Part shown: positions 1 to 64,000 of the stretch, piece after piece
Layout: every line of letters begins with the position of its first letter
How positions within the stretch are numbered: position 1 is the first letter of the stretch
From: a delta proteobacterium MLS_D
Lineage (GTDB): Bacteria > Desulfobacterota > Syntrophia > Syntrophales > UBA2210
Assembly (NCBI GenBank): GCA_002030015.1
Contig: LQBH01000046.1
Coordinates: 1 to 64,000 of the forward strand
Length of the DNA: 64,000 bases
Direction of reading: 5' to 3'
Notes under the pieces: model-generated
Seen by the model: only the letters and a program-made list of their open reading frames with translations
The model's database searches: none
Told to the model about the DNA's origin: nothing
Program-made: the position numbers and the translations under genes

Positions 1-229
1 CGGCGTCGCCGGGGCCGATGTCACAGGCCATCAGTGCCATGAGCAGGGCGTCGGTGCCGGACGCGCAGGCGACGGCGTGTTGTACGCCGACATATGATGC
101 GAGTTTGTTTTCAAGTTCTTTTACTTCCGGTCCCATGATGTAACTGCCGTGTTCAAGAACACGCTGGATGTTTGTATCAAGTTGTCCCTTGATTCTTCTT
201 TGCTGTGCTTTGAGATCGATAAAATCCAT
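1..229 (-). CDS. DegT/DnrJ/EryC1-family sugar aminotransferase, N-terminal part (cut by window edge)
   Basis: Only the first 76 codons are visible; the rest lies beyond base 1. The protein opens MDFIDLKAQQRRI, typical of PLP-dependent nucleotide-sugar aminotransferases of the WbpE/DegT type. It shows the cofactor-phosphate motif CASGTDALLMAL at about residues 55-66. In the WbpE pathway such enzymes transaminate a 3-oxo-UDP-N-acetylglucosaminuronic acid. That role is supported here because the next gene upstream is a WbpB-WbpD fusion on the same strand, 35 bp away, so the three activities (3-oxidation, 3-transamination, 3-N-acetylation) would sit together. The start at 229 is the only ATG giving the family N-terminus. 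The catalytic lysine is not in view, so the exact substrate is inferred. Confidence 0.85.
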   Translation of the reverse strand, partial: MDFIDLKAQQRRIKGQLDTNIQRVLEHGSYIMGPEVKELENKLASYVGVQHAVACASGTDALLMALMACDIGPGDA

Positions 230-264
230 GATTATTTTATTCCCGCCTTCAAATGTTTCTATTG

Positions 265-1845
265 TTATGTCGCAAAAAAGGGACCTGTAGATATCTTGCG
301 CAGTCCCTTGCCTTCTTTTTCGTAGATTTTATTGCAGGCTTTACAGGTGAGTTTTTTGGTCAGTTTCTCACCGCATTCGCAGACCCAGCCCACTTGTTTG
401 GCCGGGTTTCCCACGACCAGTGCGTGGTCGGGCACGTCGTCGGTTACGACGGCGCCGGCCCCGATGAAGGCCCAGCGGCCGATGGTGACGCCGCAGACTA
501 TGGTCGCGTTGGCGCCGATGGTGGCGCCCCGGCGCACAAGTGTCGGCCGGACTTCATCCATGCGGCGGATTTCGGCGCGGGGGTTGAAGACGTTGGTGAA
601 CACCATGGAGGGACCGCAGAAGACGCCTTCTTCCAGTGTAACACCCTTGTAGACGGAGACGTTGTTTTGTATCTTGCAGCGGTTTCCTATGCTGACGTCG
701 GGACCGATAACCACGTTCTGGCCGATGGAGCAATCGTCGCCGACGGAGGAGTTGGAAAGAATATGTGAAAAGTGCCATATTTTTGTGCCCGCGCCGATGG
801 TGACCCGGTCGTCTATAATTGACGTTTCATGTACAAAATAATCGCGGCCCTGTCCGGTATTACCGGGTATTACCGCTTCATGGCGGTTCGCGGAAAGGAG
901 ACTCTTTGTGGCCCGTTCCAGTATCTCAAGCACCTGGATTCCGTTTTCGGCGTCGGCCCATTGCGGTTGTACTCCCTGCTCGATACAGCGGGCGAAATAG
1001 GCCAGTTCCTCCGTGAGGGGCGGTTTCTTTTCATAGGGGATTGTTTCCGTGGCGCCGTTGCGGCTGACCGGCTCTCCCCGCACCCAGTCGATGCCCTTTT
1101 CGTAAAAGAGGATTTCTTTGTCCGGTGATGAGTCTTCGTAAGAGAACATGCCTTTCGATCCGATGATGACGATGCGGTGTTCCTTGAAGGGATGAAGCCA
1201 GCTCACAAAAATATGCCCGACGCGGTTGCCGGGGTAGGTGAGAATGGTCATGGAAGAATCATGTATCGCCGGCTGGAGGAAAACACCGCCGCGGGAGACC
1301 ACTTCATCGGGCAGATCGCCCGTGAAATACTGGAATAGCGAGATGTCGTGGGGGGCGAAACTCCAGAGAATGTTTTCTTCGGTGCGGACCGTGCCCAGGT
1401 TGAGGCGGTTGCTGTATATGTACTCGAGGCGGCCGATTTTGCCGGCGTCGATAAGCTCTTTCATGGCGCGAAAGGCGGGGTGGAAGAGCAGCAGGTGTCC
1501 CACCATGAGGATGACCCCGCGTTCGTCGGCCAGGCGCTTCATTGCCCGGGCGTCTTCCAGGGTTAAGGCCAGGGGTTTCTCGACGAGCACGTGGCGCCCT
1601 CTGTCCATGAGAAACATGGCGACGTCGTGGTGCGTTTCCGCCGGGGTGGCCAGGGTAAAGCCGTCGAACCCTGCCTCGGCGGCTTCTCGGTAGTCTGAAA
1701 AGAGGGTGATGCCGGGATAGTCACGGCGCAGCTCTTCGTGCCGCTCGACGTTGCTTTCCGCGATGCCTCCCAGCAATCCCAGGCCGTGAAGAGTGCGAAT
1801 GTGATTCATACCCCAGCGCCCGGCGCCGATGACACACAATTTCAT
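265..1845 (-). CDS. Fused Gfo/Idh/MocA oxidoreductase and LbH N-acetyltransferase (WbpB-WbpD type)
   Basis: A 526-residue two-domain protein. Residues 1-325 form a Gfo/Idh/MocA dehydrogenase, with the Rossmann motif GAGRWG at 7-12 and the EKPLA motif at 89-93. Residues 337-526 form a left-handed beta-helix acyltransferase with hexapeptide repeats, ending in a short Cys-rich tail (CEC and CKAC, possible zinc ribbon). In Pseudomonas these are separate proteins, WbpB (UDP-GlcNAcA 3-dehydrogenase) and WbpD (3-N-acetyltransferase), in UDP-2,3-diacetamido-2,3-dideoxy-mannuronate synthesis. The fusion would put the first and third steps in one chain, with the downstream aminotransferase supplying the middle step. 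The product would feed O-antigen or EPS. Domain calls are firm; the exact sugar is inferred. Confidence 0.9.
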
Positions 1846-1866
1846 AATTCTCCTCCATGTCCCATA

Positions 1867-2119
1867 GGGGACGTAGTTAACTTATTAACTTATTGGCACT
1901 GATCTCCCTGAATGGGGTCAGGTCTATTTTCTTGACATAGTGGCATTGGCGGCTGCGCCGCGGGTACGGCCCCCTTTAACGACTTGGCGTAAGTTAATAA
2001 GTTAACTACGTCCCCGACAGAATGGGGTCAGGTCTATTTTCTTGACATTGTCGGCTGGCTGCGCCGCGGGTACGTCCCCGGTAACGTCCTGGCGTAAGTT
2101 AATAAGTTAACTACGTCCC
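1867..2119. repeat. Short inverted-repeat element (RAYT-related MITE), copy A plus partial tandem copy
   Basis: A 149-bp unit (1867-2015) starts GGGGACGTAGTTAACTTATT and ends with its inverted complement, AGTTAACTACGTCCCC. Each end carries GTAG followed by a small hairpin (GTTAA-CTTA-TTAAC). The interior has a GC hairpin (GCGGC-TGC-GCCGC). A second, left-truncated copy (2016-2119) follows directly, repeating the interior phrase GGGGTCAGGTCTATTTTC and the right end. The outer 25-26 bp are the same as the ends of the transposase element at 8122-9226, so this is most likely a non-autonomous derivative. The right terminus overlaps the stop codon of the ATPase gene that ends at 2111. Confidence 0.9.
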
Positions 2120-3400
2120 TGGATATGCGGCGCCTATCAAATATTTCCAGGCCGGCATGGATTCGGGGATTTCTGTTTCAATGCCGGGGCTGTATTCATG
2201 GTACAGCAGGTGACCGCGGGCATCCGGCCAGGACGCGCGACCTGCAGCCATCGCTTTGGACTCGCGCTGACGGGTTTCAACATCGGTCAGGCTCCAGCAG
2301 GTGTTGATGAAGAAGGTCCCTTCGCTGTCGCAAAGATCCACCTCGCTTCCGTTTAAATGGTAGAAAAGGTCTTTGCGGGTGCGTCGTAGTTCAAGGTAGA
2401 CGACGGTTTCAAGTTTGTGTCCCACATTGCGACCGGGATGCGCCTTGAAGGCGGCCACCAGTCCCGGATCAATGACATGCAGTTTCTTCGGGTTGTGTGC
2501 CTGTTTTCGCAGGGACTGCTCCCGCTTGGGCACAAGGAATATCAGAAAGGCATCTTCCAGGTATCCCAGGTAATCAAAGAGGGTATTCTTTGAAACGCTG
2601 AATCCGAGGGACCGGAAGTCCCGGTGCAGCTTGCTGACGTTGACCAGTCCGGCAGTATTGCGGAACGCGTGCCGCATCAGTTCCCGCATCAGTTTTTCAT
2701 TGCGGATGCCGTACCGTTCAACTATGTCGCGATAGAACATGAGTGACGCGTATTCTTCAAGGATAAGAGGGCGCAATGTTTCGTCGGCCAGGACAATCTC
2801 CGGGAACCCGCCCCAAGCCAGGTAGGTTTCAAGCGCGCCCCTGATGAGACTTTCGTTTTCGGCGCTATGCGGCATTACCTCGATGTCCCGGAAGGCCAAA
2901 AACTCTCGAAAACTGAGCGGAAAGATTTCCAGCGTTATGCTGCGGCCCCTCAGTGCTGTTGCCATGTCGCGTGTGAGAAGCCGGGACGATGATCCGGTAA
3001 CGTAAACTTCCACATCTTCCGTATCTTGTATGCGGCGTACCCATCGTTCCCAGCCATCGACGTTCTGAACTTCATCGAGGAACAGGTAAACCCGTTCGTT
3101 CAGCGTCTCGGGATAGAGTTCGTGAAGGCAGCGCAACAGGAGGTCCAGGTCGTTGACGACAAGGGGATGGAGCCGGTCGTCCTCGAAGTTCAGATAGACG
3201 ATACGGCGGCGATCAACTCCCTGTTCCGTGAGACGGCGTATGGTATCAAAAAACAGAAAGGTTTTACCGGCGCGTCGAGGACCTGCCAATCCGATAACCT
3301 TGCCCGTTCCCGTTGGTACTGTGCGTTCCCTGGGACGACTGACGGGAAGCTTCCGCTCAGTGAACTGCCGAAGCACATATTTAAGATTGTCGCTATTCAT
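2111..3400 (-). CDS. AAA-family ATPase with C-terminal DUF4143 domain
   Basis: A 429-residue protein of the widespread AAA_14/DUF4143 group. The Walker A motif GPRRAGKT is at 40-47 and Walker B (VYLFLDE) at about 104-110; the DUF4143 region covers roughly 200-370. These proteins are common in bacteria and archaea but their function is poorly known; a toxin-antitoxin or mobile-element association has been suspected. The gene sits in the polysaccharide locus bracketed by inverted-repeat elements (3455-3619 upstream, 1867-2119 downstream) and looks like an insertion between the sugar genes. Its last codons (Pro-Gly-Thr-stop) are encoded by the element end GGGACGTAG, so its natural C-terminus may have been altered. 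I see no clear ribosome-binding site ahead of the ATG. Confidence 0.85.
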   Translation of the reverse strand: MNSDNLKYVLRQFTERKLPVSRPRERTVPTGTGKVIGLAGPRRAGKTFLFFDTIRRLTEQGVDRRRIVYLNFEDDRLHPLVVNDLDLLLRCLHELYPETLNERVYLFLDEVQNVDGWERWVRRIQDTEDVEVYVTGSSSRLLTRDMATALRGRSITLEIFPLSFREFLAFRDIEVMPHSAENESLIRGALETYLAWGGFPEIVLADETLRPLILEEYASLMFYRDIVERYGIRNEKLMRELMRHAFRNTAGLVNVSKLHRDFRSLGFSVSKNTLFDYLGYLEDAFLIFLVPKREQSLRKQAHNPKKLHVIDPGLVAAFKAHPGRNVGHKLETVVYLELRRTRKDLFYHLNGSEVDLCDSEGTFFINTCWSLTDVETRQRESKAMAAGRASWPDARGHLLYHEYSPGIETEIPESMPAWKYLIGAAYPGT

Positions 3401-3454
3401 AGAGGTAATATATATACTATTGTCCCTTTATGCAAGGATGATTATTACTCCATA

Positions 3455-3619
3455 GGGGACGTAGTTAACTTATTAACTTATTGGCACTGATCTCCCTGAA
3501 TGGGGTCAGGTCTATTTTCTTGACATTGTGGCATTGGCGGCTGCGCCGCGGGTTCGTCTTCGAGGTTAGGGGTAATTTCCCGGAAGGATGGCGTAAGTTA
3601 ATAAGTTAACTACGTCCCC
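3455..3619. repeat. Short inverted-repeat element (RAYT-related MITE), copy B
   Basis: A 165-bp unit with the same ends as copies A and C (GGGGACGTAGTTAACTTATT at left, inverted at right) and the same first part of the interior. The section before the right end diverges (around 3552-3590). The right end lies directly after the stop codon of the UDP-glucose dehydrogenase gene (ends 3621). The left end lies 55 bp upstream of the ATPase start. Confidence 0.9.
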
Positions 3620-3620
3620 T

Positions 3621-4997
3621 TTAAAAATGTGTCGAGGGCACTTTGCCGATGGGGAAGACGTTGAATCCGATTTCGAAGAGTTGGCGGTGATCGAGTGCGT
3701 TGCGCCCGTCGAATATAAAGGCCGGCTTGTTCATGGATTTGAATATCTGTTCGTAGTCCAGGGTTTTGTAGAGATCCCAATCGGTTATAACGGCGATGGC
3801 GTCGCTTTCGGCGGCGGCTTCGTAGGGGTCTTCTGTGAAGGTGATTTTTCCGAGTACATCGGCCAGGTCGGCTCGGGCGTTTTCCAGGGCCTTGGGGTCG
3901 GTGATGGTGATGTCCGCCTGTTCGGACAGGAGCTTCCGGGCCACGTCAATGGCTGGTGCCTCCCGGGTGTCGCCCGTGTTAGCTTTGAAGGCGAAGCCGA
4001 AGAGGGTGATTTTTTTCCCTGCCAAAGTATTGAACATGGCTGAGAGCATGGTCTGTACAAAACGGTTTTTCTGGTATTCGTTCATGCGGACTACTGAATT
4101 CCAGTAATCGGCAACTTCGTCGAGACCGTAGGAGCGACAGAGGTACACCAGGCTCAGAATATCCTTCTTGAAGCAGGATCCGCCGAAGCCGAGGCCGGCG
4201 TTGAGGAATTTTGAGCCGATGCGGTTGTCCATACCGATGGCCCGGGCTACTTCGTCAACGTCCGCTTCGGTTTGTTCGCAGAAGGCCGATATGGCGTTGA
4301 TGGAGGATATGCGCTGGGCCAGGAAGGCGTTGGCTGTCAATTTGGACAGCTCGGCGCTCCAGATATTTGATGTAATTATTTTTTCGCGGGGGACCCAGTG
4401 TTCGTAGAGGGTGATCAGATTGTCGCGGGCGGCGACGGCCTCCGGGGTTTCGTGGGAACCGATAAGTACCCGGTCCGGCTCTTCGAGGTCGTGTATGGCG
4501 GTGCCCTCGGCGAGGAACTCGGGATTTGACAGGATCTGGAACCGCAGGCCATGGTTGATGGTGGACAGTATGCGTTCCATCGCGAAGGCGGTCCGCACGG
4601 GGAAGGTGCTTTTCTCGATGACGATGGTGTCTTTCACGGCCTGTTCACCGATCTGTCGGGCGGTCTTTTCCCAGTACTGGAGGTCGGCGGCCATACCCCG
4701 ACCTTCTCCGAAGGACTTGGTGGGGGTGCTGACGGAAACGAATATCATGTCCGCTCCGCGAATGGTTTCTTCGATGTCGGTGCTGAAAAAAAGGTTCCTG
4801 CCGCGGGCCGCCCGGACGATTTCGTCGAGGCCGGGTTCGTAGATGGGAAGGATGTCCGAGTTCCAGCGGGCGATGCGATCGGCGTCAGTATCCACCGCGG
4901 TGACTTTGTATCGAGGACACTTCGAGGCGATAACCGCCATGGTGGTACCGCCGACGTACCCCGATCCGATGCAGATGATGTTTTTTTCAAAAGACAT
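3621..4997 (-). CDS. ugd: UDP-glucose 6-dehydrogenase, animal-type sequence
   Basis: A 458-residue UDP-glucose/GDP-mannose dehydrogenase that oxidises UDP-glucose to UDP-glucuronate with two NAD+. The NAD-binding motif GSGYVGG is at 11-17. The catalytic cysteine is C275 in GFGGSCFKKD (271-280), and the lysine of ELSKLTANAF is K219. Length, numbering and long stretches (for example YEPGLDE, RNLFFSTDIE, NPEFLAEGTAI, EHWVPREKI, AFLAQRISSIN) follow the metazoan/plant enzyme (human C276, K220) rather than the shorter bacterial Ugd/TuaD type. It lies on the same strand as the WbpBD-type gene and the EPS-type MarR regulator, so glucuronate for surface polysaccharide is likely. Inverted-repeat elements flank it on both sides. 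Confidence 0.93.
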   Translation of the reverse strand: MSFEKNIICIGSGYVGGTTMAVIASKCPRYKVTAVDTDADRIARWNSDILPIYEPGLDEIVRAARGRNLFFSTDIEETIRGADMIFVSVSTPTKSFGEGRGMAADLQYWEKTARQIGEQAVKDTIVIEKSTFPVRTAFAMERILSTINHGLRFQILSNPEFLAEGTAIHDLEEPDRVLIGSHETPEAVAARDNLITLYEHWVPREKIITSNIWSAELSKLTANAFLAQRISSINAISAFCEQTEADVDEVARAIGMDNRIGSKFLNAGLGFGGSCFKKDILSLVYLCRSYGLDEVADYWNSVVRMNEYQKNRFVQTMLSAMFNTLAGKKITLFGFAFKANTGDTREAPAIDVARKLLSEQADITITDPKALENARADLADVLGKITFTEDPYEAAAESDAIAVITDWDLYKTLDYEQIFKSMNKPAFIFDGRNALDHRQLFEIGFNVFPIGKVPSTHF

Positions 4998-5035
4998 GGC
5001 TGTTACTCCAACAGGATCTCCCTGAATGTCCCATA

Positions 5036-5183
5036 GGGGACGTAGTTAACTTATTAACTTATTGGCACTGATCTCCCTGAATGGGATCAGGTCTATTTTC
5101 TTGACATAGTGGTATTGGCGGCTGCGCCGCGGGTACGGCCCCCTTTAACGACTTGGCGTAAGTTAATAAGTTAACTACGTCCC
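5036..5183. repeat. Short inverted-repeat element (RAYT-related MITE), copy C
   Basis: A 148-bp unit nearly identical to copy A; visible changes include GGGGTCAGG to GGGATCAGG and GGCATTGG to GGTATTGG. A remnant of the interior (GATCTCCCTGAATG, about 5015-5028) lies just outside the left end, suggesting an older copy beneath. It occupies most of the gap between the UDP-glucose dehydrogenase start (4997) and the MarR gene end (5279). I see nothing further in 5184-5278. Confidence 0.88.
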
Positions 5184-5278
5184 TGGATACAGCTCCGCCC
5201 CCTGGATTACATATGTGCTTCTCCGGAGACGTGCCGACGTCCGTCTGTCAGGGCGAATCAGCCGCTTTTTCGCAATTT

Positions 5279-5653
5279 CTATTTGTTGATTCCGCTTTTC
5301 CCGTTTTGTTCGAGTTCCTGGGAAAGGCGGCGGATTTCTTCCTCGAGTCGTTCATATTCCTGTTTTTTTCTTTTTAGAAACCGGTAGGTGGCTCGCGCTT
5401 TTTTTTCCATGCCCTTGGGCGTCAGCAGGTAGATGTACCGGGTTTTGTTTTCGGCGTTTTTGAAGTTGTCGGCTTTGATAAAGCCTTTGTGTATGAGGGC
5501 CTTGAGAAGATAGTTGGTTTTTCCCAGGCTGATGCCGAGGCGTGATGACAGTTCCCGCTGAGTCATGCCGGGCTTGTCGTGTATCTCAAGAAGAATCTTG
5601 AGGACCTCTTCACTGTCCATGTCGATGGATTGTATTGAATATATCTGCGGCAT
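5279..5653 (-). CDS. MarR-family EPS-associated transcriptional regulator
   Basis: A winged-helix regulator of about 124 residues from the ATG at 5653. The ATG at 5620 (113 residues, MDSEEVLKI) is an alternative, because clear family similarity starts there. The helix-turn-helix reads TQRELSSRLGISLGKTNYLL, the wing follows through RYIYLLTPKG, and the last 45 residues form a charged coiled coil (KRKKQEYERLEEEIRRL). This matches the group named EPS-associated MarR regulators, small proteins found beside exopolysaccharide/O-antigen genes. It is the first gene of the minus-strand run leading into the sugar genes, which fits a local role. A palindrome lies just upstream at 5679-5692. Confidence 0.85.
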   Translation of the reverse strand: MPQIYSIQSIDMDSEEVLKILLEIHDKPGMTQRELSSRLGISLGKTNYLLKALIHKGFIKADNFKNAENKTRYIYLLTPKGMEKKARATYRFLKRKKQEYERLEEEIRRLSQELEQNGKSGINK

Positions 5654-5678
5654 CGGCAAATACCACCAGCAGTAGTGC

Positions 5679-5730
5679 GTTCAATTTTGAACAAAGCCGA
5701 AGTCTAGTAATGACGGGAAGAAAAAGTCAA
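5679..5730 (-). promoter_or_regulatory. Putative promoter and palindromic operator of the MarR-type regulator
   Basis: On the minus strand a TTGACT (-35-like, plus coordinates 5725-5730) is followed after 17 bp by CTAGAC (5702-5707, a weak -10). Downstream at 5679-5692 is the inverted repeat GTTCAA-TT-TTGAAC, between the expected transcription start and the start codon. MarR-type proteins usually bind such palindromes and often repress their own gene. The palindrome is seen directly; the promoter and its ligand are inference. Confidence 0.45.
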
Positions 5731-5772
5731 GGAAAAAGATGGGCGGACGCGAAGGTGGTCGGGAGAGGATTT

Positions 5773-6375
5773 TCAAACCATGAATTTCTCGGTTATCACC
5801 GTGGATATTACTTTTATATGTTCACGGACGGCGTTCTGGTCTCTGCCCGGGTAGTTTTTAAAGGTGATCATAATCCCGTTCAGTGATGCGAAAAACGCGT
5901 GGGATAACGGTCGTACCGGTTCAGGAACGCCCATCTTGCGGAACATGATGTCGAACTGATCGAATATTCTGCGCGCCGCGAAGTTTAGTTTGTCTATCAT
6001 TTCGGCGGTAAGTGACCCGTCCAGCATAAAGTGGGTCATCATCCTGAAAAACTGGTCGTTTTCGATCAAATAGGTGAGATAGGTTTCGGCTATTATCCCG
6101 ATGTCTATTTTTTCAGTATTTTCAACCATATCTGTCAGAAAAAGGATGATCTCGTCGGCGCCGCGGAGAAATGCCTCCATGAAAAGGGACCGCTGATCGG
6201 GGAAATATCTATAGATGGCCGCGTGGGAAATTCCCGCTTCCCGGGCCACGTCCCGAATGCTTACTTTATTGAAAGGTTTTACGGCAAAGACTCTCTCGGC
6301 GGCGTCAATTATCACTTGTTGTCTCGCCAGTTTTTCACCGTTTTTAAGATCCGCAAAAGTCTTGTTTTTCCTCAT
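5773..6375 (-). CDS. TetR/AcrR-family transcriptional regulator
   Basis: A 200-residue regulator. The N-terminal TetR helix-turn-helix occupies about residues 38-57 (VSIRDVAREAGISHAAIYRY), preceded by helix 1 (IIDAAERVF). The C-terminal helical ligand domain is not diagnostic. It is divergent from an acyl-CoA dehydrogenase gene starting at 6524, and a palindrome stands in the 148-bp gap. The usual reading is that it represses the dehydrogenase, and perhaps itself, until an acyl-CoA or lipid-like ligand is bound. TetR regulators of FadR/PsrA type behave this way, but the ligand cannot be read from the sequence. Confidence 0.9.
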   Translation of the reverse strand: MRKNKTFADLKNGEKLARQQVIIDAAERVFAVKPFNKVSIRDVAREAGISHAAIYRYFPDQRSLFMEAFLRGADEIILFLTDMVENTEKIDIGIIAETYLTYLIENDQFFRMMTHFMLDGSLTAEMIDKLNFAARRIFDQFDIMFRKMGVPEPVRPLSHAFFASLNGIMITFKNYPGRDQNAVREHIKVISTVITEKFMV

Positions 6376-6429
6376 GATTATAATGCTCTCCCGGAATGCC
6401 GGATTTTGTTTTTGTGACCAATAAAAAAC

Positions 6430-6472
6430 TTGACTTGTGTAACCGGCAGTTTATATAGTTACCACTGGTAAC
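6430..6472 (+). promoter_or_regulatory. Promoter and TetR-type operator for the acyl-CoA dehydrogenase gene
   Basis: TTGACT at 6430-6435 and TATAGT at 6454-6459 (18-bp spacer) form a plausible sigma-70 promoter reading toward the acyl-CoA dehydrogenase. The 15-bp inverted repeat GTTACCA-C-TGGTAAC (6458-6472) overlaps the -10 end, where a bound repressor would block transcription. Arms are perfect over 7 bp. The site is the only strong palindrome in the divergent gap, so it is the best candidate operator of the TetR protein encoded at 5773-6375. Confidence 0.65.
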
Positions 6473-6523
6473 ACAACAAAATTTTTTCCCGTTTCGTTCA
6501 GAAAAGAGAAGGGGGGTTCGACA

Positions 6524-8134
6524 ATGTCATTACCCGACAGGAATAATCCGTACAATTTTAATGATTTTCTCGAGTGGCGACGGAATGTTGATTATTACCG
6601 CGATGATTTGTTTATTCAGAAAGCGCTTAAACACTACACCGGTGACGATTTTGAAAAAGTAGACGCCGCGGCGCGTTCCGTGTCTGAAAAGGCTTCTTTT
6701 CGCTGGCGGGATCTCTCGGAAAGAATGGCGCAGCCGGAGAAGCGTCCCTACATGATGCATTACGACGGTCATCACAATCGTATCGACCGTATCGTTCGTC
6801 CCGGAGAAACGGAAATACTGGAAAAAGAGGTTTTCTCCGAAGCCATTTTTTCGGAGAAGACTCCTCCCTGGGTCAAACTCATCAAGATGTTTCTTATTTA
6901 TCAGAACGGGGAAGCATGTATCGCCTGCCCGCTTACCTGCACAGAAGGCCTGGTGATGCTGCTGGAGAAATACGCGGATTCTGAAGATACAAAGAGCATC
7001 CTGCGTCATTGCAAAGAGGGGCGGGACGGCGATTACGCGATAGGGGCGCAGTATCTTTCCGAGATACAGGGCGGTTCCGACGTGCCGGCCAATCTGCTCG
7101 AAGCGGTGGAAGAAGACGGTGTCTGGAAACTCTACGGAACAAAATTTTTCTGTTCCGCGACTCATGCCGATTACGCGGTCATTACCGCGAAACCGGCCGG
7201 ATCGGAAAAGGTCGCCCTGTTCGTTTTTCCCTCGTGGCTTCCCGGCAACAAGGAAAAAGAGATAAGGAACAATTTTACGATCGACCGAATAAAGTGGAAG
7301 CTTGGCACGAGCGAGCTTACAACCGGCGAACTTACCTTTAACGGGACCGTCGCTTATCCTGTCGGCCCAATGGACAGGGGGGTTGCGAACGTCGTCGGCA
7401 TCGTTCTGACATATTCGCGTTTAACCGTGGGGCTCTCGGCCGCGGCTTTCATGACACGGGCTGTACGGGAAGCGAAAAAATACGCGGAGTTCAGAGACGC
7501 CTTCGGCGTCACGATAGAACAATTTCCCCTCGTGTATGAAAATATATCGAGGCTGGAAAAGGTCGCCGAAAGGACCACCGCATCGTCTTTAAAAGTGTAC
7601 CGGGAATTTCTCTCGCTGGGGGGCGGTCTGAACACCAGCCTGGCCGCCGATGAAGCCGACGACCTGAAAAAGAAACGATTCGATGTCAGGGAGCTGATCA
7701 TGCTCTATAAAATAACGACCGCCTGGGATTCCACGGAGCTTATACACGAGGCGATGTCTATTTTCGGGGGCCACGGAGTTATGGAAGATTTTTCCGCCCT
7801 GCCGCGCCTCTACCGTGATTCGGCCGTTAACGAACTGTGGGAAGGCCCGCGGAATGTGCTTCTCACGCAAATATATCGCGACATGAAAAGAGTCGCGGAC
7901 TGGTATGATCCCGCGGAATTCGTCAGGAATATTCTGGAGGGGGCGGACCGGGCGACGGTCGAAAAATTAGAAAAAGAAATCAAAGAATTGATGGGCTATT
8001 CGGATATGTACGACATGAATCCGCAAACAATCGACATATGGAGGCGATGGGATCTTCTCTGCGCGGAATTATTCCACACCTACCAGGATATCGCCCTTTA
8101 CGAAATTGAGCATTGTATTGAGGGACGTAGTTAA
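6524..8134 (+). CDS. Acyl-CoA dehydrogenase family protein (AidB-like), C-terminus set by a transposon end
   Basis: A 536-residue flavoprotein of the long acyl-CoA dehydrogenase branch. The N-terminal helical part is followed by the FAD/substrate section (YLSEIQGGSDVPANLLEA, about 177-194) and C-terminal helices with the FAD-binding segment SIFGGHGVMEDF. The segment DSAVNELWEGPRNVL carries a glutamate at the position used as base in AidB/isovaleryl-CoA relatives. The start follows GAGAAGGGGGG with good spacing. It would oxidise a branched or long acyl-CoA, but the substrate is unknown. The last codons (Glu-Gly-Arg-Ser-stop) are made by the terminal inverted repeat of the RAYT element that begins at 8122, so the original C-terminus has probably been replaced or trimmed. 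Confidence 0.88.
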   Translation: MSLPDRNNPYNFNDFLEWRRNVDYYRDDLFIQKALKHYTGDDFEKVDAAARSVSEKASFRWRDLSERMAQPEKRPYMMHYDGHHNRIDRIVRPGETEILEKEVFSEAIFSEKTPPWVKLIKMFLIYQNGEACIACPLTCTEGLVMLLEKYADSEDTKSILRHCKEGRDGDYAIGAQYLSEIQGGSDVPANLLEAVEEDGVWKLYGTKFFCSATHADYAVITAKPAGSEKVALFVFPSWLPGNKEKEIRNNFTIDRIKWKLGTSELTTGELTFNGTVAYPVGPMDRGVANVVGIVLTYSRLTVGLSAAAFMTRAVREAKKYAEFRDAFGVTIEQFPLVYENISRLEKVAERTTASSLKVYREFLSLGGGLNTSLAADEADDLKKKRFDVRELIMLYKITTAWDSTELIHEAMSIFGGHGVMEDFSALPRLYRDSAVNELWEGPRNVLLTQIYRDMKRVADWYDPAEFVRNILEGADRATVEKLEKEIKELMGYSDMYDMNPQTIDIWRRWDLLCAELFHTYQDIALYEIEHCIEGRS

Positions 8135-9226
8135 CTTATTAACTTATCGACGCTGATCCCTTTTTCTTCGAGGATTTTCGCTCCCCGCGCGACCGCCTTG
8201 CTTACCGCAACGGTGGAAATACCGAACCGTTTGGCCAGGGAGCGCATGGTTTCACCCAGTTCGCGAACAGCGACGTAACAGACCAGGCTTCGTGCCGTAA
8301 CGGTACGCTGGTAGCGGCCGGGCAGCCATATTTCTTGTTCTTTCACCCCAAGGAGCGATGCGACCCTGGCGGCGACGGCGTCCACCGTAATCCCGCGTGA
8401 CTTCAAGGCGTGACGGCGGTTGAATTCTTCATCGGCGGTTGCCAGCATTCGTTCAACGAAGTCGCTGTCGCCCAGCATGCGCTGATCGCCGGCGGTTCGA
8501 CGCCCCGCCTCCCGCAGCATTCGTACCGGCGTCCATTCCCCGTGATTGCGGACAAGACCTCCGTCGGCCAGGTCGTCCCGCTGTTCCTGCTCAATACCCC
8601 GGGCGACAAAGTCCCGATAGCTTTTCCGCGCCGGACCCTGCTGCGTGCCGAAATAGGAGAGCACTTCCCCCGTGTTTTGCCACGATTCCGTGATGTTTCC
8701 CATGATAACGGCATGTCCCGAGAAAGGGTACCTCTCAAGATCGTTCATGTTTTCCACGAGACCGGCTCGAAGCGGGTTCAGGTGAATGTAGCGCACCAGC
8801 TCAAGAAAATAGGCATCTTCCTGGCAGATGATCGATTTATAGCGATTCTGAAACAGATGTCCCTGGCGATCATGGCGCAGGTTGAAACTGACGGCATGAC
8901 CCGTCATCAATCGCCTCATAACGCTGGAAAGGGGATCGGTGCCGGTGCGCAAAAGCAGGTGGAAATGGTTGGGCATCAACGCCCAGGCGTAGCAGGCTGT
9001 TTTTGTCTCTTCGAGCAGGATCCCCAGCCGATCAAGAAATAACCAATGGTCCTTCTCATCCCTGAAGATCGTTGTTCGATCAATGCCCCGGGCGATGACG
9101 TGGTGAAGGGCTCCCGGCGCGTCTATGCGGGCTTGTCGCGGCATTGAGCACCCCCTTGCAGGGGAGTGGACGTCCCCTGTTTTATTTTAATAATATACTA
9201 ATAAGTTAATAAGTTAACTACGTCCC
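8122..9226 (-). mobile_element. REP-associated tyrosine transposase (RAYT) element with perfect 26-bp terminal inverted repeats
   Basis: A 1105-bp element with a single transposase gene. The left end (8122-8147) and right end (9201-9226) are perfect inverted repeats over 26 bp, starting GGGACGTAGTTAAC. Each end contains GTAG followed by a hairpin (GTTAA-CTTA-TTAAC), the arrangement known from REP sequences recognised by TnpA_REP proteins. No target-site duplication is visible, as expected for HUH single-strand transposition. The ends equal those of the three MITE-like copies at 1867-2119, 3455-3619 and 5036-5183, making this the likely autonomous parent. It sits exactly between the 3' ends of the acyl-CoA dehydrogenase and gatB. 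Confidence 0.88.
8131..9144 (-). CDS. REP-associated tyrosine (Y1/HUH) transposase
   Basis: A 337-residue protein with the transposase IS200-like fold. The HUH pair is H60/H62 in MPNHFHLLL (58-65); the conserved tail helix AYFLELVRYIHLNPLRAG (111-128) contains the candidate nucleophilic tyrosines Y112 and Y119. Residues from about 240 to the end form an extra helical region with a helix-turn-helix (LAKRFGISTVAVSKAVARG), probably a second DNA-binding domain. RAYT proteins cut and join single-stranded REP hairpins preceded by GTAG. Its own last residues (DKLIS-stop) are encoded by the left terminal repeat. All motifs are intact, so it may be active. Confidence 0.92.
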   Translation of the reverse strand: MPRQARIDAPGALHHVIARGIDRTTIFRDEKDHWLFLDRLGILLEETKTACYAWALMPNHFHLLLRTGTDPLSSVMRRLMTGHAVSFNLRHDRQGHLFQNRYKSIICQEDAYFLELVRYIHLNPLRAGLVENMNDLERYPFSGHAVIMGNITESWQNTGEVLSYFGTQQGPARKSYRDFVARGIEQEQRDDLADGGLVRNHGEWTPVRMLREAGRRTAGDQRMLGDSDFVERMLATADEEFNRRHALKSRGITVDAVAARVASLLGVKEQEIWLPGRYQRTVTARSLVCYVAVRELGETMRSLAKRFGISTVAVSKAVARGAKILEEKGISVDKLIS

Positions 9227-10656
9227 TTAAGTTTGTTGTGGAGGATTTCCTTGATGAGTTGGGGGTTGCCGGTGCCTTGTGAGGCCTGCATGGCCTGGCC
9301 CATGAGGAAGCCGAAGGCTTTCTGGGTGCCGGAGCGGTAGTCGTCAACGGCGGCGGGATTGTCGGTTATGATTCGATCGACGAGGGTTTCGAGCGCCGCC
9401 GTGTCTGAGACCTGGCGGACGTTGAGGCGTTCCACGACGGCTTCGGGCGCCTCGTCGCTTTCAAAGAGAACGGGCAGGATTTCGCGGGCCGCCCTGGCGT
9501 TGATCTCGTTTTTTTCGAGAAGCAGCAGGAGTCCCGCGAGTCGTTCCGCGGACAGGGGGGACGCTTCCACGGTCAGGCCCTTGTTTTTCAGCAGCGGCAG
9601 GAGCTGGGCGGCGATCCAGTGACACGCCGTCCGGGGCGGAATGCCGCTTTTCGCCACGGTTTCGAAGTAGTCGGCCAGGTCGCGGTCGGCGCTCATGAGG
9701 GACGCCTCGTCCCGGGGCAGTTCATAGTGTTCGATAAATCGCTCCATCTTGCGGGCGGGCATTTCGGGAAGCCGTGAGCGGACGGTCTCGAGCCATTCGT
9801 TCGAGATGACGATGGGGGGAACGGCGGGATCGGGAACACAGGGGCCCTCGAATTTGCCGCGCATGGCCACGGTCATCTTTTTGTCGGGGTCCCAGAGGCG
9901 CGTGTGAAGTGTCACCTGTTCTCCCGTGCGCACCTGGTCGGCCTGCCGCCGTATTTCGTAATCGACGGCGTCGCCCACGTTCTGGATGGAGTTCATGTTT
10001 TTTACTTCCACCTTGGTGTTGAACCGATCGGAACCTTTCGGACGGATGGAGATGTTGGCGTCCACCCGCATGGTGCCCTGTTCCATGCTGCACTCGGAGC
10101 TGCCGGCGTACCGGACGCGCGCCCGCAGGGCCTTGATGTATTCCATGGCTTCGTGTGAACTTCTGATGTCGGGGCGGCTCACAATTTCGACCAGGGGCGT
10201 GCCGGCCCGGTTGAAATCGACGAGGCTGACGGGGGTCTTGCCTTCGCGTTCGTGAAGCAGCTTGGCGACGTCTTCTTCCATGTGGACCTGGATGATGCCG
10301 ATGTTGCGCGACGAGCCGTCTTCGGCGGTGATCCGGACACGTCCGTTTTTCGCCAGGGGCTTGTGGAACTGTGAAAGCTGGTACCCCTTGGGAAGGTCGG
10401 GATAGTAGTAGACTTTCTGGTCGAAGGCGATGATGGGGCTGATCTCGCAGTCCAGGGCCAGCGCGGCGAGGGTCGCCTTTTCCAGGGCTTCCGCGCTCAG
10501 CCGGGGCAGGGCGCCGGGCAGCCACAGGCAAACGGGGCAGGTGTTCCGGTTCGGTTCGTCGCCCGGCCGGTTTGGGCAGTCGCAGAACATTTTTGTTTTT
10601 GTGTTGAGTTGAACGTGTATTTCAAGGCCGATAACGGCTTCAAATTCATCGATCAT
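9214..10656 (-). CDS. gatB: Asp-tRNA(Asn)/Glu-tRNA(Gln) amidotransferase subunit B (lacks the HDYRYF motif)
   Basis: A 480-residue GatB: cradle domain (about 1-290), helical domain and YqeY-like tail domain (about 330-480). GatB activates mischarged Asp-tRNA(Asn) or Glu-tRNA(Gln) with ATP and receives ammonia from GatA. The GLEIHVQL start (H14), zinc cysteines C25, C27, C40 and C43, HMEEDVAKL (125-133) and DFNRAGTPLVEIVS are kept. The near-universal segment with HDYRYFPEPD is shortened to GKFEGPCVPDP (267-277), losing HDYRYF in frame. The start overlaps the GatA-like stop by ATGA, so the two are translationally coupled. The C-terminal Gly-Arg-Ser-stop is supplied by the RAYT element's terminal repeat. 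Its activity as an amidotransferase is therefore open. Confidence 0.93.
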   Translation of the reverse strand: MIDEFEAVIGLEIHVQLNTKTKMFCDCPNRPGDEPNRNTCPVCLWLPGALPRLSAEALEKATLAALALDCEISPIIAFDQKVYYYPDLPKGYQLSQFHKPLAKNGRVRITAEDGSSRNIGIIQVHMEEDVAKLLHEREGKTPVSLVDFNRAGTPLVEIVSRPDIRSSHEAMEYIKALRARVRYAGSSECSMEQGTMRVDANISIRPKGSDRFNTKVEVKNMNSIQNVGDAVDYEIRRQADQVRTGEQVTLHTRLWDPDKKMTVAMRGKFEGPCVPDPAVPPIVISNEWLETVRSRLPEMPARKMERFIEHYELPRDEASLMSADRDLADYFETVAKSGIPPRTACHWIAAQLLPLLKNKGLTVEASPLSAERLAGLLLLLEKNEINARAAREILPVLFESDEAPEAVVERLNVRQVSDTAALETLVDRIITDNPAAVDDYRSGTQKAFGFLMGQAMQASQGTGNPQLIKEILHNKLKGRS

Positions 10657-11843
10657 GAAGCGGTTCCTCCGTGGTGTCGGTTCAGCCGGACGGCGAGATC
10701 AAGCAAGCGGGCATCGTCCAGGCGTCGTCCCAGAACCTGGACCGGCGCGGAGCCGGGAAGAGAAAGATGAACGGCGGGCAAACCCGCCAGGTTGGCCGGC
10801 AGGGTGAATCGGAAGAGGTTGTAAAGGTCGCCCGTGGTTGTTGTTTCCACTGAAGGCGCGGCGCCTCCCCTGGTCGTGGGCAGCACCAGGAAATCGATGT
10901 CGTCGAAAAGCTTTTCCAGTGAGGCGACGAGCCGCGCCCGAAGGCGGCAGGCTTTTTCGAAGGCATCGTATTGTTCGAACTGGTAGAAGGCGCCCTGAAA
11001 GAGGAAGCTTTTCAGCAGTGGGCCGAAAGCTTCGCCCCGGCTCGTGAGGTACATCTCGTTCCAGTCCCTGGTTCCCCTGGCCCGGTGGCCGTAGCGGACG
11101 CCGTCGAATTTTCCCGCGCTGGACGAGGCTTCGACGGAACCGATGATGTGGTGGACCGTGGGGAACAGGTCGAATTCGGCGATACTCGCGTCGCGAAGGA
11201 CGCAACCGGCGGGTTCCAGTTCCGACAGGGCTGTTCTGAAGGCCTCGCCGTCGCCGGGATCGAGGAGGGCGAGCGCTTCGGACACCACGCCCAGGCGATA
11301 TTCCGCGGTCTGGTCAGGGTTGCTGAAGTCGGGCATTGTTGGGGACAGCGTGAAATCCTGTTCGTCGTCGCCACAGGCGGCGGCCGCGGCGTTTCTGATA
11401 TCCGCGGGGTCTTTTGCCATGAATCCCAGGCATTCCATTGAGGGAATGAGGCCGATGAGACCGAACCGTGAGATGACGCCGAAGCTGGGCTTGTAGCCCG
11501 TGAGTCCGACCCGGGCGGCTCCGATCCGGGCTTCGCCCATGTGGTCCATCAGCAGGGCGATGTCGGCTTCTCTTGCCGCGACGGCCGGTCCCGCGCCGTC
11601 ACGGTCGATGCCGAGACCAAGTTCGTTCATGCTGGTAGTGCCCGCCAGCGTCGCGCCCGCCGCTTCGAGGCGTCTGACCACCGTGGCGTCTTCCAGGGCG
11701 ATGAATCCCTCAAGCGCCCGGGTACCCGCTTCCGTGGGCCAGTCACGAACCGATACGGAGGGGTGCAGGGCGATGTTCTTTCCCTCGAGGGGGCCGTCAC
11801 CGGCCGACCGTGTGCCCCTGTGGATGATATGACTCTGTTTCAT
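10653..11843 (-). CDS. GatA-like amidase homologue lacking the catalytic Lys-Ser-Ser triad
   Basis: A 396-residue amidase-signature homologue, about 90 shorter than normal GatA (about 485). Family landmarks are clear: EDATVVRRLEAAGATLAGTT (51-70), GYKPSFGVISRFGLI (116-130) and LPANLAGLPAVHLSLPG near the end. The catalytic residues are gone. The IKDN lysine region reads ALHPSV (His at 27), the GGSSGGS loop with the cis-serine is deleted (residues 78-86 bridge the gap), and the nucleophile segment DTGGSIRQPAA reads DHMGEARIGAA (100-110, Glu at the serine). The frame is open, GC-rich, coupled to gatB by ATGA, and has a good ribosome-binding site (AAGGA), so it looks maintained rather than decayed. 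Probably a non-catalytic GatA partner; ammonia supply unknown. Confidence 0.85.
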   Translation of the reverse strand: MKQSHIIHRGTRSAGDGPLEGKNIALHPSVSVRDWPTEAGTRALEGFIALEDATVVRRLEAAGATLAGTTSMNELGLGIDRDGAGPAVAAREADIALLMDHMGEARIGAARVGLTGYKPSFGVISRFGLIGLIPSMECLGFMAKDPADIRNAAAAACGDDEQDFTLSPTMPDFSNPDQTAEYRLGVVSEALALLDPGDGEAFRTALSELEPAGCVLRDASIAEFDLFPTVHHIIGSVEASSSAGKFDGVRYGHRARGTRDWNEMYLTSRGEAFGPLLKSFLFQGAFYQFEQYDAFEKACRLRARLVASLEKLFDDIDFLVLPTTRGGAAPSVETTTTGDLYNLFRFTLPANLAGLPAVHLSLPGSAPVQVLGRRLDDARLLDLAVRLNRHHGGTAS

Positions 11844-11858
11844 TCGAAGTCCTTCTTG

Positions 11859-12167
11859 CTGGATTCCGGCCTTCGCCGGAATGACGCAATAAAAAGAAAC
11901 TGGATTCCGGCCTCCGCCGGAATGACGAAAAAAAAGTTTTTATGTCGTCACCCCGGCGCAGGCCGGGGTCCAGATGGTTAGATTATTGTATGGGCCTCCG
12001 CCGGAATGACGAAATAAAAAGAAACTGGATTCCGGCCTTCGCCGGAATGACGAAATATTCAAGGTTCCCTGCCGTTACCCCGGCGCGTGTTTTTAAGGAC
12101 ACACGGCCTGGATCGGGTCTCAACACTCCGTCGTCACCCCGGCGCAGGCCGGGGTCCAGATGGTGTT
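11859..12167. repeat. Cluster of hairpin repeats (TTCCGGC...GCCGGAA type), left of the GIY-YIG gene
   Basis: Three full units of CTGGATTCCGGCCTTCGCCG+GAATGACG (11859-11886, 11900-11927, 12025-12052), one partial (11992-12010), and two copies of a second GC hairpin unit (CACCCCGGCGCAGGCCGGGG) at about 11946-11975 and 12131-12163. Each is a self-complementary hairpin. The block 11900-11992 is repeated without change at 12568-12660. The cluster starts within the ribosome-binding region of the GatA-like gene. It fills the 382-bp gap between that gene and the GIY-YIG gene; no other feature is visible. Confidence 0.88.
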
Positions 12168-12225
12168 ATTATTTCAGGATTCACCCAAATGGTGAATGAC
12201 AGGTTGTAAATATTTTTTCAACCCG

Positions 12226-12516
12226 TCAAATAATACGCTGGTATAAATCCTCCCAGTCAGGATTAGCGCTTTCGATCAACTTCAACTTCCAGGCGCGTTT
12301 CCATTCTTTTATTTGCTTTTCCCTTACAATCGCCGATTCCATTGTTTCATGAATTTCGAACCAAACCAGGAGATGGACGCTGTATCGTTTTGTAAAGCCC
12401 TCTGCCAGCCCATTCTTGTGTTCACAGACCCTTTTCGCGAGGTTCGAGGTGACGCCTGTGTACAACGTGCCGTTTCGTTTGCTTGCTAACATGTAAACGG
12501 CGGGCAGTCTCTCCAT
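12226..12516 (-). CDS. GIY-YIG superfamily endonuclease-like protein
   Basis: A 96-residue single-domain protein with the GIY-YIG pattern (VYMLASKRNGTLYTGVT, residues 7-23), the helix arginine (NLAKRVCEHKNG) and the metal-binding glutamate region (ESAIVREKQIKEWKR). It belongs to the small family often annotated only as GIY-YIG nuclease (UvrC N-terminal-like). It is embedded in two clusters of hairpin repeats, an arrangement I recall as frequent for this family. A link between the nuclease and the spread of the hairpins is a reasonable but untested idea. It separates the GatA-like gene from aspS on the same strand. Confidence 0.9.
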   Translation of the reverse strand: MERLPAVYMLASKRNGTLYTGVTSNLAKRVCEHKNGLAEGFTKRYSVHLLVWFEIHETMESAIVREKQIKEWKRAWKLKLIESANPDWEDLYQRII

Positions 12517-12531
12517 AGGTCATGTGCCCCT

Positions 12532-12826
12532 GCTGGATTCCGGCCTTCGCCGGAATGACGGAATAAACTGGATTCCGGCCTCCGCCGGAATGACGAAAAA
12601 AAAGTTTTTATGTCGTCACCCCGGCGCAGGCCGGGGTCCAGATGGTTAGATTATTGTATGTCGGCGAAGTCCTTCTTGCTGGATTCCGGCCTCCGCCGGA
12701 ATGACACAATAAAAAGAAACTGGATTCCGGCTTTCGCCGGAATGACGAAAGAAACTGGATTCCGGCCTTCGCCGGAATGACGGCCTCGTTTCTCACCCTC
12801 TATCCCGGTCTTCGCCGGAATGACGC
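12532..12826. repeat. Cluster of hairpin repeats, right of the GIY-YIG gene
   Basis: At least five hairpin units of the TGGATTCCGGC...GCCGGAATGAC type (12533-12560, 12568-12595, 12679-12706, 12720-12747 and 12754-12781), a partial one near 12805-12825, and one CCCCGGCGCAGGCCGGGG unit at about 12618-12637. Block 12568-12660 equals 11900-11992 exactly (93 bp). The phrase CGAAGTCCTTCTTGCTGGAT at 12665 repeats the leader of the GatA-like gene at 11845. Spacing is irregular, and no gene is visible. Confidence 0.88.
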
Positions 12827-12841
12827 AATAAACCTGGTCAA

Positions 12842-14959
12842 TTATTCCAGGATCGTGACGGTTTTGAAGAAGTCTCCTTTCACGGAGGGGGCGTTTTTGA
12901 AGATTTCTTTGGATTCCGCCGATGGATGGCGGCGTGGCTCGGCGGTTTGTCTCAGCCGGTTGCCCCCTTCGGCCAGTGAGAAGAGCGGTTCTTCCGATCC
13001 CGCGGCCGCCCGGATTGTTTCGGCCATGTTCCGGGCCTCGTCCAGGGCCTGTTCGATCGCGGATCGTTCGTCGTCGTCGAGCCCGATCCGGGATACCCAG
13101 GACAGGGAATGCACGAGGTCGGCCTTTTCACTGCTTCCCGGCAGGGTCGCGTCGCTCTGTCCCGTCAGCAGCGCCAGTTCGGCGAGTTGTTCGCGCGTGA
13201 CCGGCGAGGGTGCCTCGGTGAGGGGACAGTAGGCGCTCCGGTTTTTGGGGAAGGCGATGACGTCCCGTATGGAGGGTGTTCCCAGTATCATGGCGACCAC
13301 GCGGTCCATACCCAGGGCGAGGCCGCCGTGGGGAGGAAGCCCGTAATCAAAAGCACGCAGGAAGAAGCCGAATTTTTCCCGCACCTCGTCGGCCGTCAAT
13401 CCCAGTGCCTGGAATATTTTGTTCTGCACATCCCGGTTGTTGATGCGGATGCTGCCGCCGCCCAGCTCCTCGCCGTTTACGACCAGGTCGTAGGCGCGGG
13501 ACTTGAGGGACAGCAGTTCTTCTCTGTTCGCGGGGTCGAAGTCGGTGCGATCCGGAGCCGTGAAGGGATGGTGATTGGAGGTGACGCCTTCATCGGTCGC
13601 CTGGAAGAGGGGGAATTCGGTGATCCACACGGGGCTGAAGGCATCGCGGGGAATCAGGTCCAGGCGCTCGGCCAGGTGCAGCCGCAACCTGCCCAGCACG
13701 GAGGCGACCACTTCGGGTTCGGGGTCGGCGATCATGACGATGACGTCGCCGTCGCGGGCGTCGAAACGTCGCATGATTTCTTCCCGCTCTTTATCGCTGA
13801 AAAACTGAACAATGTTGGAGTCGAGTTTTCCGTCGGTGACGCGCATCCAGGTCATTCCCTTGCCGCCCAGGGCGGGGACGATCTGTTTGGCGTATTCATT
13901 CTGCAGGACGTTCTTGCTCAGTTCGTCCGACTTGCCGGTGACGGTGAGTCCTTTGATGACGCCGCCCCGCCCGAGCACCTGTTTGAAGATGCTGTAGGAG
14001 GTGTCGCGGAAGATGGAGGTGGCGTCCACGAAGCGCAGTCCGAAGCGCAAATCGGGCCGATCCGTGCCGGCTGTTTCCATGGCTTCGTGCCAGGTCAGGC
14101 GGGGAAAGGGCCGGGACAGCTCAATGCCGCCTTCCCGAAACATGCGTGCCGTCAGTTCTTCCAGCAGCCCGTAAATGAACTCTTCGTCGATGAATGAGGA
14201 TTCCATGTCGAGCTGAGTGAACTCGGGCTGCCGGTTGGGCCGCAGGTCTTCGTCGCGGAAACAGCGGGCGAACTGGTAGTAGCGTTCGAAGCCGGCCGCC
14301 ATGAGAAGCTGTTTGAACAGTTGTGGCGACTGGGGCAGGGCGTAGAAATGTCCCGGGTGAATGCGGCTGGGTACCAGGTAGTCGCGGGCCCCCTCGGGCG
14401 TGCTCTTCGTGAGAACGGGTGTTTCGATTTCGATAAAGCCCTGTTCGTCGAGGCAGCGCCTGACGCCGGAGAAGATGCGATGCCGCTTGATGAAGTGGTC
14501 CTGCATGGAGGGGCGGCGCAAATCAAGGTAGCGGTACTGAAGGCGCAGGTCTTCGCTGATTGATTCTATTCCGGAAACGGTTCCTTCCAGGACCATCGCC
14601 TTTTCAGAAACGGGGAAGGGTAGTGTCTCTGATGTACTGAGAACTGAAAGGCTTGTGGCGGTCACCTCGATGGTGCCCGTTTCGATATTGGGATTTTCCG
14701 TTCCTTCCTGCCGCCGGATCACGGTTCCTTCCAGGGCGACGCAGAACTCGCTACGCAGGTGGGAAGCCTCGCCGCAGAGTTCCGCCGAGGAATGTTCGGG
14801 GCTGAAAACCACCTGTACAAGGCCGCTGCGGTCGCGCAGGTGAATAAAGAGGACGTCGCCGTGGTCGCGGAGGGCGTCTACCCATCCCGCCAGATGCACG
14901 GCGCGGCCGATGTCGTTTTCGGAAAGAGCGCCGCAGGGTGTCCGACCGCTCGATTGCAT
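12842..14959 (-). CDS. aspS: Aspartyl-tRNA synthetase fused to GatC (predicted non-discriminating)
   Basis: A 705-residue protein. Residues 1-590 are a bacterial-type class II AspRS: OB-fold anticodon domain, QSPQLFKQLLM, motif 2 (FRDEDLRPNRQPEFTQLDME), GGGSIRI and motif 3 (LALGMDRVVAMILG). Residues about 612-705 resemble GatC, ending FKNAPSVKGDFFKTVTILE like the GatC tail. H33 (RDHGD) and G86 (QEGTENP) match the residues that mark non-discriminating AspRS in Pseudomonas (H31, G82), so it should also make Asp-tRNA(Asn). AspRS-GatC fusions are known in deltaproteobacteria. It would pass Asp-tRNA(Asn) to the GatA-like/GatB pair encoded downstream; a repeat cluster now splits that run. Confidence 0.93.
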   Translation of the reverse strand: MQSSGRTPCGALSENDIGRAVHLAGWVDALRDHGDVLFIHLRDRSGLVQVVFSPEHSSAELCGEASHLRSEFCVALEGTVIRRQEGTENPNIETGTIEVTATSLSVLSTSETLPFPVSEKAMVLEGTVSGIESISEDLRLQYRYLDLRRPSMQDHFIKRHRIFSGVRRCLDEQGFIEIETPVLTKSTPEGARDYLVPSRIHPGHFYALPQSPQLFKQLLMAAGFERYYQFARCFRDEDLRPNRQPEFTQLDMESSFIDEEFIYGLLEELTARMFREGGIELSRPFPRLTWHEAMETAGTDRPDLRFGLRFVDATSIFRDTSYSIFKQVLGRGGVIKGLTVTGKSDELSKNVLQNEYAKQIVPALGGKGMTWMRVTDGKLDSNIVQFFSDKEREEIMRRFDARDGDVIVMIADPEPEVVASVLGRLRLHLAERLDLIPRDAFSPVWITEFPLFQATDEGVTSNHHPFTAPDRTDFDPANREELLSLKSRAYDLVVNGEELGGGSIRINNRDVQNKIFQALGLTADEVREKFGFFLRAFDYGLPPHGGLALGMDRVVAMILGTPSIRDVIAFPKNRSAYCPLTEAPSPVTREQLAELALLTGQSDATLPGSSEKADLVHSLSWVSRIGLDDDERSAIEQALDEARNMAETIRAAAGSEEPLFSLAEGGNRLRQTAEPRRHPSAESKEIFKNAPSVKGDFFKTVTILE

Positions 14960-15274
14960 TGTTGTCGTGTCCTTTCCCGGTGGTACCTGTTTCGTCTGTG
15001 CCGGCGGGGCGAAATGATCCCCCGCCGAAGCGAAGAGACCTTAGCAGACCTCCCGGGGACTTGCAAGGCAAAGATGCCATGATTTCAGCGGTCTCGAAGA
15101 GTACTCGCTGAAGCGAGCGTTCCCGACGAACCGGTGTTTCTGTTTTGCCTGTGGCGTGCGGGTCCTGATGGGAGCGACACGGAATGAAACGGACCGAACC
15201 GGCAACAATTTCTTGACAAAGGGCAGGTTCTGTGGTCGGATACCGCTCCATCGATTTCAGTCGGAGAAGAAGGT
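14960..15274 (+). promoter_or_regulatory. Divergent intergenic region aspS / rpmH with putative rpmH promoter
   Basis: 315 bp between the aspS start and rpmH. A TTGACA at 15213-15218 is followed 17-19 bp later by a poor -10 (TCGGAT/GGATAC, about 15236-15243), about 35 bp before the rpmH start. rpmH is read from GAGAAGAAGGT just upstream of its ATG. I see no cluster of DnaA boxes and no further gene. Confidence 0.4.
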
Positions 15275-15412
15275 ATGAAAAAGAATTTGACCACCGTATC
15301 AAACGTGAAGCGAAAAAGGACCCATGGGTTTCGCGTCAGAATGTCAACGCGCTGGGGACGCCAGGTATTGAGCAGACGACGGGCGAAGGGGCGGAGAAGG
15401 CTTACCGTTTAA
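15275..15412 (+). CDS. rpmH: 50S ribosomal protein L34
   Basis: A 45-residue basic protein, [18 protein letters not shown]..., with the invariant L34 core [12 protein letters not shown] and the ending [13 protein letters not shown]34 is part of the large ribosomal subunit. The ATG follows GGAGAAGAAGGT with normal spacing. The N-terminus is one residue longer than the usual form (MKRTFQPSN), and the second residue is Lys. It is followed by rnpA, yidD, yidC, jag and mnmE, the classic order. The stop at 15412 is 55 bp before the preferred rnpA start. Confidence 0.97.
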
Positions 15413-15467
15413 TCGCGCCCGGGCGTTGCGCGCCTTGTCCCGTGGGGACCCGCCGCCGGAAGTTCGC

Positions 15468-15806
15468 ATGGGAAGATACTCTTTCGAAAAGAAATGGAAA
15501 GTACGGAAACGACAACATTATCAGGCCATTTACCAGGAGGGGCGGCGGCTTCACTCGAGAAATTTTGTTATAGTGCTCAGGGAGAACAGTGAGGGGACGG
15601 TACGGTTCGGAATAACGGTCGGCAAAAAGGTGGGGAACGCGGTAAAGCGCAACAGGATCAAGCGACTCCTTCGGGAGTATTTCAGGTTGAACAGGGATGC
15701 GTTCCGGGGATCAACGGATATCGTGGTCATCGCGAGAAAGGATATATCGTCGCTCAACTACCGGGACGTTTCATCGGAACTGAACGCGGTGTTGAAGGGG
15801 CGGTAA
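15468..15806 (+). CDS. rnpA: Ribonuclease P protein component
   Basis: 112 residues from the ATG at 15468, preceded by GGAAG with 6-bp spacing; an in-frame TTG at 15426 would add 14 residues without family support. It binds the catalytic RNase P RNA and helps process tRNA 5' ends. The signature region GKKVGNAVKRNRIKRLLREYFR (RNR motif) and the preceding FGITV strand are intact. It sits between rpmH and yidD as in most bacteria. Confidence 0.95.
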   Translation: MGRYSFEKKWKVRKRQHYQAIYQEGRRLHSRNFVIVLRENSEGTVRFGITVGKKVGNAVKRNRIKRLLREYFRLNRDAFRGSTDIVVIARKDISSLNYRDVSSELNAVLKGR

Positions 15807-15818
15807 TCCCCTTATACC

Positions 15819-16037
15819 ATGCAGCTTATTGAAAAAATGCTGGTTATCATCATTCGGATATACCAGATTTTTATTTCGCCGATTTTCCCGCAATCCTGCC
15901 GCTATTATCCAACCTGTTCCGAGTATGCCATAACCGCCATCCGGCGTTACGGTCCCCTCAAGGGATCGTGGAAGGCGTTGTTGCGCGTGCTTCGGTGCCA
16001 TCCTTTCCATCCCGGCGGCTACGACCCCGTGGAATAA
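15819..16037 (+). CDS. yidD: Membrane protein insertion efficiency factor YidD
   Basis: 72 residues with the family core [18 protein letters not shown] (28-45) and [14 protein letters not shown] near the end. YidD is a small membrane-associated protein thought to help YidC insert inner-membrane proteins. An amphipathic or hydrophobic N-terminal helix ([16 protein letters not shown]) is visible. It begins 12 bp after rnpA and 32 bp before yidC, in the same operon. Confidence 0.95.
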
Positions 16038-16069
16038 ACATCCGCGGTATCCAATGTGGAGGTATTTGA

Positions 16070-17698
16070 ATGGACAAGAAGACCTTTCTTGCCATAGCTC
16101 TGTCGCTGATCCTGGTGATCGCCTATCAGTATTTTTTTATCGAACCGCCGGTGCCGGGAGACGTGGCTGAGGAGCAGAACGGGTCCGGAGTTCTCGTAAC
16201 GGAGGAGGAGCGGCAACCCGCCCCGACACCGCCGGCCGCGGCCGCGCCCGGTGATGCCGGTCCGGTCCCGGCGTTCTCAGCCGATGAGACTGAAAAGGGC
16301 AGGGAAGTCCGCGTTTCCGGTCCGCTTTACACAGCCGTGCTGTCGACCAGAGGCGCCGGCATCGTGTCCCTCAAGCTCGAACAGTACCGGCAGACTCTCG
16401 ACGATGATTCCGGACTGATTGAACTGGTCAATGTCCGCGACGGCATGCCCTATCCGCTGACGGTGACCTTTCCCGACTCCGGAATGGATATTCCGGCCGG
16501 GGCCGTATACAAGGCGGACCGCGAATCGGTGGATCTCGACCGCGGGGAATCCGAATCCATTGTTTTTACAAAGACCTATCCGGGCCGAATGACGGTTGAA
16601 AAGGTGTATACCTTCTATCGTGATTCCTATGCCTTTGATTTCGAGATACGGGTGCGGAACCTGTCGGAGGAGACCGTTACGCAGACGGCCGGTATCCTGT
16701 GGTCTGATTATCTTGATCCCGACGTGCGGGTGGACCGGTTCAGTCACGTGGGGCCGGTGGCGTACGTGGGCGATGACCTGGTGACGGAAAATCCGAAAAA
16801 GCTCGACGAGACCAAGTATTACGGTCCCGGCGTGCTCTGGGCGGGCTATCAGACCAAGTATTTCATCGCATCCGTTATTTCTCAGCAGCCGTCCCTGACG
16901 AGCGCGGTGGTGGCAAAAAGCTCGAGCAACGATGTTTTTGTCTCGCTCCGAGGTCCCCGGGTCATGATACCGCCGGGGGAATCGGGGACATTCCGGTACA
17001 ATTGCTACCTGGGACCGAAGGAATACGATATTCTCAAGAGCCAGCAGGTGAACCTGGAATCGTCCATCGATTTCGGTTCCTGGATCAAATGGCTCTCCCT
17101 GCCCCTGCTGAAAGCATTGAAACTGATCAACGGATTTGTGCACAACTACGGGCTGGCGATCATCATTCTGACCATATTCGTCAAGGTCATTTTCTGGCCG
17201 CTCGGGACGATGAGTTACAAGTCCATGAAGAATATGCAGAAAATCCAGCCGGAGATGCAGAAACTCAGGGAGAAGTATAAAGACGACAAGGCAAAGATGC
17301 AGGAAGAAACCATGTCGCTCTACAAGGCGTACAAGGTGAATCCGCTGGGGGGGTGCCTGCCTATCCTGATCCAGATCCCGGTCTTTTTCGGTCTCTACCG
17401 GGCACTGCTCTACTCCATTGAACTTCGCCACTCGCCGTTCTTCTTCTGGATACAGGACCTGTCAGCAAAGGATCCTTACTACATAACGCCGATTATCATG
17501 GGGGCCAGCATGTACCTCCAGCAGAAGATGATGCCAACGCCCAGCACGAATGAATTGCAGGCGAAGATCATGACCTGGATGCCGGTGGCCTTTACCTTTT
17601 TGTTTCTTAATTTTCCGGCGGGACTGGTTCTTTACTGGCTCTTCAACAATATTATAAGCGTGGGGCAGCAATATTGGATCAACAAACGCACCAATTGA
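16070..17698 (+). CDS. yidC: Membrane protein insertase YidC
   Basis: A 542-residue Gram-negative type YidC. It has an N-terminal signal-anchor (FLAIALSLILVIAYQYFF, about 5-22), a large periplasmic beta-sandwich domain (about 60-340) and five C-terminal membrane segments from about 355 on. The cytoplasmic loop (KSMKNMQKIQPEMQKLREKY) and PLGGCLPILIQIPVFFGLYR are well conserved. It inserts and folds inner-membrane proteins with or without SecYEG. The ATG follows GGAGGTATTTGA. A periplasmic domain of this size supports a didermous cell. Confidence 0.97.
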   Translation: MDKKTFLAIALSLILVIAYQYFFIEPPVPGDVAEEQNGSGVLVTEEERQPAPTPPAAAAPGDAGPVPAFSADETEKGREVRVSGPLYTAVLSTRGAGIVSLKLEQYRQTLDDDSGLIELVNVRDGMPYPLTVTFPDSGMDIPAGAVYKADRESVDLDRGESESIVFTKTYPGRMTVEKVYTFYRDSYAFDFEIRVRNLSEETVTQTAGILWSDYLDPDVRVDRFSHVGPVAYVGDDLVTENPKKLDETKYYGPGVLWAGYQTKYFIASVISQQPSLTSAVVAKSSSNDVFVSLRGPRVMIPPGESGTFRYNCYLGPKEYDILKSQQVNLESSIDFGSWIKWLSLPLLKALKLINGFVHNYGLAIIILTIFVKVIFWPLGTMSYKSMKNMQKIQPEMQKLREKYKDDKAKMQEETMSLYKAYKVNPLGGCLPILIQIPVFFGLYRALLYSIELRHSPFFFWIQDLSAKDPYYITPIIMGASMYLQQKMMPTPSTNELQAKIMTWMPVAFTFLFLNFPAGLVLYWLFNNIISVGQQYWINKRTN

Positions 17699-17797
17699 CG
17701 CGGAACCAGCAAACATCCGACAATACGGTGTTTTCAGACAGCCAACTTCAAAAAGGCCCGTCAGAAGGTGCGCAATTATACATGCGAGGTAATAAAA

Positions 17798-18535
17798 ATG
17801 AGCGAATCTTCCCAAAAAGAATCTTTCGAGTTTGAAGGTAAAACAATTGACGAGGCGATAGCGAAGGCCTGCGATGAGCTGCATCTTTCCAGGGAAAAGC
17901 TCAACATCGAAATTCTGACCGAAGGCGCCGCCGGATTTCTCGGACTGGTCGGCGCCAAAAAGGCCCGTATCAGTGCGAGCGTTCTGTCATTCGACGTGGA
18001 TTTCGGCGAAACCCTGGGAGGAAAGACGTCGGTTACGGCGAAAAAGCAGAAAGCGGCGGAATCAGGCGGCACGGAAGCGGGGAATACGGCCCGCGAGGCC
18101 AGGGAACTGACGGAAGGCATTCTTCGGCGCATGGGTTTTGAATTTCCGGTTACGGCCCGCGAGGACGACGAGTCGGTGGTGATCGAAATCGAGGGTGACG
18201 GAAGCGGCATCCTGATCGGCAAAGGGGGGCAGACCCTCGACGCCCTGCAGTACCTCGTCAACAAGGCGCTGAACAAGAACGGCACCGACCGGAAGCGGAT
18301 TATTCTCGACACGGAAAATTATCGAAGTAAACGGGAATCGTCGCTCGAGGCACTGGCGTTGAAGCTGGGAGAAAAGGCCAAGCGCACCGGGAAACCCGTA
18401 ACGGTGAATCCCATGAATGCCCACGACCGGCGAATCGTTCATCTCGCCCTGCAGGACGACAGGGAACTGACGACCAGGAGCAGGGGCGAGGGGGCTTTCC
18501 GGAAAATCATTATCGTTCCCGGCAGGAAGGGATAG
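17798..18535 (+). CDS. jag: Jag/KhpB RNA-binding protein (Jag-N, KH, R3H)
   Basis: 245 residues from the ATG at 17798, which follows GAGGTAATAAAA; an upstream in-frame start (17768) adds 10 residues without support. Order: Jag-N domain (about 5-52, FEFEGKTIDEAIAKACDEL), a linker, a KH domain with the GKGG loop at 141-144, and an R3H domain near the end (MNAHDRRIVHLAL). Jag/KhpB binds RNA and is linked to cell-envelope growth in several bacteria. It lies between yidC and mnmE, the usual place. Confidence 0.93.
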   Translation: MSESSQKESFEFEGKTIDEAIAKACDELHLSREKLNIEILTEGAAGFLGLVGAKKARISASVLSFDVDFGETLGGKTSVTAKKQKAAESGGTEAGNTAREARELTEGILRRMGFEFPVTAREDDESVVIEIEGDGSGILIGKGGQTLDALQYLVNKALNKNGTDRKRIILDTENYRSKRESSLEALALKLGEKAKRTGKPVTVNPMNAHDRRIVHLALQDDRELTTRSRGEGAFRKIIIVPGRKG

Positions 18536-18594
18536 GGCGGTTGCTCTCTCGCCGGTCGGACCGGAAGGAACGGATCGGAAAGGCGGGGCGGAAC

Positions 18595-19968
18595 GTGCGG
18601 GAAGATACCATTGTCGCCATAGCCACGCCGGTGGGCACCGGAGGAATAGGCGTGCTCCGTGTGAGCGGCGACCGTTCCGAGGATATCTGCCGACGGTTGT
18701 TCAAGCCGCGGAACACCATCACTCATCTCGAGACGCACCGCCTGTATCACGGTGACATCGTCGACGGAGAGACGGGGCGTGTACTTGACGAAGTGCTGGT
18801 GACCCTCATGAGGGGGCCTCGTTCCTACACGGGCGAAGATGTTCTTGAAATAAGCTGCCACGGGAATCCGCTGATTCTTCAGTCCGTTCTTGACACGGTG
18901 TTGCGGGCCGGCGCGCGTTCCGCCGAACCGGGCGAATTCACGAAACGGGCTTTTCTCAACAACCGTATCGATCTTGCCCAGGCCGAGGCCGTGGCTGACC
19001 TGGTGACGGCCCGCAGCGAGCGGGGAATGCAACAGGCATTGTTCGCGCTCAAGGGCCGCCTCTCCAAAAAAATACGAGACGTCCAGGCTTCCTTTGCGGA
19101 TGTGCTCGCCTTTCTCGAGACCTCGATTGATTTTACCGATGAAGATATAACGCTTCCCGACGAGGGACATTACCTGCCGGTGCTCAGGGATGCCGTCCGA
19201 TCCGGACGGAACATCCTGGCCACATACGATCGGGGCGCCCTGTATCGAAAGGGCCTGACGGCGGTTATCGTCGGGCGTCCCAACGTGGGCAAGTCGAGCC
19301 TCCTCAACAGACTTGCGGGTGAAAAACGGGCCATCGTCACGGAAATTCCAGGGACAACACGGGATCTCATCGAAGTGGACGTCGACGTGAGCGGTCTTTC
19401 AGTCCGCTTCATTGACACCGCGGGAATACGCGAGTCGGACCAGGAGATCGAACGCGAAGGCGTGCGGCTCGCGCGAATGCGCTCGGCCGAAGCGGACCTG
19501 GTTATCGCCGTGATCGACGGCTCCGAGGGGTTCTTTGAGGAAGACCGGCGGATCATGGAGGACAACCGCGATAAACGGGTGGTGGTGGCGATCAACAAGA
19601 GCGACCTGCCGCAGAAGGTGGATCCGGCGAAACTGACCGACCTCGTGTCGGACGAGGACGTGATTGTTCTTTCCGCGAAGCTGAACAGGGGGATCGACCG
19701 CCTGAAGGAGCGTGTCGTCGCTGAATGCGACGGCGGCGACCGGAACGGAAACGACGTGCTGCTGACAAACCTCCGACACCGGGAGGCCTTGCGCGAAGCC
19801 CTTGAAAGCGCCGAACGGGCGGCGCGGTCCATGGAAACAGGGGAATCACCCGAACTCCCCGCATTTGAATTGCAGGAAGCTCTTCGCCACTTTGCGCTCA
19901 TCACGGGCGAAAATGCGGGAGACGACGTACTCGATCAGATATTCAGCCGTTTCTGTATCGGGAAGTAA
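18595..19968 (+). CDS. mnmE: tRNA uridine-5-carboxymethylaminomethyl modification GTPase MnmE
   Basis: 457 residues from a GTG at 18595 (VREDTIVAIATPVG), chosen because MnmE normally begins just before DTIVAIATP; an in-frame TTG at 18541 adds an unsupported 18 residues. It has an N-terminal formyl-THF-binding domain, then a G domain with GRPNVGKSS (about 227-235), DTAG and NKSD, and the C-terminal CIGK (454-457) with the catalytic cysteine. With MnmG it modifies wobble uridines of tRNAs. mnmG, usually adjacent, is not in this window; the operon ends here with a strong hairpin. Confidence 0.96.
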   Translation: MREDTIVAIATPVGTGGIGVLRVSGDRSEDICRRLFKPRNTITHLETHRLYHGDIVDGETGRVLDEVLVTLMRGPRSYTGEDVLEISCHGNPLILQSVLDTVLRAGARSAEPGEFTKRAFLNNRIDLAQAEAVADLVTARSERGMQQALFALKGRLSKKIRDVQASFADVLAFLETSIDFTDEDITLPDEGHYLPVLRDAVRSGRNILATYDRGALYRKGLTAVIVGRPNVGKSSLLNRLAGEKRAIVTEIPGTTRDLIEVDVDVSGLSVRFIDTAGIRESDQEIEREGVRLARMRSAEADLVIAVIDGSEGFFEEDRRIMEDNRDKRVVVAINKSDLPQKVDPAKLTDLVSDEDVIVLSAKLNRGIDRLKERVVAECDGGDRNGNDVLLTNLRHREALREALESAERAARSMETGESPELPAFELQEALRHFALITGENAGDDVLDQIFSRFCIGK

Positions 19969-20016
19969 AAGGTGAATTACGCGAAAACCACGAAGCACGG
20001 GCGAAATATCTGGAAG

Positions 20017-20060
20017 TTTAAAAGCATGATCTCTCAAGTGAGATCATGCTTTTAAAAAAT
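20017..20060. terminator. Strong bidirectional terminator between mnmE and the HDAC-like gene
   Basis: A perfect 17-bp stem (TTTAAAAGCATGATCTC, 20017-20033; its complement 20040-20056) with a 6-nt loop TCAAGT. A- and T-runs at both feet make it usable from both sides. It lies between the convergent mnmE (plus) and deacetylase (minus) genes. Confidence 0.85.
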
Positions 20061-20089
20061 AATATTGATGTGATCCGCCGGGTCTTCAA

Positions 20090-20833
20090 CTACGTCCCGT
20101 CCATTCCTTCCAGAAAGGCCAGCACGTTTTTTCCAAGAACCCGGTGATTGTATCCTCCCTCGAGTACGGCGAAGCAGCCGCCTCTCGATTTTTCGGCGGC
20201 GTTTCGCGTCATGCGTCCCAGTTCGCGGTAATCTTCCGTTGAAAGCAGGCCGCCCCAGTCTTCAAGGTGGTTGTCGAAGCCGGCGGAAACGCCGATGATG
20301 TCCGCGTCGTCGGGCATGCTTTTTTCAACCGCGAGCAGGTACCGGCCGGCGTCGCCGTCGGAGGGATTGAGTATGTTCACGAAATCGGACTGCCCGAGAA
20401 TATTTACTGTACCGTCCCCATAATGGAGATCGAAATCAAGAATGAAGGCCCTGCGGATCAGTCCCTCTCTCCTGAGTCTCATCAGGGCGATCGCCATGTT
20501 GTTGAAGTAGCAGAATCCCCAGGAGCCGTCAGCCGACGCGTGGTGGCCCGGGGGCCGCACCAGGGCGAATGCCGGTTCTTGCAATCCGGCGCGGGCGGCC
20601 TGGATCGCTCCGCCCGCCGCGAGGGCTGCAATGTCGTACACCCCGACGCGCCGGACCTGTTCGATATGGTGTTCCGTGTGGCAGGCTGTGATGTCTTCTC
20701 GAGCGGCTGGCACGGCGTCGATGAAAACGAACCTGTCTTTCAGGACGCTCGTGATCGATGCCATGCGACCGGGGTCTGCGGCGGGGTCGGTGCTATATGA
20801 TCCGTTGAAGTCAGAATGATAATATATCTTCAT
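20090..20833 (-). CDS. Histone-deacetylase-family (AcuC/acetylpolyamine amidohydrolase-like) deacetylase
   Basis: 247 residues, short for the family (about 300-350). Zinc site and catalytic residues are present: RPPGHH (93-98, H97/H98), GFCYFNN (106-112), DFDLHYGDGT with D135/H137, GFD with D187, and LEGGY (224-228). Such enzymes remove acetyl groups from lysines (for example acetyl-CoA synthetase) or polyamines; the substrate is not readable. The gene is convergent with mnmE and monocistronic. Its last three codons (Gly-Thr-stop) read GGGACGTAG, the same as the RAYT element end that closes other genes here, though only 10 bp match. Confidence 0.9.
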   Translation of the reverse strand: MKIYYHSDFNGSYSTDPAADPGRMASITSVLKDRFVFIDAVPAAREDITACHTEHHIEQVRRVGVYDIAALAAGGAIQAARAGLQEPAFALVRPPGHHASADGSWGFCYFNNMAIALMRLRREGLIRRAFILDFDLHYGDGTVNILGQSDFVNILNPSDGDAGRYLLAVEKSMPDDADIIGVSAGFDNHLEDWGGLLSTEDYRELGRMTRNAAEKSRGGCFAVLEGGYNHRVLGKNVLAFLEGMDGT

Positions 20834-21465
20834 TCAGATCATTCCTTCCACGTTGCCGTATCCTCATCTATCCGAAAATAATACCATAAAGCATGAAAAA
20901 CACAAACAAAAAGACAATAAGGAGACATGCCGGCGGCGCGCGGCGCGAACGATCCTCCCACAATCCGCGATTGATTGTCTGCAGAGCAAGATATCGGGGC
21001 ATCAATAGGCAACGTCGCAGCATGAAAAGTCGAAGCATAGTAAAGAGATGCTATGGGCGATGGGCCACCTTTTCTCTGTCCCCTCCCCTGGAGGGAGGGG
21101 AGCAAGGGGAGGGGGCGCTTCCTCTTTCGCGGTGGAACAGTTCATGGGTGCTTCAGCCTGTTCTGTCATTGCAGCACCCCTGATGGTCCGGTCTGAATGT
21201 GTATCGGACAGCACGTATCGTGTCGAATTGACTGGGCGTTGAACTCTCTGTACCACGAACAGGGTAAGCCAATCGCGGATTTTGGGACCCTTCAATTGCT
21301 TGTTTTTTGTCGGTTCTTCTGATATTTCTCGAAAATACGCTGAATTGCTCTTATAATGGATCGTCGGGAATATTTCCCGCCGGAGAGTTCCCGGATATAT
21401 TTCGCAGGCGTCCGAAAGGCGCGGGAACATGAACATAGGTATATTGCGACGAAGGAGACCGGCAT
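20834..21465. other. Gene-free region with a putative inverted-repeat remnant and GC hairpin
   Basis: 632 bp between the divergent deacetylase and paaK genes. I find no convincing coding frame. Two 19-bp inverted repeats with two mismatches, TCCCACAATCCGCGATTGA (20956-20974) and CCAATCGCGGATTTTGGGA (21269-21287), bracket about 290 bp. Inside is a perfect 9-bp hairpin TCCCCTCCC-CTGGA-GGGAGGGGA (21079-21101). This could be a decayed small mobile element. The paaK promoter must lie to the right, but I cannot place it with confidence. Confidence 0.45.
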
Positions 21466-22767
21466 ATGATCTACGATGAAGAATTTGAAACACTGCCCCG
21501 GGAAGCGCTCGAGGCGCTGCAGCTCAAACGGCTTCAGCAGGTTCTGGAACGGGTGTACCACACGGTGGGTTTTTATCGGACCGCTTTCGACGAGGCGGGT
21601 GTGACGCCCGACGACATACGGACACTCGACGATTTGAGAAGGATTCCCTTCACCACGAAGCAGGACCTGAAAGAGAATTATCCCTTTGGGTTGTTTGCCG
21701 TTCCCATGAGCAGTATCATACGGCTTCACGCGTCATCGGGAACAACGGGGAAACCGACTGTGGTGGGATACACAAAGCGGGATATAGACACCTGGTCCAC
21801 GCTCATGGCACGATCTTTTGTCGCGGCCGGACTGACGAGAAATGATATTATTCACAATGCTTACGGCTACGGTCTTTTTACGGGAGGCCTCGGCGCCCAC
21901 TACGGGGCGGAAAAACTGGGCGCGAGCGTCATTCCCATGTCAGGCGGCAGCACGAAAAAGCAGATTATGCTGCTCCAGGATTTCGCGCCCACCGCCATCT
22001 GCTGTACGCCGTCGTACGCTCTCTATCTTGCCGAACAGGGTACTGAAATGGGCGTCGATATGAAGTCGCTGAGACTGCGGGTCGGTCTTTTCGGCGGAGA
22101 GCCCTGGAGCGAGCAGATGCGGCAGGAAATAGAGGACCGCCTGGCGATTACCGCGCTCGATATTTACGGTCTTTCGGAGATAATGGGCCCCGGTGTTTCG
22201 GTGGAATGCGCGGAAGGCAAACACGGGCTGCACGTGTTCGAGGATCACTTTATCGTTGAAGTCATTGATCCCGTCACTGGTGAACCGGTGAAAAACGGGG
22301 AAACCGGTGAACTTGTGTTCACCTCGCTCACCAAGGAGGCGTTTCCTCTTATTCGATACCGGACCAGGGATCTTTCCCGGTTGATGAAGGAGCCCTGCCG
22401 GTGCGGCAGGACTCTTGCCAGGATGGCCCGCGTGTCCGGGCGGAGTGACGACATGCTCGTCATCAGAGGGGTGAATGTCTTCCCGTCCCAGATCGAAAGC
22501 GTTCTGCTCGGTATCGAAGGCCTGGAACCGCACTACGAAATGATCGTGGACCGTGACGGGACTCTCGACACGCTTGAAATTCGCGTCGAGGTGGGAGAAC
22601 AGATCTTCTCGGACGAAGTGCGGTCGCTGCAGCGGATCGAACGCCGTGTCGCGAAGGATATTAAGGATTATCTCGGAGTGACGGCCTCCATCAAACTGGT
22701 TGAACCCAGGAGCCTTGAACGGTTCGAGGGGAAGGCGATTCGCGTGGTGGACAAACGAAAGATTTGA
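21466..22767 (+). CDS. paaK: Phenylacetate-CoA ligase family enzyme
   Basis: A 433-residue AMP-forming ligase of the PaaK type, with the ATP loop [11 protein letters not shown] at 88-98, the [12 protein letters not shown] segment and the C-terminal hinge lobe ([12 protein letters not shown]). It makes an aryl-CoA from ATP and an aryl acid such as phenylacetate. Anaerobes often carry several paralogues, some acting on other aryl acids or on indole acids. The ATG follows GAAGGAGACC. An ACT-domain protein gene follows 20 bp later, a pairing common in archaea and deltaproteobacteria. Substrate specificity is not certain. Confidence 0.92.
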
Positions 22768-22787
22768 ACGAGAAAGGGGTGGAAGGC

Positions 22788-23219
22788 ATGAAGGTTGATC
22801 AGCTGTCGGTTTTTCTGGAGAACAAGCCCGGAGGTCTGGAGGATGTGACCAGGATTTTGACCGAGGCGGATATCAACATCAGGGCGCTGTCGCTGGCCGA
22901 TACTTCCGATTTCGGTATTCTGCGGCTTATTGTCAACGACACTGATGCCGCCGAAGCAGCCCTTCAGAACCAGGGTCTCAGGATCAGGCGGACGCCCGTG
23001 GTCGCCGTGGAAGTTCCCGACCGGCCGGGCGGGTTTCACAGTATCATGAAGGCCCTTTCGACGAAGGGCATCAACGTGGAATATACGTACGCCTTTGTAG
23101 AACGGAGCGGTGAAAACGCCATTATCATCTTTCGTTTCGATCGCACCGACGAAGCCATCGAGGTCCTTCAGGCGGAAGGTATTGCCATTCTGCCGGGGGA
23201 AAAGGTCCACACATTGTAA
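22788..23219 (+). CDS. Tandem ACT-domain protein
   Basis: 144 residues from the ATG at 22788 (MKVDQLSVFLENKPG), preceded by GGGGTGGAAGGC. It contains two ACT domains: 1-70 (LENKPGGLEDVTRILTEADI) and 72-140 (EVPDRPGGFHSIMKALSTKG). ACT domains bind amino acids and give feedback control. This stand-alone form regularly follows phenylacetate-CoA ligase genes and presumably senses an aromatic amino acid to regulate the ligase or its pathway; that role is inferred. Confidence 0.9.
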   Translation: MKVDQLSVFLENKPGGLEDVTRILTEADINIRALSLADTSDFGILRLIVNDTDAAEAALQNQGLRIRRTPVVAVEVPDRPGGFHSIMKALSTKGINVEYTYAFVERSGENAIIIFRFDRTDEAIEVLQAEGIAILPGEKVHTL

Positions 23220-23280
23220 TAGTCGACCGACGGCCCCGATCTCTCACGGCCCGCTCGTTTTCTTTGTCTTTTTCTTTCGG

Positions 23281-23712
23281 TCACATTCGGCCGAAGCGGA
23301 CAAGCTCAAGCAGATTCAGCGTGGGCTGAGATACGGCCAGGCCTGATAGCTCGCTTTCCGTAACCCACCGCGCGTCGTCGGCGTCGTCGCCGGGGCGCGG
23401 TTCGCCTTCCCGGTATTCACATTGTATGTCGACGATAACGTAATGATATACAACGCGGGATTCGTCGTCCCGTTCGATGAAATCAAAGACGTAGAAAGGC
23501 TCACCCGCCTCGATCAGGATGCCTGTTTCTTCTTTTACTTCTCTCTCCGCGGCTTGCCGGAGTGTTTCTCCCAGCATGACTTTTCCGCCGGGCAATGCCC
23601 AGAGTCCGCGTCCGGGAGGCCTGCCCCGCCGCACCAGCAGGACGGCGCCGTCATGAATGACCAGGGCGCCGACGCCCGGTCGAGGGGCGGGAGGATAGGT
23701 CCACGTGATCAT
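23281..23712 (-). CDS. NUDIX hydrolase
   Basis: 143 residues with a full NUDIX box (G43 to I65: GGKVMLGETLRQAAEREVKE then ETGI). It hydrolyses a nucleoside diphosphate linked to another group; ADP-ribose, NADH or 8-oxo-dGTP are possible. The N-terminal PxPGVGALVI and the box spacing resemble ADP-ribose/MutT-like members. It overlaps the NRDE gene by 4 bp and follows a sirtuin gene on the same strand, suggesting a link to NAD+/ADP-ribose products. Confidence 0.9.
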   Translation of the reverse strand: MITWTYPPAPRPGVGALVIHDGAVLLVRRGRPPGRGLWALPGGKVMLGETLRQAAEREVKEETGILIEAGEPFYVFDFIERDDESRVVYHYVIVDIQCEYREGEPRPGDDADDARWVTESELSGLAVSQPTLNLLELVRFGRM

Positions 23713-24485
23713 GGTCCTGTGCCGTGACCGAAGGTGAATTCATGGCGTACGTCCCGACCCTTGCCCGGCCCGGGCCGGTGATCTCGTTCGACGAAAAGTA
23801 CCGTGCCGTTTCTGTGGATAAGCAGCGCCGTGGATGAGCAGGTTCCGTAAAACGTGGATGCGACAAAAAGAGGGGACAGCGCGCGCTCCCATTCGAGCCC
23901 GATACCCGTGTCCGGGAGCAGGTCGTCGGGGGGCGGATCCCGGTCCTCGAGCATGTCGAGAATGGCTTCAGGAGAAGGGCCCGTGGATAGTATTTGTTCC
24001 AGTCGTTTTTTTCCACGCTGGACCTTGGGCCAGGGCGTGTCGATCAGGTGGTTGCTCAGGCCGTGGATTCCCGGCTCGATGAACCGCTCGTCGCCGGATA
24101 TATTGGAATAACAGGACAAGGCGTCGGTAGTGCCCAGCAGCAGGGTGAACCCGTTGTACCGTGCCGCTTGCGGCCGGACGGCATCCAGGTAGGATGCAGG
24201 ATCGGTTCCGCCGGTCAGGAACGACCCGACCAGCTTCCCCCGGGAGGGCGCGCCCGGTTTCTGACGACGGGGATCGCGATAATTGGTAATTGCCGCCAGC
24301 CTTCCGGTGCGGTGCAGTCCCAGCCAGGTTCCCCCTTCTTTCAGGTCCCGTCCACCGAGAATGTCCGGGTGATCGTGCCAGAAAGCGGCGGGCGCCGTGG
24401 GCCGATCGTAGAATTCATCACGGTTTGCGGCGATGATCAGGGGATAGTCCCGGTGGTGTTTGAAGGCAAAAATAATCAGACACAC
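23709..24485 (-). CDS. NRDE (TANGO2-like) family protein
   Basis: 258 residues starting MCLIIFAFKHHRDYPLIIAA, followed by the name-giving motif NRDE (about 21-24) and WLGLHRTGRLAAITNYRDP, which define the NRDE/TANGO2 family. The N-terminal cysteine and Ntn-hydrolase-like start are typical. Human TANGO2 has been tied to Golgi organisation and to haem or lipid handling; the bacterial role is unclear. It lies between the sirtuin and NUDIX genes with overlaps at both ends. Confidence 0.9.
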   Translation of the reverse strand: MCLIIFAFKHHRDYPLIIAANRDEFYDRPTAPAAFWHDHPDILGGRDLKEGGTWLGLHRTGRLAAITNYRDPRRQKPGAPSRGKLVGSFLTGGTDPASYLDAVRPQAARYNGFTLLLGTTDALSCYSNISGDERFIEPGIHGLSNHLIDTPWPKVQRGKKRLEQILSTGPSPEAILDMLEDRDPPPDDLLPDTGIGLEWERALSPLFVASTFYGTCSSTALLIHRNGTVLFVERDHRPGPGKGRDVRHEFTFGHGTGP

Positions 24486-25246
24486 AGGCGCTGTACGACC
24501 TTGTCAAGTATTTGCGGCATGACGACCCCGGCTTTACCTTCGATAATGACGTGGGCCTTCGTATCATACGGGGTTTCCCCGATGTTGATTATGTCAAGCT
24601 TTGCTCCCGATTCCAGGGCGTACGACGGCATGTAGGCGGCCGGAGTCACCACCAGGGAAGAGCCGATGGAGATGAAGAGATCACACTGTTTCGAATGTTC
24701 GATTGCCGCGTTCAGCGTTTGAAAAGGAAGGGATTCGCCGAAAAAGATGACATCCGGTTTCAGGATGCCCCCGCATCGCTCGCACGTGGGTATTTCCACG
24801 TCCGTTTTCAACATTTCCATGATACGCTCGATTTCATAGCGCTTTCCGCAGTTCAGGCAGACAACCCACTGCATGTTTCCGTGAAGTTCAAACACGCGAT
24901 CAGGGCTGTTCCCTGCCCGCTGGTGCAGGTTGTCTATGTTCTGGGTGATGACGCAGTCCAGTTTTTCCAGTTCTTCGAGTTTCGCGATGGCATAATGGGC
25001 GGGATTTGGCTCCACCACACCGAAAAGTCCCCCCTCCCGCAACACCTGCCACTGTTTTTTTCTCGATGATTCGCTGGAGAGGAATTTCTGAATCGTGAAG
25101 TCGTCGGGATCAAAACGGGTCCAGATTCCGCCGGGACTCCTGAAATCAGGGATACCCGATTCGGTGCTGACGCCGGCGCCCGTAAATATAACGACCCGTT
25201 CAGCACTTACGATGTCCTCAGCTGCCGCGGTAATTTTTCGATCCAT
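24476..25246 (-). CDS. Sir2-family NAD-dependent protein deacylase (sirtuin)
   Basis: 256 residues from the ATG at 25246 (MDRKITAAAEDIVSAERVVI). Longer in-frame starts exist (25273, 25378), but family similarity begins after this one. Motifs: GAGVSTESGIPDFRSP (NAD loop), TQNIDNLHQRAG, catalytic His in FELHGNM, and zinc cysteines CLNC ... CERC. It removes acyl groups from lysines using NAD+. It heads a three-gene overlapping run with NRDE and NUDIX genes. A second, zinc-type deacetylase (HDAC-like) lies 4 kb away. Confidence 0.93.
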   Translation of the reverse strand: MDRKITAAAEDIVSAERVVIFTGAGVSTESGIPDFRSPGGIWTRFDPDDFTIQKFLSSESSRKKQWQVLREGGLFGVVEPNPAHYAIAKLEELEKLDCVITQNIDNLHQRAGNSPDRVFELHGNMQWVVCLNCGKRYEIERIMEMLKTDVEIPTCERCGGILKPDVIFFGESLPFQTLNAAIEHSKQCDLFISIGSSLVVTPAAYMPSYALESGAKLDIINIGETPYDTKAHVIIEGKAGVVMPQILDKVVQRLCV

Positions 25247-25531
25247 GTCGTTTTCGCCGGTCAATCTTTCCATTCTCCCGTGTGAGTTTATACTTTGTCC
25301 TATACCACCGGGCACGTTAAAGGGCAAGATTAGGGGTTCGTACAGTGACGACGCGACATAGCGATGGTCCCCGGCCATGATTCGAAAGTGTTTTTGATGA
25401 GTCTTGCTATTTATTGATAATCGGGGTAAAGTTCCGCCGGCGTGATTGCAGGGGATGCCGATACCGCTGGGCGGTGGTGACTGTTGCTGCTCGTGATCGC
25501 GGGCAAATTTTCACGGTGTGGAAGGAAACAG

Positions 25532-26191
25532 ATGATGGGGAATGTACGGATACTGATTGCCGATGACCATAAAATCGTTCGGGACGGTTTGCGGACACTG
25601 ATCGACAGCGAGGAGGGAATGGAAGTCGTCGCCGAGGCCGAGGACGGGCGAAGCGCCGTTCAACTGTCGGAGAAACTGTCGCCGGACGTGGTGATCATGG
25701 ACATCGCCATGCCGGACATGAACGGGATCGACGCCACCCGGCAGATACTCCGTTCAAATAATCGGACCAGGGTGATCGCCCTGTCCATGTATTCAGACCG
25801 GCGGTTTGTTTCGGGCATGCTTGAGGCGGGCGCCTCGGGATATCTGCTCAAGGATTGCGCATTCGAGGAACTGGTGCGGGCGATCCGTTCGGTGATGGCT
25901 GATCAGACCTATCTGAGTCCCACAATAGCCGGGATCGTCGTGAGCCGATATGTAGGAAGAGAATCGCAGGCGGACGGTACTGTCTTTACGAACTTGACGC
26001 AACGGGAACGGGAAGTTCTGCAGATTCTCGCCGAGGGCATGTCGACGAAAGAAATCGCCTATCACCTGGGCGTGAGTGTAAAAACCGTGGAGACACACCG
26101 GCGCAATATAATGGAAAAACTGAATATTCACAGTATATCGGAGCTGGTTAAATACGCGATACGCGAAGGTCTCACGTCTCTGGAAAAGTGA
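25532..26191 (+). CDS. NarL/FixJ-family response regulator (paralogue of the one at 40962)
   Basis: 219 residues from the ATG at 25532, which follows GGAAGGAAACAG. The receiver domain (1-120) has the acidic pair D11/D12, phospho-acceptor D57 (VIMDIAMPD) and the switch lysine in LKDCAF. The LuxR-type helix-turn-helix (about 150-215) contains LTQREREVLQILAEG and KTVETHRRNIMEKL. No kinase is adjacent, so it is an orphan here. It is closely related to the regulator at 40962-41609, sharing ADDHKIVRDGLRTLI and a 29-residue run around FVSGMLEAGASGYLLKDCAF, so both may answer to the PAS kinase at 38429. Confidence 0.93.
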   Translation: MMGNVRILIADDHKIVRDGLRTLIDSEEGMEVVAEAEDGRSAVQLSEKLSPDVVIMDIAMPDMNGIDATRQILRSNNRTRVIALSMYSDRRFVSGMLEAGASGYLLKDCAFEELVRAIRSVMADQTYLSPTIAGIVVSRYVGRESQADGTVFTNLTQREREVLQILAEGMSTKEIAYHLGVSVKTVETHRRNIMEKLNIHSISELVKYAIREGLTSLEK

Positions 26192-26361
26192 TCAACGCCG
26201 GGGCGTACGGCCGGACCTCAAGGAAGCTCAGGGAATTGCCTATATTCTCAACCGATTCCTTGGATGGTCTGAGACATCAGGAATTGATAAATCAGGTTAA
26301 TTCCTATAGTTTTTATAATAGTAATATATTAAAATGATTAGACCTGCCGGTCATTTTTCCC

Positions 26362-26473
26362 TTGACACAAAAAGCGTAGTCCTGTTATAGAGCCTGCCGT
26401 TATCGGGATCGGGGACCCTAACACCCCATTTTGAGAACTTTCTGCCTCACAAACAGACCGATTGGAAAGTTCT
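26362..26473 (+). promoter_or_regulatory. Promoter and leader hairpin ahead of the liv/CoA-transferase operon
   Basis: TTGACA (26362-26367) and TATAGA (26386-26391) with an 18-bp spacer are a good sigma-70 promoter, about 280 bp before livH. In the leader, AGAACTTTC (26433-26441) and GAAAGTTCT (26465-26473) are perfect 9-bp arms of a stem-loop. The rest of the 26192-26672 gap holds no gene I can support, and the long leader may carry regulation. No terminator with a T-run follows the hairpin. Confidence 0.6.
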
Positions 26474-26672
26474 TTCAACAGCGGCAACGGGAGTTGACCG
26501 TGATCCTTCACTTCGTTGTATCAAAAAACAATGATGAAAACGTGGGGGCGGCGTTGCCGCATACGACCGTCCGCGCCCGGGGCGCTTCGGTCTGTCTTCA
26601 GGGGAATGGAAGGCGGCACACCCGTGCCAATGTCTCAATCAGAGAAAACCTCCAGAAAGGAGTTGAGACTTA

Positions 26673-27548
26673 ATGTTAGACACAGTTTTTTTTATTCTCA
26701 TTTTCGGTTTTGTCATGGGGGCGATATATCTGCTCATCGCTCTGGGGTTTTCCCTGATCTGCGGTGTCCTGAGAATCTTCCATCTCGGATACGCCTATCT
26801 CTTCCCCCTCACCGTGTACGGAACCTGGTTTTTCATGCGGGAATTCGGATTCGGTCTCGTTCCTGCCATCATTGGAATGGTCCTTCTGCAATTCGCCGTG
26901 TCCCTGTTAATTTACAAGGTTATGATCAAGACGACTCTTGACGATGAAATGACGATGCTCGGCGGGTTGCTCCTGGTCGCCCTTATCGTCGGGGAACTTG
27001 CTTCCTGGCGGTATCCCATTCAGGAGGGGGTATACCTCAATACCACGCTGATAGACGGGATCTATATCTTCGGATCGGCTGTCATTTCCAAGCAGCTTGT
27101 CTTCTCGGCAATCATTGCCCTGATTATGACGGGTCTGTTCGCCCTGTTTTTCGTCAAGACGAAAACAGGACTTGCCATCCGGGCGCTGTCGCAGGACATT
27201 CTCAGTTCCCAGGTGGTCGGCCTGAACATTGAAAAGCTGTATACTCTGGTTATGCTCATCGTTCTTCTGCCGGTAATCGCGGCAATGCTGCTCGTCGCCC
27301 CGGTCTGGGCCGTTGACCCGATGAGCGGCTGGCAGTACATGACGACGGCTATTCTGATCGCCGTTCTCGGCGGTCTCGGCAATATCCGGGGAACGATCAT
27401 CGCCAGTTTTCTCATCGGTATAACTCACGCCATCATGTGTTTTGTCGTAGGCGAACCCCGGTTCATGAACGTATCCGCCATGGTGCTGGTCATGGCGATT
27501 CTGATTGTTCGACCCCAAGGTATCATGAGGAGTGAATCGATATGGTAG
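26673..27548 (+). CDS. livH: Branched-chain amino acid-type ABC transporter permease (LivH family)
   Basis: A 291-residue inner-membrane permease with about eight hydrophobic segments and the LivH landmarks GAIYLLIALGFSLICGVLRI near the start and the EAA-like loop ALSQDILSSQVVGLN. With LivM it forms the channel of a Liv-type importer. The start is preceded by GAAAGGAG. It overlaps livM by 7 bp. Liv-type systems in anaerobes also import amides, urea, aromatic acids and other carboxylates, so the substrate cannot be named; the co-transcribed CoA-transferases suggest an organic acid. Confidence 0.9.
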   Translation: MLDTVFFILIFGFVMGAIYLLIALGFSLICGVLRIFHLGYAYLFPLTVYGTWFFMREFGFGLVPAIIGMVLLQFAVSLLIYKVMIKTTLDDEMTMLGGLLLVALIVGELASWRYPIQEGVYLNTTLIDGIYIFGSAVISKQLVFSAIIALIMTGLFALFFVKTKTGLAIRALSQDILSSQVVGLNIEKLYTLVMLIVLLPVIAAMLLVAPVWAVDPMSGWQYMTTAILIAVLGGLGNIRGTIIASFLIGITHAIMCFVVGEPRFMNVSAMVLVMAILIVRPQGIMRSESIW

Positions 27549-28588
27549 ATATTGAAGTCAAAAGAGATCGTCTTTGCATCCGCTACAAAAATAAAAAATG
27601 GGACTGGATGATCGAGCCCCGCTACTGGCGGAACAGCATTTTGTGGACGGCGGCGCTTCTGTTGTTCCCGCTGGTTTCCTACTTTTTGTATCCGGGCCTT
27701 GTCAACACCATGGTGACAGCCAACATCTACACCTGTATCGCCATTCCTCTGGCGCTGATGACGGTGGGCACAGGCAGAATCAATTTCGGTCCCAACTTTT
27801 ATCTCGGCGTCGGCGGGTACACGGCCGCACTTCTCAGCATTCACCTGGGAATGAACCCGCTTTTGACCCTGCCTTTTGCCATCATTATGACGGTCTTCAT
27901 GGCCGTTATTTTCAGCCCGCTGGTCATTATGGCCCGTGGTCTCTATTACGTGCTGTTGTCACTGCTCCTGCCCCTGGTGTTTCTCGAGGTCACCATGATT
28001 TATTCGAATATATTCAAGGGTGACGTGGGACTCTTCGGAATAGAGCACCTTTTCAGATTCGAAAGTTCGAGTATCAACTTTATGGTTGCCGCTTACTTTT
28101 CGGCCATTCTCATGCTGATATTCCTGGTGGTTGCAAACAAAGTCCTTAAGTCCCGGTACGGCCTTCTCATGGCAGCCATCAACGATGACGAGGACGTTGC
28201 CCGCGGCATCGGCGTGAACATCAACAAGGTCAAGATAATATCCTTCGTCGGCGCCGCCGGCATGATCGGCATCGTGGGCTGGTTTATCGCCCATTACTAC
28301 GGAACTTTCGCCGGGATAACCTACCTGCCTCTCACCTTCATGCTGAAGGTGCTCCTGGTCTTCCTGATCGGCGGTCGTGCCCAGGTGTTCGGCTGCGTTG
28401 TCGGCGGTTATTTTGTTTCGTTCCTGGAGATGATTCTCATCAGGACCACGGGAGAATTTTCAGCGGTGCTCTTCCCGATCATTCTGCTGGTTCTCCTCTT
28501 CACGCTGCCGCGGGGCGAGGGGCTCTTCGGTCTGTATCGCAGGCGGCGCTACCGGGAATACATGGCTCAGACTCACGTGAGGAGGTAG
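27542..28588 (+). CDS. livM: Branched-chain amino acid-type ABC transporter permease (LivM family)
   Basis: A 348-residue second permease, with about nine or ten hydrophobic segments and the conserved cytoplasmic loop MAAINDDEDVARGIGVNINK that docks the ATPases. A soluble N-terminal stretch of about 30 residues (including DWMIEPRYWRN) precedes the first membrane helix. It overlaps livH and is followed 4 bp later by livG. Confidence 0.9.
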   Translation: MVDIEVKRDRLCIRYKNKKWDWMIEPRYWRNSILWTAALLLFPLVSYFLYPGLVNTMVTANIYTCIAIPLALMTVGTGRINFGPNFYLGVGGYTAALLSIHLGMNPLLTLPFAIIMTVFMAVIFSPLVIMARGLYYVLLSLLLPLVFLEVTMIYSNIFKGDVGLFGIEHLFRFESSSINFMVAAYFSAILMLIFLVVANKVLKSRYGLLMAAINDDEDVARGIGVNINKVKIISFVGAAGMIGIVGWFIAHYYGTFAGITYLPLTFMLKVLLVFLIGGRAQVFGCVVGGYFVSFLEMILIRTTGEFSAVLFPIILLVLLFTLPRGEGLFGLYRRRRYREYMAQTHVRR

Positions 28589-28592
28589 GAAC

Positions 28593-29339
28593 ATGTCAGC
28601 AATATTAGAAGTGCAGAATCTTACCAAGCGGTTCGGCGGCCTGACCGCCGTCGACAGGTTGAATTTTTCCATAGAAACCGGCGAAACGCTGGGATTCATA
28701 GGGCCGAACGGCGCCGGTAAATCGACGGTGGTGAATCTTCTGAGCGGGTATCTTCCCGCGGACGAAGGCCGGATAACCTTTGACGGCAACGACATCACCA
28801 ATAAAAAAGCGCATGAGCGGGCCCATCTGGGTATAGCGAGAACCTACCAGATACCGCGGCCCTTTCCGGAGATGTCGGCGTTTATGAGCGTAACGGCGGC
28901 AGTCATCGCAGGCAAGCAAAGGCTTAACCAGAGTTTTGAAGACGCCGGCGGCGAATCGACACATTATCTTGAGTTCGTCGGGCTTTTCAGTAAGCGGAAC
29001 ATTCTGGCCCGTGACCTGACATTCTATGAGCTCCGCATGCTTGAACTGGCCAGGGCCCTGGCAACGACACCGAAACTGCTCTTCCTGGACGAGGTCATGG
29101 CGGGACTCAATCCGGGGGAGGCCACGAGGGCCGTCGATATGGTGGTCCGGGCGAAAGAACAGTTTGCCTTGACTGTTTTCTGGATTGAACATGTCATGGC
29201 GGTTCTGATCGAGGCGGCTGACCGGATCATCGCGATTCATTACGGCCAGAAACTCGCCGAGGGGACCCCCGAAGAGGTTGTCAACAATGACACGGTCATC
29301 GAGGCTTACTTAGGGAAAGGGTGGAAGAAATATGCTTGA
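28593..29339 (+). CDS. livG: Liv-type ABC transporter ATPase (LivG family), degenerate signature motif
   Basis: A 248-residue ATPase with Walker A GPNGAGKST, Q-loop (ARTYQIPRPFPEM) and Walker B LLFLDEVMAGLNP followed by the EH of the H-loop (WIEHVM). The ABC signature, usually LPYGQQR in LivG and LSGGQ in general, here reads LTFYELR, without the glycine. The partner LivF keeps LSGGEQQ, so the transporter would have one normal and one altered ATP site. It overlaps livF by 8 bp. Confidence 0.9.
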   Translation: MSAILEVQNLTKRFGGLTAVDRLNFSIETGETLGFIGPNGAGKSTVVNLLSGYLPADEGRITFDGNDITNKKAHERAHLGIARTYQIPRPFPEMSAFMSVTAAVIAGKQRLNQSFEDAGGESTHYLEFVGLFSKRNILARDLTFYELRMLELARALATTPKLLFLDEVMAGLNPGEATRAVDMVVRAKEQFALTVFWIEHVMAVLIEAADRIIAIHYGQKLAEGTPEEVVNNDTVIEAYLGKGWKKYA

Positions 29340-30036
29340 GGTACGAAATCTCTGCGCATCCTACGGACTCATAGCCGTACTGCACAATGTAAGTTTTAAG
29401 GTTAATCCCGACGAGATCGTGACGCTGCTGGGATCGAACGGCGCCGGGAAAAGCACTATTCTGAACACGGTCCAGGGTGTTATAAAACCCACGTCGGGAA
29501 CGGTCGTCTTTCAGGGGAAGGACATCACGGGATGGCCTACCCACAAGACAGTGGAAGAGGGCGTTATTCACATTCCCGAGGGACACCGGGTGTTCCCTTA
29601 TCTTTCCGTGAAAGAGAACCTTCTTATCGGCGCCTATCCAGGTGATTCCTGGAATAACAGGAAAGACAACATGGAATGGGTGATGTCCATTTTCCCGAAA
29701 CTTAAGGAGCGCCAGAACCAGGAATCACGGCTCCTCAGCGGGGGTGAGCAGCAGATGTTGACCATTGCACGGGGATTGATGACAAAGCCCAAGTTCATCA
29801 TGGTCGATGAACCGTCTGTGGGTCTCGCACCGGTCATTGTGGACGCCGTTTTTGAATCACTGGCCAAGCTTCGGGATCAGGGCATTACCATTCTGCTTCC
29901 CGAGCAGAATGCTCTCAGGGCATTGCAGCTGGCCGACCGGGGGTACATTATCCAGGACGGCAAGGTTGTCCTTGAGGGAAAATCTGAAGAGCTCATGAAG
30001 AGCGCAATAGTGAAAAAGGCATACCTGGGAGGCTAA
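29332..30036 (+). CDS. livF: Liv-type ABC transporter ATPase (LivF family)
   Basis: A 234-residue ATPase with Walker A GSNGAGKST, signature LLSGGEQQML and Walker B FIMVDEPSVGLAP. Asn replaces the H-loop His (PEQNALRAL), as is usual in LivF. It forms the ATPase pair with LivG. The gene ends 3 bp before the first CoA-transferase, firmly linking transporter and enzymes in one transcript. No gene for a periplasmic binding protein (LivK) is present in the operon. Confidence 0.92.
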   Translation: MLEVRNLCASYGLIAVLHNVSFKVNPDEIVTLLGSNGAGKSTILNTVQGVIKPTSGTVVFQGKDITGWPTHKTVEEGVIHIPEGHRVFPYLSVKENLLIGAYPGDSWNNRKDNMEWVMSIFPKLKERQNQESRLLSGGEQQMLTIARGLMTKPKFIMVDEPSVGLAPVIVDAVFESLAKLRDQGITILLPEQNALRALQLADRGYIIQDGKVVLEGKSEELMKSAIVKKAYLGG

Positions 30037-30039
30037 CGC

Positions 30040-31395
30040 ATGAAAGATTTTTTTTCGTATACCTCGGAGCTGTTCGATCCTTCCCGAGTTAAAGATAAGC
30101 CGGAAGTTCTCAAGGGCATCAGGGTGATCGATTTTACGCACGTTATTTTCGGTCCAACGGCATCCCGCGTACTGGGCACTTACGGAGCGGAAGTCATCAA
30201 GCTCGAACTTCCGTTTTACGGCGATCTCTGGCGGCCCGCCACGTACTGGGGGCGGTACTGGAAGCATTCGAATCCGATATGGCATTACGTCACTCAAAAC
30301 AAGTACTTTGTGTCGATCGACCTGAAGTTGCCCGAGGCGAAGGATATTGTTTACCGGTTGGCGAAAGACGCCGATATCGTGCTCGAAAATTTTGCGCCGG
30401 GAACGGCGGAGGCCTGGGGAGTCGGATACACGAGCATCAGCAAGATAAACCCCAATATTATCTACCTGAGCTGTTCCACCTACGGCCAGTACGGACCCAT
30501 GCGGTATTTCCCCGGATGGGATCTGCTTGCCCAGGCGGCGAGCGGCGTGCTCTCCCTGAACGGATTTCCCGGAACGGACCGGTACTTCAAACTTCCTGAT
30601 TACCTGGGCGACTTCTTTCCGGGCAATCTGGGATCTATGGCATTGCTCATGGCGCTTTATTACCGCAACAAAACCGGCAAAGGCCAGTACATCGATCTTT
30701 CCCAGACGGATTCAATGATGCGGGCCCTGCCTCACTTCACCTATCACAGCATAACAGGTGAAGCGCTGGGTCGGGTCGGGCACACGGACCCGGCGATGGT
30801 GGCCGCGTCGATTTTTAAAACCCGCGACGCGCGGTTCGTCGGTGTCGCCTGCGCCACGGAAAAACAGTTCGAAGGTCTTTGCGACGCCATGGACAAGAAG
30901 GACCTGTTGCAGGATAAGCGGTTCAGCGATTATCTTCACGCGTTGCAGGAGAAGAATGCCGAGGACCTTCGGTCAATCGTGACAGATTGGGTAAAAACGA
31001 TGGATTGCGATGATATAGTCCGCCTTGCCAATGAAAAGGGATTTGCCGCCGCGGAAGTCATGGACGACAAGATGGTGTGCGAAGATCCCTGGCGGAGAGA
31101 ACGGGGAAGCGTTATCCTTTTCAATGACGAAATGTATGGTGAGCTGGCGATGGCGGGTCCTTCGGCGATGCTGAGTAAAACGCCCGCGCGGACAAAGTGG
31201 ATTGCCAGGCCGCTTGGCTATCACAACAGGTACGTGTTGAAGAAATTTCTCGGTCTTTCCGAGGAAGAGCTCGACACCCTGCAGGCTAAAAAGGTTGTCG
31301 GCACATTTGACGACAAACCCGGCTTGAAGCCGCCCATATATTACGATCTCGAGAAGGATCCCCTTTACAATTACGGCAGGGAGGTCGCGAAATGA
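30040..31395 (+). CDS. Class III (CaiB/BaiF) CoA-transferase, catalytic-type subunit
   Basis: A 451-residue CaiB/BaiF-family protein that moves CoA between carboxylic acids. Landmarks: GIRVIDFTHVIFGPTASRVL (26-45), GAEVIKLE, VLENFAPGTAEAWG and TGKGQYIDLS. The aspartate expected to form the acyl-anhydride is D191 in YLGDFFPG. It overlaps the second CoA-transferase gene by 4 bp. Paired genes of this kind (for example BbsE/BbsF) form heteromeric transferases, with one subunit carrying the active aspartate. Following livHMGF, it probably activates the imported acid by taking CoA from a succinyl-CoA-like donor; both substrates are unknown. Confidence 0.9.
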   Translation: MKDFFSYTSELFDPSRVKDKPEVLKGIRVIDFTHVIFGPTASRVLGTYGAEVIKLELPFYGDLWRPATYWGRYWKHSNPIWHYVTQNKYFVSIDLKLPEAKDIVYRLAKDADIVLENFAPGTAEAWGVGYTSISKINPNIIYLSCSTYGQYGPMRYFPGWDLLAQAASGVLSLNGFPGTDRYFKLPDYLGDFFPGNLGSMALLMALYYRNKTGKGQYIDLSQTDSMMRALPHFTYHSITGEALGRVGHTDPAMVAASIFKTRDARFVGVACATEKQFEGLCDAMDKKDLLQDKRFSDYLHALQEKNAEDLRSIVTDWVKTMDCDDIVRLANEKGFAAAEVMDDKMVCEDPWRRERGSVILFNDEMYGELAMAGPSAMLSKTPARTKWIARPLGYHNRYVLKKFLGLSEEELDTLQAKKVVGTFDDKPGLKPPIYYDLEKDPLYNYGREVAK

Positions 31396-32732
31396 GCCTG
31401 TTCAAAAAAAAGAGTAAAGAAAAGATATATACAAGATATTCAGGTCAGGCGAATGTGCACGCCTGGAGAGGGGTCGTGGAAAAGTTGTCGAATCCTGAAG
31501 GGACTCCCGACGTTCTCGATGATATTCTGGTGCTTGACGTCAGCTATGGGAATTTTTCAGGGATTATCGCGGCCAGTCTGTTCGCCGAATTCGGGGCGGA
31601 GGTTATAAAAATAGAACCGCCTGAGGGCGATCCCTGTCGCAAAATGACTCCCTACGGAAGAAACGTAAAAGGTGTGGGTATTCCCTTTATTTTTGAAGGG
31701 CGGAACAAGCGTTATATGACGCTGGACCTTCAAAATAATCCGGATGACCGGGAGACATTCGCAAAACTCGCCAAAAAGGCGGCGGTTGTCATCGAGACCT
31801 TTCCGGCCGGTGACATGGATTCCTGGGGTATCGGATACCGGCAGCTCTCGGAAGAGAACCCGGGGTTGGTTTATATCGCTGTTACACCATATGGCCAGTA
31901 TACGATAAAGGCCGAGGAATTCCGAACATTTCCCGATACCGATATCACCACACAGACCGGCTCGGGTCTTTCGGCGCAGATCGGAGATTTGCCCAGCGAA
32001 CCGGAGCCGTACAACTGGCCGCTCAAGGCCGGCATGTGGATGGGGTGGTACATATCAGGCCTCAGCGCCGCTCTCGGCGGAACGGTAGCCCTCATGTACC
32101 GTCAGCAGACCGGCGAAGGCCAGATGATCGACGTCGCCGGCATGGACGCCTACGCGTCCATGACGGGATTTCCGCCCTCTATCGGATACACCTGGGAGAA
32201 TTCACGGCCGCGTATCGGCGTCCTCGATTTTATTCTCTATCCCTACGGACACTGGAAATGTAAGGACGGCCTGGTGGCAATAGCGGCGCCGCGGGACCAC
32301 GATTTCCGCGCCCTGCTCAAGATAATTCACCGGTGGGATCTTGAAGATGACTATCGGTTCACTCCGGACAGGATTCCCGATATTATCGAACAGGCCATGT
32401 ACCTGCACCGCGAGATCGAGAAGGAAACCATGAAGGAGAACGCCGACGAGTTGACGAAGAAGGCGCTCGCTTACTCTTTCAAAGCCGCCCGATCGAAGTG
32501 GCGGGGCGGCGGCGTGCCCATCGTCATGCGGGTCATGACTCCCGAGATGGCGCGACAGCAGAAACAGTGGGAGATTCGTAAATCCTTCCAGGAAGTGACC
32601 GACGAGACACTGGGGAAGTTTACGATTACCAGCGGTTTTGCGAAGATGACCGAGTCGCCGCCGAAGGTGAAGTGGATTTCCTGCGACATCGGTAAGGATA
32701 ACGCCTACGTAACTGAGAAGTACCTTTCCTGA
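31392..32732 (+). CDS. Class III (CaiB/BaiF) CoA-transferase, partner subunit lacking the catalytic Asp
   Basis: A 446-residue second CaiB/BaiF protein, with LVLDVSYGNFSG, GAEVIKIEPPEGD, VVIETFPAGDMDSWG and TGEGQMIDVAG. At the place where the partner has D191, counting back from the shared TG(K/E)GQ motif, this protein has tryptophan (MGWYISGL), and no aspartate lies nearby. That fits a structural or substrate-binding partner in a heteromeric transferase. It ends the operon; a hairpin terminator follows 37 bp later. Confidence 0.88.
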   Translation: MSLFKKKSKEKIYTRYSGQANVHAWRGVVEKLSNPEGTPDVLDDILVLDVSYGNFSGIIAASLFAEFGAEVIKIEPPEGDPCRKMTPYGRNVKGVGIPFIFEGRNKRYMTLDLQNNPDDRETFAKLAKKAAVVIETFPAGDMDSWGIGYRQLSEENPGLVYIAVTPYGQYTIKAEEFRTFPDTDITTQTGSGLSAQIGDLPSEPEPYNWPLKAGMWMGWYISGLSAALGGTVALMYRQQTGEGQMIDVAGMDAYASMTGFPPSIGYTWENSRPRIGVLDFILYPYGHWKCKDGLVAIAAPRDHDFRALLKIIHRWDLEDDYRFTPDRIPDIIEQAMYLHREIEKETMKENADELTKKALAYSFKAARSKWRGGGVPIVMRVMTPEMARQQKQWEIRKSFQEVTDETLGKFTITSGFAKMTESPPKVKWISCDIGKDNAYVTEKYLS

Positions 32733-32768
32733 TCGCGGGCGAGTAGGGGAAGCTCAAGTACACAAGAT

Positions 32769-32800
32769 GAATGCCGGTCCGGCAGGGCCGGCATTCATTT
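32769..32800. terminator. Hairpin terminator after the CoA-transferase operon
   Basis: GAATGCCGGTCC-GGCA-GGGCCGGCATTC (32769-32796) is a near-perfect stem with one internal mismatch, followed by ATTTATT. It lies between the convergent CoA-transferase (plus) and peptidase (minus) genes and could serve both. Confidence 0.75.
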
Positions 32801-32827
32801 ATTGTGGCGTCGGGTGAATCGTTGCCA

Positions 32828-33661
32828 TCATGGTTGCTTCCATTCCGCCGGATTCATGCCATAGTATTTCATCAACTGCCCGTACAAATCGGGAGCGCCT
32901 TTGAGCAGGCGTCGGGGGACCTGAAAGAAGGTTTCCGTTGCAACGGCGAAAAATTCCGCCGGATCCGAGGCGCCGTAGTCATCAAGCGGGCTGTTGCGAC
33001 GTGCCACCCGGTCGTTCCGGATTTTCTGAAATTCCCGACGGAAAACCGATTGCCATGACTCGTAACTGCACGCGTCGCGTAAAATCGGTATTCCGTCGGC
33101 GGCTCCGTTTTCCTCGTCGAGCTGATGGGCGAACTCGTGAAGTACCACGTTGTAGCCTCGCCGAAGGGTTTTTGATTCCTTCCTGACGTCCCGCCATGAA
33201 AGAACAACGGTTCCTTCCCGCCAGGATTCGCCCGATTGAACACCGGTTGTCTCAACGTAAAGGTTGCCGTCGAGAGAAATGTATGCGGGGGCGATATAGG
33301 CATCTGGATAAACGAGGATCGACGACAACCCGGAATAAACAGTTTCATCGGGTTGGTTCAGGACAAGAAGGCAGGCCTGGGCGGCGATGACCACTTTTAT
33401 CTCATCGGTGACGACAAGTCCCCCGCATCCTTCGAAATGTTTTTCATCGATGAAGAGCAGTATTTTACTGCGGAGAATATTTTTGAGGTCTTCGGGAAGA
33501 ATCCGGTAAAGGACGACGCTTTTTTCGAGAACGGCATTCCATTCGGCGGGAAAGGGGCGGGAACGGACGCGCTCCCGCCGCCGCCGTAATCGGCGCCTTC
33601 TCAAAGCATACAGGGTTCCCCAGAGTGCGAGGAAAACGAAAACAACCGCCCAGAATGTCAT
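32828..33661 (-). CDS. mtfA: MtfA-like zinc metallopeptidase (M90 family)
   Basis: 277 residues. An N-terminal membrane segment (about 2-20) is followed by an Arg-rich stretch (21-35), then the peptidase domain with HEFAH at 175-179 and a downstream glutamate in DPAEFFAVATETFF. The segments LDEENGAADG and MNPAEW near the end are also typical. MtfA in E. coli binds the repressor Mlc and has aminopeptidase activity; the role in this organism is not known. The first N-terminal helix is a predicted anchor, which E. coli MtfA lacks. Confidence 0.92.
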   Translation of the reverse strand: MTFWAVVFVFLALWGTLYALRRRRLRRRRERVRSRPFPAEWNAVLEKSVVLYRILPEDLKNILRSKILLFIDEKHFEGCGGLVVTDEIKVVIAAQACLLVLNQPDETVYSGLSSILVYPDAYIAPAYISLDGNLYVETTGVQSGESWREGTVVLSWRDVRKESKTLRRGYNVVLHEFAHQLDEENGAADGIPILRDACSYESWQSVFRREFQKIRNDRVARRNSPLDDYGASDPAEFFAVATETFFQVPRRLLKGAPDLYGQLMKYYGMNPAEWKQP

Positions 33662-33724
33662 GATACGGGTTGATCCTTCACGGAAAGAGGAACTTCAAAA
33701 ACAGGCAGATGACAATGTCCGTCG

Positions 33725-34258
33725 TTATTTCACGATTCTGCTGAGCGCGCGGATGAAATTGCCTTCCGCCACCCTGAGGAGCTCGAACAGTGCCATTTCG
33801 GCGCTTGTCGACCTGACGCCTTCGCTGTTCATCCTGTCCAGGCCGATGGAACGGTTCATCGACGTTCGAGACGAAACACAATCGGCCAGGACCTGTACCT
33901 CGTAACCCCTGGCGGCGAGATCGACAGCGGTCTGGTACACGCAGATATGACATTCGATGCCGCCGATGACTATCTGACGCCGGCCCGCTTTTTCAAGGGC
34001 GTCCATGAACTGTTTCTCGCCGCAACAGCTGAAACTTCGCTTCTCGATGGGCCGCACACCGTCCATGATGCCGGCCACGTCCGTCACGGTGGAACCCAGA
34101 TTAACCTGTTCCGTTGCGATAATGGGGATTCCGAGAAGAAGGGCGCCCCGGATCATCTTCTGAAGATTTGCGATGAGTGTGTTGCTGTCGTGCATGGCCG
34201 ACGCCAGTTTTTCCTGGACGTCGATAATAATCAGGAGCGTCGAGTGGGTCGAAAGCAT
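33725..34258 (-). CDS. Isochorismatase-family cysteine hydrolase (YcaC-like)
   Basis: 177 residues with the catalytic triad of the family: D13 (IIIDVQ), K73 (IEKRSFSC) and C106 (IECHICV), plus the preceding cis-peptide region. Such enzymes hydrolyse amides or related bonds (nicotinamide, isochorismate, others), and many have no known substrate. It sits alone between the peptidase gene (63 bp away) and the MBL gene, all on the minus strand. Confidence 0.9.
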   Translation of the reverse strand: MLSTHSTLLIIIDVQEKLASAMHDSNTLIANLQKMIRGALLLGIPIIATEQVNLGSTVTDVAGIMDGVRPIEKRSFSCCGEKQFMDALEKAGRRQIVIGGIECHICVYQTAVDLAARGYEVQVLADCVSSRTSMNRSIGLDRMNSEGVRSTSAEMALFELLRVAEGNFIRALSRIVK

Positions 34259-34355
34259 TTACAATAATTCCTTTCCATGATCGTTGCTTTTTCCACCACG
34301 CCCGGCGGAATTGTTTCAACGGGACGAGAAACTGTTGAAGACAGCAGCCCCGCCG

Positions 34356-35195
34356 CTACAGGATGATTTCCGAATTCTGGGTCAGGGCGAAAGAATCCAC
34401 TGTCGATCCCTCGCGTTGAATGATGTTTCGACATTCTTCAACGATGGCGTTGAGTGCTTCGTCGGTTCTTTCCTTGTTGTGATGAAACAGGCCGAACTTT
34501 CCGACGCCCGCCTTGAGGGCCAGGTCAAGGGCATCGGTATACGAACTGTGGCCCCAGTGCCGCGTATGACGGTACTCCTCCGGAGTGAATTCGGCATCGT
34601 GAATCAGAAGATCGGCGCCACTGCAGATGTCACGGTACGATTCACGTTCAAGGCCTCCCGGGTGAACATAGCCGAGTTCATTATCTGTGAGGAAAACAAA
34701 GCTTTTTCCGCCTTCGCGAAACACATATCCCCGCCCCCCGCCGGGATGGCTGAGGGAGACAGGGGTGACGGTGACGGAATCAATGACAAAGTCGGCAACA
34801 CCGTCTTTTTCGAAATGAATACGAGGGGCGACGACTCCGTAATCCACCGGAAAGGTGGGGGCTTTCATGAGCTTTTCCAGGATGTCTTTCATTGAATGAC
34901 CAGGAACCGGGTCACCGTAGATCGTAATCTGAGAATGTTTTGAGAAAAGCGGTTTAAAAAAGGGAAACCCGACCAGATGGTCCCAGTGGGCGTGGGTAAA
35001 AATCATGTGAAAGTTCGAGCGGTTTTCCCGTGTTAGACGGTTGCCGAGCCGTCGTATGCCCGTACCGGCGTCAACAATGATCACGTCGTCGTTTTTCGTT
35101 CGTATTTCGAGGCACGTCGTATCACCGCCGTATGCGAGATATTCCGCGCCTGACACGGAAACGGATCCCCTTGCCCCCCAGCATCGAATAATCAT
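34356..35195 (-). CDS. MBL-fold metal-dependent hydrolase
   Basis: 279 residues starting MIIRCWGARGSVSVSG, with the metal motif HAHWDH (68-73), an aspartate in IVDAGTG, a later metal histidine (LSHPGGG) and IHDAEFTPEEYRH. It resembles the beta-lactamase-fold group near RNase Z/PhnP and the cyclic-nucleotide phosphodiesterase-like proteins that begin with RCWGSRGS. A cyclic nucleotide or phosphodiester substrate is possible but not shown by the sequence. Confidence 0.88.
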   Translation of the reverse strand: MIIRCWGARGSVSVSGAEYLAYGGDTTCLEIRTKNDDVIIVDAGTGIRRLGNRLTRENRSNFHMIFTHAHWDHLVGFPFFKPLFSKHSQITIYGDPVPGHSMKDILEKLMKAPTFPVDYGVVAPRIHFEKDGVADFVIDSVTVTPVSLSHPGGGRGYVFREGGKSFVFLTDNELGYVHPGGLERESYRDICSGADLLIHDAEFTPEEYRHTRHWGHSSYTDALDLALKAGVGKFGLFHHNKERTDEALNAIVEECRNIIQREGSTVDSFALTQNSEIIL

Positions 35196-35424
35196 AAACG
35201 ATTCCCTTCAGTTCCCGATTACTGTAAACCGCGCGGAGTGACCGCGCCGACATCGCGATACTATTTTCCAGAACCAATGAGAAAACAATTTATTTTACCA
35301 CAGATAAAGCCGGTCTGTCTTGAGAAAATCGCGTGCCGACGTGTGAAACAGGTCGCCTTGAGGACGGTGGTTCGCTAAAATATTTCTAAAGGGACCGTCC
35401 GGGCCGGCGCGTGCGTCATGTTTC

Positions 35425-35787
35425 TCAGTTCACGGCGGCAGGATGCAGCCGTTTTTTAATTGCTTCGGAAACAATCCAGGCGGCGGGAATCAGCAATTCC
35501 TCAATAAAACCCGAAGCATTCTCAATTATTTCATGATCGACAGGATGGCGGTCGTCGGAAGGATCCCCCGATGTTTTTACAGAAACAAGCGTTACCAGTG
35601 ATGCTGCCGGATCCAGCCCTGAATGAACCGCTTCCGACATCATGGCGATGGAATCGGTTACAAGATCGGTCGCGAGTTTGAGAATAATCAGCGCCGTATT
35701 CGAAAATACCGAAAGCCGGGCCGCACTTTTTGTCTTTCCGGTCGTACGACATGGTACGCGCCTCTGCCGGCGGCGGAAATGTCGCAC
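35425..35787 (-). pseudogene. Fragment of a cation diffusion facilitator (CDF) transporter
   Basis: A frame of about 120 residues whose residues 20-118 match only the first part of a CDF metal exporter: RLSVFSNTALIILKLATDLV, then DSIAMMSEAVHSGLDPAASL with the conserved histidine/aspartate site, then the linker DDRHPVDHEIIENASGFIEE and LLIPAAWIVSEAIKKRLHPA. It stops where the remaining two-thirds (about 200 residues) should begin, and I find no continuation downstream in another frame. The glycine of the usual HPYGHGK is changed (HPVDHEI). It is most likely a decayed remnant. The stretch 35196-35424 holds nothing else I can name. Confidence 0.75.
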
Positions 35788-35854
35788 ACCGTCAAAATCG
35801 ATATCACACGTATCATGTGCAGCCAGGAAAACCTTTAACCGCTACGCCGTCGAT

Positions 35855-36820
35855 TTAAACCGCCTCGATGGTGGAGGGCGGCTTTTTCGTGATGTTATAG
35901 GTGACGCTTGTCACGCCCGGAACCCGGTCAGTTATTTCGTCGGCCAGCTGTTCCAGGGTTTCAAAGGGGAGCCTCGATGGAGAGGCGGTGATTGCGTCCT
36001 CGCTCTCCCAGCAGCGTACCTCGATCTGGCAGCCGAAATCACGTTTTCCCGCCCTGATTCCCGTGACATGGTCTTCATGAAGTATTGCAAGATACTGGAA
36101 GGCGCTTGTCGATGCCAGACTTCGTTCAACAATGTCCGTCGCGGCGCGGACCATTTCCACCCGTTCGAACGTGACTTCCCCGATAATTCGGGCCGCGAGC
36201 GCCGGGCCCGGAAACGGAGGACGAAGATAGAGGTTCGGGTGCAGCCCCGCCGTTTTGCCGATGATGCGTATGGCCGGTTTTCTGAGCCGGATGAGGGGCT
36301 CCAGGACTTTATACCCGTATCGTTCCTCCGGGTTGATTCCGAGTTGCTCGAGAATGTTGTGCTGCCGTTTTATTCCCGCCACCGTTTCTTCTACGTCGGT
36401 ATAGTTGGTGCCCTGCAGGAGATAACGGGCGCCGCTTTTTCGTACCAGGTCTCCGAACACGTGTTTATAAAATGTTTCCGTAATGGCCTCGCGTTTTTCC
36501 TCGGGGTCCGTTTTGCCCTTCAGGGCGTCGAAGAATGCATTGACGGCGTCGATGATCTCGACGGTGATTCCCAGTTCGGCGAACCACTGTCGAATCTGTT
36601 CGGGCTCGTTTCTCCGCATGAGGCCGTTATCGATGAAGTAGGATTTGAGGCGGTCTCCCAGCGCCTTGTGGGCGAGTATGGTCACGACAGCCGAATCAAC
36701 TCCCCCGGAGAGGGCATTGACGGCTGTTCCCGTTCCCACGGAAGCGGATATTTCCGAAACCGTCGTTTCTATGAATTCCTGAGCGTTCAACTCATGAAGC
36801 GGTATTTCCTGCATGCTCAT
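35855..36820 (-). CDS. GMP synthase ATP-pyrophosphatase subunit-like protein (no glutaminase domain)
   Basis: 321 residues from the ATG at 36820 (MSMQEIPLHEL). An in-frame start at 36922 would add 34 residues unlike the family. The PP-loop SGGVDS is at 38-43; GKRDFG, RPPFPGPALAARIIGEVT and the ending TYNITKKPPSTIEAV correspond to the XMP-binding dimerisation half of GuaA. The class I glutamine amidotransferase half is absent and not encoded next door, as in the split archaeal enzymes. The usual HPFPGPGLAVRI and TIEWE are altered, so it may be a divergent GMP synthetase or a PP-loop ligase with another substrate. It is close to a baeRF gene but not overlapping. Confidence 0.8.
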   Translation of the reverse strand: MSMQEIPLHELNAQEFIETTVSEISASVGTGTAVNALSGGVDSAVVTILAHKALGDRLKSYFIDNGLMRRNEPEQIRQWFAELGITVEIIDAVNAFFDALKGKTDPEEKREAITETFYKHVFGDLVRKSGARYLLQGTNYTDVEETVAGIKRQHNILEQLGINPEERYGYKVLEPLIRLRKPAIRIIGKTAGLHPNLYLRPPFPGPALAARIIGEVTFERVEMVRAATDIVERSLASTSAFQYLAILHEDHVTGIRAGKRDFGCQIEVRCWESEDAITASPSRLPFETLEQLADEITDRVPGVTSVTYNITKKPPSTIEAV

Positions 36821-36924
36821 TATACAAAGGCTCCCGTCAAATTTTTTTCGATGGAAAAGAGGGGTTAACGAAGGGTGGTCATTACCACGGAAACAGGAGG
36901 AAATGCAAGCTTGAAGGTGCAATC

Positions 36925-36959
36925 GACGCCCGGATCAATCACGGTTCCGGGCGTCTTTT
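36925..36959 (+). terminator. Hairpin between the baeRF and GMP-synthase-like genes
   Basis: GACGCCCGG (36925-36933) pairs with CCGGGCGTC (36947-36955), followed on the plus strand by TTTTC. Both flanking genes are on the minus strand, where the hairpin lacks a T-run after it, so its direction does not fit a simple terminator for the upstream gene. It may act as a hairpin in the leader or stop plus-strand reading. Confidence 0.5.
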
Positions 36960-36976
36960 CCGAACGGCACCCAAGC

Positions 36977-38077
36977 TTAATATCTGAAAACGGCCGCGAT
37001 AGGCCCACCGCCGGGGACGGAGGAAGGATCGAAAACGTGGACTGTTCCGCCGTTGAGAAGTGTTCGAATCGCCGCGAAGTCGAGAAGATCTTCCGAGATC
37101 GGGTCGTTCGGTTCCGTCATGTGAATCCGGCCGTTGTCTTCGTCGAATACACCCCATTCCTGGACGCCGTGGGCAACGAAAAGTATACCGATCCGACCGT
37201 GATGGGCGGCCTGAATGATTTCCCTGAGATCACGGGATGCCAGTCCCGTGCCGGCACTTTTTCGGTACTGTGAAAGGGCGTCATTTTCTTTTTCCTGCAG
37301 AATGGCTTCGACAAGGGGCATGGCCAGTCCATGGAGTTCATCAGCTGACAGTCCCTCGGGATTTCCAGAAATCGTTGTTTCAAGAAGCCGGGGATAGGTG
37401 TTCGCCTCACGGTATATGGGGAAAAGATATTCCACGCCGGCGAAGATGAGTGCGTCCCGACGGTCCCGCAAATATTCCTGCAATCCGCGATCGACCTGCT
37501 GGAAAAATTTAAGGGCCTGGGCCTTGGTATCCTCGCTCCCGGTGTGAAGTTGGAGCCTCTTTTCGAAATCGTCCAGGTCGAGGGCTTCCGAAAGACCCCG
37601 GGGGATGCCCTCAAGGGGAATTTCCTTTTGCTGTCGCCGGGTGCATTCGAAGAGACGAATGTTCCTCAAACTCACGGCAAGAATAAAAAAAACAATGTCC
37701 CGCGCCATAATTCTGATGAGTGGTTTGAGATGAAAGCGTTCCGCTACGACAACCAGTTCATCGAAGGAATCCGGCGATTTGAAAGAGTGAAATGAATCAG
37801 GTGAAAGAAAAAGCGCGAATCCCTGTTTCTGGTTACGCCAGAAAAGCTCGTTGTTCATCAGCTCCTGCGCTGGCGAGAGCAGCTCCCTTGTCTCCGACGG
37901 GCGCAGGTCCCGTTGCATGAGCTGGTTTTCCGCATCGCGTATCAGATTTTTAAAACGAATCTGGTTCTGCTGAGTTTCTGCGCCCTTTCGATAGGTGGGC
38001 ATGTAGAGTGAGACGCAAACGCCCACGTGTTTGTGTGCCAGGTCCAGTAATTCGTCGAGAGATTGGACGGTGTTCAT
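36977..38077 (-). CDS. Bacterial archaeo-eukaryotic release factor (baeRF)-like protein
   Basis: 366 residues with the three-part layout of the baeRF/eRF1-like family: an N-terminal domain with VCVSLYMPTYRKGAETQQNQ (19-38), a central RNase-H-like domain (ARDIVFFILAVSLRNIRLFE ... LIFAGVEYLFPIYREAN) and a C-terminal L7Ae-like domain (LREIIQAAHHGRIGILFVAH ... ILLNGGTVHVFDPSSVPGGG). These proteins have been predicted to act on ribosomes or stress-stalled translation; experimental roles are few. The GGQ motif of true eRF1 is not visible. It is divergent from the PAS sensor kinase, with a shared 351-bp region. Confidence 0.82.
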   Translation of the reverse strand: MNTVQSLDELLDLAHKHVGVCVSLYMPTYRKGAETQQNQIRFKNLIRDAENQLMQRDLRPSETRELLSPAQELMNNELFWRNQKQGFALFLSPDSFHSFKSPDSFDELVVVAERFHLKPLIRIMARDIVFFILAVSLRNIRLFECTRRQQKEIPLEGIPRGLSEALDLDDFEKRLQLHTGSEDTKAQALKFFQQVDRGLQEYLRDRRDALIFAGVEYLFPIYREANTYPRLLETTISGNPEGLSADELHGLAMPLVEAILQEKENDALSQYRKSAGTGLASRDLREIIQAAHHGRIGILFVAHGVQEWGVFDEDNGRIHMTEPNDPISEDLLDFAAIRTLLNGGTVHVFDPSSVPGGGPIAAVFRY

Positions 38078-38428
38078 TGCGCAAGACCTCCCTTGTGTTG
38101 TAACCGTTCATTCGGTCTTTTTCCTTCAGTAAAACAGGGACGCTGTGCCGTGCTGCAGGATATGAGGATATTGACGTGAGTCAAAGAAGAGTTCCTTGTT
38201 TTTTGTTTCATGTTCCTACGTGTCTATTCATCGGTTGAAGGCGCGAGCCGTTTTTCATTTGCATCGCAGACTGTTAAAAATTGTACATCGTTACCCTTTA
38301 ATAATAAAGGTAAAAATCTCGATCCCCGGAAGGATTGCCAGGCAGCAGGACAGGGGAACGGGACGTCTTGCCATTTCGAAAGTCCTGTGTATAGTATTCA
38401 CCATTCGAACACACCGAAGGAGCCATCC
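38078..38428. promoter_or_regulatory. Divergent control region of baeRF and PAS kinase genes with FNR/CRP-like box
   Basis: 351 bp with no gene. At 38171-38184 stands TTGAC-GTGA-GTCAA, perfect 5-bp arms around N4, the layout of FNR/CRP-family sites (FNR consensus TTGAT-N4-ATCAA). It is 94 bp from the baeRF start codon and about 245 bp from the kinase start. The kinase ATG at 38429 has a good ribosome-binding site (GAAGGAG). Promoter hexamers are not clear. Confidence 0.45.
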
Positions 38429-40699
38429 ATGAACAAGAAATCCTCTCCGGAATCATCCCCGGTCCCCGGTTTTCAGGAAGAAACAAGGCCGGGCCGCGTT
38501 CTTGAATCTGAAAAAATACAGCGCGTCACCCTGATTTCCTTCGAAGGTATCTGTGTCCACGCGGACGGAAAAATCCTGGACGCGAACCAGGCGTTATCGA
38601 ACATAACCGGTTACAGTCCTGAAGAACTTGTGAGGGCCGAACTTCTCAGCCTGGTTGCCCCCGAATACCATAAAACAGTGACCGAGCATGTTAATTCCGG
38701 CCGCGAGGAGCCCTACGAGGTGATGGCGGTACACAAAGACGGTACGTTGTTCCCGATGGAAATCCAGGGGAAAAACATGCACTTCGAAGGTCACATCATC
38801 AGGATAGCGTCTTTTCGGGACGTTACCGAACGCAACCGCGCGGAAGAACTCTACCGAATACTGACGAACAGGTTGCAGACAGGCGTGTATATCGTTCAGG
38901 ACGGTCGTTTCCGTTTTGTCAATTCGCTTTTCGAATCATACACGGGGTATGCCAAGGATGAAGTGCTGGGACGCAGCGGTCTCATGGCGGTGCACCCCCG
39001 GGACAAGAAAATACTGAAGATGCAGGCCTCCGAGATGTTGCGCGGAGAGAGGACGTCTCCCTGCGAGTTCAGAATTATCAGGAAAGATGGCCAGGTCCGT
39101 CGGGTCATGGGATTGGTGAGTCATATTCAGTTTAACAAGCGTCCGGCGATTCTTGGAAGCGGCATGGATATAACGGAACTTCGAAAGGCGCAGAAAAAAC
39201 TCGAAGATCTTGAAGCATTGGAATCGCTTATTCTGGATACGATTCCTCATGCTGTCCTGGGACTCGAGAACCGGCGCATCATTTTTGCGAATAACGGCGT
39301 TCGGGATGTGTTCGGGTGGGAGCCCGCCGACCTGATCGGTCAAAGCAGCCGTGTTTTGTACCGGAGCGAAAAAGATTTCAGGGAGACGGGACGGGCTTTC
39401 TACGGAGATACGACGAAGCAGAGGTTCCATCGAGACGAAGTCGAATGCAGGCGTTTCGACGGTCAAATCATTCTCTGCGCCCTGACGGGTTCAAAGCTGG
39501 GCGCAAGCTCCCGGAGCAGAAAAGCGGTTGTCGTTTTCGAAGACATCACGAAACGCAAACAGGCGGAAACTGCTCTGGTAAGGGAACGCGACTTCGCGGA
39601 AAGCCTCATTGAAACGGCCCAGGCCCTGGTTCTGGTACTGGATCCGGGAGGGAAAATCGTTCGATTCAATCCGTACACGGAAGAGGTACTCGGTTATTCC
39701 CTGGAGGAAGTCCGCGGTAAATCCTGGATGGAAACGTTCATGCCCGCGTCGGAATGGCGGGTCATGAGAGCGGCGTTTCGCGAGGCACTTAACAAGCAGC
39801 AGACGACGGAACGCACCAATATTCTTATAACGAGGGACGGGTCAAAGCGCATCGTCAACTGGTGCAGCAAGACGCTCCGCGGAAGCGGAGGCGACATGAT
39901 CGGCCTGCTGACGGTGGGACAGGATGTTACCGAGGCGAAAGAAGCGGAGAGAAAACTTTCAGAGAATTACGAGAGAATGCGACTTATGTCGTCGGAACTG
40001 GCCCGTACCGAAGAAAGAGAAAGGCAGCAACTCGCCACGGAGTTGCACGATCGTATCGGCCAGACGATGGCGGTTGCCAAAATGAAGCTCGAGGCGCTGC
40101 AGAAAGACGCCGAGGCCACGAGACTCTCGGAACCGCTTGATGAAATCCTGGGAATTGTGGACCAGTTGATCAAAGACACCAGGTCGCTGACATTCGACCT
40201 CAGCCCGCCGGTACTGTACATACTTGGCCTTGCGGCCGCCCTTGAGTGGCTGGCCGAACAATACCAGACAAAATACGGACTCAGGGTGCGTTTTCGTAAA
40301 CAGGGAACCGGAAAAGTAAAGCTGGACAAGGATCGGGACTTTGTCTTGTTTCGGTGCGCGCAGGAACTGTTGATGAACGTAACGAAGCACGCCAGGGCGG
40401 AAAACGTTCTGGTCATGATGAAAACAAGCGGAAAAAAGCTTGAAATCGTGATTGAGGACGACGGCGTAGGCATTGATACGGGTATTCTCAAGGCGCCGCG
40501 GGAATGGACGAAAGGATTCGGCCTTTTCAGTATCCGCGAGCGGTTGAGCTTCCTGGGCGGCCGGTTTTTCGTCGAATCCGTTCCCGGAGGGGGAACGAGG
40601 ACGCGTATGGTTGTCTCCGATACCTTATCCACCCGGCGTCCGGGAGCGAAAAATGCCGACGACGAGTCATCCGGCAGGCGCCTGTTGCAGGAATCGTAA
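38429..40699 (+). CDS. Cytosolic multi-PAS sensor histidine kinase (HisKA_3/NarX-type)
   Basis: 756 residues from the ATG at 38429 (MNKKSSPESSPV), preferred over a longer frame from 38210. No membrane segment is visible. Four PAS units follow: about 35-140 (ILDANQALSNITGYSPEEL), 150-265 (FVNSLFESYTGYAKDEVLG), 275-390 (FANNGVRDVFGWEPADLIG) and 400-520 (FNPYTEEVLGYSLEEVRG). Then comes the HisKA_3 dimerisation helix with ELHDRIGQ (phospho-acceptor His about residue 540) and a HATPase domain with CAQELLMNVTKHA and DDGVGID. The PAS set probably senses an internal signal such as redox state. The NarL-type regulator at 40962 is its likely partner. Confidence 0.94.
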   Translation: MNKKSSPESSPVPGFQEETRPGRVLESEKIQRVTLISFEGICVHADGKILDANQALSNITGYSPEELVRAELLSLVAPEYHKTVTEHVNSGREEPYEVMAVHKDGTLFPMEIQGKNMHFEGHIIRIASFRDVTERNRAEELYRILTNRLQTGVYIVQDGRFRFVNSLFESYTGYAKDEVLGRSGLMAVHPRDKKILKMQASEMLRGERTSPCEFRIIRKDGQVRRVMGLVSHIQFNKRPAILGSGMDITELRKAQKKLEDLEALESLILDTIPHAVLGLENRRIIFANNGVRDVFGWEPADLIGQSSRVLYRSEKDFRETGRAFYGDTTKQRFHRDEVECRRFDGQIILCALTGSKLGASSRSRKAVVVFEDITKRKQAETALVRERDFAESLIETAQALVLVLDPGGKIVRFNPYTEEVLGYSLEEVRGKSWMETFMPASEWRVMRAAFREALNKQQTTERTNILITRDGSKRIVNWCSKTLRGSGGDMIGLLTVGQDVTEAKEAERKLSENYERMRLMSSELARTEERERQQLATELHDRIGQTMAVAKMKLEALQKDAEATRLSEPLDEILGIVDQLIKDTRSLTFDLSPPVLYILGLAAALEWLAEQYQTKYGLRVRFRKQGTGKVKLDKDRDFVLFRCAQELLMNVTKHARAENVLVMMKTSGKKLEIVIEDDGVGIDTGILKAPREWTKGFGLFSIRERLSFLGGRFFVESVPGGGTRTRMVVSDTLSTRRPGAKNADDESSGRRLLQES

Positions 40700-40961
40700 C
40701 CAAACAGTGACGCCGGATCCGGTGAAAAAGGTCAAACTCATCCATTTCCTGAGGTGGGTATCGGTGAATAAGGCACCATAAAACCAGAGTATACCTGATT
40801 GCAACGGTGGATGACATGAATTATTCGACGTAAAAGAATCATAACGCCAGGCAGCGACCGAGAGCGGGTTTTTCTCCAGCTTCCGACAGCGCAATCGCTC
40901 CGTTCTCTTTTTCGGTCGTCGCGGTTCATTCCTTCTTTGACAGCCTGGAAAGCATGTGCTG

Positions 40962-41609
40962 ATGAATATCAAGATTCTTCTCGCCGATGACCACAAAATA
41001 GTTCGTGACGGCCTCCGTACCCTTATCGAAAAAGAACCGGGCATGGAAGTGATCGCCGCGGCGGAAAACGGTGTTGATGCCGTTACCATGGCCAAGCAGT
41101 TTTCTCCCGACGTGGTGATCATGGATATTTCCATGCCGGACATGAATGGAATCGACGCTACCCGTCTTATTCTGAAGGAAGCCCCGTCGCTTAAGGTTAT
41201 AGCGTTGTCTATGTACTCCGACCGCCTTTTCGTTTCCGGTATGCTCGAAGCCGGTGCGTCGGGATACCTGCTCAAGGATTGCGCTTTTGAAGAACTTGTC
41301 GTTGCCGTCCGTTCAGTCGTGGCGGGCGATATCTACCTGAGTTCAAAAATTTCGGGCGTTGTCGTGGATAAAAAAACCGGGAAACCATGCCTGCCGAGAT
41401 CAGCGGGCAGCGCGTCCCTGACGCGCCGGGAACGCGAAGTATTTCGGGAACTGGCGGAAGGTCTTTCCGTCCGGGATATTGCTTCCAAGCTGGGCATCAG
41501 CCCCAAAACCGTCGAAGCGCACCGCCGCAATATCATGGAAAAACTGTGTATCAGCAGTGTATCGGAGCTGATCAAGTACGCCATCCGTGAAGGGATTATC
41601 ACCGTCTGA
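40962..41609 (+). CDS. NarL/FixJ-family response regulator
   Basis: 215 residues from the ATG at 40962 (MNIKILLADDHKIV); an in-frame GTG two codons earlier is less likely. The receiver has D9/D10 and phospho-acceptor D55 (VIMDISMPD). The LuxR-type helix-turn-helix contains LTRREREVFRELAEG and KTVEAHRRNIMEKL. It is 262 bp downstream of the PAS kinase and the only regulator beside it. Its paralogue at 25532 differs mostly in the interdomain linker (about 120-150). Both share SMYSDR and the ASGYLLKDCAFEEL block, suggesting an overlapping phosphorylation interface. Confidence 0.94.
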   Translation: MNIKILLADDHKIVRDGLRTLIEKEPGMEVIAAAENGVDAVTMAKQFSPDVVIMDISMPDMNGIDATRLILKEAPSLKVIALSMYSDRLFVSGMLEAGASGYLLKDCAFEELVVAVRSVVAGDIYLSSKISGVVVDKKTGKPCLPRSAGSASLTRREREVFRELAEGLSVRDIASKLGISPKTVEAHRRNIMEKLCISSVSELIKYAIREGIITV

Positions 41610-41616
41610 CCGGCAG

Positions 41617-41645
41617 GCGGCGATATTTCCATCGCCGCGTCTTTT
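41617..41645 (+). terminator. Rho-independent terminator after the NarL-type regulator
   Basis: GCGGCGAT-ATTTCC-ATCGCCGC (41617-41638), a perfect 8-bp GC-rich stem followed by GTCTTTT. It starts 8 bp after the stop codon of the response regulator. Confidence 0.85.
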
Positions 41646-41836
41646 CGTTATTGTGAATCTCATTTTTTAATTTATTCCGTGTCGGCATGCCCCGCGGCAT
41701 TTCCCGCTTCCGTGAAAACATTATTCGGTTGCAATATCGACGGCGAGTTACTACGATTTGAACAACAGGTCACGTGGAAGTGCGGCGATGTCGTGATTCC
41801 CGGAAGATCAGTGATTCCGTTTGAAAAGAGGAGATA

Positions 41837-42802
41837 ATGGCTGGCATGCAATCGCCGGAATACAACGATCTTTACGATTATGCCGATTACTGTGTCAGGG
41901 ATGGACGGCACGAGGAAGCCCTGGCATTGTACGAGAAGCTGCTTGAAATAAGCCCGGGCAATGATTCCCTGCTCTTTTCCATCGCCTGGGTCTATCGCGA
42001 CATGGGGGACACCGACAAGGCGCTCGAATGGCTGGAGCGACTTCTTGAACGGGAACTCGCCAGGAATGTTTTCACGGGGTTCGCCTATGATGAACTGGTG
42101 AAGACCTATCGTGAAATGGGCGAATACGGTAAGCTCGTTCAACTCTGTGAACGGGCGGCCGAGGTCTATCCCGATGAAACGGCCCTCCTGGCGACGCTTG
42201 GCGATGCCTGTCTCAGAAGCGGGAGACATGAACGGGCCTTCCAGGTGTTTTCGACACTTGTGGAAATGGAAGCGGATATGCCGCTGTATCATCTGAACAG
42301 GGGTGTGGCAGCCGTGGGACTGGGCCGGTACCAGACGGCCGAGCAGTCCTGCGCCGAGGCTGTCCGTCTGGAACCCGGCGACGGGCCCATGGTTTACGAC
42401 AGGTTGGCTGCCGCGTATGAAGAGGCGGAGTGCTGGGACAGGGCCGAGACGTCGCGGAGACGATCGATCGACGTCGACCGGGACAATCCCCTCTACCGGT
42501 GTTCCCTGGGGGATCTGTACCTGCGGCAGGGCAAAATCGAGGACGCCCGAAACGTTTACGACGAGGCATGCGGGATCGATCCCTCATCCCGGGGTGCTTT
42601 TCGAAACCGGCTTGCCAACATGATGATCAGGGAAGGACTGGTTCGCGAGGCGATTGACGAATTCGAAAAGGCCGTTTCGGCGGATCCTCACAATCCCTTT
42701 TATTATTTAAGCCTTATCGTCTGTTGCGAACAGGTTGGTGATAAAGACCGGGCCGCCCGTTTCAGGGACAGGGGGCGGCTCGAAGGGGTGTTGCCCGGCT
42801 AA
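41837..42802 (+). CDS. Tetratricopeptide-repeat protein
   Basis: 321 residues made of about eight TPR units (for example YADYCVRDGRHEEALALYEK, ATLGDACLRSGRHERAFQVF and CSLGDLYLRQGKIEDARNVY). No signal peptide or catalytic motif is visible, so it is probably a cytoplasmic scaffold. The ATG follows AAAGAGGAGATA. It stands alone between the response regulator and a tRNA gene. The function is unknown; position gives no firm clue. Confidence 0.88.
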   Translation: MAGMQSPEYNDLYDYADYCVRDGRHEEALALYEKLLEISPGNDSLLFSIAWVYRDMGDTDKALEWLERLLERELARNVFTGFAYDELVKTYREMGEYGKLVQLCERAAEVYPDETALLATLGDACLRSGRHERAFQVFSTLVEMEADMPLYHLNRGVAAVGLGRYQTAEQSCAEAVRLEPGDGPMVYDRLAAAYEEAECWDRAETSRRRSIDVDRDNPLYRCSLGDLYLRQGKIEDARNVYDEACGIDPSSRGAFRNRLANMMIREGLVREAIDEFEKAVSADPHNPFYYLSLIVCCEQVGDKDRAARFRDRGRLEGVLPG

Positions 42803-42970
42803 TTCCGAATAAACCCGGGTTGCGTGTTATAACTATATGTAATATATACGTAAAATAGTGGTCCTGTCGCGGGAGACAATCCGTCCGTGACGGAGGTGCG
42901 AAGAAAACTCCCGCTTGACATGAATGACGGGAATGGGATACAAAGCCCGTCGTAAGCGGCGGTTTTACGT

Positions 42971-43046
42971 GGGGATGTAGCTCAGTTGGGAGAGCGCGGC
43001 GTTCGCAATGCCGAGGCCAGGGGTTCGAGCCCCCTCATCTCCACCA
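42971..43046 (+). tRNA. tRNA-Ala (anticodon CGC)
   Basis: A 76-nt cloverleaf: acceptor GGGGATG/CATCTCC, D stem GCTC/GAGC, anticodon stem CGGCG/TGCCG with loop TTCGCAA, T arm AGGGG-TTCGAGC-CCCCT, and an encoded CCA end. The anticodon CGC reads GCG codons. The G3:U70 pair, the identity element for AlaRS, is present. A T-run (TTTTTTT) follows the CCA and may end transcription. Confidence 0.95.
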
Positions 43047-43224
43047 TTTTTTTAAGGATACTTGCCGCCGCGCCGTCCACCGGTGTCGGACGGTTCGTCA
43101 ACCGGGGCACGCCCCGAAGTTCCCCATCGCCTCCTGCGTGCCAATCGTTTCTGTGACCAGCCGCCGATGCCGCGGCGGGGAAGACTCTGTGGTGTGCCGG
43201 TAGCACCCCTGTAATGAGTGCATA

Positions 43225-44640
43225 ATGAAAAGGGTTAACTCCTTCGCCAAAACGTACCGGGGCAAGGCGCTCATTGCCGATCCCGTTTACACATACATCT
43301 GGTTCACTGTTCCTGTAGCGGATCATCCGTCGGAGAAGACCGAAAAAGACTTGATCGACTCCCCGTGGATGCAGCGCCTTCGTCGTATTTACCAGCTTCA
43401 GAGCGCCCGCTGGGTGTTCCCGGCGGCCGAGCATACACGGTTTCAACATGTTCTCGGCACCATGCACATGGCGGGAGAATTCAGCCGCCACCTTTACCAG
43501 GGGTTGAAAGAACTCTGTCCCGACGTCCCGTCGGTGAATTTCGTGGAGGAACTGCTTCGTGTCGCCGGGATGCTTCACGATGTAGGGCACGGGCCGTACG
43601 GACATTTTTTCGACGATCACTTTTTGAGCCAGTATGGTCTCACGCATGAAATCCTGGGGCAGGAGATCATCGTTCGGGAACTCGGATCGATTATCAGAAA
43701 GATCAGGCGAAGTCCCACAGGCGATTTCGAGCCGGGAGAAACCATCGACCCGCGCCAGGTGGCCTTCCTTATTCGAAAACCACGGGCGCGTGATTCAAAA
43801 CAGCCCCCGTGGTTGAACCTGCTGCGGCAGCTTTTTTCCGGCGTCTATACCGTCGACAACATGGATTATGTGCGCCGCGACGCGTACATGTCCGGTTTCT
43901 CCATGGACATCGTCGACATAGACCGCCTCTGTTTTTATTCCTTTTTTACCGACGAGGGCCTGACGCTGCACCAGGCGGGGACCTCGGCGCTGAGCCGATT
44001 TCTCAATGCCCGTCTCAACATGTATTCAAACGTCTATTACCACAGGACTACCAGGGCGCTCGACCTGCATTTGCAGGAGATATTCCAGGATACGATGAAT
44101 ATTATTTTTCCCTTCGATCCACGGGATGAACTGGCGCGTTACCGGGAGTGCGACGAATGGAGTCTTTTTAACGAGACGAAACAATGGATCTCGTCGGATG
44201 ACCCCGTAAAGAAACGGCTGGGGAGAGAATGGCACATATTCTACACGCGCCGTGTCAAGTGGAAAATGTCCTTCTTCGCCGACCTTTCCGTGGACCGCTT
44301 GCAGCGGGGAGCCGAGTTTCCCGGCGCGCGCGATTATGAGCGGAAAATCAGGGAATATTTACCGGCGTCACTGAAAAGAATACGGTTCCGGGTTGACTTG
44401 GCGACGCAGGATCCCCGGCCCATCAACCCGATGGTGGAAGGTGAAAAGCGAATAAATATCTACAATCCCTCAACAGATAGCATTTCGAGAGAACCCCTTC
44501 GAGACATTTACCGGTTTATTCCGTCCCGGGTGGTTCATTTCAGGATTTTTTCCCTCAACCATAAATATGACGAGGCGCTGTCCCGGGCCGCCGAAAAGAT
44601 GTTCGAGTCGTCGGGGGAAAACCTGTCCACGAATATTTAG
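43225..44640 (+). CDS. HD-domain phosphohydrolase (SAMHD1/dGTPase-like)
   Basis: 471 residues with the HD superfamily metal site: H75 (HTRFQH), H118/D119 (GMLHDVGHGPYGH) and a later aspartate in the segment after DNMDYVRRDAYMSG. The opening IADPVYTYIWFTVP followed by DLIDSPWMQRLRRIYQLQ is the pattern of SAMHD1-like proteins, which in eukaryotes cut dNTPs. nrdD starts 31 bp downstream on the same strand, so a role in balancing deoxynucleotide pools is plausible but not shown. Confidence 0.88.
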   Translation: MKRVNSFAKTYRGKALIADPVYTYIWFTVPVADHPSEKTEKDLIDSPWMQRLRRIYQLQSARWVFPAAEHTRFQHVLGTMHMAGEFSRHLYQGLKELCPDVPSVNFVEELLRVAGMLHDVGHGPYGHFFDDHFLSQYGLTHEILGQEIIVRELGSIIRKIRRSPTGDFEPGETIDPRQVAFLIRKPRARDSKQPPWLNLLRQLFSGVYTVDNMDYVRRDAYMSGFSMDIVDIDRLCFYSFFTDEGLTLHQAGTSALSRFLNARLNMYSNVYYHRTTRALDLHLQEIFQDTMNIIFPFDPRDELARYRECDEWSLFNETKQWISSDDPVKKRLGREWHIFYTRRVKWKMSFFADLSVDRLQRGAEFPGARDYERKIREYLPASLKRIRFRVDLATQDPRPINPMVEGEKRINIYNPSTDSISREPLRDIYRFIPSRVVHFRIFSLNHKYDEALSRAAEKMFESSGENLSTNI

Positions 44641-44670
44641 ACGCCGGCGGTTTTCCGCGGGAAACGTGTC

Positions 44671-46728
44671 ATGGATTTCAAGGAAACAACTGATCTCACT
44701 CTTTTCGTAAGGACTTCCGGCGAAGATATCGCCGTCTGGAACCGTCAACGCATCGTAGACGCCCTCATCCGTGAAACAAATGTCGACGCGGAAACCGCCG
44801 AGGCGATCAGCAGGGAAGTGGAGCACCAGATAGCCTCGTCGTCCATGGGATTTCTGACGGCGCCCCTGATACGGGAAATGGTCAATGCGAGGCTCATTGA
44901 ACGGGGGCTTGAGAGCGCAACGAGAATGCACGCCCGCCTGGGGTTTCCCCTGTGGGACGTGGATCATCTCATGCTGTACCAGAATAAGGAGAATGCCAAT
45001 GTCCCTCACACCCCCGAGGGAACCAATCTGATATTCGCCGAGGGAATCAAGCGTGATTACGCACTATACAAGGTGTTTTCCGACGAAGTCGGATACGCTC
45101 ACCTGACAGGTGATATTCACCTGCATCACATCGGTTTCATCGATCGGCCCTATTGCTCATGCCAGTCCCTTGAATACATCAAGAAATTCGGTCTTAACCT
45201 TCCCGATGCGCCGGCCGTGGCGGCGCCGGCCGAACATGCCGAGGTCCTGCTCGCCCATATGGTGCGGTTCGCCGCCGCCCTGCAGGGGCACTTTTCAGGT
45301 GCCATCGGGTGGCTCGACGTAAACGTGCTGTTCGCGCCCTTTCTCGATAAACTGTCCGACAGGGCGGTTGAGCAGCTGTCACAGATGCTGGTTTACGAAT
45401 TCGCGCAACAGGCGGTGGGGAGGGGCGGCCAGACTATATTCACGGACATTCACCTGCAGTGGGAGGTGCCGCTGCATCTGCGCGACGTGGAAGCCGTCGG
45501 GCCGGGCGGCGTTCCGACGGGTAAATCCTATGGGGAGTATGGTGTTCACGCCCGGCGATTTCTCTGGTCTCTCTTCGATGTTTATCGCAAAGGCGATGCC
45601 TCGGGACGTCCCTTCACATTTCCGCGCCCGCTCGTTCACGTAACTGAGGAATTCTTCAGGACCGAAGGCCATGAAGCGTTTCTGAAACACGCCTGCTCAG
45701 TGGCCGCCGAAAAAGGGAATCCGGCTTTCATTTTTGATCGCGGTGGCGCGCTCAACCTGTCGGAATGCGGATATGTCCGGCGGGAGACCGCCGGAAAGCC
45801 GGAAGAAACGCCGCAACCCTGGGCCATGAGATACGCCGCGATTCAGAACGTGTCCATCAATCTTCCCCGACTGGCCTACAAAGCGGGCGGTGACGAGGAA
45901 CGGCTGTTTGCGCTCCTTGAACGGCGTATGGAACTGGTGGCGCAGGCCCACGAGCAAAAAAGATATTTTATCGAACGACTGCTGTCCCACGGCGGTGACG
46001 GGCCACTGTCCATGCTGACCATGGATCTTGACGGAACCTCGTACCTGAGCCTTCCCCCCGCGACCTATCTTATAGGCGTCGTCGGTCTCAACGAGCTGGT
46101 GAAACGCCAGAAGGGTGCACATCTTCATGAATCCGAAGAGGCCCGTCGCTTCGGTATCGACTTCATAAAAAAAATGAAGAAAATCGCCGATAGCCTGAGC
46201 GCTTCGTACGGCATGAATTTCATACTTGAACAGTCTCCCGCAGAGAGCACGCCCTACCGGTTCGCGCGGCTCGATCTGAAATATTTTTCTCCCGAGGCGG
46301 GGCGCTATGTCCGCGGCGACATCGCGCGGGGTGAAGTCTATTACACTAATTCGGTGCTTTTTGATATTGCCGCTCCCGTTGCACCCGGCGAAAAAGTGCA
46401 GTATGAGGGCACGCTTCACCGCTTTATTGACGGCGAGGCTTTGTCCCACCTGTGGCTCGGTCCGAATCCCTCTTCGCCGGAACGGCTGGCCGAATTTGTA
46501 ACATTCGCATTTCATGAAACCACGAACCGCCAGATAATTTTTTCATCTGATTTCACCACGTGCCACGCCTGCAGAAGAACCGCCGCAGGTCTCCGCGATT
46601 CCTGCAGTTTCTGCGCATCCGACGACGTGGAAGGCATCACCAGGATCACCGGTTATTACTCGCGGGTTTCCGGTTTGAACCGGGGCAAGATCGCCGAACT
46701 TCGGGACAAGCGCGAATCGGTGTTCTAG
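44671..46728 (+). CDS. nrdD: Anaerobic ribonucleoside-triphosphate reductase (class III), catalytic subunit
   Basis: 685 residues. An N-terminal ATP-cone (VWNRQRIVDALIRETNVDAE, about 22-95) binds the allosteric effector. The catalytic barrel contains GRGGQTIFTDIHLQWEVP. The C-terminal zinc site CHAC ... CSFC is followed by the glycyl-radical segment TRITGYYSRVSG (radical Gly about 661) and NRGKIAEL. It makes dNTPs from NTPs without oxygen. No nrdG activase gene is adjacent, so the radical SAM activase must be elsewhere. It lies just after the HD hydrolase gene. Confidence 0.95.
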   Translation: MDFKETTDLTLFVRTSGEDIAVWNRQRIVDALIRETNVDAETAEAISREVEHQIASSSMGFLTAPLIREMVNARLIERGLESATRMHARLGFPLWDVDHLMLYQNKENANVPHTPEGTNLIFAEGIKRDYALYKVFSDEVGYAHLTGDIHLHHIGFIDRPYCSCQSLEYIKKFGLNLPDAPAVAAPAEHAEVLLAHMVRFAAALQGHFSGAIGWLDVNVLFAPFLDKLSDRAVEQLSQMLVYEFAQQAVGRGGQTIFTDIHLQWEVPLHLRDVEAVGPGGVPTGKSYGEYGVHARRFLWSLFDVYRKGDASGRPFTFPRPLVHVTEEFFRTEGHEAFLKHACSVAAEKGNPAFIFDRGGALNLSECGYVRRETAGKPEETPQPWAMRYAAIQNVSINLPRLAYKAGGDEERLFALLERRMELVAQAHEQKRYFIERLLSHGGDGPLSMLTMDLDGTSYLSLPPATYLIGVVGLNELVKRQKGAHLHESEEARRFGIDFIKKMKKIADSLSASYGMNFILEQSPAESTPYRFARLDLKYFSPEAGRYVRGDIARGEVYYTNSVLFDIAAPVAPGEKVQYEGTLHRFIDGEALSHLWLGPNPSSPERLAEFVTFAFHETTNRQIIFSSDFTTCHACRRTAAGLRDSCSFCASDDVEGITRITGYYSRVSGLNRGKIAELRDKRESVF

Positions 46729-46898
46729 TCCTTCATGTGCCGGAAATCGCAGGGATCTCCGACCGATGTATTCGCATGCCCGAGCGGCGTCGCAGGGCGG
46801 GTGTATGCCTTGTTTAACATCCGGTTAATTCCGCTTCGTTCCTTGACAGGGCCGAATTGATCCATATATTACGCGGGAAACGAAAACAGGCAGTCGTC

Positions 46899-47489
46899 AT
46901 GGAAGATATTGAAGACATCATCATACGCAGTTTCAGGGAGAGCATCCACCAGAAGGAAGTTTTCATAAACGAAAATCTTCCCCGGCTGGTGAAAGTCGTA
47001 ACGGTGCTTACGGAAGTTCTGAAACGCGGCAACAAGGTTCTGCTCTTTGGTAACGGAGGCAGCGCGGCAGACGCCCAGCACATAGCGGCGGAATTCGTCA
47101 ATCGGTTTATGATAGAACGGCCGCCTCTTCCGGCGATCGCCCTGACCACCGACACGTCGGTGCTGACGAGTGTGGCGAATGACTACGATTTTTCGGAAGT
47201 GTTCGCCAAACAGATACGGGCCCTTGGCCATGCCGGCGATGTTGCCTGGGGAATAACGACAAGCGGCACTTCTTCGAACGTGGTGAAGGCTTTCGAGGTC
47301 GCCCGGCGGATGGACATGATTTGCGTGGGATTCACCGGGAAAGACGGCGGCGTTGTCGCCGGAATGGTTGACCATTCGCTGAATGTTTCCACGGCGAGCG
47401 TGCCGCGGGTGCAGGAAGTACACATGACAGCGGCCCACGTTATCTGCGAGATGGTGGATTACAAATTGTTTAAGTGTCCGGATGGATGA
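46899..47489 (+). CDS. gmhA: SIS-domain sedoheptulose-7-phosphate isomerase (phosphoheptose isomerase)
   Basis: 196 residues from the ATG at 46899 (MEDIEDIIIRSF), preceded by AACAGGCAG; a start at 46857 adds 14 unsupported residues. The SIS fold has LLFGNGGSAADAQHIAAEF and TTSGTSSNVVKAFEVA, with EVHMTAAHVICEMVD near the end. GmhA makes D-glycero-D-manno-heptose 7-phosphate for the LPS inner core, which fits a Gram-negative cell. It is the only heptose gene in view and directly precedes grpE. Confidence 0.93.
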   Translation: MEDIEDIIIRSFRESIHQKEVFINENLPRLVKVVTVLTEVLKRGNKVLLFGNGGSAADAQHIAAEFVNRFMIERPPLPAIALTTDTSVLTSVANDYDFSEVFAKQIRALGHAGDVAWGITTSGTSSNVVKAFEVARRMDMICVGFTGKDGGVVAGMVDHSLNVSTASVPRVQEVHMTAAHVICEMVDYKLFKCPDG

Positions 47490-47522
47490 AAAAATAATTG
47501 TGCGAGGCAGGCGAACATCATC

Positions 47523-48119
47523 ATGACGGGGAAAAAAAGAAAACAGGATCGGCCTGACGAGGCCGCCGGGAAGGCGTCCGAGGAGATGAAGACCTCAACG
47601 GTCGAAGAACCGTCCGAAAAAACCGGAAGAAACGAAACCGGCGAGGGATCGACGGTCGATCTTTCAAATCTCGAGGAAGCCAGGAAGGAAGCGGCGGAGA
47701 ACTACGACCGGTATGTGAGACTCGCCGCCGAATTAGACAATTACAAGAAACGGGTCCGGAAAGATCGGGCCGATCTTCTTAATTACGGTAACGAAACGAT
47801 CATAAAGGACGTGCTTCCCATCGTCGACAACCTTGAACGTGCCGTCGATCACAGTGCGAACGCCGGCGATTTCGAGACCTTCGTCACGGGTCTTAAGCTG
47901 ATCCTGGACCAGCTGAGAAGCACCCTGGAGAAGCATGGTGTGGAAACCATCAGGGCCGTCGGAGAAGATTTCGACCCCAACTATCACGAGGCGATGCTCA
48001 TGGTTGAGGGGGATGAAGAAAATAATAACAAGGTGATCGAGGAGTTCGAAAAGGGATATCTTCTGAATGGAAGACTTCTTCGCCCCGCGAAGGTATCTGT
48101 AGCCAGGGCGCAGCGGTAG
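47523..48119 (+). CDS. grpE: GrpE nucleotide exchange factor
   Basis: 198 residues. A charged N-terminal stretch of about 50 residues precedes the long helix (AARKEAAENYDRYVRLAAEL region) and the beta domain with GVETIRAVGEDFDPNYHEAM. The ending RPAKVSVAR is typical. GrpE releases ADP from DnaK. It lies 99 bp ahead of dnaK. Neither hrcA nor a CIRCE element is visible, and dnaJ does not follow. Confidence 0.95.
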   Translation: MTGKKRKQDRPDEAAGKASEEMKTSTVEEPSEKTGRNETGEGSTVDLSNLEEARKEAAENYDRYVRLAAELDNYKKRVRKDRADLLNYGNETIIKDVLPIVDNLERAVDHSANAGDFETFVTGLKLILDQLRSTLEKHGVETIRAVGEDFDPNYHEAMLMVEGDEENNNKVIEEFEKGYLLNGRLLRPAKVSVARAQR

Positions 48120-48218
48120 AAAATGCTGAGGATCCTGTCGGCCGGGGATTGTACGGAACGGCAAAACGAAGAATATAAAATAACGTGTATCGCGAAAAGG
48201 TAAGGAGGACTGCATATC

Positions 48219-50150
48219 ATGGGTAAAATAATCGGAATCGATCTGGGAACGACAAATTCCTGCGTTGCCATCATGGAAGGCGGGGATCCCGTTGTTATCA
48301 CGAACCAGGAAGGTAATCGGACAACGCCGTCCGTCGTTGCCTTCGCTGACAGCGGCGAGCGACTGGTAGGACAGACCGCAAAGCGACAGGCGATTACCAA
48401 CCCCGAGAACACGGTGTACGCGATAAAAAGGCTGATAGGACGAAAATTTTCGTCCAAGGAGGTCCAGTACGACATTACCATCAGCCCTTTTAAAATAACG
48501 GAAGCGCCGAACGGGGACGCCCGTATTACCGTAAGGGACAAGCATTACAGCCCGGCGGAAATTTCGTCCATGGTGCTTGGCAAGATGAAACAGACGGCTG
48601 AGGACTACCTCGGCGAAAAGGTGACTGACGCCGTTATCACCGTACCGGCTTATTTCAACGATTCTCAGCGCCAGGCGACGAAGGACGCGGGGAAAATCGC
48701 CGGCCTGAACGTGCAGAGAATCATCAACGAACCCACGGCCGCGGCGCTCGCTTATGGGCTGGACAAAAAAAAGGACGAAAAAATAGCCGTTTTCGACCTG
48801 GGCGGGGGTACCTTCGATATTTCAATTCTCGAGTTGGGCGACGGTGTCTTCGAAGTGAAATCCACCAACGGCGACACGCATCTGGGTGGTGAAGACTTCG
48901 ATCAGCGCTTGATCGACTATATCGCCGACGAATTCAAAAAGGACCAGGGCATCGACCTGAAAAAAGACAGGATGGCCCTGCAGAGGATCAAGGAAGCGGC
49001 GGAAAAGGCGAAAATGGAATTGTCGGCTTCCGTGGAAACAGACATAAACCTTCCCTTTATAACCGCGGACGCGTCAGGTCCGAAGCATTTGAACATGAAG
49101 GTATCCAGGGCCAAGCTTGAATCACTTGTCGCCGATCTCATCGACAGGGTTGAAGGGCCCTGCAAGACGGCATTAAAGGATGCCGGTCTGTCGGCGAAAG
49201 ACGTCGATGAGGTCATCCTGGTGGGCGGCATGACGAGAATGCCCCGGGTGCAGCAGAAGGTAAAGGAAATCTTCGGCAAGGATCCGCACCGCGGCGTCAA
49301 TCCCGATGAAGTGGTGGCGATCGGAGCGGCGATCCAGGCCGGAGTCCTGTCGGGAGACGTCAAGGACGTTCTCCTGCTCGACGTAACGCCGCTGTCACTG
49401 GGAATCGAAACACTTGGCGGCGTCATGACGAAGCTGATAGAAAAAAATACCACCATTCCCACGAAGAAAAGCCAGATTTTTTCGACGGCCGCCGACAACC
49501 AGCCCGCGGTGAGTATTCACGTGCTTCAGGGCGAACGTCCCATGGCCGCCGACAACAGGACTCTGGGGAGATTCGAACTGACGGGCATTCCGCCGGCTCC
49601 CCGGGGCGTGCCCCAGATTGAAGTGGGTTTCGATATCGACGCCAACGGCATCGTGCATGTTTCGGCCAAGGATTTGGGCACCGGCAAGGAACAAAGCATC
49701 AAGATCACCTCTTCCAGCGGTCTCACTGAAGAGGAGATCGAGAAGCTCGTAAAGGACGCCGAGGCGCACGCCGAAGAGGACCGGAAGAAGCAGGAACTCA
49801 TCGAGGCGAGGAACCAGGCGGATACGCTGATTTACAGCGTGGAGAAAAATCTTGGCGAAATGGGAGACCAGATCGACGCCGCGGAAAAGAGCAACATAGA
49901 GGAGACGGTCAAGAAATTGAAGACCGCCATGGAAGGCGATGATCTCGACGCTATCAAGCAGGCCCAGGAGGAATTGACCCGGGCATCCCATAAGCTCGCG
50001 GAGGCCATGTACGCCAAGGCGTCTGCAAAGGCCCAGGAAACGGGCGGAGGTGAGACCGCGGGTGGAACGGGCAATACCGAAGGGACAAGTGGAGGTTCGG
50101 GCAAGAGCGACGACGACGTGGTCGACGCCGATTTCGAAGAAGTAAAATAA
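48219..50150 (+). CDS. dnaK: Chaperone DnaK (Hsp70)
   Basis: 643 residues starting [20 protein letters not shown], with the ATPase signatures ([24 protein letters not shown]), the hydrophobic linker ([16 protein letters not shown]) and a substrate-binding domain. It ends in a Gly-rich tail and [13 protein letters not shown], the EEVK-like C-terminus. It works with GrpE (encoded just upstream) and a DnaJ not in this window. The start follows AAGGAGGACTG. A strong terminator stands about 90 bp downstream. Confidence 0.97.
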
Positions 50151-50236
50151 TACTATCGAAAATGGCGGTTTCCCTCGGTCCGGCCTGATAAACGATACGG
50201 TGCCCGTATCTTCATGAAACGGCGCCGCTTAGAGAG

Positions 50237-50274
50237 AACACCCGAAAACGTTTCGGACGCTTCGGGTGTTTTTG
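50237..50274 (+). terminator. Rho-independent terminator after dnaK
   Basis: ACACCCGAA (50238-50246) pairs with TTCGGGTGT (50261-50269) around a 14-nt loop, followed by TTTTG. It is about 90 bp after the dnaK stop. The rest of 50151-50388 holds no gene; the downstream gene starts at 50389. Confidence 0.85.
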
Positions 50275-50388
50275 TATCGACAGCGGACGTTCGCTTGTGT
50301 ATCATCTCAAAGACTCAATGATCCGATATTTCCGGGACGACCGGGGGGATCAGCGGGCCGGTTTCGAAACACCTGTGTGAGCCTGCCG

Positions 50389-50940
50389 ATGAAAAAGAAA
50401 ATCACAATAGCTGCCTTTTCAGTGCTGCTGATTCTCTGTGCGGCTGTCTCGGCGGCGGATGATGCCGCCCGGGAGCCGGTCGAAGTGCGGTTGTTGCCGA
50501 ACAAGGAATATGTTTCAGTTCTTCTCGAAACCATCGAAAGGGCGGAATCCGACATTGTCATCGCCGTTTACCTGTTCAAGACCAACGGTTACAGGAGCAA
50601 TTATCCCGATCGAATCGTCGCGGCCCTCGGCGACGCCGTTCAGCGCGGTGTCGAAGTTCGCGTTCTTCTCGAAAAAACAGGCGACGCCGATTCGTTCATT
50701 GACCGCGCGAACGCTGAAACGGCGGAGCGGCTTCAAAAAGTCGGCGTCGATGTTGTCTTCGACCCGCCGTCGCGGCGCACGCACGTAAAGATGGTCGTGG
50801 CCGATCGTGAAATCACCTTCGTGGGAAGCCATAATTTTACGAATTCGGGCCTGAAGTACAACAACGAGACGTCGATCATGGTCGTGTCGCCGGACACGGC
50901 TCTGAAGGCTCTCGATTATATCGACGGAATCGGGAGGTAG
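50389..50940 (+). CDS. Secreted phospholipase D-like (single HKD) nuclease-family protein
   Basis: 183 residues from the ATG at 50389, beginning with a signal peptide (MKKKITIAAFSVLLILCAAV, cut likely after VSA). It has one HKD motif, HVKMVVADREITFVGSHN (H-x-K, then D), as in Nuc-type endonucleases that dimerise to form one active site. Secreted Nuc-like proteins act on DNA or phospholipids. It ends 4 bp before the next gene (50945), so the two are probably co-transcribed. Substrate unknown. Confidence 0.88.
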   Translation: MKKKITIAAFSVLLILCAAVSAADDAAREPVEVRLLPNKEYVSVLLETIERAESDIVIAVYLFKTNGYRSNYPDRIVAALGDAVQRGVEVRVLLEKTGDADSFIDRANAETAERLQKVGVDVVFDPPSRRTHVKMVVADREITFVGSHNFTNSGLKYNNETSIMVVSPDTALKALDYIDGIGR

Positions 50941-50944
50941 GTTC

Positions 50945-52879
50945 ATGTTATCGTTGACCGGTGCGTCCCGGGCGGGAGTCAGGTGGTTCATTCTGCTGCT
51001 GCTGGCGGTTCTCGTGGTTTCCTGCGCCCGTGTCCCGGTGAAACGGCCGGATATCCTGTCCGGTCCCTCGGCGGTTCCGATGCCGGAGAAGCTGATTCCA
51101 TCCGCTTACCGGCCGGCGCTCGACGAAGCCGAAAAGGCGCTGGCAGAAGGAGACTACCTTCGCGGGCTGCGGCTCTACGAGGCCGTTCTTGAAAAGGAGC
51201 CGCCCGCCGTCGTATCGTCGTGGGGCCGTTTTCGTGCGGGTCAGATACTGGTTGCTCTCGACCGTCCCCGCGAGGCGGCGCCTTATTTTGAATACGTGGT
51301 AGAGCATATACGGGGCGAGGCCTTCGAGGAAGAGGCGGTTGCGTCCCTGGTCCGTCTTTACAGGCGAATGGACGTCCCGGAAAGAATAAATACCCTGGCG
51401 AAGGATCTTCGATACCGGAATGTCCCGGCGGCCTTTCTGGTGCGGTTGTTTCAGGCGGCGGCGGCAGGCGCCGAAAATGATGAGAAATGGGAAGAAGCAG
51501 TTGAATTATACGTGGAGATGCTCGGGGAAAGACCTGAAGACGAAGCCCAGATCGCCGAGGTCCGTGTCCGCGTCGAGGACATTATAAAAAACAAACTTGA
51601 CCCGGATGAGCTTGAAAGGCTGCTCTTATTATTCGGACGGGACTATCCGGCGGGGTATATTTTGTACCGTCTTGCGCGGCTGTGCGATGAAAAAGGTGAT
51701 TATGCCGCGGCGGAACGCTATATAAAGACTTTCATGGGGCAGTACGAGGATCATCCCCTGATGGAAGACGCCCGTTCGCTGTCCCGCTCGCTCGCTGAGC
51801 GACTGGAAGCGGAAATCCGGACTGTCGGTTGTATCCTGCCCCTATCGGGACGGTTTGCTTCCTACGGGAACAGAATGCTCGACGCGATTGTCCTGGCGTC
51901 AGGAGTATTCGACGTATCCCGGGAAACGCGGGTTCGACTGGCCGTCAGGGATTCAAAGAGCGACCCGGCGGAGGCCCGGCGAGCTGTTGAGGATCTGGTC
52001 TTCGACGAGAACGCCGTTGCCCTTCTCGGTCCCCTGGAAAGCCGTTCTGCTTTTGAAGCGGCTGAAAGGGCGCATCACCTTCGCACTCCCATCATGACGC
52101 TTACCCAAGCCCAGGGGGTGACGGAACTGGGCGATTATGTGTTCAGAAATTTTATTACCGCCGATGGACAGGTGGAAGCGCTGGTGGATTATGCCGTGAA
52201 CCGTCTCGGCGTGAGGCGTTTCGCCGTTCTGTATCCCGACGATGCCTACGGCCGGGAAATGATGTTCCGTTTCTGGTACGCCGTGGCGACCAGGGGAGGG
52301 GCCGTCGAGGGGATGGAGCCATATGAACAGGACCAGACCGATTTCAGTAAGGAAATCAAGCGTCTTGTTAACCTGGAGGTCGGAAAAGATAAAACCGACA
52401 TCCCCGTTGTCAATTTCGACGCGATCTTTATTCCCGATTCGGCTCTCAAGGCGCGCCTGATCGCCCCGCAACTGGATTTTCATGACGTGATCGGCGTGAG
52501 AATGCTGGGTACGAACGAATGGAACGTACCCGATCTGCTGGAGGGTGAAACGGATTATCTCGAAGGGGCCGTCTTCGTCGATGTATTCTTCAAGGACAGC
52601 AACGCGCCGGAAGTTACCGACTATCTCGATAAATTTTACGGCGCATTCGGGCGTGAAGCGGACGGGATCGAGGCGCTTGCCTATGACGCGGCGTCGATTC
52701 TCATCGAGGGCATTATAAACGGGGGCGCGCGGACGCCGAGCGATCTTCGCGACTGGTTGTCTGATCTTCGGAATTATTCGGGCGTGACGGGAATGACGTC
52801 TTTCCCCGGCAACGGTGACGCAGAGAAACAGCTCTCTATACTCTCGGTACAGGACGGCCGGATTGTTCAACTTGAGTGA
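50945..52879 (+). CDS. LpoA-like penicillin-binding-protein activator lipoprotein (TPR plus periplasmic-binding fold)
   Basis: 644 residues. The signal peptide ends in a lipobox LVVSC with C27, so it is an outer-membrane or periplasmic lipoprotein. A TPR-rich part (about 55-290) leads into a periplasmic-binding-protein fold (about 295-640): TVGCILPLSGRFASYGNRML, LLGPLESRSAFEAAERAH and FAVLYPDDAYGREM. E. coli LpoA has the same layout and activates PBP1A in cell-wall synthesis. The N-terminal unit differs enough that this could also be a substrate-sensing lipoprotein. surE starts 33 bp later. Confidence 0.85.
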   Translation: MLSLTGASRAGVRWFILLLLAVLVVSCARVPVKRPDILSGPSAVPMPEKLIPSAYRPALDEAEKALAEGDYLRGLRLYEAVLEKEPPAVVSSWGRFRAGQILVALDRPREAAPYFEYVVEHIRGEAFEEEAVASLVRLYRRMDVPERINTLAKDLRYRNVPAAFLVRLFQAAAAGAENDEKWEEAVELYVEMLGERPEDEAQIAEVRVRVEDIIKNKLDPDELERLLLLFGRDYPAGYILYRLARLCDEKGDYAAAERYIKTFMGQYEDHPLMEDARSLSRSLAERLEAEIRTVGCILPLSGRFASYGNRMLDAIVLASGVFDVSRETRVRLAVRDSKSDPAEARRAVEDLVFDENAVALLGPLESRSAFEAAERAHHLRTPIMTLTQAQGVTELGDYVFRNFITADGQVEALVDYAVNRLGVRRFAVLYPDDAYGREMMFRFWYAVATRGGAVEGMEPYEQDQTDFSKEIKRLVNLEVGKDKTDIPVVNFDAIFIPDSALKARLIAPQLDFHDVIGVRMLGTNEWNVPDLLEGETDYLEGAVFVDVFFKDSNAPEVTDYLDKFYGAFGREADGIEALAYDAASILIEGIINGGARTPSDLRDWLSDLRNYSGVTGMTSFPGNGDAEKQLSILSVQDGRIVQLE

Positions 52880-52911
52880 GTGGGAGGCCCTGCGGGGTAA
52901 AAAAAGGAATA

Positions 52912-53685
52912 ATGAGTATTCTTCTGACCAACGATGACGGCATTTACGCCGAGGGCCTCGGTGTTCTTTTCGGCGAGATGCAGGAACTTGGTGAGTGCGC
53001 GATCGTGGCGCCCGAGACGGAACAGAGCGCAGTCGGGCACGCCATCACGATCTATCGGCCCTTGATGGTTCGAAAAGCCCGGAAAGGTGGACGTTTTCTT
53101 GGTTATGCCGTCAGGGGAACGCCGGCGGACTGCGTCAAGATCGGCGTGAAAGAGTTGCTGCCGAAACCGGTCGAACTGGTGGTTTCCGGCATCAACGTCG
53201 GCGCAAACGTGGGCATAAACGTGTTGTACTCGGGAACTGTCTCGGCGGCCACGGAAGCCGCCATTCTGGGCATTTCTTCCATCGCCGTATCCCTGGATAC
53301 AAAGAGCGGCGGCGTCGATTTCTCTTTCGCGGCCCGGTTTACGAAAAAGCTGGCAGGGTTTGTCATGAAACACGAATTTCTTCGGCGCATTCCACTGAAT
53401 GTCAACGTGCCGGCACTTCCGGAGAATGAAATCAGGGGTGTCGTCGTCACGAGGCAGGGCAACGCGCGTCTCGTGGAAGAATTCGAACAGCGCCTGGACC
53501 CGCGAGGAAATATCTATTACTGGCTTGCAGGGGAAACGCTGCTTCCCGAAACTGATGACATCGAATCGGACGCCTGCGCGTTGCGACGGGGTTTTATCAC
53601 TGTGACGCCGATTCAGCACGATCTCACCCGCCACGGCGCCGTCGACGGGGTACGCGAAGCACTTGCGAACCTTGTCGATTCCTGA
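52912..53685 (+). CDS. surE: 5'/3'-nucleotidase SurE
   Basis: 257 residues from the ATG at 52912 (MSILLTNDDGIYAEGL), after AAAAGGAAT; a longer frame from 52876 adds 12 residues unlike the family. The metal site is NDDG (7-10), then Ser in PETEQSAVGHAIT and Asn in VVSGINVGANVG. SurE removes phosphate from nucleoside monophosphates and is linked to stress survival. It follows the LpoA-like gene and is convergent with the next gene. Confidence 0.96.
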   Translation: MSILLTNDDGIYAEGLGVLFGEMQELGECAIVAPETEQSAVGHAITIYRPLMVRKARKGGRFLGYAVRGTPADCVKIGVKELLPKPVELVVSGINVGANVGINVLYSGTVSAATEAAILGISSIAVSLDTKSGGVDFSFAARFTKKLAGFVMKHEFLRRIPLNVNVPALPENEIRGVVVTRQGNARLVEEFEQRLDPRGNIYYWLAGETLLPETDDIESDACALRRGFITVTPIQHDLTRHGAVDGVREALANLVDS

Positions 53686-53708
53686 ACGGCGTCGAAAAAC
53701 GCCGGTTC
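53684..53708. terminator. Hairpin between surE and the convergent kinase-like gene
   Basis: GAACGGCGT (53684-53692) and ACGCCGGTTC (53699-53708) form a stem with one bulge and the loop CGAAAA, starting at the surE stop codon. There is no long T-run, so its strength as a terminator is uncertain. Confidence 0.45.
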
Positions 53709-53753
53709 ATGAATGCCGCAGGTGAAGCGGATGATCCGCCTTTGTTTCCGCCG

Positions 53754-54488
53754 TTATTCCTTGTCCGGTTTCGGATCGAATCGGCGTCTTTTCGGAACTT
53801 CCTTTTTCTTCAATCCCGCCTTTACAACATCAACGATTTGTTCGTCTGACATGAACTGCGTGTTGATGACGAGGTCGTACTGGACGGGATCGTCGATATC
53901 GACTTCGAAATATTTGCGAATGTAGGCCCGCTGTTCCGCTTCCTTTTTGTGAATTTTACGCTGTGCCTCGTCGATGGATGCTATTTTTTCTTCGCGTGAA
54001 AGAGTGACGATTCTCAGGCCGAGGGGCGCCACAAGACGTATTCTCATGGTTGTTTCCGGAGGCAGAATAAGGTGGGCGCCGCGACCGATGATGAGTGCGC
54101 CTCCCTGTTCGCCGATGGTGCCGATGACTTTCGTCAGGTGGGTGAGAAACGTGTCCGGAAGAAGATAACGAGTGGATTTCAACATCTGGATCCAGCTGTC
54201 AAGCGCGCTCCTTGTTTTTTCGTCCAGGGATGCGACAACTTTTTCGCTCATCTTGACACTCTTGGCGACGGCGTTGATGATCTCGTTGTCGAAGATGTCA
54301 AGCTTCAGTGTCTCCGCGAGTTCCTCCGTCAGCTTGTCCGAGGGAATTCCCGGCTGACGGGAAATCGTTATAACCGGTGGTTTAACGGTGGTTTCCTTTT
54401 TTCTTCGGTCAACCCGTTTCTGCCACTTCATTACCTGATCTTCGAGAATATTTTCCACTCGAAGGATTTTTGACGGTTTGGTAGCCAT
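53754..54488 (-). CDS. Cytidylate-kinase-like family protein
   Basis: 244 residues of the Cytidylate_kin2-like family. The P-loop region reads ISRQPGIPSDKLTEELAETL, lacking the classical GKS/T. Further landmarks are LDIFDNEIINAVAKSV, IGRGAHLILP and the C-terminal region DDPVQYDLVINTQFMSDEQI. The N-terminal 35 residues are charged and basic. Members are common in deltaproteobacteria; a phosphotransfer role is assumed but unproven, and the altered P-loop makes nucleotide kinase activity uncertain. It is convergent with surE. Confidence 0.82.
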   Translation of the reverse strand: MATKPSKILRVENILEDQVMKWQKRVDRRKKETTVKPPVITISRQPGIPSDKLTEELAETLKLDIFDNEIINAVAKSVKMSEKVVASLDEKTRSALDSWIQMLKSTRYLLPDTFLTHLTKVIGTIGEQGGALIIGRGAHLILPPETTMRIRLVAPLGLRIVTLSREEKIASIDEAQRKIHKKEAEQRAYIRKYFEVDIDDPVQYDLVINTQFMSDEQIVDVVKAGLKKKEVPKRRRFDPKPDKE

Positions 54489-54730
54489 GGCTTTTCCTCC
54501 GCGATTGATGGATTATGAACATTCGACGTGGCGTCAACACCGCCGGGTTACGACTCACCGGTGCTCGAAGTTACTACAGAACGTGAAAAAGAGTCAACTC
54601 AATTATCCCGCGGACACCTGTATTACAAGGCCTTCGAGCCGCGGTCGGGCCGCCCGGAGCATATCCGCAGTTGACGGATGAGAAAAAGACTTGTATCAAC
54701 TGTGAAACCATATTGGGGAGGAAGCGTTTC

Positions 54731-55894
54731 ATGTATGACCTTGTCGTGATAGGAGGCGGCCCGGCGGGATCTTCCGCTGCGAGAAGGGCTGCGCAACGGG
54801 GATTGAAAACTCTGCTCCTTGACAAGGAAACATTCCCCCGTTCTAAGCCCTGCGCCGGAGCCGTATCACGGCAGGCTCTCGAATCGCTTGATTTCGTGCT
54901 TCCCCATGATGTCCGGGAGAAGGAAATTACAGGTCTTCGAATCTGTTACCGGGGAGGGGCCATTGAGACCCACAGCGATGATCCCGTCGCCGTTACCGTA
55001 ACCAGGAGCCGCTTTGACGACTGCCTTCTGGGGAAAGCCGCTGAAGCGGGCGCGCTTGTTCACACCGGCGAAAAGGTTGTTGCTGTCGAAGAGCTGGAGG
55101 ATCATGTCGTGGTACGCAGCGGCGGTGATTCCTACAGCGGGCGATACCTGGTCGTCGGCGAAGGGGCCCGGGCGGCTCTCGGTAAAAACGCGGGACGCAC
55201 GACCAGGGGGAAGTCCGTCGCGCTTTCAATGGTTGCCGAAACGGAAGCGCCGAATGCTCGTATCGATGAGCGGCTGCCGGGGCTGCTCGAGATTCACGTG
55301 GATCTGTTCCGCATGGGCTACGCCTGGATATTCCCCCATGACGGGTATTATTCGATCGGTCTCTGGGGATTCGCCTCTCATTTGAAGGACCCGAAGGGTA
55401 CCGCCAGGAGCTTTCTGAGAAGAACGGGATTTCCCGAGGGGCTTCATTTCAGGGGGCATCGCATGTCGACGGGAACAATCGTGAATCCGTTGGCGACGCC
55501 ACGTGTCCTTACGGTTGGTGACGCGGCGGGGTTCACCGACCCCCTGACGGGGGAGGGTATTTTTTATGCTATACGGTCCGGCATTATCGCCGCCGATATG
55601 GCGGTTGAAGCCGCGCAGGCGGGCGGGCCTCTCCCCGCCGGTCGGTACGAGAGCGCCTGCCGGAGGGATTTCGCGAATAATTTTTTATACGCCCGCGCGA
55701 TAGCGCGCACGGTCTATCGTTTCCCCTCCTTTTTTTACAGAATCCTGGCGGGTGACGAGGAGCTTTTCCGCATGCTCCTGGAAGTGCCGGCAATGAAGAG
55801 GCCCTACCGGGATTATGTGATATGGATTCTTTTCCGCCTTCTCCGGGCGATACCCTGTCGTGTGAAAAACCCTGTCTCCCGACGTTGTGTATAA
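54731..55894 (+). CDS. Geranylgeranyl-reductase-family FAD-dependent oxidoreductase
   Basis: 387 residues from the ATG at 54731 (MYDLVVIGGGPAGSSAA), after GGGGAGGAAG; a TTG at 54671 would add 20 unsupported residues. The N-terminal FAD-binding dinucleotide fold is followed by KPCAGAVSRQ and GDAAGFTDPLTGEGIFYAI, which place it with the GGR family. Some reduce isoprenoid double bonds (quinone tails, archaeal-type lipids), others are related flavin oxidoreductases. No isoprenoid genes are adjacent, so the substrate is open. Confidence 0.9.
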   Translation: MYDLVVIGGGPAGSSAARRAAQRGLKTLLLDKETFPRSKPCAGAVSRQALESLDFVLPHDVREKEITGLRICYRGGAIETHSDDPVAVTVTRSRFDDCLLGKAAEAGALVHTGEKVVAVEELEDHVVVRSGGDSYSGRYLVVGEGARAALGKNAGRTTRGKSVALSMVAETEAPNARIDERLPGLLEIHVDLFRMGYAWIFPHDGYYSIGLWGFASHLKDPKGTARSFLRRTGFPEGLHFRGHRMSTGTIVNPLATPRVLTVGDAAGFTDPLTGEGIFYAIRSGIIAADMAVEAAQAGGPLPAGRYESACRRDFANNFLYARAIARTVYRFPSFFYRILAGDEELFRMLLEVPAMKRPYRDYVIWILFRLLRAIPCRVKNPVSRRCV

Positions 55895-55937
55895 CCGCTG
55901 AGCGGCGGAAAATGATGGCCGTCGCGGAAGATTATCT

Positions 55938-57320
55938 ATGAATTTTATTATTATAGGATTATTTTTTACGATCATGCTGGCTGTGGGAATTATCAGCATG
56001 AAGAACATTCACACCATGGCAGGGTACGCGGTGGCTGACCGGAGGGCGGGCGCCGCCGTGGTAACGGGATCGCTGCTCGCCACAGTCGTGGGAGGTTCCA
56101 GTACGATCGGGCTGGCCGGCCTGGGGTACTCCCTGGGACTTGTGGGTGCCTGGTGGCTGCTGGTGGGCGCTGTCGGCCTGACTGTCCTGGGAACAGTTTT
56201 CGCCCGGCGCATCCGCGAGACGAATGCGTACACGCTTCCGGAAATTCTGGAACGCCAGTACGGCGGGTCGTCCGCGCGTCTGGCCGCGTCGACCCTGATC
56301 GTCATCGCCTGGCTGGGCATTATCGCCGCCCAGATGATAGCCGCGGGGAAGATACTGGCCGTTCTCTGGCCCGGCCAGACAGAGATTCTCACTGTTACGG
56401 CCGCTCTGGTGTTTATTGTTTATACCGCCCTGGGAGGACAATATTCGATTCTTCGAACGGATGCCATCCAGGCGGTTATCATCGCGGCGGGTATCGTCTT
56501 CTGCCTTGTTTTCGGAATCGATGCCGCCGGGGGCGGTGCGCGATTACTTCAGGCGCTTCCTGAAGAATCGCTTTCTTTTCCCATCTCCGCCGGTTTCGGA
56601 TGGAACGACCTCGTTACGTTTCTGTTTTTTGTGGGGGCGGCTTATCTTGTGGGCCCTGATATTTACTCCAGGATTCTTTCGGTGCGTGATGCCGCCGACG
56701 CACGGCGCGTTCTCCTCGTCACGGCGGCATGCCTTGTCATTATAGCATTTGCGGTTGTCTTCATCGGCATGACGGCTCGGGTGCTTCTTCCGGACATTCA
56801 GCCCGAAAGCGCATTACCCGCGCTTGTCATGAACGTGGTTCCACGGGGACTAAGCGGCCTTGTCGTCGCCGCTCTGCTTGCCGCCATCATGTCATCGGCG
56901 GACAGCTGCCTGCTGACGGCAGGGACCGTCCTCACATCGGATATCCTCGGTTCGTTACGGAAGGAACTGCCCGGCGAGCGCGTCATGCTTCTGCTCACCA
57001 GGGCTTCCGTGGCGATCGTGGGCCTTGTTTCCCTTATGGTCGCTCTTGAACTGGGAGGCGTCATAGCTTCTCTTCTCCTGGCATACACCGTTTATTCGGC
57101 CGGTATTGTGATCCCCGTTGTTCTCGGTTTTTACCGTGAACGGCTTCGGTTGAACAGCCGGGGCGCCGTTGCGTCAATGGTCGTCGGCGGTGCCGTCGGG
57201 GGAGGTCTCAAATTCTTCGGATGTGACGAGTATGTGTTGATGGCGCTCGTGGTTTCTGTCGTGCTTCTCTTCGGAGTAAGCTACGGAAGCCGTTATTTTT
57301 TTCAGAAAAAGGAGGCGTGA
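55938..57320 (+). CDS. Sodium:solute symporter (SSS) family transporter
   Basis: 460 residues with about 13 hydrophobic segments. The early helices NFIIIGLFFTIMLAVGIISM and GSLLATVVGGSSTIGLAGLG, the A-L-G-G-Q-Y loop (YTALGGQYSILRTDAIQAVI) and AALLAAIMSSADSCLLTAG are typical. It imports a solute with Na+; which one cannot be told. It begins 43 bp after the flavoprotein gene and is followed by rnd with a 1-bp gap. Confidence 0.9.
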   Translation: MNFIIIGLFFTIMLAVGIISMKNIHTMAGYAVADRRAGAAVVTGSLLATVVGGSSTIGLAGLGYSLGLVGAWWLLVGAVGLTVLGTVFARRIRETNAYTLPEILERQYGGSSARLAASTLIVIAWLGIIAAQMIAAGKILAVLWPGQTEILTVTAALVFIVYTALGGQYSILRTDAIQAVIIAAGIVFCLVFGIDAAGGGARLLQALPEESLSFPISAGFGWNDLVTFLFFVGAAYLVGPDIYSRILSVRDAADARRVLLVTAACLVIIAFAVVFIGMTARVLLPDIQPESALPALVMNVVPRGLSGLVVAALLAAIMSSADSCLLTAGTVLTSDILGSLRKELPGERVMLLLTRASVAIVGLVSLMVALELGGVIASLLLAYTVYSAGIVIPVVLGFYRERLRLNSRGAVASMVVGGAVGGGLKFFGCDEYVLMALVVSVVLLFGVSYGSRYFFQKKEA

Positions 57321-57321
57321 C

Positions 57322-58200
57322 ATGAACGGACTTTCCTGGATTCTCGTTTCGGATCATGCCGGGTTGGAAGAGGCCCGGTTCCGGATTGCATCGGCCGCGG
57401 TTCTCGGTGTCGATACTGAGTATGATTCGTTCCGTTATTTCCGGGAGAAGCTCTGCCTCATCCAGGTAAGCACCGATTCCATGATTTACCTTTTTGATCC
57501 TCTCGGAGAGGACGAATTTGGTTTTCTCGGTGACCTGTTCCAGAATCCCGACGTCATTAAGGTTCTCCACGCCTGCGACAACGACGTAAGGATATTGAAC
57601 CGGGACTACGGGTTTACGTTCTCTTCCCTTTTCGATACACAGCGGGCGGCATCGCTTCTGGGCTCCGAAGCGCTCTCGCTTTCCGCGGTTCTGCTGGAGT
57701 ATCTGAATTTCGAGTTGCCGAAAAGCAAAAAAATACAACGTTCACGGTGGGATCTTCGACCTCTCGACGAAGAACAGCTGGAATACGCAGCCCGGGACGC
57801 CGGTGTCCTGATACCTCTGTACCGTGTGATGAACCGACTGCTTGAGGAGCATAGCCTCGCGGACGAGGCGCAACGGATATTCAGCGAAATGGCGGATGGC
57901 CGCTGGCGCGAGAAGACGTTATCGGAACACGGCCACATGAAAATCGAGGGGTATCAAGATCTCGACGAGGCGGCGCGGCGGCGGCTCAGACTATTGTATC
58001 GCTGGCGGTTTGAAAAGGCGCGGAGCACCAACAAGGCGCGCTTCATGATACTGTCCGACCAGGCGCTGCTGGACATCGCCGGGCGGGGCGACGAGTTTAT
58101 GGCTGATCCTGCCGCCGCGGGCGTGCTGACCCGTCACCAGTTGAATGAACTGGGAGACGAACTGCTGGATGTTCTCAGCAGCACTACCGATCCGGATTAG
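57322..58200 (+). CDS. rnd: Ribonuclease D
   Basis: 292 residues. A DEDD exonuclease domain comes first: D-x-E in GVDTEYDSFR, the aspartate of LHACDNDVRILN, and YAARDAGVLIPLY (Tyr and Asp of motif III). An HRDC-like helical domain follows in the last 90 residues (YQDLDEAARRRLRLLYRWRF ... DIAGRGDEFMADP). RNase D trims tRNA and other RNA 3' ends. Its stop overlaps the convergent phosphopantetheinyl transferase gene by 4 bp. Confidence 0.92.
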   Translation: MNGLSWILVSDHAGLEEARFRIASAAVLGVDTEYDSFRYFREKLCLIQVSTDSMIYLFDPLGEDEFGFLGDLFQNPDVIKVLHACDNDVRILNRDYGFTFSSLFDTQRAASLLGSEALSLSAVLLEYLNFELPKSKKIQRSRWDLRPLDEEQLEYAARDAGVLIPLYRVMNRLLEEHSLADEAQRIFSEMADGRWREKTLSEHGHMKIEGYQDLDEAARRRLRLLYRWRFEKARSTNKARFMILSDQALLDIAGRGDEFMADPAAAGVLTRHQLNELGDELLDVLSSTTDPD

Positions 58201-58874
58201 ATATGCGGCAGAGGGGTGCGGGCGAATGCCGCGAATGAGCCGTCATGGCTGATACTGATACAGGCGGCAGCCGGTTTTCCGTCTATGACCAGGATCGGGG
58301 GCAGGAGACCACGAGGTCCTTTTTCTCGAACAATATGCACGCGGTCGATGTGCACGTTCGTCTCCTCCGCCACGCTTTCGCGAAGACTGTTTCTCACCCG
58401 CCGTGAAAGTTTCCGAAACCCGCGCGCGGGGCCGGGCAGGCGGTACAACCCATACATGATAGTCGTCAGATCGTCAGCAGTCCCCGCCGTTCCCAGGCAA
58501 TGTACATAATCGGCGGCGGGCGTCAGAAGAATTGTTGCCGCCATTCCTCCCGAAACAACACGTCCCGTGACGGGTTGATTCACTCCGGGCGTGTTCTGAA
58601 AATATGTTTCATAGAGGCGGGGCCACGCCGAAATATCCCGATCAATCCTGGAAAAGATTTTGTAAGCGGTTTCCTTTGCCGCCCAGAATGACCACAGCAT
58701 GAGACCGGGGTCGGCGCTTTCGTCGAAAAGCCGTTTTTCCCGTTTCGTGAGGACCCTGGAAACGAAACGCCCGTTAAGATGTTTTTTCGCGGCCTCGGGG
58801 TCGGCACGGTCGACAATATCGTTGCCCACCGGGAAATACGGCAAGGCAGTTGATGATGAGACTCGCCGGGTCAT
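58197..58874 (-). CDS. 4'-phosphopantetheinyl transferase
   Basis: 225 residues from the ATG at 58874; a longer frame upstream overlaps the acyltransferase gene and lacks family similarity. The Sfp/AcpS metal-binding pair is visible: VGNDIVD (16-22) and WAAKETAYKIF (64-74), plus SISHDGSFAAFA near the end. It moves phosphopantetheine from CoA to a serine of a carrier protein, most likely the ACP at 59775. It is the last gene of the synthase operon and converges with rnd. Confidence 0.9.
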   Translation of the reverse strand: MTRRVSSSTALPYFPVGNDIVDRADPEAAKKHLNGRFVSRVLTKREKRLFDESADPGLMLWSFWAAKETAYKIFSRIDRDISAWPRLYETYFQNTPGVNQPVTGRVVSGGMAATILLTPAADYVHCLGTAGTADDLTTIMYGLYRLPGPARGFRKLSRRVRNSLRESVAEETNVHIDRVHIVREKGPRGLLPPILVIDGKPAAACISISHDGSFAAFARTPLPHI

Positions 58875-58899
58875 CTTATATATCCCCGCGACATCACGG

Positions 58900-59760
58900 T
58901 CATGACGCTTCGGCCGTCTTTCGGCCCTCGGGCGGAACGTGCCGTGCTCCGGCCGACCGGATCCATGATGCTGAACGTCGGTGACCGAGGGCCGACACAT
59001 GAGCGAACCATTCACGTTCCATGCGGCCGAGGTGCTCGACGATCCGGCGGGCCGTTTCCCGCTGTCCCCTGAGGCCTCCTTCGGTGACCGAAGGCGTGAA
59101 AGGAGAAACCTCGACGACGAACTGTTCCCGGAACCTCGGAAAATTGCTGTACCGTTTTTGCCCGAGACCTCGAAGGTACATACAGAGGACGCGCGCCGAG
59201 GGACATTGCTGGACGAGACGCCCGACGCCGTAGGAAAAATTATTGAGATCAACGGCGCCGCTGCGGGAACGGCCGCCTTCGGGAAAAATGAGCAGGTTGG
59301 AACCGTTTTCCAGCAGGTGGGCGCAGACGTCCATGGTCCGCCTCATTTCGTTACGGTCACCTCCCCGCTGCAGGGGAATGCACTTGTTGAGGTAACAGAG
59401 CGCCGCCACGAAAGGGTTTTTCTGAAAGTTCCTGCGCTCGGGAAGATTCCAGGGCATGTATCTGAAATCCTTTACATAGCGGGAGAACGGCATAAATGCC
59501 CAGGCGATGAACACGGAATCAATCATGGTAAGATGATTCGCGCAGATGATCCAGCCCCCGGGGCGTCCTTCAAGAGACTCCGCCACGGCTTTCCTGACCT
59601 CCCGGAGATCTTCTATTCGATAGCCCGCCAGTTTCAGTATGAGAAAGATAAGGGGGGCTACGAGGAACACCGCCGTGCGGCCCAGGGCGTACTGGATCAT
59701 CAGGGAAAGACGCGTCCGTTTATTCATGATTATTTTCGCCCCGCGGTTTGTTGTGTCCAT
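58900..59760 (-). CDS. PlsC-like 1-acylglycerol-phosphate/lyso-lipid acyltransferase
   Basis: 286 residues from the ATG at 59760 (an alternative ATG at 59727 is equally possible). The acyltransferase motifs NHLTMID (75-81) and FPEGGRSRSG are intact, after an N-terminal hydrophobic segment (about 29-45). It would transfer an acyl chain from the dedicated ACP or CoA to an acceptor. Next to KAS, FabA/FabZ-like and ACP genes it may release or place the product of this pathway. The last 50 residues are basic and unusual. Confidence 0.87.
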   Translation of the reverse strand: MDTTNRGAKIIMNKRTRLSLMIQYALGRTAVFLVAPLIFLILKLAGYRIEDLREVRKAVAESLEGRPGGWIICANHLTMIDSVFIAWAFMPFSRYVKDFRYMPWNLPERRNFQKNPFVAALCYLNKCIPLQRGGDRNEMRRTMDVCAHLLENGSNLLIFPEGGRSRSGAVDLNNFSYGVGRLVQQCPSARVLCMYLRGLGQKRYSNFPRFREQFVVEVSPFTPSVTEGGLRGQRETARRIVEHLGRMEREWFAHVSALGHRRSASWIRSAGARHVPPEGRKTAEAS

Positions 59761-59774
59761 TCATTCCGGTCCAT

Positions 59775-60023
59775 TCAGGAAAGTCTTTTTTTCACGATCG
59801 CGACGGCGTCGCCTATGGTGCGGATTGTATCAGCGTCGTCATCGTCGATTTCGATGCCGAAGACATCTTCGCACTTGATGATAATATCGACGAGACGGGC
59901 CGAATTGACCTTCAGGTCGTCGAGAATGTGAGTTGTTTCCGATATATCGGACAGGGCCGACTCGTTCTTTACATACGGTTTCAAAATGGTTACCACTTCG
60001 CTGAATATTTGTTCCTGTTCCAT
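59775..60023 (-). CDS. Acyl carrier protein
   Basis: 82 residues of ACP type: four helices with the phosphopantetheine serine S41 in VNSARLVDI, where primary ACPs have DSL (here NSA). Acidic helices II-III (IKCEDVFGIEIDDDD) are typical. It is not the housekeeping AcpP, judging from the altered site and its position among dedicated synthase genes. It starts 50 bp after the KAS II-like gene. Its modifying enzyme is probably the phosphopantetheinyl transferase two genes downstream. Confidence 0.9.
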   Translation of the reverse strand: MEQEQIFSEVVTILKPYVKNESALSDISETTHILDDLKVNSARLVDIIIKCEDVFGIEIDDDDADTIRTIGDAVAIVKKRLS

Positions 60024-60072
60024 GATGGGCTTTCCTCCTCGTGTAATAAATTAATGACCCGGGTCCTGTGCG

Positions 60073-61350
60073 TTACCCTTCCCAGGTCTTGAAAATCAGG
60101 CAGCTGTTCACGTCGCCGAAACCGAAACTCGACTTGGCGATTATTTTCAGTTCGGGGTATTCCATTGTTTGATGCACAATCTTGTCCGAGAATGCCTCGA
60201 TCTCAGGATGTACGTCCTCGCAGTTCAGTGAAGGATGAAGAAACCTTTCCGCCAGTTCCAGCGTTACGGCGGCGCACTCGATGCCCCCGGCGGCTCCCAG
60301 GCAGTGGCCGATCATTGATTTCGTGGAGTTGACCAGTGGAAAGCGTTCGGGTCCCCGTTCCAGGGCGTTCGACCAGTTCCTGATTTCGGAAGGGTCGGCG
60401 AATGTGGCAGTCAGGTGGCCGTTGACGGCGTCGATGTCGTCCGCGTGAATCCCGGCGTCGGCAATAGACGAGCGGATGCAGCGAATGACTCCTTCGGGAT
60501 TGGGTGCGGTCATGCTGCCGCCATTCCGCTGGCCGCCCGCATTAACCGCGCCGCCGAGAATTTCGCAGTATATACGGGCACCCCTGGCGCGGGCCGTCTC
60601 CAGGTCTTCCAGCATCAAAACACCGGCACCGGCGCCCGGCACAAAACCGGCGGCGGAGGCGCTCATAGGCCGTGATCCTTCCTCGGGTTGGTCGTTGAAC
60701 TTCCGCGCGATGACCCGCATGGCGTCGAATCCTCCCCAGATATAAGGCGAGGCGCCTTCCGATCCCCCGGCGAGCATCCGTTTCGCCAGGCCTCCGCGTA
60801 TACGCTGTAACGCGCTGAAAATGGCTTCCGACGAAGTACTGCAGGCCGACGAGTTGGAGGTGACCTGGTTTCCCAGGCCGAGCAGGCCGCCGACGCGGGC
60901 ACTGGTTCCGCTGTTCATGACCTGTTCGACGATGCGGCTGCCCATGCGGCGTACTTTGCCCGCCTGGATCATCGGCACCACCCGCTCGGCGATGGTGTCC
61001 ATACCGCCGATGCCGCATCCGACTATGGCCCCGGTGTCCCAGTCAACCTCATCATTGTCGCCGGGAAGGTCGAAACCGGCGTCACGCCAGGCGTCGACGG
61101 CGGCAACCGATGCGTACCCGATGTTGTCGTTGATCGAAAGGAGTTTTTCGTTATCGAAATAGCGCGCGCGCACGTCGTTAAATCCCGGCGGTATGCCCCC
61201 GATCCGGCAACCGAAATTAAGTTCCTCGAGCTGCGGAATGAAGCGGATGCCCGAGCGTCCCTCCCGAAGCGCCTTTCGAAAGTCGTCCAGTCCCACCGCG
61301 TTGGGTGCGACCACTCCGATTCCAGTAATGACTACCCGTTTCTTATTCAT
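60073..61350 (-). CDS. Beta-ketoacyl-ACP synthase (KAS II/FabF-like)
   Basis: 425 residues from the ATG at 61350 (MNKKRVVITGIGVVAPNAVG). The catalytic triad of a KAS I/II enzyme is present: Cys about 170 in NSSACSTSSEA, His in VNGHLTATFADPSE and His in STKSMIGHCLGAAGG. The nucleophile segment (NSSACS) and the first-His loop (GHLTAT rather than AHGTST) differ from housekeeping FabF, as expected for a specialised synthase. It overlaps the upstream dehydratase gene by 8 bp. Confidence 0.9.
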   Translation of the reverse strand: MNKKRVVITGIGVVAPNAVGLDDFRKALREGRSGIRFIPQLEELNFGCRIGGIPPGFNDVRARYFDNEKLLSINDNIGYASVAAVDAWRDAGFDLPGDNDEVDWDTGAIVGCGIGGMDTIAERVVPMIQAGKVRRMGSRIVEQVMNSGTSARVGGLLGLGNQVTSNSSACSTSSEAIFSALQRIRGGLAKRMLAGGSEGASPYIWGGFDAMRVIARKFNDQPEEGSRPMSASAAGFVPGAGAGVLMLEDLETARARGARIYCEILGGAVNAGGQRNGGSMTAPNPEGVIRCIRSSIADAGIHADDIDAVNGHLTATFADPSEIRNWSNALERGPERFPLVNSTKSMIGHCLGAAGGIECAAVTLELAERFLHPSLNCEDVHPEIEAFSDKIVHQTMEYPELKIIAKSSFGFGDVNSCLIFKTWEG

Positions 61351-61828
61351 CAAACGATACTCCCTTGCCCGCCAGCGTGCCGGAGCACACAAGCCGGCCG
61401 TCTTCTTTTTCCATGATAATGTCGGTTTTCAGACTGTCCCGTCGCAGGTATATCTTGCTGCCGCGGACGAAAACGGTTTCTCCCGGTCGTACCACGTCGC
61501 TGAATTCAACCGAATCGGCCGTCGAGAAGAGCGTCGCCATCCGGCCGATTTCTTCAGGAGAGCGGCCCCGGTTTAAAAGCAGGTAGATGCCGAAAGCAAC
61601 CACGCCTGTCTGTGCCATGGTTTCCAGCAGAATGACGCCGGGGGTCACCGGGTGGCCGGGGAAATGGCCCGGGTAGAAATATTCGTCCTGACGAAACCGG
61701 TATTTTCCCACTATGTGATCCTCATCCACCTCGTCAATGCCGTCGATGAAACGAAACGGCGGTTGCTGGGGGATCAGGTTCAGCACGGTTTCAACGGTGG
61801 CCGCTTTATCCTCCATAGAGCCCTCCAT
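61343..61828 (-). CDS. FabZ-like 3-hydroxyacyl-ACP dehydratase (hotdog)
   Basis: 161 residues with the FabZ active-site segment FYPGHFPGHPVTPGVILLE (catalytic His and Glu) and the second hotdog part (DSVEFSDVVRPGETVFVRG). It would remove water from 3-hydroxyacyl-ACP. It overlaps both neighbours (FabG-like by 23 bp, KAS II-like by 8 bp), so translation is tightly coupled. Confidence 0.88.
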   Translation of the reverse strand: MEGSMEDKAATVETVLNLIPQQPPFRFIDGIDEVDEDHIVGKYRFRQDEYFYPGHFPGHPVTPGVILLETMAQTGVVAFGIYLLLNRGRSPEEIGRMATLFSTADSVEFSDVVRPGETVFVRGSKIYLRRDSLKTDIIMEKEDGRLVCSGTLAGKGVSFDE

Positions 61829-62540
61829 TTACGTGAATGACCGTTCCCGTGATGTAGGTTCCCCGCCGGGCCAGAAAGGCTACTACGTCCGCCACTTCGT
61901 CCGGCGTCCCCATTCTTTCCAGGGGTACGGTTGACAGAATGGCTTCCCGCACCTCCCGAGGGAGTTCCCTGGTCATGGCCGTGTCGATGAAGCCCGGCGC
62001 CACCGAATTAACGAGGATTTCCCGCCCCCGGAGTTCCTTTGTCAGCGACTTGGTGAAGGCGTCCAGGGCGGCTTTTTCCATTGTGTAGGGGACCTGCCCG
62101 CTGTTACCCGTGTGTCCGGTAACGCTGGATATGTTGATGATGCGGCCCGTTCCCCTGCGAAGCATGAACAGCCGAAGCACCCGTTTTGTCAGGTACCACG
62201 TGCCCCGCGTGACGGTCCGTTGCAGATCGAACTCGTCAACTTTCATGGAAAGCATGTCCCTGTCCACGGAGAATCCGGCGTTGTTGACCAGGACGTCGAC
62301 GTTCCCCGCGACGGTTTTAAGGGTTCGGACCATGTTTTCCACGTCGTCGATGTCGGCCAGGTTTCCCTGAAGCAGGAATCCTTCCCCGATTTCTTCCAGG
62401 AGGCGTCGGGCCTCCGTTTCACTTGACCGGTAGTGAATTCCGACGCGGAAACCTTCCGCCGCGAGCGCCCGGCAACAGGCGGCTCCTATACCCCCACCGC
62501 CGCCGGTGACAACGGCTACCGGTTTATCGTTCGAATCCAT
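61806..62540 (-). CDS. FabG-like 3-oxoacyl-ACP reductase (SDR)
   Basis: 244 residues from the ATG at 62540 (MDSNDKPVAVVTGGGGGIGA); a start at 62570 adds 10 residues. The short-chain dehydrogenase motifs are complete: TGGGGGIG cofactor loop, NNAG, Ser in NISSV, and Tyr/Lys in YTMEKAA. NADPH use is likely. It reduces the keto group made by the ketosynthases of the operon. Confidence 0.92.
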   Translation of the reverse strand: MDSNDKPVAVVTGGGGGIGAACCRALAAEGFRVGIHYRSSETEARRLLEEIGEGFLLQGNLADIDDVENMVRTLKTVAGNVDVLVNNAGFSVDRDMLSMKVDEFDLQRTVTRGTWYLTKRVLRLFMLRRGTGRIINISSVTGHTGNSGQVPYTMEKAALDAFTKSLTKELRGREILVNSVAPGFIDTAMTRELPREVREAILSTVPLERMGTPDEVADVVAFLARRGTYITGTVIHVNGGLYGG

Positions 62541-62575
62541 TGATTCATCTCCTCGTTGCGATGTCGGCACAGGAC

Positions 62576-63172
62576 TTATATCCGCTCCTTGATCATGCCG
62601 CCCACGGCATGACGTGACTGACGCGGATAATCGCGGTAGGCGATATCCTTGAATAACCCCGTCCGGGCGCCCCGAACCGTCATGACAGTTTCTCCATCGA
62701 CGGAAAGGTCGCCGTCGGCGATAACAATGCTCGATCCCGAACCGGACAGGTGGGAAAACCGCCGAACCCGAATCTCGTAACGGATCATCCTGTTGAAGGG
62801 TCTCACCTGACCGTTGAACGACACCTCGTCGCAGCCCAGGGCCCTTCCTGATCCGAAACCCCGGCGCCAGACGCAGTAAAAACCGAGAAGCTGCCAGATA
62901 CCGTCAAGGTACAGGCATCCCGGCATTACCGGGTCGCCCGGCATATGGCACTGGAAATACCAGTCGTCCAGCCTTATGTCATGTTCGGCCGTGATGAGGC
63001 CGCCCTTTCCTTCGGTGGTGACGGATGTGATCCTGTCCACCATGAGAAAGGGCGGAGCCGGAAGCCGCGCGTCGAAATGCCGCGGCGGATCATCCACGAG
63101 CCGCCCGTAGGCGAACCCGATCAGTTCTTCGAGGGTGAAGGATTGTGCGCTCGTAAATTCATCATAGGTCAT
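62576..63172 (-). CDS. FabA-like 3-hydroxyacyl-ACP dehydratase
   Basis: 198 residues, like FabA: FQCHMPGDPVMPGCLYLDGI has catalytic His76 and Asp90 at the FabA spacing of 14. The flanks PAPPFLMVDRI and WQLLGFY also match FabA. FabA-type enzymes dehydrate, and some isomerise to cis-3 to make unsaturated chains. It overlaps the KAS III-like gene by ATGA. Having both FabA-like and FabZ-like dehydratases in one small operon suggests an unusual or unsaturated product. Confidence 0.9.
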   Translation of the reverse strand: MTYDEFTSAQSFTLEELIGFAYGRLVDDPPRHFDARLPAPPFLMVDRITSVTTEGKGGLITAEHDIRLDDWYFQCHMPGDPVMPGCLYLDGIWQLLGFYCVWRRGFGSGRALGCDEVSFNGQVRPFNRMIRYEIRVRRFSHLSGSGSSIVIADGDLSVDGETVMTVRGARTGLFKDIAYRDYPRQSRHAVGGMIKERI

Positions 63173-64000
63173 AACGGTGATTCCTGTTTAATTGCTCCGT
63201 TTACTGTTACCATCATGGAAACCCAGGTAAGGCCGGAACCAACGAGAACGAGGGTCACGCGGTCGCCGGGCGCCAGCCGGTCCCAGTGCTGGCTCAGGAC
63301 TGAAGGCGCGGAAGAACACCCCGTGTTGCCGTATTCCACCACGTTGTGCCAGTGGTCCGTTTCATCGATGCCGCACCGTTCCGCAACCGTCTTCAGCATG
63401 CCCAGGTTCGCCTGGTGCCCGATGAACTTCAGGCCGTCGCCGTACTCGGCCTGAAGACGACGAAGACCTTCGGTGGCCTTGCGAATGGCGAAGCCCTGGA
63501 CGGCGTTTCCGTCCTGGGAAAAATGTTTGTTCCGCGGCACCATTACCTTGTTCCATCCACCGGGATTCGATTCAATACGGCAGTTTTCGATGGCGATGTT
63601 CGAGGGGACGGACGCGGAAACAACCGCGGCGGTGGCGCAATCACCGAAAATCGGGACGGCCCGGCGGTCGGAATAATCAACCACCTGGGTGAGAGATTCC
63701 GGATTGACCATCAGAATAAAAGGCGGAAGCGCGTCCGGGCGCATGCCGCTTAACATGGTTGCCTGGGTTCCGAAGGAACTGCACGCCGAGTTGACGTCGA
63801 AACAGGGGACCGTGATGCCCAGTTCGGCTGCCACGCAGGATGCCTGGGCGGGAGACAGATAGTCGGAGGCGGACGAGCCGCACAGGACAAGTCCTATGTC
63901 TCCGGCGTTCACTCCGGCCCGCTCCAGGGCCGACCGTGCAGCCCGGGCGCCCATCTGGGCCTGCGTGCAGCTGCTTGCTTCGCGGGCGCCCCGGGGATCG
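63169..64000 (-). CDS. KAS III-like (FabH-family) ketosynthase, N-terminus cut by window edge
   Basis: The visible 277 codons run off the right edge with no in-frame stop before it, so the true start is beyond 64000. The FabH-type catalytic triad is present: Cys in FDVNSACSSFG, His in FIGHQANLGML and Asn in VEYGNTGCSSAPS. The ending LVLVGSGLTWVSMMV is typical. KAS III enzymes start chains from an acyl-CoA. It is the first visible gene of the operon and probably primes the dedicated ACP. Confidence 0.9.
   Translation of the reverse strand, partial: DPRGAREASSCTQAQMGARAARSALERAGVNAGDIGLVLCGSSASDYLSPAQASCVAAELGITVPCFDVNSACSSFGTQATMLSGMRPDALPPFILMVNPESLTQVVDYSDRRAVPIFGDCATAAVVSASVPSNIAIENCRIESNPGGWNKVMVPRNKHFSQDGNAVQGFAIRKATEGLRRLQAEYGDGLKFIGHQANLGMLKTVAERCGIDETDHWHNVVEYGNTGCSSAPSVLSQHWDRLAPGDRVTLVLVGSGLTWVSMMVTVNGAIKQESPL

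Follow-up and report, generated by a model that had tools for sequence, protein, structure and literature searches.

A GatA homologue lacking the amidase triad, encoded in an operon with GatB and an AspRS-GatC fusion

The 64,000 nt stretch of DNA analysed here (the window), from contig LQBH01000046.1 of the delta proteobacterium MLS_D, carries an operon for an AspRS-GatC fusion, GatA2 and GatB2, all on the minus strand. Alignments and structure prediction confirm GatA2 as an intact GatA homologue without the amidase triad. The operon, here termed the type II module, may well encode a dedicated, covalently tethered Asn-transamidosome, in which GatA serves as a scaffold and the ammonia does not come from the module's own GatA; we hold the chances of this reading to be evenly balanced. 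The structure and ancestry of the module come directly from the comparisons below, and its chemistry is inferred from them. The three genes are:

12842..14959, minus strand: AspRS-GatC fusion, type II, 705 aa, with AspRS at about residues 1-600 and a GatC-like part at about 610-705 (NCBIfam, Pfam, C-terminal motif)
10653..11843, minus strand: gatA2, amidase-dead GatA homologue, 396 aa (ORF, family profiles, alignments, AF2 model)
9214..10656, minus strand: gatB2, kinase/transamidase subunit, 480 aa, catalytic residues kept, with family-specific remodelling (profiles, alignments)

The gatA2 frame has an ATG start and no internal stops, and shares 4 nt with gatB2 in an ATGA overlap. An earlier note, made from the window sequence, had described this frame as intact, clearly GatA-related and coupled to gatB, and all three points hold. 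The protein matches Pfam Amidase at 1.8e-52 and scores 213.6 bits with the NCBIfam gatA profile (TIGR00132), below the equivalog cut-off of 481.1; this score and the structural matches together identify it as a homologue with the GatA fold. The top structural matches of its AF2 model (pLDDT 93.7) are all GatA proteins, the closest being 3kfu_H (Z 46.3, rmsd 2.1, 390 residues aligned), and 3h0l_A gives a Z of 45.8.

GatA2 was compared by alignment with solved GatAs and with 18 canonical GatAs of its own order, relative to which it also lacks about 60 N-terminal residues. Sites are given by S. aureus residue numbers (Lys79, Ser178, Arg358 and so forth), assigned through the alignment and the S. 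aureus structure. In the structure of yeast GatFAB, the triad and the glutamine-binding residues are named K52, S130, S154, R334 and D418 (PMC4027206). Three sites of the old triad were located in the window by the alignments:

11763..11765, minus strand: His27 codon, aligning with the catalytic Lys79 of GatA
11595..11600, minus strand: approximate site of the cis-Ser loop deletion, which removes about 21 residues and falls between residues 82 and 84
11532..11534, minus strand: Glu104 codon, aligning with the nucleophile Ser178; Glu in 80/80 orthologues

The deleted segment is the one that holds the cis-Ser (GGSSGGS). Elsewhere in the window protein, the glutamine-binding Arg358 and Asp425 are replaced by Phe280 and Phe344, and Tyr309 by His231. 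None of the 80 GatA2 orthologues keeps any member of the triad (Lys, cis-Ser, Ser): the Lys79 column is Gln in 67, Glu in seven, His in four, Trp in one and Arg in one, never Lys, and the cis-Ser loop is deleted in every orthologue. The glutamine-binding site has gone as well, with Tyr (64), Phe (14) or Leu (2) in the Arg358 column and mostly Phe in that of Asp425. These results bear out the alignment of the IKDN lysine with His27, the deletion of the GGSSGGS loop and the change of the nucleophile to Glu104, all proposed in the earlier note, as well as the altered glutamine-binding Arg and Asp, of which it had been less certain. Since the loss of the triad is invariant over 80 orthologues, it is more than chance. 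The note had also considered that a functional triad might lie elsewhere in the protein; this was rejected, as no such triad was found in the fold by structure prediction and full-length alignment to GatA structures.

Two residues, Glu104 and His231, are the same in all 80 orthologues and are not used at those positions by canonical GatA, and Asp100 and Arg106 are near-invariant. GatA2 might then be a new hydrolase, with Glu104, His231 and Arg106 forming a different active site for another substrate. This is very unlikely, as bulky residues replace the glutamine-binding Arg and Asp, the invariant Glu104 may be structural (for example, in a salt bridge to Arg106), and we know of no precedent for such a hydrolase in the amidase-signature fold.

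GatA2 is under purifying selection. Its dN/dS among close pairs is 0.10-0.30, and the frame is open and full-length in 79/80 orthologues, so that a pseudogene, disabled in close relatives, is rejected by both dN/dS and conservation; the earlier note had named this outcome as one that would overturn its reading. GatA2 does evolve faster than GatB2 and AspRS2, the AspRS of the fusion (dN/dS about 0.05-0.25), as might a decaying duplicate heading for loss, but the fetched loci have open frames under purifying selection and one conserved dead state spans orders and families. Decay is already largely refuted by the present data, and we consider it extremely unlikely.

The upstream gene, which had been taken for an AspRS, is not a plain AspRS but a fusion to GatC. 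It scores 1195 bits with NCBIfam PRK12820, 'bifunctional aspartyl-tRNA synthetase / amidotransferase subunit C' (cut-off 1379), and 686.9 bits with aspS_bact. The AspRS part has the class II motifs and GAD domain of a bacterial AspRS (Pfam tRNA-synt_2 386.5 bits, GAD 61.5 bits), and the FRDEDLR, GGGSxRI and ALGxDR motifs are invariant in it. The GatC part of the window fusion falls just below the Pfam GatC cut-off (PF02686, 21.3 bits vs 23) and gives no match to TIGR00135. It nevertheless ends in the GatC C-terminal belt motif NAPxxxGxFxK, present in the window protein as KNAPSVKGDFFK and conserved across the fusion, the form shared with GatC being NAPxVKGxFFK. The predicted structure of the fusion has a mean pLDDT of 72.3, with low confidence for the GatC part and for some of AspRS, and no conclusion is based on it.

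GatB2 scores 588 bits against the GatB equivalog cut-off of 338. Residues E12, H14, K81, K90, E127, E128, E157, D199, N201 and S203 are kept in 69/69 sequences; they include the ATP/Mg residues expected of a GatB transamidase/kinase, and the Zn-site cysteines are kept in all 69 too. The ATP/Mg roles of the GatB Glu, His, Asn and Ser residues have been described (PMC4027206). The known tunnel residues are also unchanged. Other positions that are constant in the sequences of GatB1, the canonical GatB, that were compared show invariant changes in GatB2, including R78 to Q, N80 to V, EEDAGK to EEDVAK and the loss of DYRYF, and these four are shared by neither type I (see below) nor canonical GatB. 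Position 161, near one catalytic Glu, is Arg in the window protein and Glu in 62/69.

The host genome contains, apart from the module, a full canonical gatCAB operon with an intact triad (L001), a second, stand-alone AspRS (L005), GluRS and GlnRS (L009, L010) and a third amidase (L002); AsnRS was not found in it. The search for a second, normal gatA that the earlier note had proposed was therefore successful, and the paradox it saw in the dead GatA is weaker than stated, since the normal gatCAB, the other AspRS and the GlnRS leave no essential translation gap. Asn-tRNA can be made through the canonical pathway in this host, and the type II module is an addition to it. The same redundancy is seen in other genomes: among 20 GatA2 carriers, canonical GatA exceeds its cut-off in 19 (the exception, G001, is 84% complete), stand-alone AspRS is present in 19, GlnRS in 16 and AsnRS in three. 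Asparagine synthetase B homologues vary among the carriers. In G022, rated 100% complete, the fusion is the only AspRS. This points to AspRS2 being able to serve tRNA(Asp) as well, provided that no other AspRS gene was lost in an assembly gap.

An active-looking GatCAB alongside the module in nearly all carriers would suit a regulatory or quality-control complex, in which a catalytically idle amidotransferase, by binding Asp-tRNA(Asn) or tethering AspRS2, would hold or protect it until the active GatCAB acts. Much of the conservation common to GatA2 and canonical GatA (GatA1) falls outside the old active site, which also fits. However, an idle scaffold would have no need of the ATP/Mg residues that GatB2 keeps without exception, and we regard such a role as distinctly unlikely.

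The RDLG loop of AspRS is thought typical of discriminating enzymes. Among 40 genomes, all 20 with AsnRS have His at this position (RDHG) and five of the 20 without AsnRS have Leu; the His/Leu residue was rejected as a mark of non-discriminating AspRS, as it does not predict specificity in this phylum. Four genomes in which AsnRS was not detected (G075, G187, G207 and G227) have a single listed AspRS, with RDLG (L196, L199, L200 and L198, respectively).

Five relatives (G122, G173, G215, G235 and G274; loci L168, L169, L170, L171 and L174) have a related operon, termed type I, consisting of an AspRS-GatC fusion followed by a GatA with an intact triad and then by GatB, and two of them (G235 and G274) hold both modules. 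Type I GatA keeps Lys79, Ser154, Ser178, Arg358 and Asp425, and the GatB and GatC motifs are canonical; the GatC part of the one tested (G173) passes TIGR00135 with 84 bits (cut-off 47.1). Type I would be a covalently tethered transamidosome that, as far as we found, no paper describes, though NCBI names the fusion. An AspRS tree places every fusion on the same side of a branch with support 100/100 and divides the fusions into types I and II, each with 100% support, the rooting of the fusions against stand-alone AspRS being an assumption. GatB2 likewise forms one group. The simplest history would be a single AspRS-GatC fusion, followed by a single loss of the glutaminase site along with the changes in GatB and GatC, and in the sample the site was lost once, in the type II common ancestor, and never regained. 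At one type II locus (L173 2082-3379, in G274, which also has type I), gatB2 consists of two overlapping frames, from an assembly frameshift or a broken gene.

GatA2 was found in 11/60 relatives and in 11/247 well-covered genomes of the phylum (own genome counted; G047 as a fragment), and two well-covered congeners (G002 and G004) do not have it. The type II module is patchy, and therefore accessory. A scan of genome contigs with a single GatA2 sequence gave no match; a scan with the GatA2 alignment gave 373 stretches, which may include canonical GatAs and so is not a count of GatA2. From the GTDB species genomes scanned, 80 loci were fetched, including Desulfocicer vacuolatum, Desulforhabdus, Desulfobacula, Desulfotignum, Syntrophus and Smithella. 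The carriers are sulfate-reducing and syntrophic bacteria, among which the operon is widely shared. Some locus records are titled as other phyla and may be mislabelled MAGs. The 80 loci contain 80 gatA2, 79 gatB2 and 77 fusion genes, with gaps where a locus ends close by.

If the type II module is a tethered Asn-transamidosome, then AspRS-GatC would attach Asp to tRNA(Asn), and possibly to tRNA(Asp) as well, and pass on the Asp-tRNA. GatB2 would phosphorylate the Asp side chain using ATP, and ammonia from a source other than GatA2, in the simplest case free NH3/NH4+ of the medium, would complete Asn-tRNA(Asn). GatA2 would be retained as a scaffold needed by GatB and GatC, leaving the canonical GatCAB for glutamine-dependent work, and the module would be a tRNA-bound counterpart of ammonia-only amidotransferases. 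This reading is favoured because the catalytic and glutamine-binding residues are invariantly lost in 80 orthologues while the GatA fold and the GatA-specific stretch EASS...D...YG.R are kept; that stretch is present in both GatA1 and GatA2 and absent from the third amidase of the genome. It is favoured further by the low dN/dS, the recurrence of the trio and the complete retention of GatB2 catalytic residues, and by the grouping of all fusions in one clade with an active-looking type I sister. The fusion and the conserved operon suggest a physical complex of AspRS, GatCAB and tRNA, and by its ancestry AspRS2 may act on tRNA(Asn). The nitrogen donor would probably be free ammonia. The earlier note's proposal of a retained scaffold with ammonia from elsewhere is partly supported overall, and is the best-supported reading given the purifying selection, the GatA fold and the GatB2 residues kept. 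Counted against it are the patchiness of the module and the presence of AsnRS in some carriers. The invariant changes in GatB2 lie beside conserved catalytic positions, so its chemistry or access may have changed.

Such changes could also mean that the type II module makes no Asn-tRNA, GatB2 activating Asp-tRNA and another nucleophile attacking the beta-phosphoryl group, or with the Asp-tRNA feeding a non-translation process. The module is redundant with canonical gatCAB, the stand-alone AspRS1, GlnRS and, in three genomes, AsnRS; its distribution is that of an accessory system, and GatA2, GatB2 and the GatC part share a concerted, invariant remodelling that type I lacks. Nevertheless, there is no conserved biosynthetic neighbour to supply or use another product, and GatB2 retains its known ATP/Mg and tunnel residues, making this unlikely.

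Clustering of the fetched loci showed no other gene family recurring beside the trio. As this clustering could merge amidases with GatA2, linked intact amidases were checked separately and were seen in one lineage only, where an intact amidase-signature gene lies right behind gatB2 on the same strand (L050 8740-10185, L056 8728-10182 and L182 7255-8709). It could be the ammonia source in that lineage; a linked source for the module in general was rejected, the extra amidases being confined to these loci. The arrangement favours a variant in which the same complex receives ammonia from another enzyme that docks on GatB2 or GatC, such as GatA1 or some further amidase or amidotransferase, as does the near-universal presence of canonical GatA in carriers. 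At the remaining loci, however, no amidase or amidotransferase gene recurs by the trio, and GatA1 is also present in relatives without the module; we think this variant, too, is improbable. At one locus (L051 3182-3257), a tRNA-Asn(GTT) gene precedes the fusion by about 590 bases on the same strand, and a linked tRNA as the substrate of the module was rejected as too rare (1/49 loci scanned).

Among known systems, GatCAB (S. aureus 2df4, A. aeolicus 3h0l) has the same GatA fold, GatB ATP/Mg and Zn-site residues, GatC tail motif and A-B gene order, but GatA2 differs in lacking the triad and glutamine-binding residues and in being shortened (the N-terminal residues and the cis-Ser loop), and the GatC part, joined to AspRS, has diverged so far that it misses the GatC family cut-off. 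The Asn-transamidosome (T. thermophilus 3kfu, P. aeruginosa 4wj3) likewise unites AspRS with GatCAB, an association predicted here from the genes, and the GatA of 3kfu is the closest structural match to GatA2; in the type II module, AspRS and GatC are one polypeptide and GatA is dead. Type I has a sister fusion (also PRK12820) and the same operon order, but it has intact GatA catalytic residues and canonical GatB/GatC motifs. Deinococcus radiodurans and Thermus thermophilus have a second, non-discriminating AspRS serving the tRNA-dependent Asn route (PMC4206432). These are similar cases of an extra AspRS beside a complete translation set, but theirs is an archaeal-type enzyme partnered by an ordinary GatCAB, whereas the one described here is bacterial-type, fused to GatC and paired with a dead GatA. 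Carbamoyl-phosphate synthetase I is ammonia-dependent, with a working synthetase and a glutaminase half that is missing or inactive. Ammonia-using NAD synthetases also work without a glutaminase (PMC3376133). The parallel with these enzymes is a proposal, and none of them acts on an aminoacyl-tRNA. No published description of an AspRS-GatC fusion or an inactive GatA was found in a search of open-licence papers; the fusion is known to annotation, under the NCBI name PRK12820.

In textbooks, aminoacyl-tRNA amidotransferases figure as glutamine enzymes with a tunnel through which ammonia moves. Anaerobes often live with abundant ammonium. If the tethered Asn-transamidosome reading is true, the use of ammonia would save these anaerobes the ATP spent making glutamine. 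A dead type II beside an active-looking type I, both in some genomes, amounts to a natural experiment that asks what the glutaminase is for, and makes testable whether tRNA-dependent amidation can run on free ammonia in the cell and which roles GatA has besides ammonia. It is also a warning that a gene with a gatA annotation can encode a catalytically dead protein.

In most relatives, the genes of the trio are adjacent or overlap, but in the window the fusion and gatA2 are about 1 kb apart, with palindromic repeats and a GIY-YIG ORF in between. Eight repeats (TGGATTCCGGCxTxCGCCGGAATGAC; chance expectation 0), all on the plus strand, occupy 11860-12781, and the GIY-YIG ORF (12226-12516, minus strand) lies among them. 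Directly behind gatB2, at 8131-9144, is an IS200-like Y1 transposase with a DnaA-type helix-turn-helix tail, which is possibly the RAYT partner of these repeats.
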